From the NCBI GenBank assembly GCA_010672965.1, contig JAAHFN010000005.1, positions 160,171 through 224,170 of the forward strand: a DNA stretch of 64,000 nt, written 5' to 3'. The notes under the pieces are model-generated. The model did not search any database. It was not told the DNA's origin and saw only the letters and a list, made by a program, of their open reading frames with translations. The first letter of the stretch is position 1, and every line of letters starts with the position of its first letter. The stretch is from Oscillatoria sp. SIO1A7 (GTDB taxonomy: Bacteria > Cyanobacteriota > Cyanobacteriia > Cyanobacteriales > Laspinemataceae). Shown in pieces: positions 1 through 64,000 of the stretch. The position numbers and the translations under genes were made by a program.

Positions 1-3000
1 TACAGGCTCTCGCAGGTACGACCCCAGACGAGTTCGTAGGCAGGACTAATGTAAATCGTTTCTTCTCCGGTAATGGAGATAGTGAAAAAGACTTCGCGAA
101 TTGTTTCCGCGATTTGGCGAAACCTTTCTTCGCTCTCGCGCAAAGCAGAAAGAGCCTGCTGCCGCTCGGTAATGTCCCTATTGCTCGCTCGGCGGCCGAG
201 AAAGCGTCCGTCATCGGCAAAGACCGATTGACAGACATGGGAGAGCCAGCGCACTTCGCCGCTTTTAGTAATGATGCGGAAGTCGATAGCAGAAACTCTC
301 TCTTCCACCTCGCGAGCGCAGTCGTGTTTGGCCAAAATTTCTAAATCCTCGGGATGCACGATCGCCTTCAATAGCTCGGGATTGCTGAAAAATTCTGCAG
401 CGGAATAGCCGGTGATGCGATCGCAGGACGGAGAAGTATAGATAAATTTGCCATCTTCCCCGAGCCAATACTCCCAATCGTAAGTAAAGTTTGCCACCGT
501 GCGAAACCGCTCCTCGCTTTCTCGCAGAGCATTATCCGCTTCCCTGCGCTCGGTGATATCCCGCAAAATAGCAGTAAATATTTTTTTATCCCCCAACTTC
601 AACTGAGAAATCGAGGCTTCAGCGGGGAATTGTCTGCCGTCCTTGCACCGTCCGAACAATTCTTTGCTATCTCCCATATTGGGAGCGGTACTGGAAGATT
701 GCCCAAATTCCCTAATATGTTTCTGGTGAAAGGCAAAGCCTTCCGGCAGCAGAATATCGATATTTTGACCCAGTACCTCCTCTGCCTCGTAGCCAAACAT
801 TTTTTCTGCCCCTTTGTTAAACAGATTAATTGTTTGAGTTTCATCCACCGAGATAATAGCATCGTCGGCATTGTCCAGAATACCGGCCAGACGAGCTTGG
901 CTTTGCAGCAGCGCCTCCTCTAGTTCCGCTCTCAGGTTGATTTCCGCTAGCAGTTTTTGATTTACTTTTTTCAGTTGTCCAGCACGTTCTTCCACCAATT
1001 CTTCTAAGTGCTGGCGATATTCTTGCAAATCTTTTTGTACTTGCTTGCGATCGCTAATGTCGCGACCTTCACAGATTAACAGAACCACTTGCCCTGCCTC
1101 GTTCTTGACCGGCTTGATGGAAAAATCTAGGGTTGCTGATAAGGGCTGTCGGCTGTCCGCTTTCCGCTGTCGACTTTCGGCTGAAGTCTTGCTTTCCCCT
1201 ATAGCTTTTTGTCCCGCAAGGATCTCAATTTCGTCGCGTACTAACTCTCCCTTAGCTGCACGGTCAACGGCCTCTTGCAATTGGGAAGAGGCAGGGGGGA
1301 AGGGGGAGGGAGGCAAGGGGGAAGTTTGCTGCTCCCCTGCTCCCTGCTCCCCTGCTCCCTGCTTCCCTGCTCCCTGCTCCCTTGCTCCGTGCTCCCCTGC
1401 TCCGTGCTCCCCTGCTCCGTGCTCCCCTGCTCCCCGATCGCTGCTCCCCTGCTCCCCTGCTCCCTGCTCCCCTGCTCCCTGCTCCTCTTTCCACCAAGGC
1501 ATCTGCGCCAAGGAACGGCCTTTGACCTCTGACAACTCGTATCCGGTAAAGTCCAAAGCCGTTTGGTTTATTTCTAAAATCGTGCCATCGGGTTCTAGCA
1601 AAATCATAAATTGGAAGGTCTGATGGAAAATGACGCGGAAGCGCCGATCGCTTTCCCGAAATGCCGCCTGTGCTGCTACTTTATCTTTTTGCGCTCTAGA
1701 TTCTTTTATGGCGATCGCTAGATATTCGCCAATCTGCGCTAGGGTGGCAATCTCATAAGCACTCCATTGCCTTGGTTCTATAGCTTCCAACCAGAGCAGA
1801 CCCCTCAGCTGCAAGCCACCTTTTGCATCGGTATCTCGCAAGGGCACCGCCAGCAGGGCTCCAGTTCTCTTATCCCATAGCCGATTGCCTAAAGGCACCG
1901 CAGCTTCCTTGGCAATATTGTTGGCAATAATAATCTCGCCTTCATGCAGTTGTTCCAAAGCACCTGGTTCTATATCTAGGTTAAATTCTAACCCGGTAAT
2001 TTCTAACATTCCCGGTGGCTCTATCGCATGCATTACTCTAAGTCTTACTTTTTGCTCCTTAGCGAAGTCCCTCTCTGGGAGAGCAGCGGCGTAGGCAACC
2101 CGCAATTCAGGAAACCTTTTGCCCATAAGCTTTACTGTTTCTTCAAGGACTTGCTCGACCCTAGAGCCGGAAATAATGCCCTCTGCGATCGCATTGATTG
2201 TCATCAGAGCGTTTTGGCTGTCTCTGAGCGTTTGTTCGTCTATTTTACGGGCTTCTATTTCCGCACTTAGTTTTTCTGTTGCCAGCTTGAGTTCGGCGGT
2301 ACTTTCTTCTACCCTATGTTCTAGTTCCAGATTTAGCTTTTTTAGCTCCCGTTCTGCTAGGGTGCGACCCGCTACTTCTTCAGCTAATTTTTGGTTAATT
2401 TTGCGAATCGTTTGCGACCCATGCCCTAATAATGCTACCAGCCCTGACATAAGCATTCCAGCAACTAAGGCAATATACCGTATAGGCGATCTCTCAGAGG
2501 ATACAAGCTCCGGTCTAGGCCCAATATCTAAGCGCAGATTGACTCCATATAAATTTATTTCTTCCGAATCTACAAAATATTTATTCTTATAATAGCGGCC
2601 ATTGTCGATCGGGTATATTTGGCTATCCCCGTCAAAAATCGCGATCGAATACCCGGAGATTATATCTTCAAAGTGTAGTCTATTAAAAAAATCCCGAGTG
2701 CAAAGCATTCTGGCTATAAACCCTTGTAACTGGTAGTTATGGAATGCAGGCAAATATATCTGCAAATTCTTGCCCCGATCCACAATAGCTATCTCAGGCG
2801 AAATTTCTATTCTCTTTGTCCCGGCGGCCCAATCACTTTGCTCGCTTGCTTTTTGTACCCGCTCTCTTAACTCTAACGAGGGTATAAATTGCGCCGTTTT
2901 GCCACCAGTATGGTTTGAAATCGAGATAGCGGATAAGACCTGAAATGAGGGGTTAACCCAGGCTATGGTATCTGAAGCACATCCCTCTTGGAAGCCTCTG

Positions 3001-3410
3001 CGATCGCCTTCGGGCAAGCTATCATCAAATATCTCCCCAATTTTCGCTGCATATTGTTTTACCTGTTCCTCTGCCGGTGCGGACAATTTAATTGCCTCGC
3101 TCTCCCAGTCCCGCGATATGCTTGCCAAAACCAAAATTTGCTCTTGCAGGTGATGGATCAGTTCCAGTTTGACCTTTTTCCCTGCAGCAATCGTTTTTTG
3201 CTCTATCCTCGCCCTCTCCTCTTCTGCTAGGATTTCCCAAAGCACAAAACCAGCAATGGCGCATAGAATGCTAACCACGCTCCACAATAACCTGCCAGAC
3301 GTCAAATAACTAAATAATCGCCCCCACAACAGCCTCCCCAATTCACGTTTTTGGCCAATATTTTCGCTCGACCATCTCTGGGATACCCTCGATATTTTCC
3401 TATTTTTCAT
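1..3410 (-). CDS. membrane multi-PAS/GAF sensor protein (partial, runs off left edge)
   Basis: The minus-strand frame is open from an ATG at 3410 to the window edge, giving 1,136 residues with no stop. The translation shows a membrane segment near residues 35-55, an extracellular sensory region of CHASE type, and a second membrane segment near 310-335. A coiled coil follows, then a GAF-like region (about 400-560) and four PAS units starting near 587, 837, 965 and 1090, three with the usual ESEERFR or ESDRRFR lead-in. The C-terminal output domain (histidine kinase, GGDEF or other) lies outside the window. The first PAS unit is interrupted at about residues 640-760 by a low-complexity insert of QGAGSRGAGE type, encoded by CTCCCTGCTCCC repeats. 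The gene is downstream of nfi and the che genes on the same strand. The sensor architecture is clear; the output is unknown. Confidence 0.85.
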   Translation of the reverse strand, partial: MKNRKISRVSQRWSSENIGQKRELGRLLWGRLFSYLTSGRLLWSVVSILCAIAGFVLWEILAEEERARIEQKTIAAGKKVKLELIHHLQEQILVLASISRDWESEAIKLSAPAEEQVKQYAAKIGEIFDDSLPEGDRRGFQEGCASDTIAWVNPSFQVLSAISISNHTGGKTAQFIPSLELRERVQKASEQSDWAAGTKRIEISPEIAIVDRGKNLQIYLPAFHNYQLQGFIARMLCTRDFFNRLHFEDIISGYSIAIFDGDSQIYPIDNGRYYKNKYFVDSEEINLYGVNLRLDIGPRPELVSSERSPIRYIALVAGMLMSGLVALLGHGSQTIRKINQKLAEEVAGRTLAERELKKLNLELEHRVEESTAELKLATEKLSAEIEARKIDEQTLRDSQNALMTINAIAEGIISGSRVEQVLEETVKLMGKRFPELRVAYAAALPERDFAKEQKVRLRVMHAIEPPGMLEITGLEFNLDIEPGALEQLHEGEIIIANNIAKEAAVPLGNRLWDKRTGALLAVPLRDTDAKGGLQLRGLLWLEAIEPRQWSAYEIATLAQIGEYLAIAIKESRAQKDKVAAQAAFRESDRRFRVIFHQTFQFMILLEPDGTILEINQTALDFTGYELSEVKGRSLAQMPWWKEEQGAGEQGAGEQGSSDRGAGEHGAGEHGAGEHGAREQGAGKQGAGEQGAGEQQTSPLPPSPFPPASSQLQEAVDRAAKGELVRDEIEILAGQKAIGESKTSAESRQRKADSRQPLSATLDFSIKPVKNEAGQVVLLICEGRDISDRKQVQKDLQEYRQHLEELVEERAGQLKKVNQKLLAEINLRAELEEALLQSQARLAGILDNADDAIISVDETQTINLFNKGAEKMFGYEAEEVLGQNIDILLPEGFAFHQKHIREFGQSSSTAPNMGDSKELFGRCKDGRQFPAEASISQLKLGDKKIFTAILRDITERREADNALRESEERFRTVANFTYDWEYWLGEDGKFIYTSPSCDRITGYSAAEFFSNPELLKAIVHPEDLEILAKHDCAREVEERVSAIDFRIITKSGEVRWLSHVCQSVFADDGRFLGRRASNRDITERQQALSALRESEERFRQIAETIREVFFTISITGEETIYISPAYELVWGRTCESL

Positions 3411-4328
3411 ATATTTTTCCTTTGGAGGCACTTTTCGCTTTCGCAGCATTCGCTCCATGACATATAGCGTTCGTAAAACATATCGACTCCGCTACAATTA
3501 TGCTTGGGCAAAGGTTTCTGGGCTTAATGCAATACGCATTAAACCCAGAGACGCGCTTATTTGCGATCGCGATCGTCCCCGTAGTTATTTATATGGAATC
3601 CCCCTATCGTTAGTCTTCCCTGTGGATACCCCAAGCTGGTACGTTGCCTTTCAAAATTTACATTTATTTTATCCGATTCTCCTCTAGAAAAATATCGATC
3701 GGCTTACCCTATCGTCTTAGGCGCTTCGCGTTTGGCAGCTTTTAGCCCATAAGGTATGCCGCAGCCCCGCTATGCCCTATATGTGTAGAGTGCGATACTA
3801 ACAGGATTTACGCAAACTGTCCATATCCGATTGTTGTAGGGGCAATTCCCGACAGTGGTTGCCCCTGCCAGTAGCATAGATGCGTAAGTCTTAACTAAGA
3901 TACAACCCTATTTAAAGTAGCTATGTATAATATACAATAATTACGCTAAGACTCTATTGGTAGGGTTAAAGCATTATATAAGACTCTATATATAGTATCT
4001 AATATGTCAACCCTAAAAATTTTGCAACAATTTTTAGCCAGACAGTCCGCTACGCAAGTCCTATTATATATAGGGCTTGCTGAATAAACCTAAAAAGCCG
4101 GAGTGTGGGGGGCGTGGGAGGCGGCCTCGTAGGCCGCCTACGAGGCCGCCTACGAGGTGTGCTGAAAGTTCTCCCCTCCCCTCTCTCCCCACACTCCCCT
4201 CTCTCCCCACACTCCCCACACTCTGCCTTTTTCAGCAAACCCTATATATATAGAAAGCGATTGTGCGCTATAGCTCTTAGTTGAAGCTAAAAGCTCACAG
4301 CTAACTCCCGCTGACCGCTCGACCGCTT
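3411..4328. other. intergenic region, AT-rich, with palindromic repeats
   Basis: This 918-bp stretch has no convincing gene. It holds one copy of the ACTTACGCA repeat family (3803-3891) and a tandem block around 4110-4160 built from GCCGCCTACGAG units. A run of CTCTCCCCACACTCCC units follows at about 4170-4225. Short frames here have repeat-derived composition. Confidence 0.6.
3803..3891. repeat. MITE-like palindrome, ACTTACGCA family, copy M1
   Basis: The ends read AGGATTTACGCA and TGCGTAAGTCTT, an imperfect terminal inverted repeat. The middle holds a second palindrome, GTAGGGGCAAT against the GTTGCCCCT strand. Related copies lie at 32371-32458, 60002-60090 and 63396-63484. Confidence 0.65.
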
Positions 4329-4985
4329 TTATACCGATGCCAAACTGTCGGCCATGCGGGTTGTTTCTGGCAGGCGATATTTGGGGGCACAGCGCAGTAC
4401 ATAGTCAATGGCGCTCCTGAGACTAATGCGATGGCCAATAGAGACATAAATGGGTTTGACGCCAGTGCGCGATCGCAACACGGCTCCAACTGTTTCGCCC
4501 TGGTCTATCAGGGGTTGCCAGCTCCCTCTTTCCGGGGTCACCTCATCATGTTCGCCAATAAATAGAGATTTAGCAACTCCAATGGATGGCAAATTAGCGA
4601 TTACGCCCAGATGGCAAGCCAGACCAAATCGGCGAGGATGGGCCAAGCCTTGACCGTCGCAAAGCAATAAGTCAGGAGTAATGCTCAGTTTCTCCAAAGC
4701 ATCCAATATAGCCGGCACTTCTCGGAAGGATAGCAAGCCAGGAATATAGGGAAATGTAGCCAGTTTTGTTGCGATCGCAACCTCAACTTTCTCAAGCGTT
4801 GGAAAACTTAAAACCGCTACCGCTGCCCGGGCAATATTGTTTTCATCATACCCCACATCCACCCCAGCAACATACTGGATAGGGCTCAGCATATCGTAAG
4901 CAATTGTCTCTTCTCGCAATTTTTCCTGGATGGCGATCGCCTCTGATTTACTCTGAGGCCAAGGGTGTCGCTGTTTAATTTCCAT
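4329..4985 (-). CDS. nfi: endonuclease V (deoxyinosine 3'-endonuclease)
   Basis: Endonuclease V nicks DNA 3' of deaminated bases such as hypoxanthine and starts alternative excision repair. At 218 residues the length is normal for the family. Key positions match those of the Thermotoga maritima enzyme: D43 in AGVDVGY, Y80 in FPYIPG, E89 in SFRE, D110 in LLLCDGQG and H116 in AHPRRFG. The start is an ATG at 4985. The gene lies downstream of cheB on the same strand with a 91-bp gap, and has no obvious functional link to chemotaxis. Confidence 0.95.
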   Translation of the reverse strand: MEIKQRHPWPQSKSEAIAIQEKLREETIAYDMLSPIQYVAGVDVGYDENNIARAAVAVLSFPTLEKVEVAIATKLATFPYIPGLLSFREVPAILDALEKLSITPDLLLCDGQGLAHPRRFGLACHLGVIANLPSIGVAKSLFIGEHDEVTPERGSWQPLIDQGETVGAVLRSRTGVKPIYVSIGHRISLRSAIDYVLRCAPKYRLPETTRMADSLASV

Positions 4986-5076
4986 TTTTTATTGATTTTT
5001 AAAATTATTTTATTTCTATTATAGTAATAATTAGCACAATATCGCCTTTGTCAACTAAAAAATCAAACCTAAAAAA

Positions 5077-6300
5077 TCAAAATTTAAAACTCTCAAGCAG
5101 CATTGGGGCAATATCGGCTATGGGCAGAATGTGACAGGCAGCTTCAAGTGCGATCGCTTCCTTTGGCATTCCAAAAACAACGCAGCTAGCCTCATCCTGG
5201 GCAATAGTCAGGCCGCCAGCTTGGGCTATAGAGAGCATTCCATCGGCCCCATCTCTACCCATTCCAGTAAGCAGAATAGCCACCGCCCTAGAACCATAGT
5301 AGCGAGCTACTGCATTAAAAGTCGCGGTCACCGAAGGACGATGGCCGGACAAAGCAGGTGCCGACGAATAAAGAAATCGACCCCGAGTATCTAACTCTAA
5401 ATGTTTGCCTTCTGGAGGAAAATAAATTTTTCCCGGTTCTGGATATTCCCCAGCAGAGGCAATTTTTGCCAGTAGGCGACATTCAGACCCCAGCCAATCG
5501 ACCAATCCCTGCAAAAATCCCTCGCTAATATGTTGAACGCAGATCACCGGAACTGGAAAGTTAGACGGTAAAGCAGAGAGAATCCCTTGCAAGGCTTGTG
5601 GGCCACCAGTAGAAGCGCCAATTGCCACGACTCTAAATGGAAGCCTTTTCTGTAAATTGATTTCTTGGATTTCTGCTGCTTTTTTTCGACCCGCTAATTG
5701 TAACTGTGAAGTTCTGGGTATAGAAGCAACTTTGGGCACGGGTTTTTTGGCGAGCTGTTTTTTGGCGAACTGCTTTTTTGCCGAAGAGCGATCGCTCTTC
5801 GGCAAAATACTCTCTATATAAGAAGGAGATCGAGCCCTGTCGCCAGGAAGTCTTGGTATAACCAGCCGATTGCGACGCAGGGTAAAAACAGAAACCCCCG
5901 CCAGAATCCTCACCTTAGTAATTAGCTCTTGCTTTATTTCCTCATAATTATCCATTACTGACTTGCGCGGCTTCGGGAAGATATCCACAGCACCAGCAGC
6001 GAGCAGCTCGAACACATTCTCGGTATCTTCGGCCTGTACTGAAGCGCTAATTACTAAAATAGGTTTTGGATTAGTTGCCATAACCTCACGAATAAATTCT
6101 AGTCCTCCCATTTCTGGCATTTGCAGATCGGAGCAGATGACATCGGGTTTAACCACTGGAATTAACTTCAATCCCTCAATGCCCGTTCGTGCCGTTCCCA
6201 CTACTTGAAGCAAGGGCGGTGAGTTTAAGATGCGCTTTAGGATAATGATGGCTACCGGCGAATCCTCTACCAGCAAGATGCGAATCGGCTTTTCATTCAT
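5077..6300 (-). CDS. cheB: chemotaxis response regulator / protein-glutamate methylesterase CheB
   Basis: CheB removes methyl groups from (and deamidates) receptor glutamates and glutamines when its receiver is phosphorylated by CheA. The receiver occupies residues 1-125, with acidic residues E12/D13, phosphoacceptor D58 (CSDLQMPEM) and a conserved lysine near 110 (FPKPRK). A basic low-complexity linker (about 175-190, KKQFAKKQLAKK) leads to the methylesterase domain. Its catalytic triad is visible as S230 (GASTGG), H257 (CVQHI) and D350 (GMGRDGADG). The gene is downstream of the CheA hybrid on the same strand, separated by 783 bp of repeats. No CheR methyltransferase gene is seen in the window. 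Confidence 0.95.
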   Translation of the reverse strand: MNEKPIRILLVEDSPVAIIILKRILNSPPLLQVVGTARTGIEGLKLIPVVKPDVICSDLQMPEMGGLEFIREVMATNPKPILVISASVQAEDTENVFELLAAGAVDIFPKPRKSVMDNYEEIKQELITKVRILAGVSVFTLRRNRLVIPRLPGDRARSPSYIESILPKSDRSSAKKQFAKKQLAKKPVPKVASIPRTSQLQLAGRKKAAEIQEINLQKRLPFRVVAIGASTGGPQALQGILSALPSNFPVPVICVQHISEGFLQGLVDWLGSECRLLAKIASAGEYPEPGKIYFPPEGKHLELDTRGRFLYSSAPALSGHRPSVTATFNAVARYYGSRAVAILLTGMGRDGADGMLSIAQAGGLTIAQDEASCVVFGMPKEAIALEAACHILPIADIAPMLLESFKF

Positions 6301-7083
6301 CGATCCGTATGACTTTTACTAATTATTTTGACCAATTATTTTGTAGCGTTTGATATATTTTACATTGCTTTTTTTTAACTGCTTAGAGCCTGCTAGCGGG
6401 AAATTGGTAAACTTATATTTATATCAAATCCGGTTAAACAGTTATAGTATTTGTAGGGGCGGTGCCCCCGTGCCCGCCCTGGTTGGCATGAGTTGGCACG
6501 GGGGGCACGGGGGCACCGCCCCTACGGGATTTATGGAACAGCGGAAGCGGATTTGATATTAGATTCCCAGTCCCAGTTGCTTTCGGCAAATTCGATCCGC
6601 CCCCAATCCGAGACAGATTGGCGTAAGTATATCACAGCCCTGCTAAATACAGCTTATTGGGCATTGGACATGTTCGCATTGGGCATTGGGCATTCATAGC
6701 TTATGCGCTCCCGGCGGAGCTGCACGAACAGCTATGAGAGCTGACTGCTGACCGCTTCGCAAGAGCATTGGGCCTTTTGGTTAGCCTGCGGTTTGCGCAT
6801 AAGCCATTACAATGCCCAATGCCCTGGCAATGCCCTGGTCATTGCGGCCGAATTCCCAATGCCCAATTTTATCCCGAGGCAAGTCCTAGGCGTAGCCCGC
6901 CCTCCGGGGCGTAGGGACCCAATTACCAAGAAAGCTCTGCTGCTCTGCTGCTCTGTCCCTTTAGCTGACTGCTGACCGCTGAGCGCTGACCGCTATGAAT
7001 GCCCAATGCCCCACACCCCACACCCCACACCCCACACCCCAGTTATTGCCCAATGCCCCATGCCCCATGCCCATATTAATACA
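6301..7083. other. intergenic region between cheA and cheB, filled with repeats
   Basis: There is no credible gene. The region holds a 139-bp palindrome (6421-6559). A larger inverted arrangement follows, with GCATTGGGCATT units near 6660-6700 and complementary CAATGCCCAATGCC units near 6810-7080. CACCCCACACCC units lie just upstream of the cheA stop codon. Several could act as RNA hairpins between the two genes. Confidence 0.6.
6421..6559. repeat. MITE-like palindrome with ATATCAAATCCG ends (family D)
   Basis: The element starts ATATCAAATCCGG and ends GCGGATTTGATAT, so the termini are inverted. The core is a strong hairpin of GTAGGGGCGGTGCCCCCGTG against its complement. The GGATTTGATAT end also occurs near 24378-24388 and 27150-27160 beside other GC-rich hairpins, and a diverged copy lies at about 35470-35590. 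Confidence 0.65.
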
Positions 7084-9846
7084 TCAATAAATCAAGCGCT
7101 TCAGAGTTTCCAGCAGCAACTCTTGATTAAAAGCGCTCTTAGTAATATAAGCATTAGCTCCTGCTTCTGCCCCTCTTCTTTTATCTTCATCCTTCGCCAA
7201 AGATGTGACCAGAACAATAGGCAACTCACTATATTCCTTGTACTCGCGGACTTTAGCAGTCAGTTGCAAGCCATCCATATTGGGCATTTGCACGTCAGAA
7301 ATTAACGCATCAAAAACGCCTTTTTTAAGCTTATTAAAAGCATCCAAGCCATCCACCGCTGCAACCACTTCATAACCAGCATTTTCGAGAATACGCTTTT
7401 CCTGAGTTCGAGTAGCTATGGAATCTTCCGCCAACAGAATAACTTTTTTTGCATTGACCGCTTTTTTAGTTGCCGTCCTCAAGTCAGAGAAAGCTTGCTT
7501 GCGCGCGGACTTCATCAAATCGTAGGGATTTAAGACCATGCAAACCTCGCCGGTGCCGAGAATGGTAGCGCCGGAAACATTTCGCACCCGTTTCAGCAAT
7601 TTGCTCTGGGGTTTTAAAACCACATCTTGCTCGTCAATCGAGGCATCTACCAGCAAGCCCAAGCGTTCTTCTCCCACCTGACAAATAATACAAGGCCGGT
7701 TTGTGGTTTGGGACAAATAAGACTGGCTTTCTCCCGAATAAGATAATTCCAGTAAATCTCCCAATCTAGCGACGGATATAGGCTGACCCTCAAATAGAAT
7801 CGCATCTCTACCTTCGATAGAAAAAATATCATCCTCAGAAATCAGCTTAGCAGTATGGACGAATTCTACTGGCAAGGCGTAGGCGATACCATTCACGGAC
7901 ACCAGCAGAACGTGAGCTGTGGCTAGAGTTGTGGGCAGTTGGAAACGCAGGGTAGTGCCTTTCCCAGGAATAGATTCTACTTGGATAGACCCTTTGAGAC
8001 GTTCTACATTAGCGCGCACCACATCCAAGCCTACTCCTCTGCCAGAGACTTCCGTCACAAAAGTGCGGGTGCTAAAATAAGGTGAAAAAATAAGCGACTG
8101 GATCTGATTGGGGGTCATCATAGCCAGTTCTTCTTGCCTAACTAGCCCCCGTGCCAAAGCAGTTTGCTTGATTTTATCGATATCCAGCCCTCGGCCGTCA
8201 TCAGTCACTTCAATAATAACATTGCTGGCAGTTTGGTAGCCCTTGAGAATAATATTCGCCTGGGCAGCTTTGCCTTCCCGCTCTCGTTGTCTTGGAAGCT
8301 CTATCCCATGATCGATAGCGTTGCGAATCGCATGCATCAAGGGATCTTTCATTTCCTCTAATATGCGCTTGTCCGCTTTGGTTTGCTCTCCAACAATAGA
8401 AAGTTCTACTAATTTCTCTTGCTGTCTGGCCAGCTCCCGTACCATACGAGGAAACATATTAAAGATGGTCGATAAGGGTAGCAGTCTTACTTTGCGGATT
8501 CCTTGTTCTAATTCATCGCTAATAAGATCGAGTTTGGCACTGTCTTCATAAACAGAGTTTCTCAGACTGAGCGCAAGAGAGCCCAGTTGCTCTAAACGCT
8601 CCGCGAGGCGATCGTGGAAGGTCTGCAATTTTTGCCAAGAGCCAGCGTCAGACCTATTTTTTACTTCCTCAAAATTGAAGCGATTGGCAAAAGCATCTCG
8701 GCTCCAGGTTTCCCAAAGGTTGAGGATTTGTTCCACTTCGGCGAGCCTGCGAGACAAGCGGCTTTTAGTGACAGTTAGTTCGCCAGTTTGGGTCATTAGG
8801 GCATCGAGAGCCTGGGTTTCGACACGAATGGTCTCGATGCGGTAGGTGCCGCTCGACCCTTGGGGCTTCTGGATCGCACTGGCGGCAGCAGTTTCTCCTG
8901 GCGCTGTCCCCTCCTGGCCCTTGTCTTGTCTTGGTGAGGGTTCGGTATCCTGTTTTAGAGCATCCTGTTTGAAAGATTCTGGGGTTTGCGGGAATGTTGG
9001 TTGTCTTTGCCCAGTAGCCGCTCTCGGTCTCGGCAAGGAAGCAGATATAGGAGATGAAGTTTTTGTTTTTGTCTCCTCCTTAGCTCGGGAGTCTTCTTTT
9101 CTTGTTTTCTTGGTAGAGGCAACCGAACCAGGTTTGTCGTAGAACTCGGAGGGCTTTGCTTCTTGAGAAGACTCCTCGGTAGGGGTAATAGTAGGGGTTT
9201 CCGAGTCAACGCTTTCGGTAGGGCTTTGCTCCTCGGCAGAGTATGCTTTTGCAGTGCTTTCTTGCGATAAGATCTGCCCTTGGAAAGGGACGGATAAGGA
9301 CTCCCTTGAAACCGGCTTGCTTGGCTGCTCTGTCTCGGTCAGCGCTATTTCGGTCGGCGCTGTCTCGGTCGACGCTGTCTCGGTCAGCGCTGTCTCGGTC
9401 GACGCTGTCTCGGTCGACGCTATCTCGTTCGGCGGCTCCTCGGCTGTTGGAGCTATAGCAGCTTCTTGTGGTGGCGCTCCCATTAGATGAGCGAGAACAT
9501 AGAAGGTATTAACATTACTAGGTTCTCCGGTGACTGCTTCGCGAACTAGCTCTCGGATAGCCTCTAAGCCGCTATAAAGGCGATCGCAAGTTTCTGAATT
9601 GAAAGTATTTTCCCCTCGTTTAATACTTCCCAATAAATGCTCCCATTGATGGGCGAGAGTAGCTACATCTTTTACCCCCAACATACCCGAATCGCCTTTG
9701 AGACTGTGGGCTTCTCGCATCAGCTCCCCTATCCTGGCCTCGTCCGTCGGGTTTTTTTCTAAATACAGCAGTCCTTCGTCTAGTTTTTGCAAATGTTCTT
9801 CACTAGCTATTTTGAAAGTTATACGCAGTTCTTCATCTTCTATCAT
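7084..9846 (-). CDS. cheA: chemotaxis hybrid histidine kinase CheA (Hpt-CheA-CheW-REC)
   Basis: This 920-residue protein is the kinase of the chemosensory array. The N-terminal Hpt domain has phosphorylatable H47 (REAHSLKGD). A long acidic/Pro-Ser-Thr linker (about 120-330) follows, then the dimerisation region. The ATPase has an N box ([10 protein letters not shown]), a G1 box (DDGRGLD) and a G2 box (GRGVGLDVV). A CheW-like regulatory domain and a C-terminal receiver with [10 protein letters not shown] complete it. The start is set by GGAGG just upstream of the ATG at 9846. The linker contains in-frame [11 protein letters not shown] repeats from a tandem DNA repeat at about 9330-9430. A fused receiver is common in cyanobacterial CheA proteins. 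Output could be motility or gene control; the sequence does not decide. Confidence 0.95.
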
Positions 9847-9974
9847 AGCAAGCCTCCTTCAATTAGGGTGTGGGGTGTGGGGTGTGGGGTGTGGGATGTG
9901 GGATGTGGGGTGTGGAGTGTGGGAAGGGCGGGAAGGGTGGGGAGAGAGGGGGGGAGTTTGGGAAGGGTGGGAAG

Positions 9975-10208
9975 GGGAGCATTTCACCTTTGTAACAAAC
10001 GGGAGCATTTCACTTTTGTAAAAAGTAGCCCGGAAGGGCTTTGTTTGTATAGCCGCGCCAGCCGCGAGCGGAGGCGGGGCTGACGCCTATAGGCGTCAGG
10101 CGGCGGGCGTGCAAAATTGAAATGCTCCGTAACAAACAGCCCTTAAGGGTGCTTTGTGTAACAGTGCCTTTAAGCGTTGGGCAGCTCCGTGCGAAATTGA
10201 AATGCTCC
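9975..10208. repeat. nested MITE-like elements: family C copy inserted in another C copy
   Basis: The outer element starts GGGAGCATTTCACCTTTG at 9975 and ends GAAATTGAAATGCTCC at 10208. It is split by a second copy at 10001-10128 with the same ends. The inner copy is flanked by a perfect 9-bp direct repeat, GTAACAAAC, at 9992-10000 and 10129-10137, which reads as its target-site duplication. The remaining intergenic DNA here (9847-10323) holds GGGTGTGG and CACCCCACACCC repeats at the two sides and no gene. Confidence 0.8.
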
Positions 10209-10323
10209 AGTGGGAAGGACTAGAAATGAAAATTACCCACACTATCTACACTCCCCACCCTCCCCACGCTCCCCCCTCTTTCTTTCACCCCACACCCCAC
10301 ACCCTACACCCCACACCCCACAT

Positions 10324-11772
10324 TTATACCATTTCCTGAAGCTCGATCGCTTTTTGGTGGAGCTGCCCGGTGCCAACTTTTGTCTGAGCGATCGCGCTGG
10401 CAGTCTCTTTCGCAGCGCCGTTCAGGTGATTCATAGCCTCTGTGACCTGTTGAATAGAGATTGCTTGTTGCTGTGTCGCCATAGATATTTCCTGAGAATT
10501 AAAAAAAACTTGGTCTATCGCTTCTTGAACTTGCCCAAAAACTGCAGTTGTTTTTTCTGCTATTCTCGACCCTTCTTCAACACTTATAGAGCTATCGCTC
10601 GTAACCATTATCGTAGCATTAATAGCCCCTTCAATATCCGTCACCAAAGCATTAATATTTTCTGCTGATTGGCGGCTCTGGTCTGCCAGCTTGCGAATCT
10701 CAGCAGCGACGACACCAAATCCCAGACCGCGATCGCCAGCTCGGACGGCTTCTACCGCTGCGTTTAGCGCCAGCATATTCGTTTGAATGCTAAAATCGCT
10801 CACCATATCGGCGATTTTGCCGATTTGACTAGCAATATCTCTCAGTTGTTCTATCTTTATTTGCGTCCCTGCCATTGTTTGTTTGAGAGCGGCCATTTCC
10901 AACCGGGCTCGCTCTAATTCTTTGCTACCTTCCGCACATTGTGCTAGCACCTCTTTGGCCTTAATTGCGGCAGCATCCGCTTGCATCGCTGCTTGCTTAG
11001 AGGAAGCTTTCAATTCGTCCATTGTTACCGTAGTTTCCTCGAAAGAAGAAGCCTGCTGCTGGGTAATTCTCTCTTGCTCTTCTGTAGTCACAGCAATCTC
11101 AGTTGAGTAGGCGGCTATCGTATTAATAATATCTTTTAGGGTTGCGACGAGCGCCCGTCTTACTACAACAAAACCAATAGGAGAGCCAATTAGCAATGCT
11201 AGCAACAATAAAGGAATAAATATCGCTCTCGTATTTCTGTAAACTTCTGCTGCTTTTTGTCTTTCCTGCTTTGCAACTTGCAATTGTAAATCGCTTAATT
11301 CTTGCAGTTTAGCTGTTAAAGGGTCAATGCTGTCGTAGAGCGAACCGTCAAATTCTTCTAAGCCCGACCTATCTTCTTGCTCTAATACCCCCTTTAGTAG
11401 CTCTATTTCCCGATTTGCTTCAGTCAATAAAATTTCTATTTCATCAATAATTTGCCTTTCTTTTTGACTCAGATCTGTCTGTTTATATTTGTCCCAAATT
11501 GAACTAGCTGTACCAAGAGCAGAATTAATAGAGACAAGCGCATCACTGGCAGTCCATTTTTCTTCGCTAGCTTTGTTAACTGCATCAACAACAGTCAGCC
11601 CGTAAGCATCTGATATCAATTTTATTTGCTGCAAAGGGACTAAGCGATCGTCGTAAATCGTGCCCACTTGCCTGTCTATGTTTTCAAAACCTCGTAGGGA
11701 ATAAATACCCAATATCGCTAAACAGATCGGTGGAATGGCAAATCCTGCATACAGCGTTTGACCTAATTTCAT
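10324..11772 (-). CDS. methyl-accepting chemotaxis protein
   Basis: The protein has 482 residues. A membrane segment near residues 5-28 is followed by a helical periplasmic region (about 30-175, four-helix-bundle type) and a second membrane segment near 185-208 (FIPLLLLALLIGSPIGFVVV). The cytoplasmic signalling domain has the receptor hairpin motif GFGVVAAEIRKLADQSRQSA. There is no clear HAMP domain; the coiled signalling region starts right after the membrane. It is the second of two consecutive receptors in the che cluster and should feed CheA and CheB. Confidence 0.92.
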   Translation of the reverse strand: MKLGQTLYAGFAIPPICLAILGIYSLRGFENIDRQVGTIYDDRLVPLQQIKLISDAYGLTVVDAVNKASEEKWTASDALVSINSALGTASSIWDKYKQTDLSQKERQIIDEIEILLTEANREIELLKGVLEQEDRSGLEEFDGSLYDSIDPLTAKLQELSDLQLQVAKQERQKAAEVYRNTRAIFIPLLLLALLIGSPIGFVVVRRALVATLKDIINTIAAYSTEIAVTTEEQERITQQQASSFEETTVTMDELKASSKQAAMQADAAAIKAKEVLAQCAEGSKELERARLEMAALKQTMAGTQIKIEQLRDIASQIGKIADMVSDFSIQTNMLALNAAVEAVRAGDRGLGFGVVAAEIRKLADQSRQSAENINALVTDIEGAINATIMVTSDSSISVEEGSRIAEKTTAVFGQVQEAIDQVFFNSQEISMATQQQAISIQQVTEAMNHLNGAAKETASAIAQTKVGTGQLHQKAIELQEMV

Positions 11773-11986
11773 ATCTTTTACCTGGAGGAACCCCGAAAGA
11801 GAAGACTGGGAGAAGTTATACCAAATCAGCTTAATTGCTATTGTAGGACGTATATCTTGCTGTCTGCTTAAATAATTTTTTATTATTTTTGTGAATACCG
11901 TCCTGGCTTTTTATTTATTTTGCTTAAGTCGAGTCTAACCTATCTCTTGCTAGCAATCAAATATAACTTCTCCCAAAGCGGCTATA

Positions 11987-13429
11987 CTAAACCATTGATT
12001 GCAACTCTTGGGCGACTGATTTGAGCTGTTGCGTACTGGTTTTACATTGAGCGATACCCGTAGCAATTTGCGCCGCCGCTTGGGTTAGCTCGTTCATGGA
12101 AGTCGCTATCTGTTGAATTGCTGTCAGTTGCTGTCTCGCACTTAGGGAGCTTTGTTGATTGTTCAAAGCTACCTCGTCCATAGCTAAGACTATTTTATCG
12201 ACAGTTTTGGTTCCGGCCGCCGTAACTTCTACCGAAGCATTGGTTGCCATTTGTATTTCAGCTACGATATCCCCAATTTTTTTTGCAGCTTGTTTGCTTT
12301 GCTCTGCTAATTTTCTAATTTCGCTAGCAACCACGCCAAAACCTTTTCCATGTTCGCCAGCGCGAACTGCCTCTACGGCAGCATTCAAAGATAGCATATT
12401 GGTCTGGCCAGCCAGCTCGCTGACTAAATCGGAAATGTTAGCAATCTGATTGGTCTGCTGACTCAAACGCCGAACCTGCTGGGAGATAGCCTGCATGGTT
12501 TCCTTGAGAGTTCCAACGTTTTCGCTTAACTGCCCCGGGGAAATTTGTCCTGTTATCTGAGTAGAGCGATCGCTACCCTCCCCACGGGTAGAATCTAGAA
12601 GGGCTAAGACTTCCTTGGCTTTAAAAGCTGCAGCCTCTGCTTGGTTTGCTGCTTCCGAGGAGGCCGCACTTAATTCCTCTATCGTAACAGTAGTTTGATT
12701 AATAGAACTAGACTGGGCAGCAGTGGTGCGTTCCTGTTCTTCTACGGCAGCAGCGATTTCCCTGGAAGAGGAAGCCTGGGTATCCACTATTTCTGCTATT
12801 GTCCGAGCAATCCGCGAGGCCACCCAATAACCCACGCCTAAAGCAAAGATTATTGCAACCAAACCACCCACGATTAAGACCCAGAGCAATAGTTCTAGAG
12901 TTTTTTTGCTTTTTTGTTCCTTTGCTCTTTGCAATTCATCCTCTTTATTAGCAAAACTATCCAGCATTTCGGTTAGTAGTTCTGTCATGGCTTGGGTTTG
13001 ATTAGTGGAAAAATCTTTAAGAGCCGCTTCTCGTCGATCGCTCTGGACTAAAGATATCCAGTTTTGGGTAGCCCCAGATATTCTATCCCCCAGGACTACG
13101 ATTTTATTTAGCTTTATTCGTTGTTCTCGATTTTGCAGCCTTGCATAGAGATTCTCTACTGATTTTTTATAGCGATTGATTCCTTCCTGAAATTTTTCTT
13201 CGCTCGCAGCATCCGGCACCAGAATGAAACTGGCTGCTTCGCCTTGAATGTTGGCAACTGCTAAAGCCATACTGTCTGCTGCTGCAACAATTTCTCGCTC
13301 CGTAATGGCTGTAGTTATCGATTGTTGGGCGATCGCTACGTTAGGATAAACCACTACTGCCATCAGCAGCGAGAGCAGCAGGGGTACTGAATATCCCAAT
13401 AAGATACGATTTTTGAGTTTTTTTAACAT
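11987..13429 (-). CDS. methyl-accepting chemotaxis protein
   Basis: This 480-residue receptor shares its layout with its downstream neighbour: membrane segment near 12-34, periplasmic helices, membrane segment near 183-205 ([20 protein letters not shown]) and a cytoplasmic signalling domain with [20 protein letters not shown]. No typical HAMP region is evident. The start at 13429 has a strong AGGAGAAGGAG ribosome site that abuts the ATG. The 214-bp gap to the next receptor and the 149-bp gap from the CheW gene fit one transcription unit. The ligand is unknown. The two receptors probably arose by duplication and diverged in the sensory part. Confidence 0.92.
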
Positions 13430-13578
13430 CTCCTTCTCCTTTTTTAGCCACTCCCGTTAAAACTAGACATGGCGATCGGTTGCCTTAGCAGAATTGCTTT
13501 TAATCGCCTATTGTTCGTCTTACCACTGTTAAAAAATACTTACTGGGCTCTTTTTACTTTCATAAAAAGCCAGTCCGC

Positions 13579-14655
13579 TTACACTTCTTCATTAATCTCC
13601 AGCTCGCCTCGAAGAAGCATTTTCCCTATATCTAGCAAACTCATCATTCTCTCGCCGTAGGGAGCCGTACCGCGCAGGTATTCTTCATTAGCAGCCGAAT
13701 GCACTGCTGCTGGCATGGGAGTAAGTTGGGAAGGATGGAGATACATCACGTCTCGCACTTCATCAATCATTACCCCAGCCACAATATCATCTACGCTAAC
13801 AATTGCCGCGCTCGGGGTTTGCCCTAAATTGGCGATCGGCATATTTAAAACACCGCGAATATCGACCAAGGTGACAATTTCCCCTCGCAGGTTAATATTG
13901 CCCGCGATCTGCTGCCCTACGCAAGGGATAGGGGTAATTTGCTCGACTTCTGTAAATTCGCGAACTATATTAAGGTCTATGCCAAAGTATTCTCCATTCA
14001 AACCTACCACAGCTAAAGGCATCAAACCCGTAAAATCTTCACTCTCTGTCGGTCGCATTAAGTTCTCGGCTCGCTCCCGAAAAATTCCTCGCTCTTCCTC
14101 GCTCGCATTGGGACAGAACGATCGCTCTGGTTTATCTGGTTTAATACTTGACTTGTCTGCTCTGTCGATTTCTTCCCTATCTGTCGAACTACAGAAATCC
14201 CCATTGAATGGATCTGCTGAATCGGAATACTCGATCGCTTTGTCTGGATCGAGCAGCATATAAATGTCAGCCCCTAATTTCGCAAACCCAGCTATAAAAT
14301 TGTGGAATTTTTTGGCCTGTTTTCCTCCATATGCTATTTGCTCCTCCACCAATTCTTCCGCAATCTCTTTTACTTCATGTACTTCGTTAACAATTATGCC
14401 TACTTTAAATCCAGCACGTTCCAAAACTAAGACGCTATCGGTAACTTTATATTCTCTATTTTCATAGCCAAAACGCAGCGCCAAACTCATCACTGGCAAG
14501 ATATAACCTCGCAAATTCAAAACTCCGACGATATCCCAGGGTGCCTCCTCAATAGGCGTTAACTCTGGCAGGAAAAAAATTTCTCTAACCGCTTCTGTTT
14601 CTACTCCATAGCGCAGTCCATTTAAAGTAAAAATTAGATAAGATTTATATTTCAT
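13579..14655 (-). CDS. double CheW-domain chemotaxis coupling protein
   Basis: CheW proteins couple receptors to CheA. This 358-residue protein carries two CheW domains in tandem. The first (about 1-150) has LRYGVETEAVREIFFLPE and VGVLNLRGYILPV. The second (about 205-345) has YFGIDLNIVREFTEVEQ and AGNINLRGEIVTLVDI. An acidic linker without conserved features joins them. It is the first gene of the che cluster on the minus strand. Tandem CheW proteins occur in several non-E. coli chemosensory systems and may crosslink receptors; that role is inferred. Confidence 0.9.
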   Translation of the reverse strand: MKYKSYLIFTLNGLRYGVETEAVREIFFLPELTPIEEAPWDIVGVLNLRGYILPVMSLALRFGYENREYKVTDSVLVLERAGFKVGIIVNEVHEVKEIAEELVEEQIAYGGKQAKKFHNFIAGFAKLGADIYMLLDPDKAIEYSDSADPFNGDFCSSTDREEIDRADKSSIKPDKPERSFCPNASEEERGIFRERAENLMRPTESEDFTGLMPLAVVGLNGEYFGIDLNIVREFTEVEQITPIPCVGQQIAGNINLRGEIVTLVDIRGVLNMPIANLGQTPSAAIVSVDDIVAGVMIDEVRDVMYLHPSQLTPMPAAVHSAANEEYLRGTAPYGERMMSLLDIGKMLLRGELEINEEV

Positions 14656-15236
14656 GGTGGCAGTAATTATTGCTATCTAGAGTCCGGTGCTAGGCTGCTG
14701 CTAGACACTCATCCTACAAATAGAGCCTTTAAAGCTAACAAAATACAAAACAAAGCTGCCAGTCATTGCCAGCAATAATTTTATCTATTTTCCCGAGGAA
14801 AATTTTATAGCAGTAAGCGGTCAGCTATCAGCGGTCAGCTATCAGTCAAAGTCTTGCCTTTCTTAGCTATGAGTATTTTGTAACCGTCCTAACCTTACTG
14901 TGTAGTGCTATAATGGTCAAAATGCACTACTCATTAAGGTTAGGGCAACTAAAAGTTTACCAAAGCTACTAACGGCGATACTTGTACTTAAGGCTGATTG
15001 CTGATAGCTAATTGCTGAAAGCTATCAAAGGCCCATCATCTAAAGCAAAGCGGATTGATTCTGGCTAAAGCTTGGAATGCGATCGCACAACTATTATATT
15101 CTTTCACTTAAAACATATTGTCAACATATAATATTATATTTAGTTATTGTTTATTTTCTGCTAAATCCCCAATATTTTGACAGTTAGCAAAGAACTATGT
15201 TAACATCAATAGATAGTATTCTCTAAATCAACATCA
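14656..15236. other. intergenic region between divergent che cluster and HNH gene
   Basis: There is no gene. An imperfect palindrome at about 14881-14950 pairs CTAACCTTACTGTGTAGTGC with GCACTACTCATTAAGGTTAG. Fragments of the same repeat occur near 42060-42105 and 60505-60545. AGCTATCAGCGGTCAGC units flank it. A TTGACA hexamer at 15177-15182 could be the -35 of the HNH gene, but no good -10 is seen, so the promoter is only a suggestion. Confidence 0.5.
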
Positions 15237-15749
15237 ATGGGCAAGGTTCTAGTCCTGAACGCCTCTTACGAACCGCTAAACATAACCAGTTGGCGGCGGG
15301 CGATAGTATTATTGCTCAAAGGCAAAGCAGAGCAGCTCGAACATAATGGTAGGTATATATATACAGACTTAGCGCTGCCCACGGTCATTCGACTGCGCCA
15401 TTATGTACGAGTTCCCTACAAAGAAATTCCCCTAACCCGACGTAACATCCTCGACCGGGACAATCACACCTGTCAATACTGCGGTTATGTTGGGCCAGAT
15501 TTGACTCTAGATCATGTACTGCCCCGATCGCGCGGTGGAGGCGAGACCTGGGAAAATCTAGTTGCCGCTTGCGTCCGCTGCAATGTCAAAAAAGGCAATC
15601 GCACGCCCAAGGAGGCGGATATGCCCTTGGCGCGATCGCCGCGCAAACCATATAGCAGCCTCTACTTTGAGGTCAGGAAACATCTCAGGAGCGGGATGCA
15701 TCAAGAGTGGCAAAAATATGTAATTGGTATCGGAAACCCCAGCAATTGA
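15237..15749 (+). CDS. HNH endonuclease family protein
   Basis: This 170-residue protein has a clear HNH zinc-finger nuclease core at about residues 78-122: CQYCGY, then LTLDHVLPRSRGG with the catalytic DH, then ENLVAACVRCNVKKGN. The N-terminus (VLVLNASYEPLNITSWRRA) is typical of a widespread cyanobacterial/bacterial HNH family of unknown substrate. It stands alone on the plus strand, and its last codons overlap a terminator hairpin. A housekeeping DNA-processing role is more likely than a mobile-element role, but this is not settled. Confidence 0.88.
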   Translation: MGKVLVLNASYEPLNITSWRRAIVLLLKGKAEQLEHNGRYIYTDLALPTVIRLRHYVRVPYKEIPLTRRNILDRDNHTCQYCGYVGPDLTLDHVLPRSRGGGETWENLVAACVRCNVKKGNRTPKEADMPLARSPRKPYSSLYFEVRKHLRSGMHQEWQKYVIGIGNPSN

Positions 15750-15770
15750 TTCAATGCTGGGGTTTTTATT
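15735..15770 (+). terminator. Rho-independent-type terminator of the HNH gene
   Basis: AACCCCAGCA (15735-15744) pairs perfectly with TGCTGGGGTT (15755-15764), followed by a T-rich tail. The left arm lies within the last codons of the HNH gene. It may also end the convergent transcript from 16705. Confidence 0.8.
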
Positions 15771-15778
15771 TAGCGCCT

Positions 15779-16705
15779 CTATAGCTGAGGCGCGCCGATA
15801 CCTTCTTGGCAATTGACATACATCCGAGAACCCATATTTTCATCGTCCGTTCCGATCGCCACCCCCTCTGCAAAACCCGATATCAATTCAATTCCTTCTG
15901 CTTTATAACTATCGAACTTATACAAAGGTTCTAGAACGGGATTTGCCTCGAATTGGATTTGCTCATTTTGGATGCCAAAGGTGCCAGCCATATAGACCGC
16001 CGATTCAAATGGCCCATCATTGCCATTATCCGTTGCCGAAGTGATATACGCTTTCCCCGTCGGATCGATCTTTAGGTCGGAAATATGGCGAACATTCCCA
16101 ATAGGCCAGGGCACTTTCACTTCAGTCGAACCTTCTAGAGAAATGCGATCGGTAGTAGGATCGAACCAACCCCAATAAAGAACCGCCGGATCTTCATTGC
16201 TACCCCGGTGCGCCCACACTGCCAAAAACTTATCCTCAATAATCTGTATGGCAAAAGCTTCAAAGTTACTTCCGGGCACAATTCCTGGTAAATCCAATAC
16301 TTTCAGAACCGAGATGTTTTTGTTCCCATCAATCTGAAAATGGTAAACTTTTCCCCGACTGGTGGAGGCCATCAAAGAAGGTCTATCCAAGCTCGGTACT
16401 GCAGTGAGTCCTTCTAAATCCACGGGCAACTCTATATTATCTGGCCAGCTTAAGGGTAAATATTCCGGTTCCTCATTAGGCTTAATAGTGACGATTGCCA
16501 GCCGCCCTTCGTCGGCTCTTTTATTATCGTGGACGATTGCAAAAGAACAAAAATCCTTCTCTTCATCCATCAAAACCATGCCGCTGATTCCGAACAAAAT
16601 ACCATTGCGAACCAGACGCCACTCCCCGGCTCGCACCGGCTGATTTATAAAAGAAAATACACCCCAGCAGGCCAGGGTTATCAGCAACCGTTGCAATTTA
16701 GCCAT
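15779..16705 (-). CDS. exported protein of unknown function, beta-propeller-like
   Basis: The 308-residue product has a signal peptide (LLITLACWGVFSFINQPVRA, cleavage probably after residue 26). The mature part is rich in short beta stretches with repeated patterns such as DLEGLTAVPSL, FEAFAIQII and LKIDPTGKAYITSA, reminiscent of extracellular propeller or phytase-like esterase folds. No catalytic motif can be named. It converges on the HNH gene with only 29 bp between the stop codons. Confidence 0.7.
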   Translation of the reverse strand: MAKLQRLLITLACWGVFSFINQPVRAGEWRLVRNGILFGISGMVLMDEEKDFCSFAIVHDNKRADEGRLAIVTIKPNEEPEYLPLSWPDNIELPVDLEGLTAVPSLDRPSLMASTSRGKVYHFQIDGNKNISVLKVLDLPGIVPGSNFEAFAIQIIEDKFLAVWAHRGSNEDPAVLYWGWFDPTTDRISLEGSTEVKVPWPIGNVRHISDLKIDPTGKAYITSATDNGNDGPFESAVYMAGTFGIQNEQIQFEANPVLEPLYKFDSYKAEGIELISGFAEGVAIGTDDENMGSRMYVNCQEGIGAPQL

Positions 16706-16738
16706 ATCTAACCCTCCGGCGATAAGGAGACAAGTATT

Positions 16739-16868
16739 TTAGGGTGTAGGGTGTAGGGCGTGGGAAGGGTGGAAGAATTAAATTAAACAAAATTCGTGAA
16801 CCCACACTCCCCACACTCCCCACACTCCCCCCAGCTCTCTTTGCCTACACCCTACACCCTACACCCTA
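16739..16868. repeat. long hairpin repeat (GGGTGTA/TACACCC type) overlapping the queG stop
   Basis: The left arm is AGGGTGTAGGGTGTAGGG and the right arm is the complementary TACACCCTACACCCTACACC, with a GGAAGGGTGG and CCACACTCCC layer inside. The right arm provides the last residues (RV) and the TAG stop of queG. The same kind of hairpin is seen in many intergenic regions here and inside the giant gene at 48359-58402. Confidence 0.7.
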
Positions 16869-17824
16869 ATTAAAGAGGCTCTGGCATTGCGTCGCAGCAT
16901 CTCTGGTTTAATCCGCCGCAGGGCAGATGCCGGAAAGCGTCGATTCCAATCTTCATCTGAAATTTCTGCCAATTCCTGCAAGGTCGGCGCTACATTCTCC
17001 GGGTAAGGCTGAAAGTCTGCTATGTCTGTTTCCTTGGCAAAACGCTCGTTCCAAGGACAGACATCCTGGCAAATGTCGCAACCGGCAACCCATCCTTGCA
17101 TATTAGTTTGAATAGATTCTGGCAATTCTTCCGAGCGATTTTCAATAGTGTGATAGGCGATGCAGCGATTGGCATTTACCACAAAAGCCGGCGCGATCGC
17201 ACCTGTAGGACAAGCCTCAATACATCGAGTGCAAGTACCGCAATGTTGGGAATGAGGGCGATCGGGACTTAAGGGTATATTGGTTAAAATTTCCCCTAAG
17301 AATACCCAAGAGCCATATTCCCTAGTTATGACATTGCTGTTTTTGGCAATCCAACCAATCCCGGCAAGTTGCGCCCAAACCTTATCTTGTATAGGGCCAG
17401 TATCCACATAGTAACGGGCTTGGATTCCTGGGTCTTGGGCTCGCAGCCAATCCGATAAAACTTTCAGTTTTTTCTGCATTACCCGGTGGTAGTCTCTACC
17501 CCAACCATAGCGGGATATTTTTGCGTATTCTTTTCCTTCGGGATGTTTGTGGGGACTGTAGTAGTTGAGAGCTACGCAGATAACAGAATGCACCTCTGGC
17601 ATAGCTTGGCGTATATTCTGGCGCTTGGGGTTAGCCATCCAGTTCATATCTGCTTGATAGCCTTTGCCCAGCCAGTCCCCGAGAGCGGCGATCGCTTCGG
17701 ACAGCTTCTCCCTCGAATCCTCTACATTAGCAATCCCCACCTTGTGAAAGCCCAGTTCTAAGGCTTTTTCCTTAATTTGACTGCTGCTAATTATAGTTTT
17801 TTCTTTTGCTAACTCAGGAGCCAT
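16859..17824 (-). CDS. queG: epoxyqueuosine reductase
   Basis: QueG catalyses the last step of queuosine synthesis, reducing epoxyqueuosine to queuosine at tRNA position 34, with cobalamin and two 4Fe-4S clusters. The ferredoxin-like motifs are visible as CGTCTRCIEACPTGAI and CDICQDVCPW near residues 190-260. The N-terminal reductase part has KVGIANVEDS and the conserved WMANPKR and DTGPIQDK stretches. I chose the ATG at 17824; the frame extends to a TTG at 17848 without support. The C-terminus (SLIRV) ends inside a hairpin repeat. queC, an early gene of the same pathway, lies at 62366. Confidence 0.93.
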   Translation of the reverse strand: MAPELAKEKTIISSSQIKEKALELGFHKVGIANVEDSREKLSEAIAALGDWLGKGYQADMNWMANPKRQNIRQAMPEVHSVICVALNYYSPHKHPEGKEYAKISRYGWGRDYHRVMQKKLKVLSDWLRAQDPGIQARYYVDTGPIQDKVWAQLAGIGWIAKNSNVITREYGSWVFLGEILTNIPLSPDRPHSQHCGTCTRCIEACPTGAIAPAFVVNANRCIAYHTIENRSEELPESIQTNMQGWVAGCDICQDVCPWNERFAKETDIADFQPYPENVAPTLQELAEISDEDWNRRFPASALRRIKPEMLRRNARASLIRV

Positions 17825-17883
17825 TATCGCCGAACCTAAACTCGTCAACTAATTGCTTTAAGACATAGCACGGACACTTGAGA

Positions 17884-18024
17884 TATAGCGGTTCTCAAAT
17901 TGATGTAAGGTTTCTGGGGCGAAGCATCCCTGTACGGAAATTCCTGTTATACAGCAAAGATGGTCAAGGGGGATGCTGTCGCCCCTACGTTTTCGTTCAT
18001 TACACTTATTTCAGAAACGCTATA
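17884..18024. repeat. MITE-like element, family A, copy A1
   Basis: The element starts TATAGCGGTTCTCAAATTGA and ends CAGAAACGCTATA. Inside, GGGGCGAAGCATCCC is followed by its inverted partner GGGATGCTGTCGCCCC. Other copies lie at 47967-48096, 48204-48355, 35585-35863 and 42153-42440, with a partial one at 42540-42636. Confidence 0.8.
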
Positions 18025-18238
18025 GACGCGCATTACTCTACCTTTTCCCTACCCGCACAGACATTTTAGAGTGGATTAGATTGGAATAATGCACCCCTGA
18101 ATCTCACCCCCTGAATCGCACGCTCCCTCGCCATTAATTGAGTAAATCTCCAAGCAAGCAGGTGGCGAATGCGGAATCGATGTTTCCAAAGCATTGCTAG
18201 AGTTTTTCTTAGATATAGCATCTACGCAATATTTGCTT

Positions 18239-18409
18239 AGGGCAATCTTATTGTTTGCCAAAGCAATCGTCCCGACAATGCAGGGGTCTAGCTGACTGCG
18301 GACAGCTAACTGCTTACTGCTATAGGGCAATCTTATTGTTTGCCAACCTACATCCCGACAATGCTGCGATCTAGCTGAATGCTGACAGCTAACTGCTTAC
18401 TGCTATAGG
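18239..18409. repeat. 85-bp tandem duplication
   Basis: Two adjacent imperfect copies begin AGGGCAATCTTATTGTTTGC at 18239 and 18324 and end CAGCTAACTGCTTACTGC. There is no coding support. The whole 17825-18547 interval contains only this duplication and the family A element. Confidence 0.75.
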
Positions 18410-18547
18410 AGTATTTTTGGCGCTCGTGAAGAGCGCAGACTCCTTATGGCGATATCGCTCCGCTTGCAATTACAAAATTTTCTGTATTTTCTGCGAACCG
18501 AATCGCCCTTAAAAAAGCGGCTCTTTAAAAAGCGGCTAATTGGTAAC

Positions 18548-18976
18548 TTAAGATGCTTCTGCTTCTGCCAAACTCGTTTGCAACTTAAGACAGTTACCAC
18601 CATCTGGTTGCAAATTATATTCTACTCTGTCCATCAATCTCTTCATAATCAGCCAGCCATACCCGCCGTCTGGCATTTTTTCGGGAACGGGTTCGGAATA
18701 ATCAGAAAGGTCATAGCCCTGCCCTTGGTCCCAAACTTCGAGAGCAATATCGCGCTCCTTGAGTTCCAAGCGCAGCAGCACTGGTACATTTGGCTGTTCT
18801 TTGTGAGCGTGACGAACCACATTAGAATATGCTTCTGCTAAAACCAGACGCCAGCGATTCGACTGACGAGGCCAATCCAGATGACTTCCTAGCTCCATTT
18901 CCAGACTGCTCAAAAGCCAACTTTCCACAATAGTCAGAAACCGCAAGTCGCTTGGGACGTGCAACTCAGTTCTCAT
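18548..18976 (-). CDS. RsbW-like anti-sigma/serine kinase (HATPase)
   Basis: The 142-residue protein is a single GHKL ATPase domain of the RsbW/SpoIIAB type. An N box is visible (LAEAYSNVVRHAHKE), as are G1 (VWDQGQGYDL) and a G2-like GGYGWLIMKRLMD. Such proteins phosphorylate an anti-sigma antagonist (STAS domain) and bind partner proteins. It starts 3 bp after the stop of the upstream PP2C gene, so the two are almost certainly co-translated as a partner-switching pair. No STAS antagonist or sigma factor is present locally. Confidence 0.9.
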   Translation of the reverse strand: MRTELHVPSDLRFLTIVESWLLSSLEMELGSHLDWPRQSNRWRLVLAEAYSNVVRHAHKEQPNVPVLLRLELKERDIALEVWDQGQGYDLSDYSEPVPEKMPDGGYGWLIMKRLMDRVEYNLQPDGGNCLKLQTSLAEAEAS

Positions 18977-18979
18977 TGA

Positions 18980-20650
18980 TTACAGAACCTCCAGAGAAAG
19001 TATAGTTTGGTCATCTTCCTGCTCGCTAGCCAATTCTCTGACGCGAGCTAATAAATGATTTACGTCTAGAGGAGCGCTCTCCTTAAGTATTAGCTGCCAC
19101 AGACCTTCTTGTTCGAGCATTGAACCCGCATCAACGGCGGCCAGCTTCGGATTTGGATCCGTAACTGTTGCTTCGGTAAGGCCATCGCTCGTTAGCAGAA
19201 AAACGTCCCCTGGATTTAACTCCAAGCTCCCTGATTTTCCTCGCCACACTGGCAAAATTCCCAAAGGAATTCCCCGAGCCTTGAGGAAATTAGGCTCCAC
19301 CTCTGCTTCTCCAGCACCAACGGAGCTGTGAGACCAGACTAAAGGATAAATATGTCCGGCATTTGTATAGGCCAGCTCTCTTGTGGAGGGTCTATAACGA
19401 GCCACAACCATTGTAATAAAGCAGTTGTTGCCAATTAGATCGTCTGCCAGAGCGCTATTAAGGTTTTTCGTCACATCCTCCGGCTCCGGCGATATTTCCC
19501 CAGCCAGTTCTCTGCGCATCACTGACATGGCGCTGGCCATAAATAAGGCAGCGGGAACTCCTTTGCCCGAGACATCTCCGAGCGCTATCCAAATATCCCC
19601 TTGGGTGTGAACGTACACCTCAAAAAAATCACCCCCTACTGCTCTAGCCGGGAAGCAGCAAGCTTGTACTTTAGCTTCCTCGACTTCTGGCCAGCTTTGG
19701 CGGAGCAGATTGGTTTGGATTTGGCGCGCAACCTCCAGCTCGGCCTGCATCTGCTCGGCTTGCTTTTGGGTGCGTTCGTATAGCTTGGCCTGGGAAAGCG
19801 CCAAAGCGGCTTGTTCGGCCACGCTTTCGATTAGCTGTATGTCTTCTTGGACCCAGCTTTTACTTGCGTCTTCTTGAGATAAGGATATAACTGCCAACAA
19901 GTCCTGCTGACAAATCAGGGGCACCACCAGCTTTGTGCCGTTCTCATTGCTATTCTCGCCCTGGATTAATTGGGTCTGGCGGTTTTCCAGAACAACTTCC
20001 AAAAGCTCGGAGTCTTTTTCCTTTTTGTCATCATTGTCGGGAGCTTGGTTCGCGTAGTATGAGACTATATCGGGAAGCAAGCGATCGCTCTCTACTGGTC
20101 GCAACCAACAACTGCTGGCCTCAAAGCTCTGACCGATACTCTCGACAATTGTTTGCAGCATACTTTGATAATCCAGAGACTCTCGGATTGTCTTCATCAC
20201 TGCATTAAACAGGGATTCTCTTCGCAGAGTGCGGTTTAGTTCGTTCGTTCTTTGCTTGAGAACCTTGTATGTTTCAGAGGCTTGCTGGACTACCGCCTTT
20301 AGTTCCTCGGGGTTCCAAGGTTTAGTTATGTACTTGAACACCTGGCCCGAGTTAATCGCTTCCACCAGATCTTCTACATCTGTATAGCCAGTTAGCAAGA
20401 TCCGAATCGTGTCTGGAAACCGTTCTACAGTTTTACTCAAAAACTCGGTCCCATTCATCTCTGGCATCCGCTGGTCAGAGATAATTATCGCCATCTCGCC
20501 GTTTTGATCCAGTTCCTCTAGGGCACTGAAAGCACTATCAGCTTTATAGACTTGAAAATCCCGCCGAAACGTGCGATAGAGCAAGTCTAGGTTGTCGACT
20601 TCATCATCGACCACCATCAATTTTAGCTTCCTCCTTTTTCCCCGACTCAT
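18980..20650 (-). CDS. response regulator with GAF and PP2C (SpoIIE-type) phosphatase domains
   Basis: The receiver occupies about residues 8-125 (numbering from the upstream GTG), with VVDDE and phosphoacceptor D63 in IISDQRMPEMNG. A GAF region (about 160-290) and a short coiled coil follow, then a PP2C-type serine phosphatase with AVGGDFFEV, LGDVSGKGVPAALFM and LLTSDGLTEA. The family dephosphorylates STAS antagonists and so releases a sigma factor or other target from the RsbW-like kinase encoded 3 bp downstream. The track-long frame starts with GTG at 20662, but the ATG at 20650 is the likelier start. Confidence 0.92.
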   Translation of the reverse strand: MSRGKRRKLKLMVVDDEVDNLDLLYRTFRRDFQVYKADSAFSALEELDQNGEMAIIISDQRMPEMNGTEFLSKTVERFPDTIRILLTGYTDVEDLVEAINSGQVFKYITKPWNPEELKAVVQQASETYKVLKQRTNELNRTLRRESLFNAVMKTIRESLDYQSMLQTIVESIGQSFEASSCWLRPVESDRLLPDIVSYYANQAPDNDDKKEKDSELLEVVLENRQTQLIQGENSNENGTKLVVPLICQQDLLAVISLSQEDASKSWVQEDIQLIESVAEQAALALSQAKLYERTQKQAEQMQAELEVARQIQTNLLRQSWPEVEEAKVQACCFPARAVGGDFFEVYVHTQGDIWIALGDVSGKGVPAALFMASAMSVMRRELAGEISPEPEDVTKNLNSALADDLIGNNCFITMVVARYRPSTRELAYTNAGHIYPLVWSHSSVGAGEAEVEPNFLKARGIPLGILPVWRGKSGSLELNPGDVFLLTSDGLTEATVTDPNPKLAAVDAGSMLEQEGLWQLILKESAPLDVNHLLARVRELASEQEDDQTILSLEVL

Positions 20651-21463
20651 GCAATCCCCCACTTACAGGCTAATAAAGTGTGACTTGCTTTTGATTTCCC
20701 CGACGATATAGGCCGGGTCGCACCCAACTGCCACGACGGGTTCCCTACCCTGCTTGCCCTCAAAGCGATCGCAGCTCCACTTCTGGGGCGCGATCTCGGG
20801 AAGGCTTTTTGCGCTCGGGCCAGGAGACAACCCTTCGGGCGTCCTTGGGTCTTTCCTTAATTGCTTTAGGGTTTGCGAGCCTCTATGTGGGCGACTAAAA
20901 TGTGGGTGAGCGAACTGTCCTGCGGGCAAATGGCCCTCCTTATCCCGTAGCAATAGATTACTTTTGTTATATACTCGCATCGGGTCATAGTCTAGACAAT
21001 TTTCCAGAAAGCACCCCCTCTACAATTGGGTTGCGGTTGGATGGACAAAAGCAGATGTAATGGGAACGCCCAAAGTATGGTCCATTTTTTGGCTCCCGTC
21101 CAGAAGCCAATAGAACTTATCGCTCTCCCAGGGAGCTTTCGGAGAGTCAATCTTAACCTAGGCAAAAAATATCCCCTAATTTATTATTGTTCCCAGGCGG
21201 ATCCGAGCTAACCATATCTCACGAGCGCATTGTGGTGGCCGCAGAGCGATCGCATTTCCGATCCAGCCGGACGGCAACAGCTCTTACAAACAGCTCATTA
21301 ATAAATACAGAGCTAGGGGATTGTCTCCCTATTAAAAGGGCTCTTGGGCCAGGTTTTTTCGGCATTATTGCTCGTCTCCCCCCATCAAGGCGGGGAGCGA
21401 TCGCGTAGCAGACCCTTGCTGACATGAGCTTAGCATAGCTTAGGAAGGTTCTGTTAGATTCTG
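20651..21463. other. intergenic region, no gene recognised
   Basis: This stretch separates two minus-strand genes. Several short frames exist but have repeat-like or compositionally odd products and no recognisable domain. It contains HIP1-type GCGATCGC sites and short GC-rich inverted repeats. Confidence 0.5.
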
Positions 21464-22378
21464 TTACCCAGGAACGCCAGCTAGCTCCAGACGTTCGGCC
21501 ACCCTCAGCTTAGCCGAGCGCGAGCGAGGATTATCTGCCACTTCTTCGGCTCCGGGCCGTATTGGTTTCTTGGTTAAAACTTTTAATAACGAGGAAGACC
21601 GCAGCCGATGCTTGATTAATCTATCTTCTAAGCTGTGAAAATCAATCAGGGCTATTCGGCCCCCAGGTACGAGACTGAGTGGAGCTTTTTCCAGAAAAAT
21701 TTCCAGGTTCTCTAGTTCGGCATTGACAGCAATCCGCAATGCTTGGAAAACGCGGGTTGCCGGGTGGATGGAACCGGACCGGTAGCGATGTGGGGTATTC
21801 GCTGCGATCGCCCTTGCCAATTCTGTCGTGGTCCTAAACGGTCGCTTTTCAACCAAAACCCGAGCAATTTGCCTAGATCTTCGTTCTTCCCCATAGTTGT
21901 AAAAAATATCTGCCAGTTTTTTTTGGTCCCAATGATTGACAATCTCGGCGGCTGTCAGGGATTGTCGGCAATCCATCCGCATATCCAAATCTCCCTGGAG
22001 GCGAAAGCTAAAGCCTCGCTCGGCAATATCTAGTTGCCCAGAGCTAACTCCCAAATCTGCAATTATGCCGTCAAACTTGGTAAGGCCCGGGTCGTACTCT
22101 GCAAAATTGCCGTGCCAAAATTGCAACCGTTCTCCATATGCCCCTAGATTCGCCCTTGCGGTAGCGATCGCCATCTCATCTCGGTCTATAGCCGTCACCC
22201 GTACCTCTGGTGCCGCATCCAAAAGAAGTTTTGTATGGCCCCCTGCTCCTACCGTGGCATCTAAATAATGCCCCCCTTCCTTAACTTCCAACTTGGAAAT
22301 AAGCTCGCTTGCCAGTACCGGCACATGGGCAAACCCAAATTGCTTCCCTTGATTCTGTTTTTCCTCTGGAAGTACCAA
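21464..22378 (-). CDS. rsmH: 16S rRNA (cytosine1402-N4)-methyltransferase
   Basis: RsmH (MraW) methylates N4 of C1402 in the 16S rRNA decoding centre using S-adenosylmethionine. Diagnostic stretches are [22 protein letters not shown] (SAM loop), [31 protein letters not shown] and [16 protein letters not shown]. There is no ATG near the N-terminus. A strong AAGGAGAAGGGG lies just upstream of TTG at 22378, so I take that as the start; the frame also extends to a TTG at 22408. It is divergent from ndhH, and no dcw cluster neighbours are seen. Confidence 0.94.
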
Positions 22379-22627
22379 CCCCTTCTCCTTATAATTAGAG
22401 CAATTCAATAAAAATAAACATTTTGCCCTTCATATGGCCGTACCTTTAGAATCGACCCTCTTTGAGAGTTCGACCGGCTATTCGAGCAGCTATAGATGAA
22501 AGACGCTTGCACAGTCCTAATCTATATATATACTGCCTGCTCGGTGCCCATATGGCGGCCAGCGAAGGTGCAGTAGCCCTAATTTCCTTATCGGGACTTA
22601 ATTTTCCTTCTGAAAACGCGATCGTCT

Positions 22628-23815
22628 ATGACACTTAGGATTGAAACTCGAACGGAACCCATGATCCTCAACATGGGGCCTCACCACCCTTCCATGCACG
22701 GGGTATTGAGACTAATCGTCACTCTCGATGGGGAAGACGTGGTGGATTGCGAGCCTGTCTTGGGCTACTTGCACCGAGGCATGGAAAAAATCGCCGAAAA
22801 CCGCACCAATATAATGTTCGTCCCCTACGTCAGTCGCTGGGACTATGCGGCCGGAATGTTCAACGAAGCAGTTACGGTCAATGCCCCAGAAAAACTGGCT
22901 GACATTCCGGTTCCAAAACGGGCCAGCTATATCCGCGTTATCATGTTGGAGCTGAACCGGATTGCCAACCACCTACTCTGGTTAGGACCCTTTTTGGCTG
23001 ACGTAGGCGCTCAGACTCCTTTCTTCTATATATTCCGGGAAAGGGAACTGATCTACGACCTCTGGGAAGCCGCCTCCGGTCAGCGCTTGATCAATAACAA
23101 CTATTTCCGCATTGGCGGCGTCGCTGCAGACCTCCCCTACGGTTGGGTCGATAAATGCGAAGATTTTTGCGATTATTTCGATCCCAAAGTTGACGAGTAC
23201 GAACGCCTGATTACCAATAACCCCATTTTCCGCCGCCGCATTGAAGGTATTGGCGTTATTACCCGCGAAGAAGCGATTAACTGGAGCTTGTCTGGCCCCA
23301 TGTTGCGCGCCTCCGGAGTAAAGTGGGATTTGCGCAAGGTTGACCATTACGAGTGCTACGACGATTTTGACTGGGAAGTACAGTCGGAAACCGCCGGCGA
23401 TTGCATGGCTCGCTATTTAGTGCGGATTCGGGAAATGCGCGAATCGGTCAAGATTATTCGGCAGGCTTTGAAAGCTCTTCCTGGCGGTCCTTACGAAAAC
23501 TTGGAAGCCAAGCGGATGAACGCCGGTCCCAAATCTGAATGGAATGATTTTGACTATCAGTTTCTCGGCAAAAAAATTGCCCCCACTTTTAAGATTCCTC
23601 AAGGCGAACATTATGTCCGCATTGAAAGCGGCAAAGGGGAGCTTGGTATCTATATAATTGGCGACGATAATCCCTTCCCTTGGCGCTGGAAGATTAGAGC
23701 TGCTGATTTTAATAATCTCCAGATTTTTCCCCATATTCTACAGGGCAGTAAGGTCGCCGATATTGTAGCTATACTCGGTAGTATCGATATTATTATGGGT
23801 TCGGTAGATAGATAG
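22628..23815 (+). CDS. ndhH: NAD(P)H-quinone oxidoreductase subunit H
   Basis: NdhH is the 49-kDa-type subunit (NuoD/NDUFS2 homologue) of the peripheral arm of thylakoid NDH-1, close to the quinone site and cluster N2. The 395-residue length is normal. Visible signatures include [28 protein letters not shown] and the C-terminal DIIMGSVDR. Arg50 (in GYLHRG) aligns with the arginine of mammalian NDUFS2 that NDUFAF7 dimethylates. A MidA/NDUFAF7-type gene is the next gene downstream on the same strand, 610 bp away. Confidence 0.97.
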
Positions 23816-24425
23816 TCTATCGGGCATAGGGCATGGGGCATGGGCACAAAACTAGGGTGTGGGGTGTAGGGTGTGGGGTGTAGGGGGAGAATAGGTGACA
23901 TCGCCAATGCCGTTCCCCTCTGCCTAAACCCTACAGCCTAACTTAACCTAGAGGTATTTGCGCTATATCTGAGAACCCCGGTTTCTTCAACAATACCTTC
24001 GCCAAAAAAGCCAGAAACCCGGTTTTTCCAAAAACCGGGTTTCTCATACTATATATATGCTGCGATCGCCAATAATTATTGAAAATATAGTGATTTCAAT
24101 TAAGGATGAGACAGTTACGATCGCCTTTATTGTAGCTAAGTGTAGGGGCGATTCGCGAATCGCCCCTACATCTTCTCTCGTTTTTATTTGAAATCACTAT
24201 ATTCTGGCCTTGGTGAGTAATGCGATCGCTTACCCCAATTAATAAGATCGAATACGGTAAAATACCCAGATAAAAAATTTAAAATTTCCCGTAGGACGGG
24301 CGTCCCGCCTGTCCGCCATCGAGACTAGAGACAGGCGGGACGCCCGCCCTACGAGATTTATTTATCGGTAATTAACCGGATTTGATATAAGCTGCTAATC
24401 ATAAAACCAATCGAGCCAAAGTAGC
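23816..24425. other. repeat-filled spacer between ndhH and the MidA-type gene
   Basis: There is no gene. In order, the spacer holds GGGTGTGG/CCCTACAGCC hairpin repeats (about 23825-23945), AAACCCGGTTTTT hairpins (about 23965-24046), the element at 24086-24201, and a GC-rich hairpin of CGTAGGACGGGCGTCCCG type (24291-24355) that ends with GGATTTGATATA. Confidence 0.6.
24086..24201. repeat. MITE-like element with 14-bp inverted ends and a 30-bp central palindrome
   Basis: The ends are TATAGTGATTTCAA (24086-24099) and TTGAAATCACTATA (24188-24201), a perfect inverted repeat. The centre, 24141-24170, is a perfect 30-bp palindrome of GTAGGGGCGATTCGCG type. It is short and noncoding, and could be mobilised only in trans. 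Confidence 0.75.
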
Positions 24426-25616
24426 ATGGAGAATAATCCGGCATTGTGCAAAGCAATAGAAAAGGCGATCGCTGCCAGTCCGCAACAGCGCATTTCTTTT
24501 GCCAACTATATGGAACTGGCGCTCTATCACCCGCAGCATGGCTACTATACGACAGGGGCGGGTAAAATTGGCGGTGCCGGAGACTTTGTAACCTCTCCAC
24601 ATCTTTGTGCTGACTTTGGCGAGCTGCTGGCAGAGCAGTTTGTCAACATCTGGGAAATTATGGGACAAAAAGCTCCCTTTCACTTGCTGGAAATGGGAGC
24701 CGGACAAGGGCTGATAGCAGGCGACGTACTGGCTTATTTGCAACGGCAATATCCAGACCTTTTTGAGATTGTCGAATATACAATCGTCGAAAAATCCCCA
24801 GCCATGAAGCAATACCAGCAGCGCCGCTTGACTCAATGGGCGAACCGCTTGCACTGGCGGACTTGGGAAGAGATAGCGCCCGAGTCGATAGTTGGTTGCT
24901 GTTTTTCTAACGAATTAGTAGATGCCCTGCCAGTTCATCAGTTTTTACTCGAAAACGGGCAACTGAAGGAAATTTATGTCACGACTGATTTCGATTCTTC
25001 ATTTATCGAAATAGCCGCAGAACCTTCGACCCCTAGGATTGCCGAGTATTTTGCCTTGACCGGCATTGAACTTTTGCCTCGGGATGCCGGAGCTACCCAT
25101 CTCTACCCGGATGGCTATCGCTCGGAAGTCAATCTCGCGGCTCTGGACTGGCTGGAAAAAGTGGCGGGATGTCTAAAAAAAGGCTATTTGCTGACTATTG
25201 ATTATGGCTATCCAGCCCAACGCTATTATAGTCCGCAAAGACATAAGGGCACTTTACAATGCTATTACCAGCATTGGCACCACGACAATCCTTATATATA
25301 TGTCGGCAAGCAGGATATTACAGCCCATGTCAACTTTACAGCCTTGGAGAGTCAGGGAGAATTCTGCGGCTTGGAGCGAGTTGGTTTTATTCAGCAGGGA
25401 TTATTTTTGATGGCCTTGGGATTGGGCGATCGCATTGCCGCTCTTTCTACTACCCCCGGTATAAATATTTCTACAGCATTGCAACGGCGCGAAGTATTGC
25501 ACGGCTTAATGAATCCGACGGGATTGGGAGGTTTTGGCGTTTTGATACAGAGCAAGGGATTGAGCGAGGGCGAGCAAAAACAGATCTTGAAAGGATTGAA
25601 GATGCCTAATTCCTAG
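24426..25616 (+). CDS. MidA/NDUFAF7-family SAM-dependent methyltransferase
   Basis: The 396-residue product matches the NDUFAF7/MidA family: FANYMELALYHPQHGYYTTG at the N-terminus, then GDFVTSPHLCADFGELLAEQ, the SAM-binding LLEMGAGQGLIAGDVL, then CFSNELVDALPVHQF, LLTIDYGYPAQRYY and KQDITAHVNFTALE. In mitochondria NDUFAF7 dimethylates an arginine of NDUFS2, needed for complex I assembly. Here the gene follows ndhH, which encodes the cyanobacterial NDUFS2 counterpart. The family assignment is firm; the substrate is inferred from this context. Confidence 0.9.
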   Translation: MENNPALCKAIEKAIAASPQQRISFANYMELALYHPQHGYYTTGAGKIGGAGDFVTSPHLCADFGELLAEQFVNIWEIMGQKAPFHLLEMGAGQGLIAGDVLAYLQRQYPDLFEIVEYTIVEKSPAMKQYQQRRLTQWANRLHWRTWEEIAPESIVGCCFSNELVDALPVHQFLLENGQLKEIYVTTDFDSSFIEIAAEPSTPRIAEYFALTGIELLPRDAGATHLYPDGYRSEVNLAALDWLEKVAGCLKKGYLLTIDYGYPAQRYYSPQRHKGTLQCYYQHWHHDNPYIYVGKQDITAHVNFTALESQGEFCGLERVGFIQQGLFLMALGLGDRIAALSTTPGINISTALQRREVLHGLMNPTGLGGFGVLIQSKGLSEGEQKQILKGLKMPNS

Positions 25617-25777
25617 GGAATTGGGAATTGGGAATTGGGAATTGGGAATTCATAGCGGTCAGCTCTCAGCTCTCAGCAGTCAGCTAAAGGCACAGAGCAC
25701 AGAGCACAGAGCACAGAGCTGATAGCTTTCTTGGGCATTGGGCATGGGAATTGGGAATAGGGAATTCATAGCTATCA

Positions 25778-25878
25778 GGGACTTGCGCAAAAATAAAGTA
25801 CCAGTCCAAAAGACCACTACCGTTCGGGCTGAGCGCTTCGTTGCCCTTGAATTGGTACATTATTAACTTGCAAGTCCC
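25778..25878. repeat. MITE-like element, family B, copy B1, with TCA target duplication
   Basis: The ends are GGGACTTGC (25778) and GCAAGTCCC (to 25878). TCA flanks both sides (25775-25777 and 25879-25881). The inner region has AATAAAGTACCAG near one end and GGTACATTATTAA near the other. A second copy, also with a 3-bp duplication, is at 42254-42408. Confidence 0.75.
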
Positions 25879-26069
25879 TCAGCTCTGAGCTTATGCGCTC
25901 CGCGCAGGCGTAGCTCTTCTGCCTTTAGCTGACCGCTGATAGCTGACCGCTGAACGCTATCCCTGCAGGCATTCCAGTGGCTCGCGCTAGCCAGGATGCG
26001 AGCCTCTTCTAAAGTTTCCTCAGCTCGCTCCATCCAGTAGGCAATCTGTAAGTCAATCGAGTCTGTCAA
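25863..26069 (-). pseudogene. truncated HEPN-domain protein
   Basis: Only the first 37 or so residues look like a HEPN protein (IDLQIAYWMERAEETLEEAR, then ILASASHWNACRD). The frame then continues into TCAGCGGTCAGCTATCAGC-type repeats and ends in element B1, so the rest of the domain, including the RxxxxH motif, is gone. The start is a TTG that overlaps the stop of the upstream nucleotidyltransferase remnant, the usual arrangement of a HEPN/MNT toxin-antitoxin pair. Confidence 0.7.
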
Positions 26070-26385
26070 AGAAAGATCCCTTCCCGTCGAACGGCTTTAT
26101 AAAATCCCATCCCTTGATTTGATAAAGAGGTGTTTCCCAGTCTTGACGGCTGCGGATGATGGAGCAGAGGACTTCGCCACATTACCACTCCAGTTCGTAT
26201 AGTTTATGTCGTACTTTGTCCGTGCGATCGCTGTCAACTTCGCCATCGAGCAGAATAAGAAAATCCCAATCGGAGTCATCCCGTGCGTCTCCACAGGCTC
26301 GGGAACCGTAGAGAATAATATCCCCTTCCGGTTCCACTTGGCGAATTATTTTTTAAACGCGATCGAGCAACTCTTCTTTATTCAT
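26066..26385 (-). pseudogene. MNT-type minimal nucleotidyltransferase antitoxin, decayed
   Basis: From the ATG at 26385 the frame reads MNKEELLDRV, then a TAA, then KIIRQVEPEGDIILYGSRAC and GDARDDSDWDFLILL, the nucleotidyltransferase GS...DxD core. A second in-frame stop follows KLYELEW, and a frameshift near 26110 is needed to reach the family-like ending FYKAVRREGIFL and TGA at 26066-26068. Two stops and one frameshift show the gene is dead. Its ATG overlaps the TAA of the upstream gene (TAATG). Confidence 0.8.
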
Positions 26386-26771
26386 TACGGTTCGCTTGGA
26401 GTTTGATTTTCTAGCAATTCCATATAACTCAGCAGCCAATTAGCCATCGTAGCTCGTCGCGTCAGTCGAGGAACTAATTGATCTATCTTATATCCCTTAA
26501 ATCCCAGCTTTTGTTTGAGTAGCTGTTTATTTTCTTTGGGAATAGAGCGAGTTAGCTGTAACGTTGCCGGTCGGCTGCCAATAAAATCAGGAGGTTGGGG
26601 ATACTTCTCTTGCCATGCCGGCTCGACGCCAGAGGCATCCCACTCTTGCGTAGCCTCGTTATAGCGATAACCCAGATAGTACCATACCAAGCGGTTTACC
26701 GTAGGGTCGTCAATTTCTTCGTTAATAATCGCCCAAATCGTTTCGGTATTTAATGCTGGCAAGTCAGACAT
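26385..26771 (-). CDS. small conserved cyanobacterial protein, DUF1823-like
   Basis: The 128-residue product begins MSDLPALNTETIWAIINEE and contains VNRLVWYYLGYRY and ANWLLSYMELLE. There are no membrane segments and no catalytic motif. It resembles a small protein family of cyanobacteria and plastids that I recall as DUF1823; that name is from memory. It overlaps the start of the dead antitoxin gene by one base. Confidence 0.7.
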   Translation of the reverse strand: MSDLPALNTETIWAIINEEIDDPTVNRLVWYYLGYRYNEATQEWDASGVEPAWQEKYPQPPDFIGSRPATLQLTRSIPKENKQLLKQKLGFKGYKIDQLVPRLTRRATMANWLLSYMELLENQTPSEP

Positions 26772-26868
26772 AATTAATAGTGATTTAGCTAGAGATCAAT
26801 TAGATTGGGACTCATACCCGGGATGCAAGACAATATCAAGTTAAAATGCTCGCAAAAAAATTTGTAAT

Positions 26869-27075
26869 CTTCCGTAGGACGGGCGTCCCGCCTGTCCCTC
26901 CCCACCCTCGCACAAAAAATTTGGAACCTTCCGTAGGACGGGCGTCCCGCCTGTCCCTCCCCACCCTCGCACAAAAAATTTGGTATTTTCCGTAGGACGG
27001 GCGTCCCGCCTGTCCCTCCCCACCCTCGCACAAAAAATTTGGTATCTTCCGTAGGACGGGCGTCCCGCCTGTCCC
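26869..27075. repeat. 59-bp tandem repeat, about 3.5 units
   Basis: Units start at 26869, 26928, 26987 and 27046 and contain TTCCGTAGGACGGGCGTCCC and TCGCACAAAAAATTTGG. The block sits in the 427-bp spacer (26772-27198) before the STAND gene. It is followed by a complementary GGGCGAGACGCCCG stretch and the GGATTTGATATAA motif, so the outer parts can form a hairpin. Minus-strand frames through it are artefacts. Confidence 0.8.
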
Positions 27076-27198
27076 AAAAAGCCCTTGTTTTGGAACGGGC
27101 GAGACGCCCGTTCTACGAGAAAGCCTTTTTTAGGGCGATTAAACGGATTTGATATAATCTGTAACAAAATTAAAAACTCAAAACTCAAAACTCAAAAT

Positions 27199-30100
27199 TC
27201 AAAATTCATAATCGTCGCAAAGATCTCTATCCCGAGATCTCGCGTTGGGATTGTGCTGGAGATAATCCCGCACCCAATCGCAAGCTCGCACGATTAGATC
27301 CTCTCGATCCAAATTCCACAAAACAATTGTATTATCGTCGCTGGCCGAGGCAATAGTTTTGCCATCGGGACTAAAACTAACATCCATTATGCCAGAAGTA
27401 TGTCCCTGTAGGCCCTTGATAAAACTGCCATCCTCAATATTCCAGAGTTTTACCATATTATCCCAACCTGCGGAAGCCAGAGTCTTTCCGTCCGGGGAAA
27501 AACTGATGCTCTCTACGCTATCGCTATATCCCTGCAAAAGCGTTCTGACTAAAGTCCCGTCGCTTTGCCAAATTTTTACTGTATTGTCCCAACCTGCAGA
27601 AGCCAGCAAAGAGCCGTCGGGACTGAACTTGACGTCAGTAACATAAGAGCTGTGGCCGTCGTAACCAGATAGGGTTTTAATCGGAATGCCATTGGAACTC
27701 CAGAGGATAATAGTATTGTCCCGGCTGCCAGAAGCGATTAATTTACCGTCGGGAGAGAAAGCTACGCTATAGACGCGATCGCTATGTCCCTCCAAAGTGT
27801 GGATTAAGCGACCGTCTCGACGCCAGAGATTGATAGTATTATCTCCGCTACCAGAGGCAATTAATTTACCGTCGGGAGAGAAGGCTACGCTATAGACTCG
27901 CTCCCGGTGCCCCTCCAAAGTCTTAACCAATTCCCCGTTGCGACGCCAAAGTTTGACTGTTTTATCCCGACTGGCGGAAGCAATAAGCTGGCCATCCGGG
28001 GAAAACCTGACGCTATAGACGAGATTCTTATGTCCTTCTAAAGTTCGCAACAGTTGTCCCTTGCGATTCCAGAGTTTCACAGTATTATCTTTACTGCCAG
28101 AAGCAACTAATTTGCCGTCGGGAGAAAAGCTCACGCTCCAGACGCGATCGCCGTGGGCGTTAAGAGACGGTCGCTCTAATGTATCTTGGAGAGCCCAGAG
28201 TCGAACGGTTTTATCAAATCCCCCGGAAGCTATAGTTGTTCCGTCCGGGGCGAAACTAACGCTAGTCACGCGATCGCTATGTCCTCTAAAAGTCATCAAT
28301 TCTTTTCCTTCTAAACTCCATAGCTTAACAGTATTGTCATCGCTGGCCGTAGCTATAGTCTGGCCGTCTCTAGAGAAAGCAACGCTATGGATAGCTTTTT
28401 GATGGGCTTGCCACCAATTGGCAAAGCTCCCGTCACGATTCCAGAGCCTAATCTTACCATTGACCCCAGCAGAAAACATCATTTTGCCATCGGGTTTAAA
28501 ACCTACAACCGTGACCTTTTCGCCATGAGGCAAAGTTTTTAGCAATTTACCGTCGCTGCTCCAGAGTTTGATCGTTAGATCGTCGCTTCCAGACAGCAGA
28601 TCTTTGCCATTGGGACTGAAGCTGACCGAATTAACGTCTTTTTTATGGCCTAACAATCTTTTGACTGGGCTGCCATCTTTGACTCGCCAAAGTTTAATAG
28701 TACGATCTTTACTAGCGGTAGCCACCAAGTCCCCGTTAGGACTGAAACTAATGCTATATATTCTCTCCCTATGACCCGAAAATGTAGTCAGCAATTGACC
28801 GCTATTTGGATTCCATATTTTCACAGTTCTATCCAGGCTAGCCGTAGCAATAAGCTGGCTATCTGGAGAAAAGCTGACAGAAGTTACGTTATTGGTGTGG
28901 CCTCGCAAAGTAGTGCGTTCCGAACCATTGCGATTCCAGATTTTTACTAGGCGATCGTTACCGCCGGAAGCTATAAGCTCCCCATTGGGACTGAAGGCAA
29001 CGCTCCAAACTTCAGCACCATGCCCCTCCAAGCGGTTCCGTTCCCTGACGCTGTAAACCGTTTGTTGTAACGCTGTCAGCACTCTCAGTTGGGTTGGGAA
29101 GTCTGGCGACTGGGCTTCAGATAATTTTTTCCATGCCCTTAAAGCTTCCATCAAAGCATCAAATTCCTTGCGATCTACAAAAAGAGCTTCGCTAGAGGCA
29201 GTCAGAGCGGCAATTTGAATATTTTCTTTATCTATAGCCGCTTGTTTTCTTTTCTGTTCGGCATCCTGCCAATTTTTGACCGTAGCTGAAAATAGCGTCA
29301 CCATTACAATTAAAAGCATCGCGGTCAAAGAAGAAAAGAATTTGAGCCAGTGATTGCTTTTCTCCAATTTTTGGCGATATTGTTGTTTGTCCGCTCTCTC
29401 TTGCAGTAAGCGAGCTTGCAAGCCAAAATCGCTTTGGTATTTTTTGCGGATGGGCGCTACCATATAGTCGTGAACTAATTGATATTTATTTTCCGGGCGA
29501 TCGCGGTGAATTATCGCTAGACTAGAGCCAACAAAAATATCTAAAATTAAATCTAGCTCTTCTTCAAACCCCGTAGTCTCTGCTAGCTTGTGCTTGGTAT
29601 GGAGCGGTCTATTATTTTTCTCGTCAGTCAACAAATACAAGATTTGCCAAGCTTTATCCTTGTGTTCGGGGCCGCAATCCGCGATCGCTCGCGCAATTGA
29701 ACGCTCGATTAAAATAGCCTTGGGCTGACTGCCGAGCTGTCGGTATTGCTTTAGAGTTGTAATTCTTTCAAGTCCAAGCTCTTGTTGTTGCAACTGGTCC
29801 CCGACTAACTGCAACTCAATCGGACGGACGGTTCCGCGATCGCTCGCTAAGTCTTTGGTTAAAGCATCAATCAGTTCTGGCTCTAAATAAAACTCCGACT
29901 GCTCCGTTAGATCCTGAATTACCGTTCTAGCATCATCCAGGTTGAAATCTCCTAGATAGTAGCGAAAATTTTTATTGAGAATATCGTTGTTTATAGCATC
30001 TAGATTGCTAGAGCGTTCCCATTCTAATAAGTAATGCAGAAAATCGATTCGCAAAGAAAAAATCAGCTTGCTAAAAGGAATATCTAAGCATAGCTGCAAA

Positions 30101-32118
30101 AGCCGATAAAATATCTGGCGTTCTTCTAGACTCTCTATCGCAAAGAAAAATTCTTCAAACTGGTCAAAAATTAATACAGTCAAAAGATTGCGTTCTGCAT
30201 TATAGCGAAGCTCTTCTACGATACCTGCAAGGGATTGACTGGGGTCGCCTTCAAGGTTAACTGTAGCTCTAGTAAATCCTAAGTCGGCGAGAGCTTCAGA
30301 CAAGCGATTGTCCAAAGCTAAAATCCAATTAGTATAAGAGCGCAAAACTATAGGTAAGGCTAGGCGATCGCCTATTGCCCTTTCCCGCAGAGCCGGCACC
30401 AATCCCGCATTAACCAAAGAAGATTTACCAACCCCGGACTCGCCATAAATAATAGTCACTTTTTGGTCGGGTCGAGCCATTCTTTGCAGCAATCGCTCTA
30501 TATCATGCTGCCGACCGGGAGCGGAGAGCCCCGAAGCAACAGCCCCAAGCCCCGAACTCGGCAAATTGCTCGGACTATCGAGGCTAAAATCTTTATCTAT
30601 TCGCGGTTGAGGTTGGAGCTGGCCAGCACCAATAAAAGCGCGAAAATTATATTCTCGTTCGATAGTACGAGCTTTTAGTTTTAATTCAAAAGCTCTGCGA
30701 TATTGTCGTTTCTGGAAGTAGAGCGATCGCAACTCTGCCAGCATTTTCAGATAAAGCTTTGGATCTTGCTGAGGGCTGCTAGCTCTAAGCGCTAGCTCCA
30801 GATTTTTCATAGCATCGCTCTTTTGTCCCAGACGGATCTGCGCCCTAGCCAAAAGTTGCAAATACAAACCTCTATCTTGTCGCATCGCAGCCAGTGCTGC
30901 CGATGCCGAAAGCGCTTGTCGTGCAATTCTAGCAGCTCCAGGCCACTGCTTTTTAACCAGAGCTACTTCTGCCAAAAAACCATAATCGCGAGCGAGCAAC
31001 CCGGGCTGACTTTGATGTAGTCTTATACCCTTTTCTGCTAGCTCTTGCAGTGCATTCCAGTCTTCCAATCGTTGCAACGCTTCACCTAATAAGGGCAGAA
31101 GCTTGGCAGCTAAATCCTCTCGCAAGGCTTGTTGAAAAACCTGCAAGCATTCCTCCAGATTCTCCCTCGCATAGAGCCAATAAGTCTTGCTGTCGATAGG
31201 ATACAGCTCTGCCTTGCGCCAATGGCAGAGCCCAATATAAAGGAGTAAGACACCTTGGTATTCTTTGGCATTGGGCCATTGGGCAAAGCTGGCCGATGCG
31301 CTATGCCAAAATTCTAAGCTTTGCTGGTAGCGAGCCAAAGCAGAATCTATTAGATCGCTAGCTTGGTCGTATCTACCCAAAACAAACTCGGTTGTTGCTT
31401 CCAGGTCTGGCTCTAGGCCAATGCCGCGATCGCAGAGTTCTTTGCAAGCTAAAGAAAGTTCGTATTTTAGATTTGATTCACGGTCTAAACCCGACAGCAC
31501 TAAGGATGCTTGCATGACATTTCTAGCGGCGATCGCCCAATCGTCCGGGTTGGCGCTTCCGCTATTCAAAATCGCAGCAAACAAATTAAGCCCTTGGCTG
31601 TCGAGAAAATTTCTTAACTCATCGGCATCGGCTTCAAACTTAATTGACGTTGCTGCCCAGCTCTTAAAATCCGGTGCGAGACGAATTAGCTTTTGCAGCA
31701 GCTCTTCGTTGACCCACAATACCAGGGGAAATGCAAAGTTTTTGCGAAATCTATCTCGAATCTGGTTAGTATATTTGAGCAGTTCGTCGCAGGCGGCTAC
31801 TGACTCTAAGCCAAATATCATTAAAGCATTCGGCTGCGTCGAAGTGATTTTGGCCAGAATGGCAGTATAAAGAGTCTTGGCTGAGGTCGGTAGCGCTAGT
31901 TCCTGGAGGTCAAACTTAGAGGCAGAACTCTCGGCCAGCTCGGCAAGTAGGAGCGATCGCAAGCTGGCCACCATGCGCTCTCGTAATGCTCCGTAGTTGC
32001 AGCGTACTAAAATCAGAGCAAAATGCCCTTGAGAAATCTTTATAGCTCTTGCCAAGGTCCTCAAAGAGCGATCGTTTAAGGCCATATTGCCTTCAGCGCC
32101 TTCGTCTTGGGATCTCAT
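27199..32118 (-). CDS. STAND-type P-loop NTPase with TPR-like region, membrane segment and 14 WD40 repeats
   Basis: The 1,639-residue protein has an N-terminal domain I cannot name (1-200) and a helical TPR-like region (about 230-470). The P-loop NTPase has GESGVGKSSLVNAGLVPAL near 558-576 and a Walker B stretch LLTVLIFDQFEEFF. A membrane segment near 922-942 (FFSSLTAMLLIVMVTLFSAT) follows, then 14 WD40 repeats from about 1029 to 1590, enough for two seven-bladed propellers. Repeats 8-11 are most alike. STAND proteins couple ligand sensing to oligomerisation and effector release. No enzymatic effector is evident, so signalling or a defence role is inferred. Confidence 0.88.
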   Translation of the reverse strand: MRSQDEGAEGNMALNDRSLRTLARAIKISQGHFALILVRCNYGALRERMVASLRSLLLAELAESSASKFDLQELALPTSAKTLYTAILAKITSTQPNALMIFGLESVAACDELLKYTNQIRDRFRKNFAFPLVLWVNEELLQKLIRLAPDFKSWAATSIKFEADADELRNFLDSQGLNLFAAILNSGSANPDDWAIAARNVMQASLVLSGLDRESNLKYELSLACKELCDRGIGLEPDLEATTEFVLGRYDQASDLIDSALARYQQSLEFWHSASASFAQWPNAKEYQGVLLLYIGLCHWRKAELYPIDSKTYWLYARENLEECLQVFQQALREDLAAKLLPLLGEALQRLEDWNALQELAEKGIRLHQSQPGLLARDYGFLAEVALVKKQWPGAARIARQALSASAALAAMRQDRGLYLQLLARAQIRLGQKSDAMKNLELALRASSPQQDPKLYLKMLAELRSLYFQKRQYRRAFELKLKARTIEREYNFRAFIGAGQLQPQPRIDKDFSLDSPSNLPSSGLGAVASGLSAPGRQHDIERLLQRMARPDQKVTIIYGESGVGKSSLVNAGLVPALRERAIGDRLALPIVLRSYTNWILALDNRLSEALADLGFTRATVNLEGDPSQSLAGIVEELRYNAERNLLTVLIFDQFEEFFFAIESLEERQIFYRLLQLCLDIPFSKLIFSLRIDFLHYLLEWERSSNLDAINNDILNKNFRYYLGDFNLDDARTVIQDLTEQSEFYLEPELIDALTKDLASDRGTVRPIELQLVGDQLQQQELGLERITTLKQYRQLGSQPKAILIERSIARAIADCGPEHKDKAWQILYLLTDEKNNRPLHTKHKLAETTGFEEELDLILDIFVGSSLAIIHRDRPENKYQLVHDYMVAPIRKKYQSDFGLQARLLQERADKQQYRQKLEKSNHWLKFFSSLTAMLLIVMVTLFSATVKNWQDAEQKRKQAAIDKENIQIAALTASSEALFVDRKEFDALMEALRAWKKLSEAQSPDFPTQLRVLTALQQTVYSVRERNRLEGHGAEVWSVAFSPNGELIASGGNDRLVKIWNRNGSERTTLRGHTNNVTSVSFSPDSQLIATASLDRTVKIWNPNSGQLLTTFSGHRERIYSISFSPNGDLVATASKDRTIKLWRVKDGSPVKRLLGHKKDVNSVSFSPNGKDLLSGSDDLTIKLWSSDGKLLKTLPHGEKVTVVGFKPDGKMMFSAGVNGKIRLWNRDGSFANWWQAHQKAIHSVAFSRDGQTIATASDDNTVKLWSLEGKELMTFRGHSDRVTSVSFAPDGTTIASGGFDKTVRLWALQDTLERPSLNAHGDRVWSVSFSPDGKLVASGSKDNTVKLWNRKGQLLRTLEGHKNLVYSVRFSPDGQLIASASRDKTVKLWRRNGELVKTLEGHRERVYSVAFSPDGKLIASGSGDNTINLWRRDGRLIHTLEGHSDRVYSVAFSPDGKLIASGSRDNTIILWSSNGIPIKTLSGYDGHSSYVTDVKFSPDGSLLASAGWDNTVKIWQSDGTLVRTLLQGYSDSVESISFSPDGKTLASAGWDNMVKLWNIEDGSFIKGLQGHTSGIMDVSFSPDGKTIASASDDNTIVLWNLDREDLIVRACDWVRDYLQHNPNARSRDRDLCDDYEF

Positions 32119-32370
32119 TTTTTTAAGATTTTTTGGGAATAATTTCGCTAGGATGTTGGCTGTTGCTTAATTAATAGCAAATTTTGCCCGTAATTCCCCC
32201 TTTATTTTTGTCACTTTGGGGCTTTGTATATAAGGGGTTTCGCTCCGTTGGCACCTCACCCAGCAGTCAATTATCAATTAGTATTATGGCAATTATATTA
32301 TTTTTAAAATCAACAATTTAAATCTCAATACAATTATAAATAATCCAGTCTTAACTGGATTAACTTAAAT

Positions 32371-32458
32371 AGGACTTACGCAAAATATCCAAATGTAGCG
32401 TTTTGTAGGGGCAATCCCCCGGCGATCGCTCCGTTCATAGAGTTAATGCGTAAGTCCT
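32371..32458. repeat. MITE-like palindrome, ACTTACGCA family, copy M2
   Basis: The ends AGGACTTACGCA and TGCGTAAGTCCT are a perfect 11-bp-plus inverted repeat. TA dinucleotides flank or overlap both ends, as seen with IS630/Tc1-derived MITEs. The inner GTAGGGGCAATCCCCC is a second small palindrome. Confidence 0.7.
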
Positions 32459-32604
32459 ATTAAATCAAAGAAGCTAAAGGGCGCACCGAGGCAGAGCGCA
32501 ATTGGCCCATTTCTGTAGTGAGGCCACGATGAGTAGATGTAAAAATTGAAAAATTTTTGATTTAAGTTTGAAATTAATATAAAAAGCAAATATAATTGTT
32601 ATAG

Positions 32605-32790
32605 CAATTTAATAGCTGCTTAGGCTCCAACATTGAAGGGGAATACGCTGGGGATGTAAAACAAACCGAGATTGAAAGCGCAGGGATTTTGGCGGATTTG
32701 ATTGGCTGGGATCCTGACGTGGCCGACGGTCTGTTCGCATTTGGCGGCTCTGGGTGCTACTTCTATGGCGCACACAATATGCTCTCAGCA
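32605..32790 (+). pseudogene. fragment resembling a PLP-dependent (group II) decarboxylase
   Basis: The open frame reads EIESAGILADLIGWDPDVAD and then GLFAFGGSGCYFYG, which resembles the stretch of group II amino-acid decarboxylases around the (F/T)xGGT/S motif. There is no N-terminal start and no lysine-bearing catalytic region; after about 32790 similarity is lost. It is best read as a gene remnant. Confidence 0.45.
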
Positions 32791-33049
32791 GTTGCTTGGG
32801 AGACAAATCGCGCTATGGACGTAAAGCACCTGACTTCGGATGTTGGGGTGTTGGGTCGCGATCGCGATCGCTCTCTACCCAACCTACAGGAGGCTGCTCT
32901 AGGTTTTACCGCGATCCTAGTAACTCAAAAGAAAAAGGATTGACAATATAGCTAGCAATAGTCTGAATATGGTAATGCATTACAATTAATGCCCCCTACT
33001 ATTCACTCATTGATTAAGCTTCATCGACGTTTCACCCTCAGTAAGAACA

Positions 33050-33733
33050 ATGAAAAATAATCGGAATCTGTTTCTATCCTTGGTGTTGGGTATTATTCTC
33101 TTTTTTAGCAGTATGGGGACTGCCCAAGCCCAACAAAGTGTTAGCACTTTCAATAACAACCCGGAAGCTCAGCTTCAGGGGATAGAGATTCTCAAAAATG
33201 CGGGTTACACCGTTGTTACTCCGTTGGACATAAAGGAAATTATTGAAAACCCCCCGGACGCTGGTTCATTGGATGGCAGCTTTCAAGAGAATATCCTAAA
33301 CTTTCAACAGGCTATGCCCTTGATTCCACGTACAAACCGATTCTTCTCCATCGCCGATCCCTTTGGCACTGACCTTTACGGCGTAGTGGCAGGTAAGCTA
33401 TTGGCCGCACCATCTTGCCCTATTGAGATTGAAGACACCCAAATTGTGTTTGTCTCAACCGAAGAAAAAGCGTTCGAGGAAACAGCGGAATTGGTTGACC
33501 AAGGTTACCTAGTTTACGTTACTCCCGACTCGGAAGCTCAGAAAGAGGCATTTATAACCCTGCTCAAGAACGGCTGCGGTGAAATCAACGGTGCGACCAG
33601 GCAAGTCACCGTGGACTTTGAGGACGTTTTCTACCTACTGCCTCGGGATCTCCAGCAACCAGCGAGGCAACAGCCATTCATCTACATTCCGGAGGATGGC
33701 GATTTCATTTGGGTGGTGAATGCCAGTCAATAG
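33050..33733 (+). CDS. secreted protein of unknown function
   Basis: The 227-residue product has a signal peptide (NLFLSLVLGIILFFSSMGTA, then QAQQS). The mature protein contains two similar stretches, GIEILKNAGYTVVTPLDIKE and LVDQGYLVYVTPDSEAQKEA, suggesting an internally repeated alpha/beta unit. Two cysteines (in APSCPIE and KNGCGEI) could form a disulphide. No family is recognised. It is convergent with the ATPase gene at 33930-35303, with a hairpin repeat array in between. Confidence 0.75.
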   Translation: MKNNRNLFLSLVLGIILFFSSMGTAQAQQSVSTFNNNPEAQLQGIEILKNAGYTVVTPLDIKEIIENPPDAGSLDGSFQENILNFQQAMPLIPRTNRFFSIADPFGTDLYGVVAGKLLAAPSCPIEIEDTQIVFVSTEEKAFEETAELVDQGYLVYVTPDSEAQKEAFITLLKNGCGEINGATRQVTVDFEDVFYLLPRDLQQPARQQPFIYIPEDGDFIWVVNASQ

Positions 33734-33765
33734 GATGCGATCCGATTGGAGCTAAAAACGCCAGA

Positions 33766-33925
33766 AACCCGGGTTTTTGAATTTAAGAAACCGGGGTTCC
33801 TGGAGAATATACGAGGATATACTAGAAACCCGGTTTTTCCAAAAAACCGGGTTTCTGGCGAATATACGAGGATATACTAGAAACCCGGTTTTTCCAAAAA
33901 ACCGGGTTTCTGGCGAATATAGGAG
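33766..33925. repeat. AAACCCGGTTTTT hairpin array, 55-bp period
   Basis: Units AGAAACCCGGTTTTTCC then AAAAAACCGGGTTTCT recur at 33823 and 33878 with a more diverged first unit; each is a self-complementary hairpin. The array lies between two convergent stop codons, a position where it could end transcription from both sides. Related single hairpins occur near 23985-24046, 48135-48190 and 58820. Confidence 0.75.
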
Positions 33926-33929
33926 AAAC

Positions 33930-35303
33930 CTACTGCTGCGACAGCCAACGTTGGAATTTAGGTGCTTCTGCCAAAGCCGGGTTAATCCAATACCAGCGTC
34001 CCTGGCGATCGCGGTATTCAAACAAAAACATACTTCTCAACAATATTTGGTAATCCTCATCTCCTCGAACGGTTCTATGTTCCAAAGCTTGAAACAATAA
34101 TTCCCATTCATCATCGGTAATCGCCGCAACTAAGTCATCCCGATATTCCTTAATCACATTTTCCAGAGTATGGCGAGAAAAAGGCGGATCCTCTTGCTGG
34201 AGGCAACTATAGAGCAGTCCGAGCAAGTTTCGGACGTGACCCCCGCTAACCCGACAGAGGCGGTCTAGAGTTTCGGGACTGTCAAATACTTCCGGGATAG
34301 CTTCTGTCCGTTCTGCAGGCAGAGCATCGGGAAATGCTCTGGCCAGTACCATCTGTCTGAGCAAGTCCATTCCCTTTTCATAGTCGCTGTTGTCGCGAGA
34401 CTGAACCAATACCATTGGTAAAACTTTTGGTTTCAATCCAAAGCGACTGGTCAACCTGCCAAAATCATTAGAAAAAATTAAAGACAGGGGGATAGTATAG
34501 ACTACATGACAGTTTAGCTTGCGCAATTGTTCGCCCCGATCTACGAATAGATACTCCGGCTGAGTTCTACCCCCTGACTTGCGCGTGGAATCTACCCGAT
34601 CCAGATTATCGACGATCGCCACCAATCCTTTTTTCCCTTGTCGCTGGAGCAGTTTCGTCGCCGGTTCGAGCAGCTCTTTATTAATTGCTTCTAAGATATT
34701 ATTGGTACGAGGTTCTAGATATTGTCGTAACTGATGGCGCAGTTTGGGACTATCTTTGGTTTTGGCAGTGATAGTGCCAATACCCCCAGGGAGCGAGAAC
34801 CCTAATTCTCCTTCGGTACTCCCGCTAACAGTCCCAATTCCGGGAATCACAGCCTCGCCGCTGAGTTCTATGGGGGTCTGCAACAGTTCTGCGGCTCCCT
34901 TGAGTAGGGCTCGGAAACCTCGCGGCTCCAGGGTTATAGATAGTTTTTCCAGACTTTCGCTCACCTGACGGGCGATCGCCAGCAAAATCTCGCTGATATC
35001 CACGTCCGCCATATCCAAATCCTGAGAAGACTCAAAATAGACTACATGAAATCCTTTCTTTTCCAGTTCGTCTCTGAGTCGGAACAACTCGGTCGATTTG
35101 CCACAGCCGATATGTCCTGTAAATAGCTGGCAGGTGGGTTCGTCTCCAGATAGCAAAGTTATAGTTCTCTCCAACTCCCGAATTATATCGCTGCCCCGCA
35201 CTTCTGCAAAATCGATATAATATTTTCTCTCTTCTGGGTTCCCCATATCTATGGTCTTGCTGGGGTTACAGGCTCTAAAGAATTTCGATAAATCCAGTTT
35301 CAT
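33930..35303 (-). CDS. P-loop ATPase (AAA/KAP-like) of unknown role
   Basis: The 457-residue protein has Walker A GHIGCGKSTELFRLRDEL near residues 63-80, Walker B LVAIVDNLDRV near 228-238, a sensor-like VVYTIPLSL and a C-terminal winged-helix-like part (EWELLFQALEHRTV). A glycine-rich loop (GIGTVSGSTEGELGF) separates the two Walker motifs. Similar single ATPases in cyanobacteria are often near TPR or effector genes. Here the neighbours are a secreted protein and, further away, the STAND-WD40 gene. No effector domain is present in the chain. Confidence 0.8.
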   Translation of the reverse strand: MKLDLSKFFRACNPSKTIDMGNPEERKYYIDFAEVRGSDIIRELERTITLLSGDEPTCQLFTGHIGCGKSTELFRLRDELEKKGFHVVYFESSQDLDMADVDISEILLAIARQVSESLEKLSITLEPRGFRALLKGAAELLQTPIELSGEAVIPGIGTVSGSTEGELGFSLPGGIGTITAKTKDSPKLRHQLRQYLEPRTNNILEAINKELLEPATKLLQRQGKKGLVAIVDNLDRVDSTRKSGGRTQPEYLFVDRGEQLRKLNCHVVYTIPLSLIFSNDFGRLTSRFGLKPKVLPMVLVQSRDNSDYEKGMDLLRQMVLARAFPDALPAERTEAIPEVFDSPETLDRLCRVSGGHVRNLLGLLYSCLQQEDPPFSRHTLENVIKEYRDDLVAAITDDEWELLFQALEHRTVRGDEDYQILLRSMFLFEYRDRQGRWYWINPALAEAPKFQRWLSQQ

Positions 35304-36618
35304 TCTCTTGCTCCTGACTGTCTCCTCACTCTTTAAGTATAGGTTGCTATTACCATTTTTGTACGAAAATTCGCCTTATTAGTTCCGGGCATCGAAGCTT
35401 ATAGGCTCTTATTGACGTTTGGAAATTGCATCCAGCTTCATAAATAATAGGTCTAAGCATAAGTGCGATCGAACAGTTAGAGTATTTGTAGGGGCAGTCC
35501 CCCCGTGGCTGCCCCAAGCCAATAGGGACAGCCATGAGGGGGGATTGCCCCTACGGTATTTATGCGACAGCTACGCGGATTCGATACAGCTTCAAATAAC
35601 TGTAATGCGCGAAACTTAGGGGCGACAGCATCCCTTCAACCATCTCCTCCTTCCGAACGGCAACCCCCGTAATGGGAGGGAGCATTTCAATTTTGTAAAA
35701 GGTAGCCCAAAGAGGGCGAGAGTTTGCGTAGCCGCGCCAGGCTGCCTTTTAGGAGCGGCTTGCGCCTATAGGCGTCAGGCGGCGTCCGCTTCAAAATTGA
35801 AATGCTCCCGTAATGGGATGCTTCGCCCCAGACAACCTCACATCAAGAGCAAGAACCGCTATATCATTCCTATTTACGATCGCCGCTCTAGAGTGCAGGC
35901 GATCGTAGGCTTTGCATCTAAATTACTTCTAAATTACCTCGCTTATCGCCCTCGGATTTCGAGATCGATTTAGTAAGCGATCGCCAATCTTTTACCTTCT
36001 TATTTAGGGCGTAGCGGTAGAGTGTAGGCAAGGAGAGAGCGAGAAGACAGGGAAAAATAAAACAAAATTTTCTCCCCACACTCCCGACAGTCCCCCCATC
36101 TCTCTTCTCCCTACACCCCACACCATAATTATGTAGCAGATTAAACGAGCCAAGGCTTGGGACTTCCACGGTTCTGCTCGATCTGGCTTATTTTGGCAAT
36201 TCCTGACAGGCGACCCAGAAACAGTGTCAATAGTGGTATAATCTGGCCAAAAATTAAATCTGCTATTTGAGAGGCCCATTTTTGTTGATTTCCACTAGCA
36301 AACTCAAACGGAACTTACCTATTTTTCCAGCTCGGACAGTTGGTAAAAATGCTAAAAATGAATCTGGCATCTGCTGCCAACCGAAAGCTAATGGGCCTTT
36401 ATACATTGGCCAGTTTCTGGGTTCAAGGCTAGGGAAAGAGAGATGGGGGAGGATGGGGAGTGTGGGAAGTGTGGAGGTGTGGGAAGAGAGGGGAGTATCG
36501 GGAATGAAAGGGGATTTTTTGAGGGTTCCTCCCACACCCTACACCCCACACCCTAGACCCCACACCCCACACCCTAGACCCTATTTGAAAGCCATTGCAA
36601 TCGAGAGGTAGTAGATGG
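35304..36618. other. long intergenic region with several repeat families
   Basis: There is no gene. It contains a D-like hairpin (35470-35590, GTAGGGGCAGTCCCCCCGTG type) and the A element interrupted by C (35585-35863). Hairpins of GTGTAGG/CCTACACC type lie at about 36008-36123, and GTGTGGGAAGTGTGG/CCCACACCC repeats at 36435-36585, just upstream of ftsQ. Confidence 0.6.
35585..35863. repeat. family A element interrupted by a family C element with 9-bp target duplication
   Basis: Family C occupies 35678-35809 (132 bp) with perfect 18-bp inverted ends, GGGAGCATTTCAATTTTG and its complement. GTAATGGGA flanks it on both sides (35669-35677 and 35810-35818). Removing C and one duplicate restores a family A element matching the copy at 48204-48355 in reverse orientation, through GGCAACCCCCG and GGGATGCTTCGCCCC. 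Confidence 0.85.
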
Positions 36619-37557
36619 ATGGGTAGCATCGCATCAGTCTCTGAGTATCAATTAGCGCGTCGGCGTCGCTTGCTCCGCAAACAGCGGCGGCAAAGAATTT
36701 TAAGATCGGTTTGGCAATTGGTGGGCGCGAGCAGCTTGGCCGGGGTCTCGATCTGGGCAGCAACTTTACCCGTTTGGACCATAAATTCGAGCGATCGCAT
36801 AGAGATTTCGGGCAACCAATTTCTCTCCACTAAGGCGATTCGGCTGATGTTGCCCTTATCTTATCCCGAATCCCTGCTGCGGGTGAACCCCGAAGCAATA
36901 GAGCAAAACCTGGAATCAATGGCTCCCATTGCTGGAGCCACGGTTAGTCGCGAACTTTTCCCTCCGGGCCTAAAGATTGAGGTGACTGAAAGATATCCGG
37001 TGGCGATCGCTCAGTTGACATCTTCAGAAGCATCTTCAGAAATATCTTCAGAAGCATCTTCAGAAATATCTTCAGAGATATCTTCAGAGATATCTTCAGA
37101 GATATCTTCGGGGATATCTTCGGGGGCTGTCCCATCAGCTCGCGATCGCGGTCCTAAACTAGCAACTTCTCCAGCCATCGGCTTTCTCGATGCCAGGGGA
37201 GTCTGGATGCCGCAAGAGTATTATAGTTCCCTAGATAAAACCCTGGAAATGCCAACCCTCAAGGTGATTGGCAATCCCAAGCAGTATCGCTCTTACTGGC
37301 CGGAACTTTATCAAACAATTAGCCGCTCTCCGGTGCGAGTCTATGAGATTGATTGGCGGGAGCCGACCAACCTCATCTTGAAAACCGAACTCGGAGTCGT
37401 CCATTTGGGTGCCTACACATCTCGCTTTGTCGAGCAAGTCAGGGTTCTCGATCGCATGCGGGAATTGCCAAATTATTTTAATCCCACTCAAATTGCCTAT
37501 ATTGACCTAAAAAACCCAAACTCCCCTACCCTTCAGATGGCTGTAGTTGAAGATTGA
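36619..37557 (+). CDS. ftsQ: cell division protein FtsQ
   Basis: FtsQ is a bitopic divisome protein with a POTRA domain. A basic N-terminal cytoplasmic tail (LARRRRLLRKQRRQRIL) precedes one membrane segment near residues 35-55. The POTRA domain has IEISGNQFLSTKAIRLMLPL and LEVTERYPVAIAQ-like strands (about 58-132), and the beta domain ends near the stop. It directly precedes ftsZ. An in-frame insert of SSEISSE repeats (about 134-171) from a 12-bp DNA repeat lies between the POTRA and beta domains. I chose the ATG at 36619, preceded by GAGAGG; the frame could start at a TTG at 36595. Confidence 0.9.
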   Translation: MGSIASVSEYQLARRRRLLRKQRRQRILRSVWQLVGASSLAGVSIWAATLPVWTINSSDRIEISGNQFLSTKAIRLMLPLSYPESLLRVNPEAIEQNLESMAPIAGATVSRELFPPGLKIEVTERYPVAIAQLTSSEASSEISSEASSEISSEISSEISSEISSGISSGAVPSARDRGPKLATSPAIGFLDARGVWMPQEYYSSLDKTLEMPTLKVIGNPKQYRSYWPELYQTISRSPVRVYEIDWREPTNLILKTELGVVHLGAYTSRFVEQVRVLDRMRELPNYFNPTQIAYIDLKNPNSPTLQMAVVED

Positions 37558-37803
37558 GTATTGCCAATCAGAAATAAAGCCAGCTAAATACTAAAAGTTG
37601 TAAATAATATAATTGTCCTATTTACATTAGATGCTGCTGACCGTTGTGGGGTGTGGGGTGTGGGGTGTAGGGTGTGGGGTGTGCGGAAAATTATTGCCAT
37701 TTTCCCGTTCGCGCTCATAGCGTCTGCGCTTCTCTACTCGCAGTATATTTGACGAGAGCCGCCAAGAGGTTTAAAAATTGTATATCTAGAGTTCCCTATA
37801 CCA

Positions 37804-39090
37804 ATGACACTTAATATTAGACTAAGGCTTGACGATAAAAGCCCCCATTCTCAAGCACAAGAAGGTTTTCCGTCGGCAGTGGACAACTCTAATACTTATA
37901 ATAATGCAACGGTTTTTGGGGACCATGACCGGGAAGCAAAGCTCCCTACGGAAGACTCCAGGAGTAACGATATTGTGCCAAGTAGTATAGCCAGAATTAA
38001 AGTTATTGGCGTTGGTGGCGGTGGGTGCAATGCCGTCAATCGCATGATCGTCAGCGAAGTGTCAGGAATAGAATTTTGGGGAATCAACACCGACGCCCAA
38101 GCTTTAACCCAAGCAAAAGCACCCAAACGCCTGCAAATCGGTCAAAAATTAACCCGGGGTCTCGGGGCCGGCGGCAATCCGTCTATTGGTCAAAAAGCTG
38201 CTGAGGAATCTCGCGATGAGGTTTTAGCGGCTTTGGACTCCTCAGACTTGGTTTTTATAACCGCTGGTATGGGGGGTGGCACCGGCACGGGTGCTGCCCC
38301 CATAGTGGCAGAAGCGGCTAAAGAGGTTGGCGCTCTGACTGTGGGGGTGGTAACTCGCCCTTTTACTTTTGAGGGACGACGGCGCATGAACCAGGCAGAG
38401 GAAGGCATAGCGGCCCTCCAAAGTCGCGTCGATACTCTGATTATTATCCCGAATGATAAGCTCCTATCGGTGATTTCGGCAGAAACCCCGGTGCAAGAGG
38501 CTTTCCGAGTGGCTGACGATATTCTGCGCCAAGGAGTTCAGGGGATTTCCGATATAATCACGATTCCCGGACTGGTCAATGTTGACTTTGCCGACGTGCG
38601 AGCGGTAATGGCAGATGCTGGCTCGGCTTTGATGGGAATTGGCATGGGCTCTGGCAAGTCTAGAGCGATGGAAGCGGCTGGGATGGCGATCGCATCTCCC
38701 TTGCTAGAGTCCTCATCAATAGAAGGAGCCAGAGGAGTTGTCTTTAATATTACTGGCGGCACCGATTTGACTTTGCATGAGGTCAATGCTGCGGCTGAAA
38801 CTATTTACGAAGCTGTGGATCCCAATGCCAACATTATTTTTGGGGCGGTAATTGACGAAAAACTTCAGGGTGAGATAAGGATTACCGTGATTGCCACCGG
38901 ATTTACCGCAGAATCCCAAAGCGTTACGCCAGCAGCAAAGGTGACCCCACAGCCGCAGCCAAAACCAATTTTTAGACAGCCAGATCCTCCCCCCCAACGC
39001 ACTATCCCGACCGAACCTCCAAAACAACCAGAACAGTCCGGAGGATTGGATATTCCCGATTTCCTACGCAGGCGGCGTCCGCCCAAATAG
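37804..39090 (+). CDS. ftsZ: cell division protein FtsZ
   Basis: FtsZ is the tubulin-like GTPase that forms the Z ring. The 428-residue chain has an extended N-terminal tail (about 1-60), [16 protein letters not shown], the tubulin signature [10 protein letters not shown] near 157-166, NTDAQAL, and [18 protein letters not shown] proline-rich linker leads to the conserved C-terminal peptide [11 protein letters not shown] that binds partners such as SepF. The 246-bp gap from ftsQ holds GGGTGTGG repeats, so separate transcription is possible. Confidence 0.97.
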
Positions 39091-40114
39091 CTAATAATGG
39101 TTGCCGCTTTTGGGGGCGATCGCGTCAGAGCATTTTGATTTTGCATGGGGTAGGGGCGAATGGCATTCAGGGGCGATTCGCCCCTACAGGCGTAAAAGAG
39201 CGATCGCCCCTACAGGCGTAAAAGAGCGATTCGCCCCTACAGGTGTAAAAGAGCGATCGCCATTGTTTTTCCTAAGCCATCTTATTAGTGCAATATCGCG
39301 AATTATTTATAATTACTGCATTTATATATCGAACGTTTTTTTGTAAAAAAATGCTAAAAAATACTATCTAAATTCATATAAGCTCGACTCGGAACTGGCA
39401 ATAAAATACTGACGCTATAACCATTTTACCGCATCGAAATCGACTCTCGTTGTTGCAAAATAAATGCGGTCAAAAGCTACGATATTTTTGGCAGTCACAA
39501 AAAAAACTTATATAATTGCTGGCGCGAGCTTGAGGATAACTTGCTCCGCAAAAGGGGCGATCGCTCTCAATCTCAAAAAGGCCAGCAATGTAAGTTTATG
39601 GAGTTGTTTTGGCACCAAAGATAATAGAGCGTACTGCAATCCTAGGCGCTAAGATACTCTATAGGTTGCTTCTATTAGGTTGCTACTTGCTCAATTAAGG
39701 GCTAGTAGCCCCTATTTTGGGTTACTAATCAAGTATCTGTCATATATGACTTGGAAGGATGTTAGTTTGGTGCGCACCCGCGCACCAAACTAATCAAGTA
39801 TCTGTCATATATAAGACGAATGACTGCAAGCTGTTAGAGGTTCAATCCTTTGTCAGCTCTAAGCTCGCTTGACTATATTAGTTACGCACCCTTCGGGTAG
39901 GGTGTTGGTGATGAGGTTTTTAACCGTTTTGGTGATAAACGGGTATCGTTCCCAATTGAAACCCGAAACCTCCTAACAGTAGGACTTTCCGGCGACAGCT
40001 TGCGCTTCGCGGGAAAATAGCATTTTCCCTACACCCCACACCCCACAACCTATAGAGGCTGAGCCAGCCCAAAGATTGTTTGTCGATGAAAAATAAGCTA
40101 GAGGTAAGACGCTA
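39091..40114. other. intergenic region after ftsZ with tandem and inverted repeats
   Basis: There is no gene. About 39160-39265 holds three units of GATCGCCCCTACAGGCGTAAAAGAGC type. The direct-repeat/palindrome arrangement at 39724-39812 is listed separately. ACCCTTCGGGTAGGGT near 39887-39902 is a small hairpin. Nothing supports an RNA gene. Confidence 0.55.
39724..39812. repeat. 24-bp direct repeats flanking a perfect 14-bp-stem palindrome
   Basis: A 24-bp sequence beginning ACTAATCAAGTATCTGTCAT occurs identically at 39724-39747 and 39789-39812. Between them TTAGTTTGGTGCGC (39762-39775) and GCGCACCAAACTAA (39780-39793) form a perfect stem with a four-base loop. The right arm overlaps the second direct repeat. 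Confidence 0.8.
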
Positions 40115-41935
40115 ATGGGGCCACTAGACAATCTACCGGAGAACTCTAGATCTGAAGATCCCAGGGAATTACAAAATCTTCTGGTGTCGATGACCCAGGA
40201 GATTCGCAACATTCAACAAAACTTGACGATTCAGCTAACTCAGGATGTGGCGCGGCTCCAGGCTGAAAAGAACCGTCTCATGGACGATATTAGCAACCTG
40301 CAAAGCCAACATAAGCAGTTGCTGTCTCGGCAAATGCAGACTATGAACCAGCGTCAAATGGCGCAGCAGCAAGTCTGGTCGAAGCAACTGGCTCAGGTTC
40401 TGGCATCTCATCTGCAAGAAGACTTGAGCCAAAAGTTTAAGGAGCTAGTTGCCAATGGCGATCGCCACAGCATCAGCAGTACATCTGCCAGCCCCGGTTT
40501 CAGCCAAACTCCTCCGCCCAGCAACTTTAACGACAATGCCTATCGCCTACTCGCATCTCTAGACAACACCCTCAACACCACATTCAAAACCCTACAACAG
40601 GAACTCAGCAGCTATCAAAGCTCCCTTTCCCAGCAGTTGGGCCGGATGCATTCCCTGCAACAGCAAGGGGAAGTCATTTTAGAAACTTTGGTCGATCGCC
40701 TAATTTCCCAACTCCAAGAAGACGCCGCTAGCATGAATGTCAGCGCCGATCGGATTGCTGCACTGCGCCAAGGCGACCCATCGAGCCTACCAGAAGGAAG
40801 GAATTCTTCTGGAACTGGAGTCATGGAGCGACCGAGGACGCCAGCCCAAGAGACAATATCTGTAACGCCGCAACCTCGGCCCGCTCCTCCCCCTCCGCCT
40901 CCTGCTCCTGCTGCAACTCCAGATGTATTTAAAACCGGCTTGATTCTGGTCTTGCTCTCTTCTCTGACCATTTCCTTCCAAAACATTGTCACCCGGGTAA
41001 TCTTATTTCCTCGGGAAGTCTTTCTATTCGGCGAGATTGGCGGAGTAATTTCCCCGGGTTTTGGCAACTCCTTGTTAGTCTTAGCCATACGCATGACCTT
41101 AGTCGCACCCGTCATGCTCGTTGTCTCCTCATTCCTTTATAAAAATACATTTAAAGAACTCAGGCAACTGGGCAATCCCGAAAAGCGTGGCAAAGTCTGG
41201 ATTGCAGTTGGTAGTGGCTTGTGCCTATTCTTCTCCCAGTGTTTTATATACGTTGCCTTGGGAATGATTCCCACGGGAGTGGCCACTGCGATCTTCTTTG
41301 TCTTTCCCACGGTGACAATTTTATTAGCATGGCTTATCTTTGGCGCTCGCCCGACTTTTATCCTGGCCTTGGCGACGGTAACTATTTATGTAGGTTGCTT
41401 TTTGACCATTCCGGAAGCTGCCTTTGCCGCCCGAGGTGGCGAGACGCCTATTTTGCAAGGGGCATTAGCAGCAGCTCTATCGGGTACGACTTTTGCCGGT
41501 TATGTGATTATGACCCAACTCAGTGCCAAAAAACTCAAGCTGCATCCGGCTCCTTTTAGCGTCGTTAACTTTACAGTCAACTGGCTTGGAGCTGTAGTTT
41601 TGCTCTTTGTGGTTCCCTTCTTTTTTCCCTTGGATCTACTCGAATACAATGTCGATCCGCAGAACTGGGGAGGACTCTTGGTGGGATGCTTCATCTTGTT
41701 CCTGACAACCCTAGTTGGTTATTTGCTTAACAACTATGGAATTCCCATGATTGGTCCGTCTTTGGCGTCCGTGGTCTCGGCAACTGGACCCGCCCTGACG
41801 AGCGTCATGGCTTTAACGCTAATCAATGAAAATTTAGTTCGGAACCAGTGGATTGGAGTAGGTCTGGTTACTCTTTGGGTTCTCGGTATTAGCGTGGAAA
41901 ATATGAATAGTAAAAAAAGAGCCGCTGGGAAGTGA
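40115..41935 (+). CDS. EamA/DMT-family transporter with N-terminal cytoplasmic coiled coil
   Basis: The 606-residue protein is a fusion. Residues 1-230 are soluble and coiled-coil-rich (LVSMTQEIRNIQQNLTIQL, then QLQEDAASMN). Residues 235-275 are a proline-rich linker (RPAPPPPPPAPAA). From about 278 on there are about ten membrane helices of the drug/metabolite transporter type in two EamA halves, with IPTGVATAIFFVFPTVTILL and IGPSLASVVSATGPALTSVM. The substrate is unknown. EamA proteins are usually near 300 residues, so the long soluble domain is unusual and suggests regulation or complex formation. Confidence 0.88.
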   Translation: MGPLDNLPENSRSEDPRELQNLLVSMTQEIRNIQQNLTIQLTQDVARLQAEKNRLMDDISNLQSQHKQLLSRQMQTMNQRQMAQQQVWSKQLAQVLASHLQEDLSQKFKELVANGDRHSISSTSASPGFSQTPPPSNFNDNAYRLLASLDNTLNTTFKTLQQELSSYQSSLSQQLGRMHSLQQQGEVILETLVDRLISQLQEDAASMNVSADRIAALRQGDPSSLPEGRNSSGTGVMERPRTPAQETISVTPQPRPAPPPPPPAPAATPDVFKTGLILVLLSSLTISFQNIVTRVILFPREVFLFGEIGGVISPGFGNSLLVLAIRMTLVAPVMLVVSSFLYKNTFKELRQLGNPEKRGKVWIAVGSGLCLFFSQCFIYVALGMIPTGVATAIFFVFPTVTILLAWLIFGARPTFILALATVTIYVGCFLTIPEAAFAARGGETPILQGALAAALSGTTFAGYVIMTQLSAKKLKLHPAPFSVVNFTVNWLGAVVLLFVVPFFFPLDLLEYNVDPQNWGGLLVGCFILFLTTLVGYLLNNYGIPMIGPSLASVVSATGPALTSVMALTLINENLVRNQWIGVGLVTLWVLGISVENMNSKKRAAGK

Positions 41936-42736
41936 ATAGCTCGGTCTAGGCGATCTGCAGTTTTTTTCCCTGCCCTTGGCCTGGAGCCAGAAGATAAATA
42001 TAGCAGTAAGCAGTCAGCTATCAGCAGTCAGCTATCAGCACAAGCCTTGCTGTTACTAGCCTTGGCAAGATTTGAATTGTCCGTTCCCTGAGTGCGTAGT
42101 GCTATATAGCAATTACTTTTCATTGGCGATATGTTAGAAGCCCGGTGCCTGTAACGAATGAAACGTAGGGGGCGTAGGGGCGACAGCATCCCCAAGACAA
42201 TCTCGTAAGCTCCGAACAACAACCCCCGTACTCTCGTTGCTTCGCCCAGGCAAGGGATTTGCGCAGAAATAAAGTACCAGCCCAAGAGCGATCGCACGAT
42301 CGCCACCGTTCGGGCGCTCGCGGAGTCGTAGGCGTAAGCCTGCGCGCAAGCGCATAGCCCAAGAAGGGCATAGCTCAAGAACCGGTACATTATTAACTTG
42401 CAAGTCCCCAACCTCACATCAAGCGCGAGAACCGCTATAAGAAACCCTAGAGATTCAAAAGTAGCGAATCGCTGGGGTTTTTAATATTATCGGAAAGCGA
42501 TGCGATCGCTCTTGCGTGCCCTCCGGGCAATTGCTCCTTGCTGCATGGGTTTCTGGGCGAAGCATTCCAATACAATAATTTTTGCTCCTTAGCGCAAAAC
42601 CTGTCTCGGGAATGCTGTCGCCCCTACACCGCCGCTACCTACACTCCCTACGCCCCCTACGCCCACCTATCTTTTCCAAGCAAGCATCACTGCTGTACTA
42701 TATATAATGCGTTTGCAATAAATTATTCCTATTTTT
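41936..42736. other. intergenic region with family A and B repeats before pyrE
   Basis: There is no gene. AGCAGTCAGCTATCAGC units and a piece of the GTAGTGC palindrome family lie at 42000-42110. The A element with nested B follows at 42153-42440, then a hairpin at 42441-42484 (AAACCCTAGAGATTC against GAATCGCTGGGGTTT with a T run) that could terminate transcription, and a partial A copy at 42540-42636. Confidence 0.6.
42153..42440. repeat. family A element interrupted by a family B element
   Basis: Family B lies at 42254-42408 with ends GGGATTTGC and GCAAGTCCC and CAA on both sides (42251-42253 and 42409-42411). Taking out B and one CAA rejoins CGCCCAGG and CAACCTCACATC, which matches the uninterrupted family A sequence near 35828-35845. 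B is therefore younger than this A copy. Confidence 0.8.
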
Positions 42737-43327
42737 ATGACTCCTCAAGCTTCAGCACAAGCGATCGACTTAACCGAAGTGCGCTCCTTTCTTCTGGATT
42801 TATTCTGCAATCTAGCCTATCGAGAAGGAGATTTTATTCTCTCTTCGGGAGCGCGGAGTACCTACTACATTAATGGCAAACAAGTCACCCTAGACCCCAA
42901 CGGCGCTTTGGCAACGGGTCGCTTACTCCTATCTATGCTATCTCCAGATACCGAGGCAGTTGCCGGCTTGACCTTGGGAGCAGATCCGATTGTCTCCGCC
43001 GTAAGCGTTGTTTCTGCTTGGGAAAATCGCCCCATTCCGGCTCTGATTATTCGCAAAGAAGCCAAAGGACATGGCACGATGGCTTACATCGAAGGGCCGA
43101 CGCTAAAACCCGGGGCTCTAGTCGCAGTTTTAGAAGATGTGGTAACTACCGGCGCTTCTGCGATGAAAGCAGTTAACCGACTTCGAGACGCCGGTTATGC
43201 AGTCGAGCGGATTATTGCTCTAGTAGATAGAGAGCAAGGGGGTGCAGAGTTATACGCAAAAGAGAATATACAGTTTGACGCGGTGTTTTCTATTTCAGAA
43301 ATTAAGGCGCGAGCAAAGAATTTGTAG
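42737..43327 (+). CDS. pyrE: orotate phosphoribosyltransferase
   Basis: PyrE joins orotate to PRPP to give orotidine 5'-phosphate in pyrimidine synthesis. The 196-residue chain has SSGARSTYYINGKQVTL near 37-53, IIRKEAKGHGT and the PRPP-binding loop VAVLEDVVTTGASAM near 129-143. It is a single gene flanked by repeat-rich DNA, so it is probably transcribed alone. About 40-110 bp after the stop lie two short GTAGGGGCGAT palindromes. Confidence 0.95.
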   Translation: MTPQASAQAIDLTEVRSFLLDLFCNLAYREGDFILSSGARSTYYINGKQVTLDPNGALATGRLLLSMLSPDTEAVAGLTLGADPIVSAVSVVSAWENRPIPALIIRKEAKGHGTMAYIEGPTLKPGALVAVLEDVVTTGASAMKAVNRLRDAGYAVERIIALVDREQGGAELYAKENIQFDAVFSISEIKARAKNL

Positions 43328-43446
43328 GGTTACTATGCCCGAAATTGCCGAAACGGCCGTAGGGGCGATTCGCGAATCGCCCTCTAAGCACGAATCGTTT
43401 GTAGGGGCGATCGCGCGAAATCGCCCCTACAAACTCCTAATAGAAA

Positions 43447-44190
43447 TTAAAAATTATTCTTAATACGATCGCTTTCCCGAATTCCCGAGAGAAAAGCACC
43501 ATGCACTGTTGATGGGTATTTAGCGGATGTCGCTTCTCCGGCGAAAAAGAGATTGCTGCCTGCGGGTTCGGCCAGAACTTTGCGATCGCCTGTAGTAGCT
43601 CCCACTGGAATATAGGAATAAGAACCAAAAGAAAACGGGTCGGCGTTCCATCTCGTTCTCGCAACTCCTACCGGCTCGGGAATCCCATTGCCATAAGCCC
43701 GACGCAGCACTGCCATCGCCTTTTCTACAATTTCTTCTGAAGACAAATTCTCCAGACTGCGGGCAAAACTCCCTCCGGTGAAAGCGATGAGAATTGGCGC
43801 TTCGGTGTAGGGAGTCATACTGAAAAAATCGGTAAAGTCTTGCTGGTTTTCGCTGACGTAGCCAAACACTTCCCTATTTTCCGGCCAAAATACCTTGGGA
43901 AACTTCAGCACTACTTTATTTAAGACGCCCATATCCAGGCGAGCGATCGCAGCCTGCTTTTCTTCTGACAGAGCTGGCGAAAACTTCACCGTTCCTGACT
44001 TTAAGACCCCAAGCGGTAAAGTAACTATCGCTGCATCTGCTGTAAAATCGCCTTTGTTGGTTTTAACCAATACAGAGCCAGACGAGTCGGACGAGTTGGA
44101 TGAGTCGGATAGAGATGATAAAAATGGGATACCCCAGTCGGACGATCCCCCCAAACCCCCCTTAACAAGATGCTGCTGGCGAAATATTTC
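43447..44190 (-). pseudogene. flavin amine oxidase, C-terminal half only
   Basis: The frame encodes the C-terminal part of a polyamine/flavin amine oxidase: AAIVTLPLGVLKSGTVKFSP, VLKFPKVFWPENREVFGY, RWNADPFSFGSYSYIPVG and the FAD-contacting NLFFAGEATSAKYPSTVHGA. The N-terminal FAD-binding Rossmann part (about 200 residues with GxGxxG) is missing. The first residues, [13 protein letters not shown] plus a Ser/Asp-rich run, come from a repeat (GATCCCCCCAAACCCCCC type). A stop lies in frame at about 44190. It is very probably inactive. Confidence 0.75.
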
Positions 44191-44410
44191 TTAACATCCA
44201 AAACACCTATTGAGCCGTTAATGGCTTTATAAAACTACAAGAACTTTGGAGGGGACCACATGCAATATTGATGAGGGCTCGCGTGTTAAGAAAACAATTA
44301 AAGCAAAAATTAAATATTGTTTTAGCTGGCTTCCCTCGACTATCTCTATTATTTTTCGATTAACATCTATGCAAGGGTTCGTAAGGAAATTAAAATTAAT
44401 TTAGATGCGT
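44191..44410. other. junction DNA between two truncated genes
   Basis: This 220-bp, AT-rich piece separates the headless amine oxidase from the AAA-WD40 gene that ends inside a WD40 repeat. TTCTTAACA (44189) and TGTTAAGAA (44281-44289) form a short inverted repeat. No gene, promoter or known element is recognised. It is the likely scar of a deletion or of a lost mobile element. Confidence 0.4.
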
Positions 44411-46582
44411 TTACCCTGTTTTACTATCGGGACTAAATCCTACGTCGAAAACCCAGTCTGTATGTCCCTTTAAAATCGCTATCTGTTTTCCGGCGAAATC
44501 CCAGACTCTGGCGGTGCCATCCCTACTGGCGGTAGCAATCCTTTTACCATCGGGACTAAATGCTACATTGACGACTTGGTTAGTATGTCCCTCTAAAATC
44601 GCTATCTTTTTTCCAGATAAGTCCCAGATTTCTACGTTTCCCTTAGAATCGCCGGTAGCAATTATCTTGCCATCGGGACTGAATGTAACATTTTTAGCCG
44701 AACTGTTACGCCCCTTTAAAACAACTATCTGTTTCCCGGATAAGTTCCAGACCCGAGCAGCACCGTCGGGACTTACAGCAGCAATCCGATTCCCATCGGG
44801 GCTAAATACCGGGCTTGCAAACCTGCCGTAATTCTCTAGTTGTCGTTTTTGGATATTGTCTAAAGTTCTCTGTAGAGCCAATAAGGGACGAAAAACCGGA
44901 TACTCTTTTAAGGGAAGGCTATCAGGGACAATCTTCTTCAATCCCTGCCCTGCTTCCATTGCCGATAATAACGCTTTGGTTGGTGCAGAATCAAACTCCT
45001 CCAGCGCTGTCTTACTTTGCGATTCTATGCGTCTTTGGGTTCGTGCTTGTTGCCCTTCCTTCAGAATTTGTAATCCATAAATACCGGTTGCCACAGCAAC
45101 AAGCGCAACAACCGTCGAAAACAGAAACAGAGCAATAAGTGTTTGCCTTTCGCGCTTTAGCTCTTCCTGCCGGAGCCTTTCACGCTCTTGCCTTTCGCGC
45201 TCTTGCCTTTCGCGCTCTTGCCTTTCGCGCCTTAGCTCTTCCTGTCTAAGCCTTTCACGCTCCAGCTCTTCCTGCCTGAGCCTTTCGCGCTCTTGCCCTT
45301 CGCGCTCTTGCCTTTCGCGCTCTTGGCTTTCTCGCTGTTGGCTCTCATAGAGAAATTGTTCGTCCTCTTCATCCAGGGGTCTCCCGGCCTTCCAGTCTAT
45401 AGCCTTCTTCAAGGCTCGACCGCGCAAGAGTTTGGATTCGTCCTTGCGGTTGGAAGCGAGCCAAGCATTTAAGGCTCGGGCGTATGGTCGCAGCTTGCTT
45501 AGTTCTCGGTTAACCCAATCTCGATCGAACGTCGCTTCATAAATGCGGTTGTAGGCTCGCAACCTTCCCCGCCGCTGAACGACCAAACCGGACAGGCGCA
45601 GTTCTGTTTGTACGGCGCTATCCTTATCTGCTGGTATTCCCTCTTTTGCATACAATATTTGTTTGTAAAGGCTCAGCAGCCTTACCACCAGTTCGCTCCG
45701 GAGTATGCGGTCTTGAATCGTGCGCAAATGTTCTGGCTCATCTTGGAATTCCCAGTTTTCGATAACCTTGGTCTTCACAATCGGGGCAACCAACTCCACT
45801 CCGGCTAGTTTGCAAGTCCCGCCTTTGCCAGCATCGCGGGTTATTTTACAGAGCTTTTGAGTCAGAAAGGGTTGTCCGTTAGTCCAAAATAAAATAGCGC
45901 GCAGGACTGCTTGAGGATTGGCGACTACCCCTGCCAATTCTTGGAGTAACGGCTCCGCTTTATCCTGTTCCAAGCCGCTTAATTCAATGGCATGGCCTAT
46001 ATTAAAAGGCGTTTTTGTTTTGTCGCGAATCAAATCTGAAGGGGTCGCCACTCCGAAGAGGGCAAAGGTGAGGCGACGATACTTGGGATCGTCGGTTCGG
46101 TGGTTGTAGCAAAAGCGAATAAAGGCAAAAAAATCATCTGCGGCAAAGTCGAGGCTGAGCAGGTTGTCAATTTCATCGATAAAAATCGCAATTTGCCCGG
46201 GAAGCTTGGCCAGCAGTACGTCTTCGATAAACCAACTCAAGCGCTGCACTGGCGTTCCAGAACTAGCGATTTTTGAGAAAAGGCCAAAAGCTCGCTCTAA
46301 CTCGGCAATAATTCCCCCGTACCACTTTTCTAAAGGCACCCCTTTGCCGCCAATTCTAGTCATGTCCAGGGTGGCGCAGGCATAGCCTTCTTTTTTTAGG
46401 CGCTCCATGATTCTAACTCGCAGGGAAGATTTGCCCATCTGTCGCGAGTTGAGGACATAGCAAAACTCACCGGCCTTGAGAGCCTCGAATAGTTCTGCGT
46501 CAGCCGATCGCTCCACATAGGTTAAGTTCTCGACCGGCAAACTCCCGCCTACTTGATATTCGTAGTATTGCTCTGGGCTCAT
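44411..46582 (-). CDS. AAA-like P-loop NTPase with charged coiled coil, membrane segment and truncated WD40 domain
   Basis: Start ATG at 46582 ([17 protein letters not shown]) is preferred to the TTG at 46636, which overlaps the upstream gene. From MSPEQ, Walker A is [13 protein letters not shown] near residue 46 and Walker B is [13 protein letters not shown] highly charged [13 protein letters not shown]-like segment (about 405-480) is encoded by tandem repeats, then a membrane helix follows ([19 protein letters not shown]). Three full WD40 repeats and the start of a fourth end abruptly at FSPDSKTG. Propellers normally need seven blades, so the C-terminus is probably truncated. Confidence 0.85.
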
Positions 46583-46596
46583 AGTTCTTGGCTGTT

Positions 46597-47916
46597 TTAA
46601 ATGCGATCGCGAAAATACTGGCGGTATAATTCGCAACTCGGTCGGGCATTATTGCCCTGCAACTGCAGCAGCCCCATGCTTTCCAACTGATAGGCGTTCA
46701 TAGACTCCAGTCGTACCGAATCCTCCGCATCCACCACCCGTTTCATGGCCGCTGCCAATTTGGGATGTTTTTGGAGATAGACCAAATGTCCTCGCAAGTA
46801 AGAGCTATAAATCCCCGATTCCGTCGCCGCTTCTTCTAACAGATCGTCGGCGTTTTTATGCTCCTGGGAAATATGATACAGAGCCAGTCGCACCAGATAG
46901 GGATGCCCGCCGATCGCCCCCATCAGTTTCTCCGCCTCTTCTCGCCTCCAATCGATTTCATAAACCCGGGCTAAGTTCCGCACCTGCTCCGGGGAAAACT
47001 CCGGCAATTTGACCGGCAAGCCGACATTAAAAGGAGATTGATGCAGGTCTAGCTTGACATAAACTTCCGTGGCATGGGCGACTATCAAGCGCAATTTTTT
47101 CCAAATCTCCAGATTCTTGGCTTCTTCATGCCAGCTTCGCAGAGCAGATAGAAAATCTGGGGCAATCTCGGCATAAGGGAAAAGGCGATCGACTTCATCT
47201 AAAGCTATGACTAGGGGAGAATCAAAATGCTGCAACAAGCGCCCCTGGAGGTATCGGGTAGCGCTTACCTTGCTGCCAATATTTTCATCCCAATAGTCCT
47301 CTATTTGATGTTCGAGATCCAGGTTCAGGCAGAGATTGGCGCAGAACCAGCGCAAAAACTTATCTAGGGAAGCAAAGGCCGCTTCGTCTGCTTGGCGAAA
47401 ATTCAAATAAGCCGCCTTGCAATTGTTATCCCTGGCGCGAGCGAGAATCCTCTGTATCAGGGAAGTTTTGCCCATATGCTGCGGCCCTCGAATGCTAATC
47501 AGCGCTCCAGGCCGCAAAATTTCTTGGCAGCAGCGCGCCTCAATCGGGTCTAGCTCTACATAAAAAGGAGAACCCAGGGCTACTGGACCGTCTGGAAATT
47601 TGCCCATTGTCGGTTCCGGTTCCCGAGCCGCAGGATTGCTGGCCGCCCTTCCTCTGCGGCGGTAGCGCTCCAGGGCATTGCGAAAATTTTTTTTCTCAAC
47701 CCTTTCGCCTAGGGCCTCTGAGAGCAGCCTCCAGAATTTCGGACCCACGTCCCGCTGCAAGTAACGAGGGCTATAACCTCGATTCTGCCCGATCGCTTCA
47801 TAAGTGTCGCCGTTCCAGGCTCCCTCCAGCAAAATTTGTTGCAGGTCGCTCAAGTGCTTTCCCGTCTTGACCAACACGGCGCGATCGGCCACTTGGAAGG
47901 CGTCCTCAAACTCCAT
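46597..47916 (-). CDS. AAA-like P-loop NTPase with N-terminal HTH-like domain
   Basis: The N-terminal 75 residues ([20 protein letters not shown], then [18 protein letters not shown]) look like the HTH domain found at the start of vWA-MoxR-associated and other AAA-like cyanobacterial proteins. The NTPase domain has [19 protein letters not shown] (Walker A) and [14 protein letters not shown] (Walker B). A winged-helix-like C-terminus includes [15 protein letters not shown]. It lies 14 bp upstream of the AAA-WD40 gene on the same strand, so the two form an operon. Paired AAA-like genes of this type are described in prokaryotic conflict systems; that role is inferred. Confidence 0.85.
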
Positions 47917-47966
47917 CGTTACCCCCGATCGTTTTTCATTGCAGCTTATTATACCAATCTCTGAAA

Positions 47967-48096
47967 TATAGCGGTTCTTAAATTAATAAGGTTTCTGGGC
48001 GAAGCATCCCAATACAGGAATTATCATTCTACAGCCGAGATAGTTGCGGGGATGCTGTCGCCCCTACGCTTCGGCGATGCACTTATTTGAAAAACG
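47967..48096. repeat. MITE-like element, family A, copy A2
   Basis: Starts TATAGCGGTTCTTAAATTAA and ends ATTTGAAAAACGC. The inner pair GGGCGAAGCATCCC and GGGATGCTGTCGCCCC is conserved. The right terminus is degraded. It lies in the 442-bp spacer between the AAA operon and the giant gene. Confidence 0.75.
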
Positions 48097-48203
48097 CGCT
48101 CCTAAATAGAATACGATACGACTCGGAGGCAGAAACAGCCAGAAACCCAGGTTTCAGAAACCCGGTTTTTTCAAAAAAAACAGGTTTCTCACATATTGCT
48201 ATA

Positions 48204-48355
48204 TATAGCGGTTCTCAAATTGATGTGAGGTTTCTGGGGCGAAGCATCCCAATATGAGGGTTGCCGTTAGGAGCCCCGAGATTGTCGAAGGGATGCTGTC
48301 GCCCCTACGTTTCTAAGATCCGATCCTTTATTACATTTATTTGAGAAACGCTATA
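48204..48355. repeat. MITE-like element, family A, copy A3, next to the giant gene stop
   Basis: The best preserved A copy, from TATAGCGGTTCTCAAATTGA to GAGAAACGCTATA. It ends 3 bp from the stop codon of the giant gene on the minus strand, where its hairpin could shape the transcript end. An AAACCCGGTTTTTT hairpin lies at about 48140-48190 beside it. Confidence 0.8.
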
Positions 48356-48358
48356 GAC

Positions 48359-51300
48359 TTATAAAATACCCTCAATAACCGAGAGAAAACGGCGCACTTG
48401 TTTTGCCCAAGTCCAATCTTGCATGAACCGGGCGGCGGCAAGACCTCGCTGGCTGGCTTCTTCCCTATTAGCATAGATTTGCTCCAAAGTTTCTACCACC
48501 TCCGCCACATCGGACTCGCCCCATCCTTCCACTCCAGAAAACTGAGCGGTTGGGCGGACGGGGCGCTGCTGGCGCAAAGAATAGCAATGGCTTTCCCCAA
48601 GCAAATCTAAATGGCCGGTATTGGCAGATAAAATAGTAGGAATTCCGCAAGCCATGCTCTCCATTGCCCCCAGATTCGTTCCCCCTTCGCAGCGACTGGT
48701 AAAAATCGCCGCATCCGCTTCTCGGATAACCCGAGCCATTTGCTGATTGGGAATAACGCCCAAATCGATAAAAGAATTCTCGGGCAATCCATTGGCAAGC
48801 AACCATTCGCCAATCCCGATCTGCTTGTCCTCTTTCACCTCGGGCAGCCCCGCCACATTGCCAGTTTGCTCCAAGCCCAGCATATATTGCGGCCAAAAGT
48901 TGTGCCAAGCCGCGAGCAATAGAGCGTCGGGATGGCGGCGGCTAAATTCTTTAAAAGCAGCAATAACAATATCCTGACCTTTGCGATATTCGAGCTTGCC
49001 GCCAGAAAAAATAACGAACCTGTCCCTAAAGAGGTTGGACTTTGGTGCGGGATGGAATATCGTCCGGTCAATCCCTTGCTGCACCGTACAAACATTGGCA
49101 ATGCCGTTGCTTTTGAGGATTTGTTCGTTCCAGGTCGAGCCCGCAACTATAGCCTCATAAGTTTTCGCTCGCTCCAGAGCTTCGGCGCTAAGGCGAGTAT
49201 CTTCTAAAAAAATAACTCCTATATTCTGCTTGCCCCGGGGTACGTTGGGAGTCGCAAAGTTTTTGCCCAAACCGCGAACCACCGGGAAATCGCACCAGAT
49301 TTCTTTGCCCGGATTTTTAGCCATCATTTCTTGCAGTTGCGCCTGCTTGGCCAAAACCGGCTGCAATAGCGATCGCTCCAAAGGATTGAATTGCGAAGAA
49401 TTCAGATAAGGCGGAACCAGCAAGACTGGAGCATATTCGGGAACCCGCAGCAACTGCAGAGTCAAATTAGTACCGTATATACCCCAGCCAGTAGTCTGGC
49501 TTAGCTGCCAGCCGATACCGATGCGTAATTGACGGGAATTGGGAATTGGGAATTGGGCATTGGGCATTGGGAATTGGGCATTGGGAATTGGGCATTGGGC
49601 ATTGGGCATTGGGAATTGGGCATTGGGAATTGGGAATTGGGCATTGGGCATTGGAAAGACTTTTGACTCTTGACTTTTGACTTTTGACTCTTGACTTTTG
49701 ACTTTTGACTCTTGACTTTTGACTTTTGACTTTTGACTTTTGACTTTTGTCCCCTGCTCTTCTAAAAGGGCAACTTTAACGGCGGCGAAAACGCTGTCCC
49801 AATCTCCCGGGCGAGGCTGCCGGAACAGGCGCATGCTGGGATACCAGGGACTATCATCTCGGTTTAGCATCCAGCGCCAGTCTGGGTCGTAGGAAAGAAC
49901 TAACCAAACCGGCTTGCCCATCGCTCCTGCCAAATGCGCCACGGCGGTATCGACGCTAATGACTAAATCCAGTTCTGAAATTGCCCCTGCAGTGTCGGCA
50001 AAATCTTTTAAGTTCGGGCTTAGATCCTGCACCGCGCCATTTGGCGAGATATTGGGCGAGATATTTGGCGAGATATTTGGCGAGATATTTGGCGAGATAT
50101 TGGGCGACATTATATATAGTGTCTTTAGCTCCTCGGCTCGCGGTCCGTATTGGAGGCTATAAAGCTGGACTCCGGGTATTTCGGCCAAAGTCGAGAAATG
50201 CTTCAGAGAACAGGAACGATCGCGATCGCGCGGATTGCTAGGACTGCCCGCCCAGACGACTCCTATTTTCAGGGTGTAGGGTGTAGGGTGTAGGGTGTAG
50301 GGTTTGGGGTGTAGGGTGTAGGGTGTAGAGTGTAGGGAAATTGGAACCCCCTTGTCTGCCTTGTCTGCCTTGTCTCCCTTGTCTTTCCCTACACCCGACA
50401 CCCCACACCCTACACCCTCTAGATACGGAACATGATTCGGAATAGTTTCTAGGGTCGTTCCCAGAATATGGGGCAGGCTCATTAAAGGAGCGTAGAAATC
50501 AAAGTGAGGTAAGGTTTGTCCGCGATTCGCTTGCCCAGATGCTGCGCTAACAACTATTTGACTAACGCCGGAAACTTGACTCAACAATCGTTGCAGAGTT
50601 TGGGGACAGCGCAGAATAACCCGATCGCATTTTGCTGCGACTATAGCTGCGTAGCGGATAAATTGAATTGTATCTCCCAATCCTTGCTCGGCTTGGAGGA
50701 GAATTGTTTTTCCTTCTGCATCGGAACCGTCCCAAACCGGCGCTGGCAATTTGAGTTTCGGTCGCCATTCGTACTCGGCAAATCCCCGCAGGAAGTCTCC
50801 CGCTTGGAGCAAAGCCATAGCCAGATTTAGATGAGCGTCGGGAAGTTGCGGTTGCAGCTCTACTGCTTTTTCGTAACTAGCGATCGCTCCTTCCAACTTG
50901 CCGATGCTTTGCAGACAATTGCCCAAATTCACATAAGGATCGACATAACTGGGATTAATACTAATAGCTTCGCGATAGCAGGCGATCGCCTCCTCCATCA
51001 GCCCTTGCCCCGCCAGCAAATTAGCCAGATTATTGTGCGCCTCGGGATAGTTTTGTTCTAAAGCAATAACTTGTCGATAGCAGGCGATCGCCTCCTCCTC
51101 TTTTCCCTGCCTTAAGAACATCATTGCGCGATCGAAAAGAGGCAGGGGGGCAGGGGGCGGGGGGGCAGGGGGCAAGGGGGAAATTTGCTGCTCTCCCGCA
51201 GGGAGCATTTCACTTTTGTAAGAAGGCAGCCCGGAGGGCCCTTCGACTCCGCTCAGGACATGCTTTGTTTGTGTAGCCGCGCCAGCCGCCTGGGAGGCGG

Positions 51301-54300
51301 GGCTTACGCCTATAGGCGTCAGGCGGCTGGATGCGAAATTGAAATGCTCCCTGCTCCCTGCTCCCTGCTCCCCTGCTCCCCACTCCCCTAGAAGGGCAAC
51401 TTTGATGCGGTGAAAAACTCCCTGCCAATCTCCCGGCTCGGTTTGTCGAAACAGGCGCGCAGTTGGATACCAGGGGCTATCTTCTCGGTCTAGCATCCAG
51501 CGCCAATCGGCATTGTATCCGAGAATTACCCAAACCGGCTTGCCCATCGCTCCTGCCAAATGCGCTACGGCGGTATCGACGCTAATGACTAAATCCAGTT
51601 CTGAAATTGCTCTTGCAGTGTCGGCAAAATCTTCCAGCTCCGGGCTCAAATCTTCTATCGGCGCATCGGGCGACATTATATATAGTGTCCTTAGCTCTTC
51701 GGAGCCAGCGCCTTTTTGCAAACTATATAATACGACTCCGGGCAATTCGGCTAAAGTCAAAAATTCCTTTAGGGAACAGGAGCGATCGCCATCTTGTTCG
51801 CGATCGGGATTGCCCGCCCAGACGATGCCAATTTTTAGGGTGTGGGGTGTAGGGTGTAGGGTGTAGGGTGTAGAGTTTATAGAAATTGAAACTGCCTTGT
51901 CTCCGAAATCTGTCTTGTCTCCCAAGTCTTGCCCTACACCCGACACCCCACACCCTACACCCTCTAAATAGGGAATGCGATCGGGAATAGTTTCTAGACT
52001 CGTTCCGAACAAACAGGGCAGGCTCATTAGAGGCGCTTGATAATCGAACTCCGGCAAAGTAGCGCCTTTGGGAATTACTCGCTCGATTCCGGCAACAGTT
52101 TCAAACAAGCGAACTAAAGCTTGGGGAGATTCGACGATAACTGCTGCACCGGTTGCGGCGACTAAGGGAGCGTAACGAATAAATTGAATTGCGTCGCCAA
52201 ATCCCTGTTCGGCATGGAGGAGAATTGTTTTGCCTTGAAAACTTTCTGGGGCTTCTGGTTGTGACGCTTGGGCGGGGGCGTGGTCAAAAGTAGTCGGAGA
52301 GGATCCCCCCAAACCCCCCTTCTTAAGGGGGGCTTCCTTGCCCCCCCTTGCAAAAGGGGGGGTTTGGGGGGGATCCTCAAACTGGGGTATCCCATGAAGA
52401 TCGACGGGTTTTGACCACACCTCTTGGGCGTCTTCTCCCGCCCGCAAACCCGGCCAGAGGGGCTGGGCAAAAGAACGGGGAATAAATTTTTTAGTTTGCC
52501 AGCGCCATTCGTATTCGGCGAAGCCACGACGCAGGTCGCCGACGAGGAGCAAAGTAATTGCTAGATTCCAGTGGGTATCGGCATCCTTGGGATTCAGGGC
52601 GATCGCTCCTTCATAGCAGGCGATCGCTTCGGTAAATTGCCGCCGTTCTCTGAGAGCATTGCCCAAATTATTGCGAGCTGGAGCAAAATTGGGTTCTCTA
52701 TTTATAGCCTCTCGGTAGTTGGCGATCGCTTCCTCTAGTTCTCCCATTTCCTCAAGAGCCACCGCCAGATTATAGTAAGCTTCGCTGAAATTCGGTTCCC
52801 ACTCCATACATTGTCGATAGAGAGCGATCGCCCCTGCAAAATCCCCTCGTTGTTTCAGGGCATTAGCAAGGTTATTGCCAGCGTCGATAAAATTCGGTCT
52901 TTCTCGCAGCGCGCTTTCATACGCCGCGATCGCCTCTTCTAATTCCCCCATTTCCTGGAGCGCATTGCCCAGATTGTTATAGAGTTCTGGCAGAGGCAAG
53001 TCCGCCGACTGCAAAGCTATTGCTTGTCGGTATTGAGCTATTGCCTCTTGCACTTTGCCCTGCTTCCTCAGCGCCACTGCCAAATTATTGCGGGCTTTAG
53101 CATAATTTGGATCGACCTCCAAAACCTGCTGGTAAAGAGCGATCGCTTCCTCCACCCTGCCAGCCTGATAGGCCATTACTCCTTGCTTGTGTAGGGTGTA
53201 GGGTGTAGGGTGTAGGGTGTAGGGTGTAGGGTGTAGGGAAAAGTTCTCCTTGTCCCCTTGTATCCTTGTCCCCCGGTCCCCTTGTCTCCCCAAACCCTCT
53301 AGGGCGGCTCGGACAGCGGCGAAAACGCTATCCCAATCCCCCGGCTGGGTTTGGCGAAATAGACGCATCGTGGGATACCAAGGACTATCATCGCGATCGC
53401 GCATCCAGCGCCAGTCGGGAGCGAAGGGCAGCAAGACCCAAACTGGCTTCCCCATTGCTCCAGCCAAGTGAGCGGTAGCAGTATCGACAGTAATTATTAA
53501 ATCCAACTGCGCGATCGCTGCTGCGGTATCGGCAAAATCTCCCAACTTGCTGCCCCAATCAAGAACGCGATCGCTCGTATTCCCAGGAGAATCCAAGAGC
53601 TTATCCCCAGGAAAGTCCTCCCCGAGAATGATTGCTATTTCTGCTGCTGGCGCTTCTTTTTGCAGGCTGTAGAAAACAGCGCCATCAATATCGAAAAGCT
53701 CCCTAAAATAGCTGGGAGGACAAGAACGATAGCGACTGCGATCGGTTTTATAGAAACCCTTGCCCGACCAAACGAAGCCAATTTTTAAAGGGGAATCGGG
53801 AATTGGACATTGGGCATTGGGCATTGGGCATTGGGAGAGATCGGGAAGGGTGGGAAGGGTGGGAGGGGTGGGAGAATTCCGTAGGCGTAGCCGCTCTGAA
53901 GGGGCAAGGCGGCTTCCCACACTCCCCACACTCCCCACACTCCCCACATGCCCAATTCCCAAATAGGGAACGCGATCGGGAATCGTTTCTAGAGTCGTCG
54001 AGAGCAAATGGGGCAAACTCATTAGGGGACAATGCAAGTCGAAAGGCGGCAAAATTTCGCCCCTAGGAATTACTCGCTCTATTTGTGGAATAGTTTGCAG
54101 CAATCGCACCAAATTTTGGGGACATTCGACAATAACTGTTGCGCCAAGTTTGGTAACTAACGGCGCGTAGCGGATAAACTGAATAGTATCGCCCAAACCT
54201 TGTTCGGCATGAAGGAGAATTGTTTTTCCTGCTAGATTGGAACCATCCCAAAGAGGGACGGCAAAATTGCGCATGGGCTCGAAGTTACCCCAGCGCATCT

Positions 54301-57300
54301 GCCAGCGAGATTCGTATTCTGCAAAACCTCGACGCAAATCCCCCGCCATTAATAGCGTATAGGCTCGGTTCCAGCGGTCTCCTATACGATCGGGACTTAT
54401 TGCCAAGGCTCGGTTATAACAGTCGATCGCCTCGGAAAGCCGGCCTCGGGCTTGGAGCGTATTGCCCAGATTAGTATAGTTCTGAGGACGGTTCGGTTCC
54501 AGAGCGATCGCCTGCCGATAGCGATCGATTGCTTCGTCTAACCTTCCCAACAGAGCCAGAGCATTTCCTTGACCGAAATACCCTTCCCCATAGTTGGGCG
54601 CTAACTGGTTTGCACTTTGATAGTGAAACAGAGCCGCTTCTATGTCGCCGCTTTCTATCAGTGCGTTGGCCAGATTGCCGCGAATCTGATAAGAATTGGA
54701 ATTTAGCTCTAGGGCTTGCTGATAAAAAGCGATCGCCTCTGGGAACTTGCCCTTTTCTTTCAGAGCGATCGCCAGATTATTAATAGCCTCCAGGCGATCG
54801 GGCTGTTCCCGGATAATTTGGCGATAGAGACTCTCCGCCTCATCCAGCCGTCCCGCCTTGTGATGTGCCACGGCTTCTGCGATCGCTTCTTCGATACCTC
54901 TCCCCCTGCTCCCTGCTCCCCTGCCTCTTTCAATGCCTCTCCCCTGCTCCCTGCTCCCTGCTCCCCTGCCTCTTTCAATGCCCAATGCCCCATGCCCAAT
55001 GCCCCTTGCCCCTAGTTCTGTTTTAACCCGCTCCAAAACACTATCCCAATCCCCCGGAGTCGGCTGTCGAAACAGGCGCATAGTTGGATACCAGGGACTA
55101 TCCTTGCGCCCTAACATCCAGCGCCAGTCGGGGGCGAAGGGCAGCAACACCCAGACCGGCTTGCCCATTGCGCCAGCTAAATGAGCGGTAGCAGTATCCA
55201 CTGTAATTATTAAATCTAGCTGCGCCACAACAGCCGCCGTCTCGGCAAAATCATTAACATTAATAATGTCAAATTGGCAAGCCCGTGAGGTTTCGGGTGT
55301 TTTAGTTTTTAAATTTTGTCCTTGGATGCCATACAAAGCAACTCCTGGAATTTCCAGCAACTTCTCAAAATAGCTAGGAGACAGAGAACGCTTGGCACCC
55401 GTTGGGCTATTGGGATTCGCAGACCAGACGAGGCCAATTTTCAAATGGGACATTGGGCATTGGGCATTGGGCATTGGGCATTGGGAAGAGTTCTTAGCTT
55501 CAAGGTTTGAGTTCTTAGCTTGAGATTCTGCGCTATTTCCCCCATTACCCCGTAGGACAGGCGTCTCGCCTGTCTCTGTTATATCGCCTGTCTTTGTTAT
55601 ATCGCCCCCCAATGCCCGATGCCCAATGCCCAATGCCCGATTCCCCATTCCCCATTCCCCATTCCCTCCTGAGCCGGTCGTTGGGCTCAAATATGGAACG
55701 CAATTGGGAATTGTTTCTAGAGTCGTTCCCAGAATATGGGGCAGACTCATTAACGGTGCATAAACGTCAAACTTTGGCAGAGGACTGCCTTTAGTAATAA
55801 TACTGTCGATTCCCTCCACTGTTTCAAATAAGCGCGCTAGGGGTTTATATGCTTCGACAATAACCCGTCCGCCCCGTTCTGCCACGAGCGGAGCGTAGCG
55901 AATAAACTGAATTGAATCCCCCAATCCCTGTTCGGCATGAAGAAAAATAGTTTTCCCTTCCAGGGGCGAACCGTCCCAAAGAGTTTGCGGGAAAAGACGC
56001 GGTTGCTCGAAGTTCTTGCCTTTCATTTGCCAGCGCCACTCGAATTCTGCAAAACCGCGACGCAATTCCCCAGCCAGCAATAAAGCAATGCTGAGATTGT
56101 AGCGAGTATCGGCACGATCGCGATCGAGTCGGGCGGCTTTTTGATAATAACTCAGCGCTGATTTTATTTGATTTTGTTGAATCGAGATGCTGCCCAGGTT
56201 ATTTAACACTTCCAGGGAATGAGGATTCAGGGCGATAGCCTGCTGATAATAGGCAATAGCTTCCTTTATTTTGCCCTGCTCTCGCAGAACATTCCCCATA
56301 TTATTGCGAGCATCGGCATTATTCGGCTGCCGCGCCAAAAGACTTTGGTAGCAAGCTGCTGCCTCTTCTAGATTGCCCAGCTCCTGGAGACTGCTTCCCA
56401 AACTTTGGTAAGCATCGGTGCAGCCTCTATCTAGAGCGATCGCCTCCTTATAATATGCAATAGCTTCCTCTATATTTCCCCGCTCTCGCAGAACATTGCC
56501 CAGATTATTGCGCGCCCCTGCATGCCTCGGCTCCAGCCTTATCGCCTCTCGATAGCATTCAATCGCCTCCTCCAATTTTCCCAACTGACGCAGAGCGGCA
56601 CCTAGATTATTATACGCAGCAAACTCATCCGGCTTTAAAACCAAAACTTGCCGATAATAAGCTATAGCTTCTTCTAGACTTCCCTTTTGATGGGCAATAA
56701 TTGCCTTTTGTAGATATTGCGCCGCTTCTCTATCTTCGGTTGAGTTTTCTGTAGGGTGCGCATTGTGGTGCACTCCTAGCACCTTACTATAGGATGTAGG
56801 GTGCGCATCTAGCACCATTAACTTCTCTTTTTCTAACCTCGACAAAGTAGAGTGTGCATCTAGCACCATTAACTTCTCTTTTGACTTTTCGTTTCCTAAC
56901 CAAGCAATGAATTGCTCTAGTTCTTGTCGCACTTCTTGAAAAACTGGCTGCCAATTTCCTATCTCTGTAGCTGCCGGCTCCGGCACCAAAGTGCTTTGTC
57001 TAAAAAGCCGCATACTGGGATACCAGGGACTATCGGAGAGTTCCAACATCCAGCGCCAATCTGGGTCGCCATCAAGTAGCAACCATACGGGCTTGCCCAT
57101 TGCTCCAGCCAAATGAGCCACCGCCGTATCGACGGAAATAATTAAATCCAATTCCGCGATCGCCCCTGCAGTGTCGGCAAAATCATTCAGGTTCTTGCCC
57201 AAATCCTCTATTTGGTTTTGGTAGCGATCGCTATTAGCCAGCGCCTCTGCTCCTGAGCCTTTTTGCAGGCTATAAAATGCCACTCCCGGCAAATCGAATA

Positions 57301-58402
57301 GCGCCTCAAAATCTGACAGAGAACAGGAACGCTGGCGATCGTGCGGATTTGTTGGCGACCCTGCCCAGACAATGCCGACTTTAAGGGTGTGGGGTGTAGG
57401 GTGTAGGGTGTAGGGAAATTTATTAGGGTGTAGGGAAATTGGAACCCCCTTATCTGCCTTGTCTCCCTTGTCTTTCCCGACACCCCACACCCGACACCCT
57501 ACACCCTCAAGGTATGGAATCCGATTGGGAATAGTCTCTAAAGTAGTGCCCAGTATGTGGGGCAAGCTCATTAGCAGGGCCGAAACCTCAAAATCGGGCA
57601 AGGGTTGTCCCTGGGGCACCAGTTGGGCGATTCCCGAAACAGTGGCAAACAATCGCAGCAAGGGTTGGGGACATTCGACAATAACGCGGCCGCCCTTTTC
57701 TGCCAGCAGGGGGACATAGCGGATAAATTGAATCGAGTCGCCGAATCCCTGCTCGGCGTGGAGGAGAATAGTTTTTCCCTGCAAATCAGAGCCGTCCCAC
57801 AGAGGCACCGAGGACAAGTCTCCGCCGTAGAACATTTTTAGGTTTGACTGTTTGGCCTGCCACTCTGGGAGCTGGGCGCGCCACTCGTATTCGGCAAATC
57901 CCGATCGCAAATCTCCCCGGCGCAGAAGAGTAAATCCTCTTTGGAAGTGGGCGAGGGGGAAATTCGGATCTAAAGTTAAGGCGCGATCGAAGCAGTTCAT
58001 CGCTTCTGCCTCCTGCCCCAGGGCTCGATAGGCAACTCCTTGGTTGCTATGAGCTTTGAGATAGTTGGGCCGGGTAGCGATCGCCTGCTGGTATTGGGCG
58101 ATCGCAGCCTGGAATTGGCACAAACCCAGCAGCGCATTTCCCAAGTTGTAGCGAACCACCGCCAGATTTGGCTCCCGGGCGAGAGCTTGTCTGTAATAGG
58201 ATATCGCCTGCTCCAGTTGCCCCAGCTTTTCTAGAATCGTGCCCAAGTTGTTGTAAGCCGCCAGATTGTCGGGATAGGCGGCGATCGCTTCTTTACAATG
58301 GGCCGCTGCCCGCTCCAGCCTTTCTCTACGAGGGTCGCTCTTTTCCTGCTGCATAGTTTCTGGGCGATAGAATTTTTTGGGGCTATCTAGGTTTTCCTTC
58401 AT
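48359..58402 (-). CDS. giant protein: five TPR + GT-B glycosyltransferase-like modules and a C-terminal GT4-type domain
   Basis: One frame of 3,347 residues. Five modules each consist of TPRs followed by a domain with [40 protein letters not shown], then LKIGIVWAG and [27 protein letters not shown] and [18 protein letters not shown] motifs are near residues 211, 770, 1390, 2055 and 2560. This resembles TPR-linked GT9/GT41-type glycosyltransferases, which normally have a single module. Residues 2960-3347 are a GT4-like glycosyltransferase ([31 protein letters not shown]). Every module has a repeat-derived insert between its lobes, and further inserts lie between modules. Surface polysaccharide or protein glycosylation is likely; the acceptor is unknown. 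It starts at an ATG at 58402; no nearby gene shares the strand closely. Confidence 0.85.
49530..49750. repeat. tandem repeats encoding the linker before the GT4 domain
   Basis: On the plus strand, TTGGGCATTGGGAA units (49535-49655) are followed by ACTTTTGACTCTTG units (49660-49745). They are translated on the minus strand as [12 protein letters not shown] and [11 protein letters not shown]. The frame is kept although the period is not always a multiple of three. Confidence 0.75.
50042..50109. repeat. 12-bp in-frame repeat in module 5 of the giant gene
   Basis: GGCGAGATATTT units (about six, plus-strand reading) encode [11 protein letters not shown] on the minus strand, just before [16 protein letters not shown] 12-bp period keeps the frame at any copy number, which would allow silent length change by slippage. 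Confidence 0.8.
50272..50420. repeat. hairpin insert in module 5, between the lobes
   Basis: GGGTGTAGGGTGTAGGG on the left pairs with CACCCTACACCCTCT on the right around CTTGTCTGCCTTGTC units. It encodes [19 protein letters not shown] and [10 protein letters not shown] between PYL and LKIGVVWAG. Confidence 0.8.
51201..51351. repeat. family C MITE-like element inside the giant gene
   Basis: Ends GGGAGCATTTCACTTTTG and GAAATTGAAATGCTCCC match the intergenic C copies. The core has TAGCCGCGCCAGCCGCC and CGCCTATAGGCGTCAGG, plus an extra piece with CTTCGACTCCGCTCAGG. The frame stays open through it and encodes [20 protein letters not shown] and following residues between modules 4 and 5. No clean 9-bp duplication is seen. 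Confidence 0.8.
51838..51965. repeat. hairpin insert in module 4, between the lobes
   Basis: AGGGTGTGGGGTGTAGGG and the complementary CACCCCACACCCTACACC flank CTTGTCTCC units. It encodes [17 protein letters not shown] through [12 protein letters not shown], at the same place as in modules 1 and 5. Confidence 0.8.
52301..52376. repeat. GATCCCCCCAAACCCCCC palindrome in module 4
   Basis: Inverted ends GATCCCCCCAAACCCCCC and GGGGTTTGGGGGGGATC are translated as [16 protein letters not shown] and [10 protein letters not shown] just upstream of [11 protein letters not shown]. The same repeat lies at 58927-59003 (intergenic) and at the broken end of the amine oxidase near 44143-44165. The flanking GGGGTATCCCA is shared with the latter. 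Confidence 0.75.
53790..53960. repeat. hairpin insert in module 3, between the lobes
   Basis: GAATTGGACATTGGGCATTG and GGGAAGGGTGGGAAGGG units on the left are matched by CCCACACTCCCCACACTCC and GCCCAATTCCC on the right. It encodes [16 protein letters not shown] and [16 protein letters not shown] between PYL and LKIGFVWSG. The repeat family differs from modules 1, 4 and 5, but the position is the same. Confidence 0.8.
55448..55676. repeat. hairpin insert in module 2, between the lobes
   Basis: GGGCATTGGGCATTGGGCA (left) is complementary to CCCAATGCCCAATGCCCG (right), with a GTAGGACAGGCGTCTCGCC piece inside. It encodes a Gly/Asn-rich segment ([20 protein letters not shown]) and [13 protein letters not shown] between YLSP and LKIGLVWSA. 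Confidence 0.8.
57384..57509. repeat. hairpin insert in module 1, between the lobes
   Basis: GGGTGTGGGGTGTAGGGTG (left) and CACCCGACACCCTACACCC (right) flank CTTGTCTCCCTTGTC. It encodes [17 protein letters not shown] and [10 protein letters not shown] between PYL and LKVGIVWAG. It is nearly the same insert as in modules 4 and 5. Confidence 0.8.
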
Positions 58403-59114
58403 GGTGCTTCGTTCCGCCTCTGGGGTCTATATCTATAGCGGGCACTGCTAAACTTATACCATTTCTGCCGACCAAATAGAGCGCTATTTCTTCTTGCGAC
58501 CTAAGAAAAGCATAGGTATTTTATTATAGCTGCTAATGGCGGCGCTACAGATAGCTATAGACAGCTACAGACATCGACAACAAGGATAGCGGTATTACAA
58601 GTAACATTGATATTAACAGTTACGATAAGTAAGCTTAACTAAATTTAATTTACCTTTTCCAGGCCAATCCAGCCGAAGGTCTATCGAGGGCGAATCGCCA
58701 AATTATATAACTATATACCATAACTATGCCAGTCGAGCAACTGTCACAGGGTAAGCGAATTGCCTCGATCGCCGGTGCCATAATTTATGAAAATCCTAAC
58801 TAATCAGTAAGATATGAAAAAACCGGTTTCTTGAACAATACCTTCGCCAAAATGCACCCAACACCTTATTTGTAGGGAGAGGCTCGGGAACGAACCCAAC
58901 AAATGCCCGATCGCTAAGCAATGCCGGATCCCCCCAAACCCTTAAAAAGGGGGCTTAAGACCTTTTGACTATTGCCCCCTTAAAAAGGGGTTTTGGGGGG
59001 ATCGTGCCGGTTGTAAAAATGGCGAAGGTATGGTTGAAAAAAAGGTTTTCTCAACCACCAATTATTTAGGAACGTCCAGTTATTTTATCTCGAATAAGGG
59101 CTCGGAGAGGAAAG
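58403..59114. other. intergenic region between divergent giant gene and membrane protein gene
   Basis: There is no gene. It is AT-rich over the first 400 bp, which should hold the promoters of both divergent genes, although no clear hexamers stand out. A GATCCCCCCAAACCC palindrome lies at 58927-59003. The sequence AAAACCGGTTTCTTG near 58818 belongs to the AAACCCGGTTTTT repeat family. Confidence 0.5.
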
Positions 59115-59888
59115 ATGTATTTTAACGTTTTTGCCGGTTTCAGCGTAGGATTGACCTTATTATTGCTGGTCGTCTTTGGCATTCTACAGTGGTTGCACCT
59201 GCCAGCGGGCAGCTTTCTGGATTGGGTTATTGGCGGGGCTACGTTTTGGTGGTTGTTAGTCATTACCACCGTGCCGTGGAACATCTATTTCCAAGCCAAA
59301 GAGGTCTTGGCAGAAGGGGAACAGTCGCAAGAAAAAGATATTGCAGTGGATGAGGACAAGGTAAAATATGTCAAAAGTTTGGCCAAGCGATCGCTACTTA
59401 TTGCCCTAATTCTGCATTTACTCTCTGCCATTGGACTGTATTCTCTAGCGATCGCCGGGATTAGTTCCGTTGGCTATATTGGTTCTGGTGCTGCCTTATT
59501 ATTAACTGTCTTGCGTCCTGCCGTGCGCGCCTACGAATATATCGCCGCTCGTCTGGCAATGGTACGACAGGAATTCAAGTATCCCCGGCAAGATGTCATG
59601 GAATTGCGCGATCGCCTCATAGTCCTAGAGGAAAACTTAGCCAGCATTCAATACCAGTTTAACTTTGAGGAGCCAAGTTCTTTCGTTTCCGCGCAAAAGC
59701 GGCAGCTAGAAGCAACTCAAAACAATCTGACCCAAGTTGCCGCATCCCTAGAAGAACTCAAGGCTACCAATAAGGCGCAACATAACAAATTGGCACAAGA
59801 CGCCCAGAATGCTATAGGTCGGCTTTCTGCCGACAGCGAATTCCTCAGCCACGCCCGGGAAATTATTCGTTTTTTTAAAGAAGCATAG
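59115..59888 (+). CDS. membrane protein with C-terminal coiled coil, unknown function
   Basis: The 257-residue protein has four predicted membrane helices: two near residues 5-60 ([20 protein letters not shown] and [16 protein letters not shown]) and two near 90-140 ([20 protein letters not shown] and [13 protein letters not shown]). The C-terminal third is a soluble coiled coil ([29 protein letters not shown]). The start has GAGAGGAAAG 4 bp upstream. It looks like a conserved cyanobacterial envelope protein; no enzymatic motif is visible. Confidence 0.8.
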
Positions 59889-60001
59889 GAATTGGGGAAT
59901 TGGGCATTGGGAATGGGGCATTGGGAATGGGGCATTGGGCATTGGGCATTGGACGTTGGACGTTGGCTGTAGGGTGTAGGGAAAGAGATTTGATATAAGA
60001 T

Positions 60002-60090
60002 AAGACTTACGCAAACTGTCTAGATCTACTATTTGTAGGGGCAATCCCCCCGTGGTTGCCCCTATGCCTAGAGTCTATGCGTAAGTCCTA
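60002..60090. repeat. MITE-like palindrome, ACTTACGCA family, copy M3
   Basis: Ends AAGACTTACGCAAACTG and TATGCGTAAGTCCTA are inverted, with a GTAGGGGCAATCCCCC core. It ends 36 bp upstream of the YkgJ-type start codon, so it forms part of that gene's leader. Confidence 0.7.
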
Positions 60091-60126
60091 TAAGAGTCAA
60101 AATCAACGAGCTTGCGAAACCGAACA

Positions 60127-60480
60127 ATGGCAACTTGGCAATGTGTAAAACAATGTGGGGCCTGCTGTAACCTAGATCCAAGCGATCGCCCCGATTTAGA
60201 AGACTATCTGACTCCAGAGGAATTGACACTTTATTTAAGTATGGTCGATGCCGATGGTTGGTGCATTAATTTCGATCGCGTCAGTCGCCTTTGCCGGATT
60301 TACGAGCAGAGGCCCCGCTTTTGTCGCGTAGAAGCAGAGGTATTTTCAGACTTGTATGGCATCGAGCCAGAAGAGCTAAATGACTTTGCCATTCGATGCT
60401 GCCGAGAGCAGATAGATGCAGTTTATGGCGATCGCTCCGTAGAGATGGACCGCTACAACCAGGCGATCGCCTCCCCCTAA
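60127..60480 (+). CDS. YkgJ-family cysteine-cluster protein
   Basis: The 117-residue product starts MATWQCVKQCGACCNLDPS, the CxxxCGxCC signature of the YkgJ/CxxCxxCC family, and has further cysteines in DGWCINFD, SRLCRIYEQRPRFCRVE and AIRCCREQ. These probably bind zinc or an Fe-S cluster; the biochemical role of the family is poorly known. I chose the ATG at 60127; the frame opens earlier at a TTG (60112) with no ribosome site. Confidence 0.88.
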   Translation: MATWQCVKQCGACCNLDPSDRPDLEDYLTPEELTLYLSMVDADGWCINFDRVSRLCRIYEQRPRFCRVEAEVFSDLYGIEPEELNDFAIRCCREQIDAVYGDRSVEMDRYNQAIASP

Positions 60481-60669
60481 CCTCCCTAACAATCTATACG
60501 GTATAGCACTACTGATTAAGGCGTTTGACAGTTACAAACCTCAAAGAGTGCGCTTGTTGGCAGGATTTTAGCTCAGAGGCTGACTGCTGAGAGGCTGACT
60601 GCTAAAAACTTGACATTTTGCCCCCAGCTCTGGAAAGATAAAGAAATGTAACAAAGAGCGTCAAGCAAT

Positions 60670-61119
60670 ATGCCCGACAGTTCTACCATCCATTCTTCTA
60701 ATCCATCAGAACCCCTTCCTACAAAGCCAACATCCTTGGCAGCCAAACCGGACGCTAATAACGATCCTGGCGCTGGCGGGGATACATCGGCCACCGAGAA
60801 CCCAGAACTGGAGTCCCAAAACGACTCCGATCGAGCGAACTCAGGAGCCTTGGCCGTGTTTAGCTCCACATTCGTCACGATATTTTTGTGCGAGTTAGGA
60901 GACAAAACTCAAGTAGCCACTCTATTAATGAGCGCTGAATCCCAAGAACCTTGGGTAGTATTTGCCGGTGCTGCCTTAGCTCTTATCTCTACGAGCTTGT
61001 TGGGAGTTATCGTAGGTAAGTGGCTGGCTAGTCGCATTTCTCCGAAAACCCTTGAAAGAAGCGCTGCCATTGTTTTGATCTTTATCTCGGCTAGCCTTCT
61101 CTGGGATGTTTTTAGCTAA
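60670..61119 (+). CDS. half-size GDT1/UPF0016 family cation exporter subunit
   Basis: After a disordered N-terminus of about 60 residues, the 149-residue protein has one GDT1 repeat: FVTIFLCELGDKTQVATLLM with the ExGDK(T/S) motif, followed by two more helices. Full-length GDT1/TMEM165 proteins have two such repeats and transport Mn2+ and/or Ca2+. Here each repeat is its own gene, the partner starting 78 bp downstream, so a heteromeric transporter is likely. Manganese homeostasis for photosystem II is the probable role (inference from the family). Confidence 0.88.
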   Translation: MPDSSTIHSSNPSEPLPTKPTSLAAKPDANNDPGAGGDTSATENPELESQNDSDRANSGALAVFSSTFVTIFLCELGDKTQVATLLMSAESQEPWVVFAGAALALISTSLLGVIVGKWLASRISPKTLERSAAIVLIFISASLLWDVFS

Positions 61120-61197
61120 AAAATTGTGGGCTGAAGGCTGGGGTGAGGTGAGGAATATTTTAGTTATCAATAGCTCGAAAAATAATCAATAAAAATA

Positions 61198-61491
61198 ATG
61201 GACTGGCAACTTTTAATGCTGAGTTTTATTACGGTGTTTTTGGCAGAGTTGGGGGATAAAAGCCAAGTGGCCGCGATCGCCCTAGGCGGTACGTCGAAAC
61301 ATCCCAAGGCGGTATTTTTCGGAACCGCTAGTGCCTTAGTCGTAGCCAGCTTTATCGGCGTTTGGGTCGGGGAAGGTACAGCTCTGCTGCTCCCAGAGGA
61401 TTTGGTTAAAGCGATCGCTGCTATTGGCTTTGCAATTATGGCGGTGCGCTTGCTCTGGCCCGAAAGCGATGCTGACGCTTCTGAAGAATAA
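61198..61491 (+). CDS. half-size GDT1/UPF0016 family cation exporter subunit
   Basis: The 97-residue partner has SFITVFLAELGDKSQVAAIA with the ExGDK(S) motif at residues 17-21, then two helices (GTASALVVASFIGVWVGEGT and AIAAIGFAIMAVRLLW). It complements the protein encoded just upstream, each giving one half of a six-helix GDT1 fold. A perfect inverted repeat with a T run follows 46 bp after the stop and probably ends the operon. Confidence 0.9.
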   Translation: MDWQLLMLSFITVFLAELGDKSQVAAIALGGTSKHPKAVFFGTASALVVASFIGVWVGEGTALLLPEDLVKAIAAIGFAIMAVRLLWPESDADASEE

Positions 61492-61537
61492 GCCAGGGGC
61501 ATTGGGCTCACAATAATTGGGCCCACAAGCATTGGGC

Positions 61538-61587
61538 AAAAAATAGGGACGCGCTTTCTTTTTTTTAGCGGCGCGTCCCTATTTTTT
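61538..61587. terminator. bidirectional terminator-like hairpin
   Basis: AAAAAATAGGGACGCGC (61538-61554) pairs perfectly with GCGCGTCCCTATTTTTT (61571-61587). A-run and T-run flanks let it work on both strands, serving the half-size GDT1 pair on the plus strand and the gene ending at 61638 on the minus strand. Confidence 0.85.
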
Positions 61588-61637
61588 ATAAAGCTATTTT
61601 GAGCGGATTATTTTTGAGCGGATTGTATGCGCTATTT

Positions 61638-62150
61638 TTATTGAGCGCTGGTGACTTGTCGATCGCGATAGCACCAAATCAATACCCAGGCTGCAAAAAC
61701 CAGCTTAACCGCTTCCAAAGCCCAGTAACCTGCATGCATCCCGTCCATTGCCGCTGGAGTTTCTGCGATGGGGGAGAACCAATCCAACTGCATTCCCAAA
61801 GCACTCATCTGAGGGGTCAAGCCATAGGTATCGATGGACGCCACTATTAACAGGATGGAGGATAAGATAATTGCCGAGCGTCTCGGAGCGCCATCTTTAT
61901 GCATTTTGAATATCGCCAGCAATCCGGTTAGAGCCAGAGCGGCACATAATAGCTCGATTCTATTGAAAGTCGAGAACATCATATAGCCAGCGGAGGCAAA
62001 CTCAGATTCGGCCATCATTCCAGAGACATACATACTGGGCATAATCAGCGCATCCAGCACGAGCATGCCGCTCAGCCAGAAGCCCAGACTAAACATCACA
62101 ACAGTCTGCCAGAGAGATCTATTTGATTTCAGGGAAGAAAGAGCAGCCAT
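61638..62150 (-). CDS. four-helix membrane protein, DUF4149-like
   Basis: The 170-residue protein has four membrane helices: MFSLGFWLSGMLVLDALIMP, IELLCAALALTGLLAIF, IILSSILLIVASIDTYGL and ALEAVKLVFAAWVLIWCY. The pattern GxxxFxxxN in the second loop and the overall layout suggest the DUF4149/TMEM205-like group, but this is a loose match from memory. It is convergent with the GDT1 pair and shares the terminator hairpin. Confidence 0.6.
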   Translation of the reverse strand: MAALSSLKSNRSLWQTVVMFSLGFWLSGMLVLDALIMPSMYVSGMMAESEFASAGYMMFSTFNRIELLCAALALTGLLAIFKMHKDGAPRRSAIILSSILLIVASIDTYGLTPQMSALGMQLDWFSPIAETPAAMDGMHAGYWALEAVKLVFAAWVLIWCYRDRQVTSAQ

Positions 62151-62365
62151 AAAATTACCCGTGCGAAAATTGCCTTATCTTTAGCATAGCGAATATTTTT
62201 AGGAAAAAAACAGAAGAAAAGATGAAGTATTTTTACAAATAGATACAAAAGCTATAGTGTTTGACTGCATTTATGTAAATATTTGTTACAAGAGCGAGCG
62301 AATCGCAAATAAAAGAGCTATTGAACGCCCGAAGCTTACAGAAAATTACCAATAAACAATTAAAA

Positions 62366-63046
62366 ATGAAAGCAGTTGTTTTATGTTCTGGGGGTTTGGA
62401 TTCCTCTACAGTGTTGTATCAAGCAAAAGCCCAGGGCTGGGAATGCTACGCGATTTCCTTTGATTATCAGCAGCGACACCGGCGAGAGCTGGAATCAGCA
62501 GGAGCGATCGCCAGCTCGGTTGGGGTAGTAGAACATCAAACGGTCCGCTTCGATCTGCGGAAATGGGGGGGTTCTGCCTTAACAGACAATAGTATTGACC
62601 TGCCTGAAAGTCGCTCTTTAGCAGAAATGGCTACCAGCATCCCGGTCACCTACGTTCCTGCCCGAAACACGATTTTCCTCAGTTTTGCCCTGAGCTACGC
62701 AGAGGCTATAGGGGCCAGTCGCATCTATATCGGGGTCAATGCTTTGGACTATTCCGGTTATCCAGACTGCCGTTCTGACTATCTCCAGGCCATGCAGCAA
62801 GCGTTTCGTCTGGGAACAAAACAAGGACGAGAAGGAGAGGAAATCGAGATAGTCGCTCCTTTGATTGACCTAAAGAAAACAGAAATAGTTCAATTGGGAA
62901 ATAAATTAGGAGTGCCTTGGCAAAAAACTTGGTCTTGCTACGCTGGCGGCGAGGTCGCTTGCGGCGTATGCGATTCTTGTCGCTTGCGGCTGGCGGCTTT
63001 TGAAGAATTAGGGCTTACCGATCCGCTACCTTACGCGACGCGCTAA
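62366..63046 (+). CDS. queC: 7-cyano-7-deazaguanine synthase
   Basis: QueC converts 7-carboxy-7-deazaguanine to preQ0 with ATP and ammonia, an early step toward queuosine. The PP-loop AVVLCSGGLDSSTVLYQA is at residues 3-20. Other signatures are SFDYQQRH, YVPARNTIFLSFALSYAEA, GVNALDYSGYPDCR and the zinc site CYAGGEVACGVCDSC. The ATG at 62366 is chosen because family proteins start MKAVVLCSGG; a TTG frame opens at 62321. No preQ1 riboswitch-like structure is recognised upstream. queG lies at 16859-17824. Confidence 0.96.
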   Translation: MKAVVLCSGGLDSSTVLYQAKAQGWECYAISFDYQQRHRRELESAGAIASSVGVVEHQTVRFDLRKWGGSALTDNSIDLPESRSLAEMATSIPVTYVPARNTIFLSFALSYAEAIGASRIYIGVNALDYSGYPDCRSDYLQAMQQAFRLGTKQGREGEEIEIVAPLIDLKKTEIVQLGNKLGVPWQKTWSCYAGGEVACGVCDSCRLRLAAFEELGLTDPLPYATR

Positions 63047-63121
63047 GGCAGATTAGGGACCACAGTTGCCATATTTTGCTTATCGTTGTTACCCTGATAT
63101 TGTAGCAACGATAGGCGTTAC

Positions 63122-63337
63122 ATGGCTAGAGATTATATGCTCAGGATCCGGCTAAATAGCCAGGAATTAGAACGCTTAAAGGCAGAAGCCGAAAGGCGGG
63201 ATGTTTCCATGTCTGAAGTGATTCGGGATTATATTAAACGAATGCCAAAGCCTAAAAAAGACTCAGCCGCTTCGATAGAAACCGACGCAGACGATACAGA
63301 CTTTATAGAAACTGAAACAGGCGATGCAGAGGAGTAG
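63122..63337 (+). CDS. ribbon-helix-helix (CopG/Arc-like) DNA-binding protein
   Basis: The 71-residue protein starts with a beta strand (YMLRIRLNSQELERLKAEA) and two helices (SMSEVIRDYIKRM), the RHH fold, and has an acidic tail (DADDTDFIETETGDAEE). RHH proteins are dimeric repressors, often antitoxins, but no toxin gene is adjacent. Together with queC 75 bp upstream it could be co-transcribed. The target is unknown. Confidence 0.8.
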   Translation: MARDYMLRIRLNSQELERLKAEAERRDVSMSEVIRDYIKRMPKPKKDSAASIETDADDTDFIETETGDAEE

Positions 63338-63602
63338 GGTGGAGTAGGGTGTGGGGTGTGGGGTGTGGGGTGTAGGGTTTAGGGTTTAGGCTAACAGGAC
63401 TGACGCATCGACTCAAGGACCAGGGGCAGGCACGGGGGCACTGCCCCTACAAATACTAGATATGGACAGGCAAGCGTAAGTCCTAGCTAAATTAGGGTTT
63501 AGGGAATTAATAATTTCTCCCTTGTCTTCCCCTTCTCCCTTGTCTTCCCCCTCTCTTCCCTTACACCCTACACCCTACACCCTACACCCTACACCCTACA
63601 CC
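63338..63602. repeat. hairpin repeat with a nested ACTTACGCA-family element (M4)
   Basis: GGTGTGGGGTGTGGGGTG units (63345-63390) on one side and CCCTACACCCTACACCC units (63560-63603) on the other can pair. Between them lies copy M4 (63396-63484; ends AGGACTGACGCA and GCGTAAGTCCT) and CCCTTGTCTTCCCC units. The right arm touches the stop codon of the minus-strand gene. Confidence 0.7.
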
Positions 63603-64000
63603 CTATTCCTTTTGTTCGGGATTGGAGTCGTCGGAAGAAGGTAAATTATTGACTTCTAGAGGAGCTGAGGTTAAAGAACTATTCTCTGTGGGGGCAATGC
63701 TTGGATCTGACTCTTCATCATCTGGATTGACTGAGTATCTGGAAGTCCGAAGGCGAATGCGATCTAAGCGCGGACCATCAGCAGAATGTACTTTGAATTC
63801 CAGATTTTCATAGTGGAGAATTTCTCCCTGAGCTGGTATTTTTTGGAATTGGTAAAGAATAAAACCTGCTAGAGTTTGGTATTCATCGGTTAGGGGCAAA
63901 TCCAGATTCAGCAGTTCGTTGAGTTCTTCGAGATTTATCTGGGCTTGGATATCGAAGCTCTGGTCATCGAGCATTTGTACTGTTGGAGCTTCTGGGTTCT
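63603..64000 (-). CDS. CorC/HlyC-type (CBS-pair) transporter-associated protein, C-terminal part (partial)
   Basis: The frame is open to the right edge, with NPEAPTVQMLDDQSFDIQAQ at its start. It reads as the C-terminal CorC_HlyC domain of hemolysin-like/CNNM-type membrane proteins: INLEELNELLNLDLP, TLAGFILYQFQKIPAQGEIL and ENLEFKVHSADGPRLDRIRL. These proteins have a DUF21 membrane domain and CBS pair upstream, which are outside the window. The acidic Ser-rich tail ends EQKE with TAG, next to a hairpin repeat. The ATG at 63974 is internal. Confidence 0.85.
   Translation of the reverse strand, partial: NPEAPTVQMLDDQSFDIQAQINLEELNELLNLDLPLTDEYQTLAGFILYQFQKIPAQGEILHYENLEFKVHSADGPRLDRIRLRTSRYSVNPDDEESDPSIAPTENSSLTSAPLEVNNLPSSDDSNPEQKE

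Follow-up and report, generated by a model that had tools for sequence, protein, structure and literature searches.

Two copies of one short element, one nested within the other, occupy positions 9967-10218 of the window, the 64,000-nucleotide stretch of Oscillatoria sp. SIO1A7 DNA that we analysed. A hybrid cheA gene (7084-9846) and a gene for a methyl-accepting chemotaxis protein (MCP; 10324-11772), both on the minus strand, flank the pair and leave a gap of 477 bp. Direct reading of the sequence showed that an inner element of 128 or 129 bp (10001-10128 or 10129) splits an older outer element of 98 bp into two parts, 9975-10000 and 10138-10209.

The order of features across the gap is that of an insertion within an insertion. 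The left part of the outer element (9975-10000, plus strand) reads GGGAGCATTTCACCTTTGTAACAAAC and is preceded by the left copy of its target duplication, GTGGGAAG (9967-9975), the ninth base of which, a G, doubles as the first G of the element. The left copy of the inner target duplication, GTAACAAAC, lies at 9992-10000 (as 8 bp, TAACAAAC at 9993-10000). The inner element follows (10001-10129, plus strand; 128 bp to its last C and 129 bp with the terminal G); it begins with GGGAGC, closes with TGAAATGCTCC at 10128, and has the inverted-repeat ends GGGAGCATTTCACTTTTG and CAAAATTGAAATGCTCC. The right copy of GTAACAAAC is at 10129-10137 (as 8 bp, TAACAAAC at 10130-10137), after which the outer element restarts with AGCCCTTAAGGG at 10138, reaches TGAAATGCTCC at 10208 and ends with TGAAATGCTCCA at 10209 (right part also on the plus strand), followed by GTGGGAAG G at 10210-10218. 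All four ends GGAGCATTTCA of the nested pair are exact, and the window as a whole contains nine matches to this end with at most one mismatch, against a chance mean of 1.85. A preliminary description of this DNA had reported one element of its family C inside another, with GTAACAAAC repeated exactly at both inner edges, and both observations were borne out. The outer copy's own duplication, GTGGGAAG(G), is an addition to that description and strengthens the case for nested insertion.

The inner duplication is readable in two ways because the terminal base of the inner copy is G, whereas 29 of 30 aligned copies end in C. Either GTAACAAAC is a 9-bp duplication next to an element that lost its terminal C, or the duplication is the 8-bp TAACAAAC next to an element with a C-to-G change. 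The window also holds a further copy of the same element at 35678-35809 (plus strand, 132 bp), with the 9-bp duplication GTAATGGGA, and another MITE-like pair of ends at 51201-51351 (plus strand, approximately 150 bp) at which no duplication was seen.

The nested elements belong to a large family of MITEs, non-autonomous elements with the terminal inverted repeat GGGAGCATTTCANTTTTG. The ends are perfectly inverted over 11 bp and nearly so over approximately 18 bp, and elements of 129 and 98 bp are too short to encode a transposase; the preliminary description was right, in our judgment, that the element depends on a transposase acting in trans. A strict end pattern, GGGAGCATTTCANTTTNG, had 394 matches in the 9.08-Mb genome and the reversed control pattern had none, indicating that there are about 200 copies of the family in this genome. 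When a similarity search was run with this stretch of the window, at least 41 matches were obtained in the same genome (40 of 364 first-look candidates were scored). Only 7 of 99 related genomes had any match to the strict pattern, with one to three matches each, and the MITE was not matched in the phage and plasmid collections. The ends proposed for the family had been correctly defined, as the same ends occur on many other copies, mostly 95-135 bp long. The preliminary description had named a lack of other copies with these ends and duplications as the result that would count against it, and the many copies found dispose of that objection.

The target duplication of the family is 8-9 bp, and mostly 8 bp. 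We fixed the element as GGGAGC...GCTCCC and examined 97 distinct end pairs from approximately 1.35 Mb of sequence and 30 additional loci; a few of these pairs are dimers or tandem units and not simple insertions. An exact duplication of 7-10 bp was present in 58 of the 97 pairs (39 of 8 bp, 17 of 9 bp, and one each of 7 and 10 bp) and none was exact in the remaining 39. Duplications of exactly 8 or 9 bp at the fixed ends were thus seen 56 times, differing in sequence among the dispersed copies, versus 0.002 expected by chance in 97 pairs. The duplication of 9 bp that had been proposed for the family is therefore real as a target duplication, but 9 bp is the less common length, and this preponderance of 8 bp also bears on how GTAACAAAC is read.

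A few copies have more complex arrangements. On one contig (G000:C43, L318 835-1087), near-identical 108-bp MITE units lie head to tail with a constant 7-bp spacer, AACGAAA, up to the contig end; they resemble a tandem array, which local duplication or a circular or concatemeric intermediate may have produced. In a multi-unit locus on a second contig (L175 1475-1755, G000:C24), flank and MITE are directly duplicated together. A third (L018 1378-1631, G000:C90) carries a fused dimer with trimmed inner ends, the outer ends of which share a single 8-bp duplication, GAGCGATC, a pattern as if the dimer had moved as a unit.

The inner copy is younger than the outer copy. Without its insert, the outer copy measures 98 bp and has 77% identity to the short-form consensus (approximately 100 bp), below the 78-91% of 11 other short copies, and the inner copy is 93% identical both to the long-form consensus and to the nearest sampled copy. 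The order of nesting thus agrees with the divergence. The recent movement suggested earlier stands in this relative sense: the insertion postdates the outer copy, but it is not demonstrably current. Random insertion of 200 copies is expected to give approximately 0.3-1.4 nested pairs, so the single case here requires no special targeting. The regions upstream of orthologous cheA genes in relatives contain no MITE copy; these regions do not align with the gap by eye, and so constitute weak evidence for an empty site. The pair provides a small test case in which the nesting is dated.

The ends of the MITE match those of ISKra4-family insertion sequences. A 1485-bp element of this family (G000:C2:59422-60906; here the C2 IS) is bounded on each side by GGGTGCATTTCAATTTTG and flanked by the 9-bp duplication GTTTAATAT. 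Its end is identical to that of the MITE at 17 of 18 positions, the single difference being that the MITE end starts GGGAGC and the IS end, the nearest found, starts GGGTGC. Two overlapping open reading frames in the C2 IS match NCBIfam NF033572 (transpos_ISKra4), with E values of 6e-14 and 1e-59. The second scores 202.8 bits, just under the cut-off of 205 for the whole protein, which is what a protein divided between two frames should give. Another ISKra4 element, on contig C23 (1172 bp), has the ends GGGTGCATCTCAATTTTG and the duplication GTCTTTAG, and complete ISKra4 elements in approximately ten other cyanobacterial genomes are 1162-1302 bp long, with 8- or 9-bp duplications and ends close to GGG(A/T)GCAT(C/T/G)(C/T)CA(A/C/G)TTTTG.

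The ISKra4 family is described as p-MULT 4, with the groups ISKra4, ISMich2 and ISAzba1 (Guerillot et al. 2014, PMC3942029), and for the prokaryotic Mutator-like transposases the published lengths are 18-39 bp for the inverted repeats and 8 or 9 bp for the direct repeats (PMC3942029). The MITE has the terminal repeats of this family, GGG(A/T)GCAT..CA(A/C)TTTTG, and its 39 duplications of 8 bp and 17 of 9 bp are of the published lengths; it differs in encoding no transposase and in having only approximately 18 bp, and none of its interior, in common with the IS. Based on the shared ends, the duplication lengths and the published rule, we take the MITE most likely to be a non-autonomous element of the ISKra4 type, the copies of which were probably moved by an ISKra4 transposase. 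We put the probability of this reading as a whole, nested ISKra4-type MITEs mobilised in trans by an ISKra4 transposase, at roughly 0.9.

We also considered other transposase families. Duplications of 9 bp occur in the IS4, IS5 and IS1 families, and the preliminary description had suggested that a transposase of one of these moved the MITE. That proposal was not supported and is very improbable: 17 of the 56 clean copies do have 9 bp, but 8 bp is commonest (39 of 56), the elements with MITE-type ends encode an ISKra4 transposase, and no IS4, IS5 or IS1 element with MITE ends was seen in the stretches read. ISL3-family elements, which have 8-bp duplications and G-rich ends, were tried first as the source of the MITE on account of those duplications and their presence in the genome, where their transposases have eight matches and complete elements show 8-bp duplications. 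However, the ends of complete ISL3 elements, in this genome as in relatives, are GG(C/T)TCT.. (GGCTCTTC-like) and not GGGAGCAT; an apparent GGGAGCATCCCA end was seen beside one ISL3 gene, but it looks to be that of a different element that had inserted into the gene. We therefore ruled out ISL3 as the partner and give its derivation of the MITE almost no credence. The C2 IS itself came to light only on reading stretches chosen for ISL3 matches. Approximately 1 Mb contained no long element with GGGAGCATTTCA ends (at most three mismatches) bordered by 8 or 9 bp of exactly duplicated target. Single-end matches in viral contigs and many named genomes were mostly MITEs or lone ends, with no recognisable transposase beside them.

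If the MITE is of ISKra4 type, a series of steps would account for the nested pair. The transposase, a DDE enzyme of the prokaryotic Mutator-like type, would bind the terminal repeats of approximately 18 bp, GGG(A/T)GCATTTCA(A/C)TTTTG, excise or copy the MITE, and insert it at a staggered cut, duplicating 8-9 bp of the target. A first copy landed between the MCP gene and the hybrid cheA gene, duplicating GTGGGAAG(G), and a second copy later landed within the first, duplicating (G)TAACAAAC. As a mobile element the MITE is of a well-documented, ordinary kind, and what is useful is the naming of its partner family: a very abundant type of cyanobacterial MITE end, GGG(A/T)GCAT(C/T)TCAATTTTG, now has a transposase family. 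A text search of the literature by end sequence found no earlier description of these ends, returning only papers on unrelated subjects that we took to be chance matches.

We found no intact ISKra4 transposase reading frame in the draft genome; all 24 matches are fragmentary, split or interrupted. The search proposed earlier, for a full IS with the ends of the MITE, thus yielded the C2 IS, with ends matching at 17 of 18 positions, but not an intact transposase. The C2 IS is the best partner copy, and its read-through requires one frameshift, of –1 at a run of A. The transposase of the ISMich2 group is likewise encoded in two frames that are joined by a –1 shift (PMC3942029), but the C2 IS shifts at the later A-run and several related elements do so at a T-run that comes before it; the shift in the C2 IS may therefore be damage. 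In another case (G000:C130:48545-50046, L249), the ISKra4 transposase gene is broken by a copy of the MITE family itself, with the 9-bp duplication ACTCACATG. One variant of the preferred reading, with the family assignment unchanged, is that an ISKra4 element once moved the copies, that this partner is now dead in the lineage, and that all copies, the nested pair included, are relics. The lack of an intact frame in the assembly, the 80-95% identity of most sampled copies to the consensus and the 39 of 97 pairs without an exact duplication argue for it. On the other hand, perfect duplications are numerous, and the assembly is a draft of 182 contigs, several of which (C42, C121 and C167) end inside an ISKra4 element, so that identical intact copies may be collapsed or missing. 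Weighing these, we place the variant a little short of even odds. A third ISKra4-type end, GGGAGCATCCCATT(T/C)ATGCACTAAG, lies at contig ends or beside fragments on five contigs (G000:C42, C121, C167, C161 and C47; L250-L254) and probably belongs to a multi-copy ISKra4 element collapsed in assembly.

The interiors of the MITEs vary, while their ends stay constant. The same end type is found in Oscillatoria, Laspinema, Phormidium, Nostoc, Scytonematopsis, Tolypothrix, uncultured Microcoleaceae and others, where many of the copies are MITEs with exact 8-bp duplications and unrelated interiors. In Oscillatoria sp. SIO1A7 the main interior consists of hairpins built from short modules, loops and tails such as CGCGAGCGG, CGCCTGGGAGG, CGCTTTTCGG and GGCTCCGTCTAGGAGC, which appear in many different combinations. 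In an alignment of these interiors (A1), the hairpins vary by discrete, reused modules and not by scattered point changes, which suggests exchange between copies. A second class of interior is a palindrome, GTAGGTTGGG..CCCAACCTAC, which in this genome lies mostly outside MITE ends.

The inner copy is predicted to form a very stable RNA fold (z of –6.0 on the plus strand and –6.6 on the minus strand), and could therefore affect transcription through the MCP-cheA gap. The fold, together with the interior motif GGGCTTTGTTTGTGTAGCCGCG, which 15 further cyanobacterial genomes contain and which lacked MITE ends there wherever the context was read, would fit a structured RNA or regulatory (REP-like) repeat, the spread of which is driven by the hairpins rather than by the ends. 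We consider this very unlikely, as the ends and duplications are constant while the interiors are wholly different, and the main interior in its own genome is nearly always within MITE ends (both ends in 43 cases, one end in 5 and none in 6, several of the 6 being unrelated). In addition, there was no Rfam match, and covariation was weak and mostly a reflection of module swaps.

The distribution of the hairpins suggests that MITE ends of the ISKra4 type enclosed pre-existing hairpin repeats more than once, in which case the direction of events would be from free repeat to enclosed repeat. Tentatively, the cyanobacterial ISKra4 ends may be a reusable carrier that has time and again taken in palindromic repeats of unrelated sequence (the AGCCC..GGGCTTTGTTTGTGTAGCCGCG hairpin, the GTAGGTTGGG..CCCAACCTAC palindrome and short minisatellites), with modules shuffled between copies in this genome and the transposase acting as the spreading engine of otherwise immobile hairpins; we hold this to be possible but doubtful. 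The MITE also offers a way into the question of how hairpin repeats spread through cyanobacterial genomes.

A dispersed two-hairpin repeat, AGCCCGC-N-GCGGGCTTTGTTTGTGTAGCCGCG..., is found in many cyanobacteria (L291-L309). The interior of the inner copy holds a form of this motif, which elsewhere stands alone without ISKra4 ends and here is inside a MITE; a literature search by the interior motif gave no matching text. Nezha and other cyanobacterial MITEs (Zhou et al. 2008; Wolk et al. 2010), as far as they are described where PMC10969869 cites them, are also short, non-autonomous elements with inverted repeats, a likeness between the nested pair's MITE and Nezha that is one of description and not of Nezha sequence.

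Short repeats of other kinds are also present in the window. Short arrays of G-rich heptamers of the GTGTGGG or GTGTAGG type are found at many places across the window, including both flanks of the nested MITE (9864-9945 and 10236-10320) and positions 50260-50350, 53175-53245 and 63328-63600. Within the reading frame of the hybrid cheA gene, at 9330-9450, a 15-bp tandem repeat of the CTGTCTCGGTCGACG type encodes a stretch of repeated pentapeptides.
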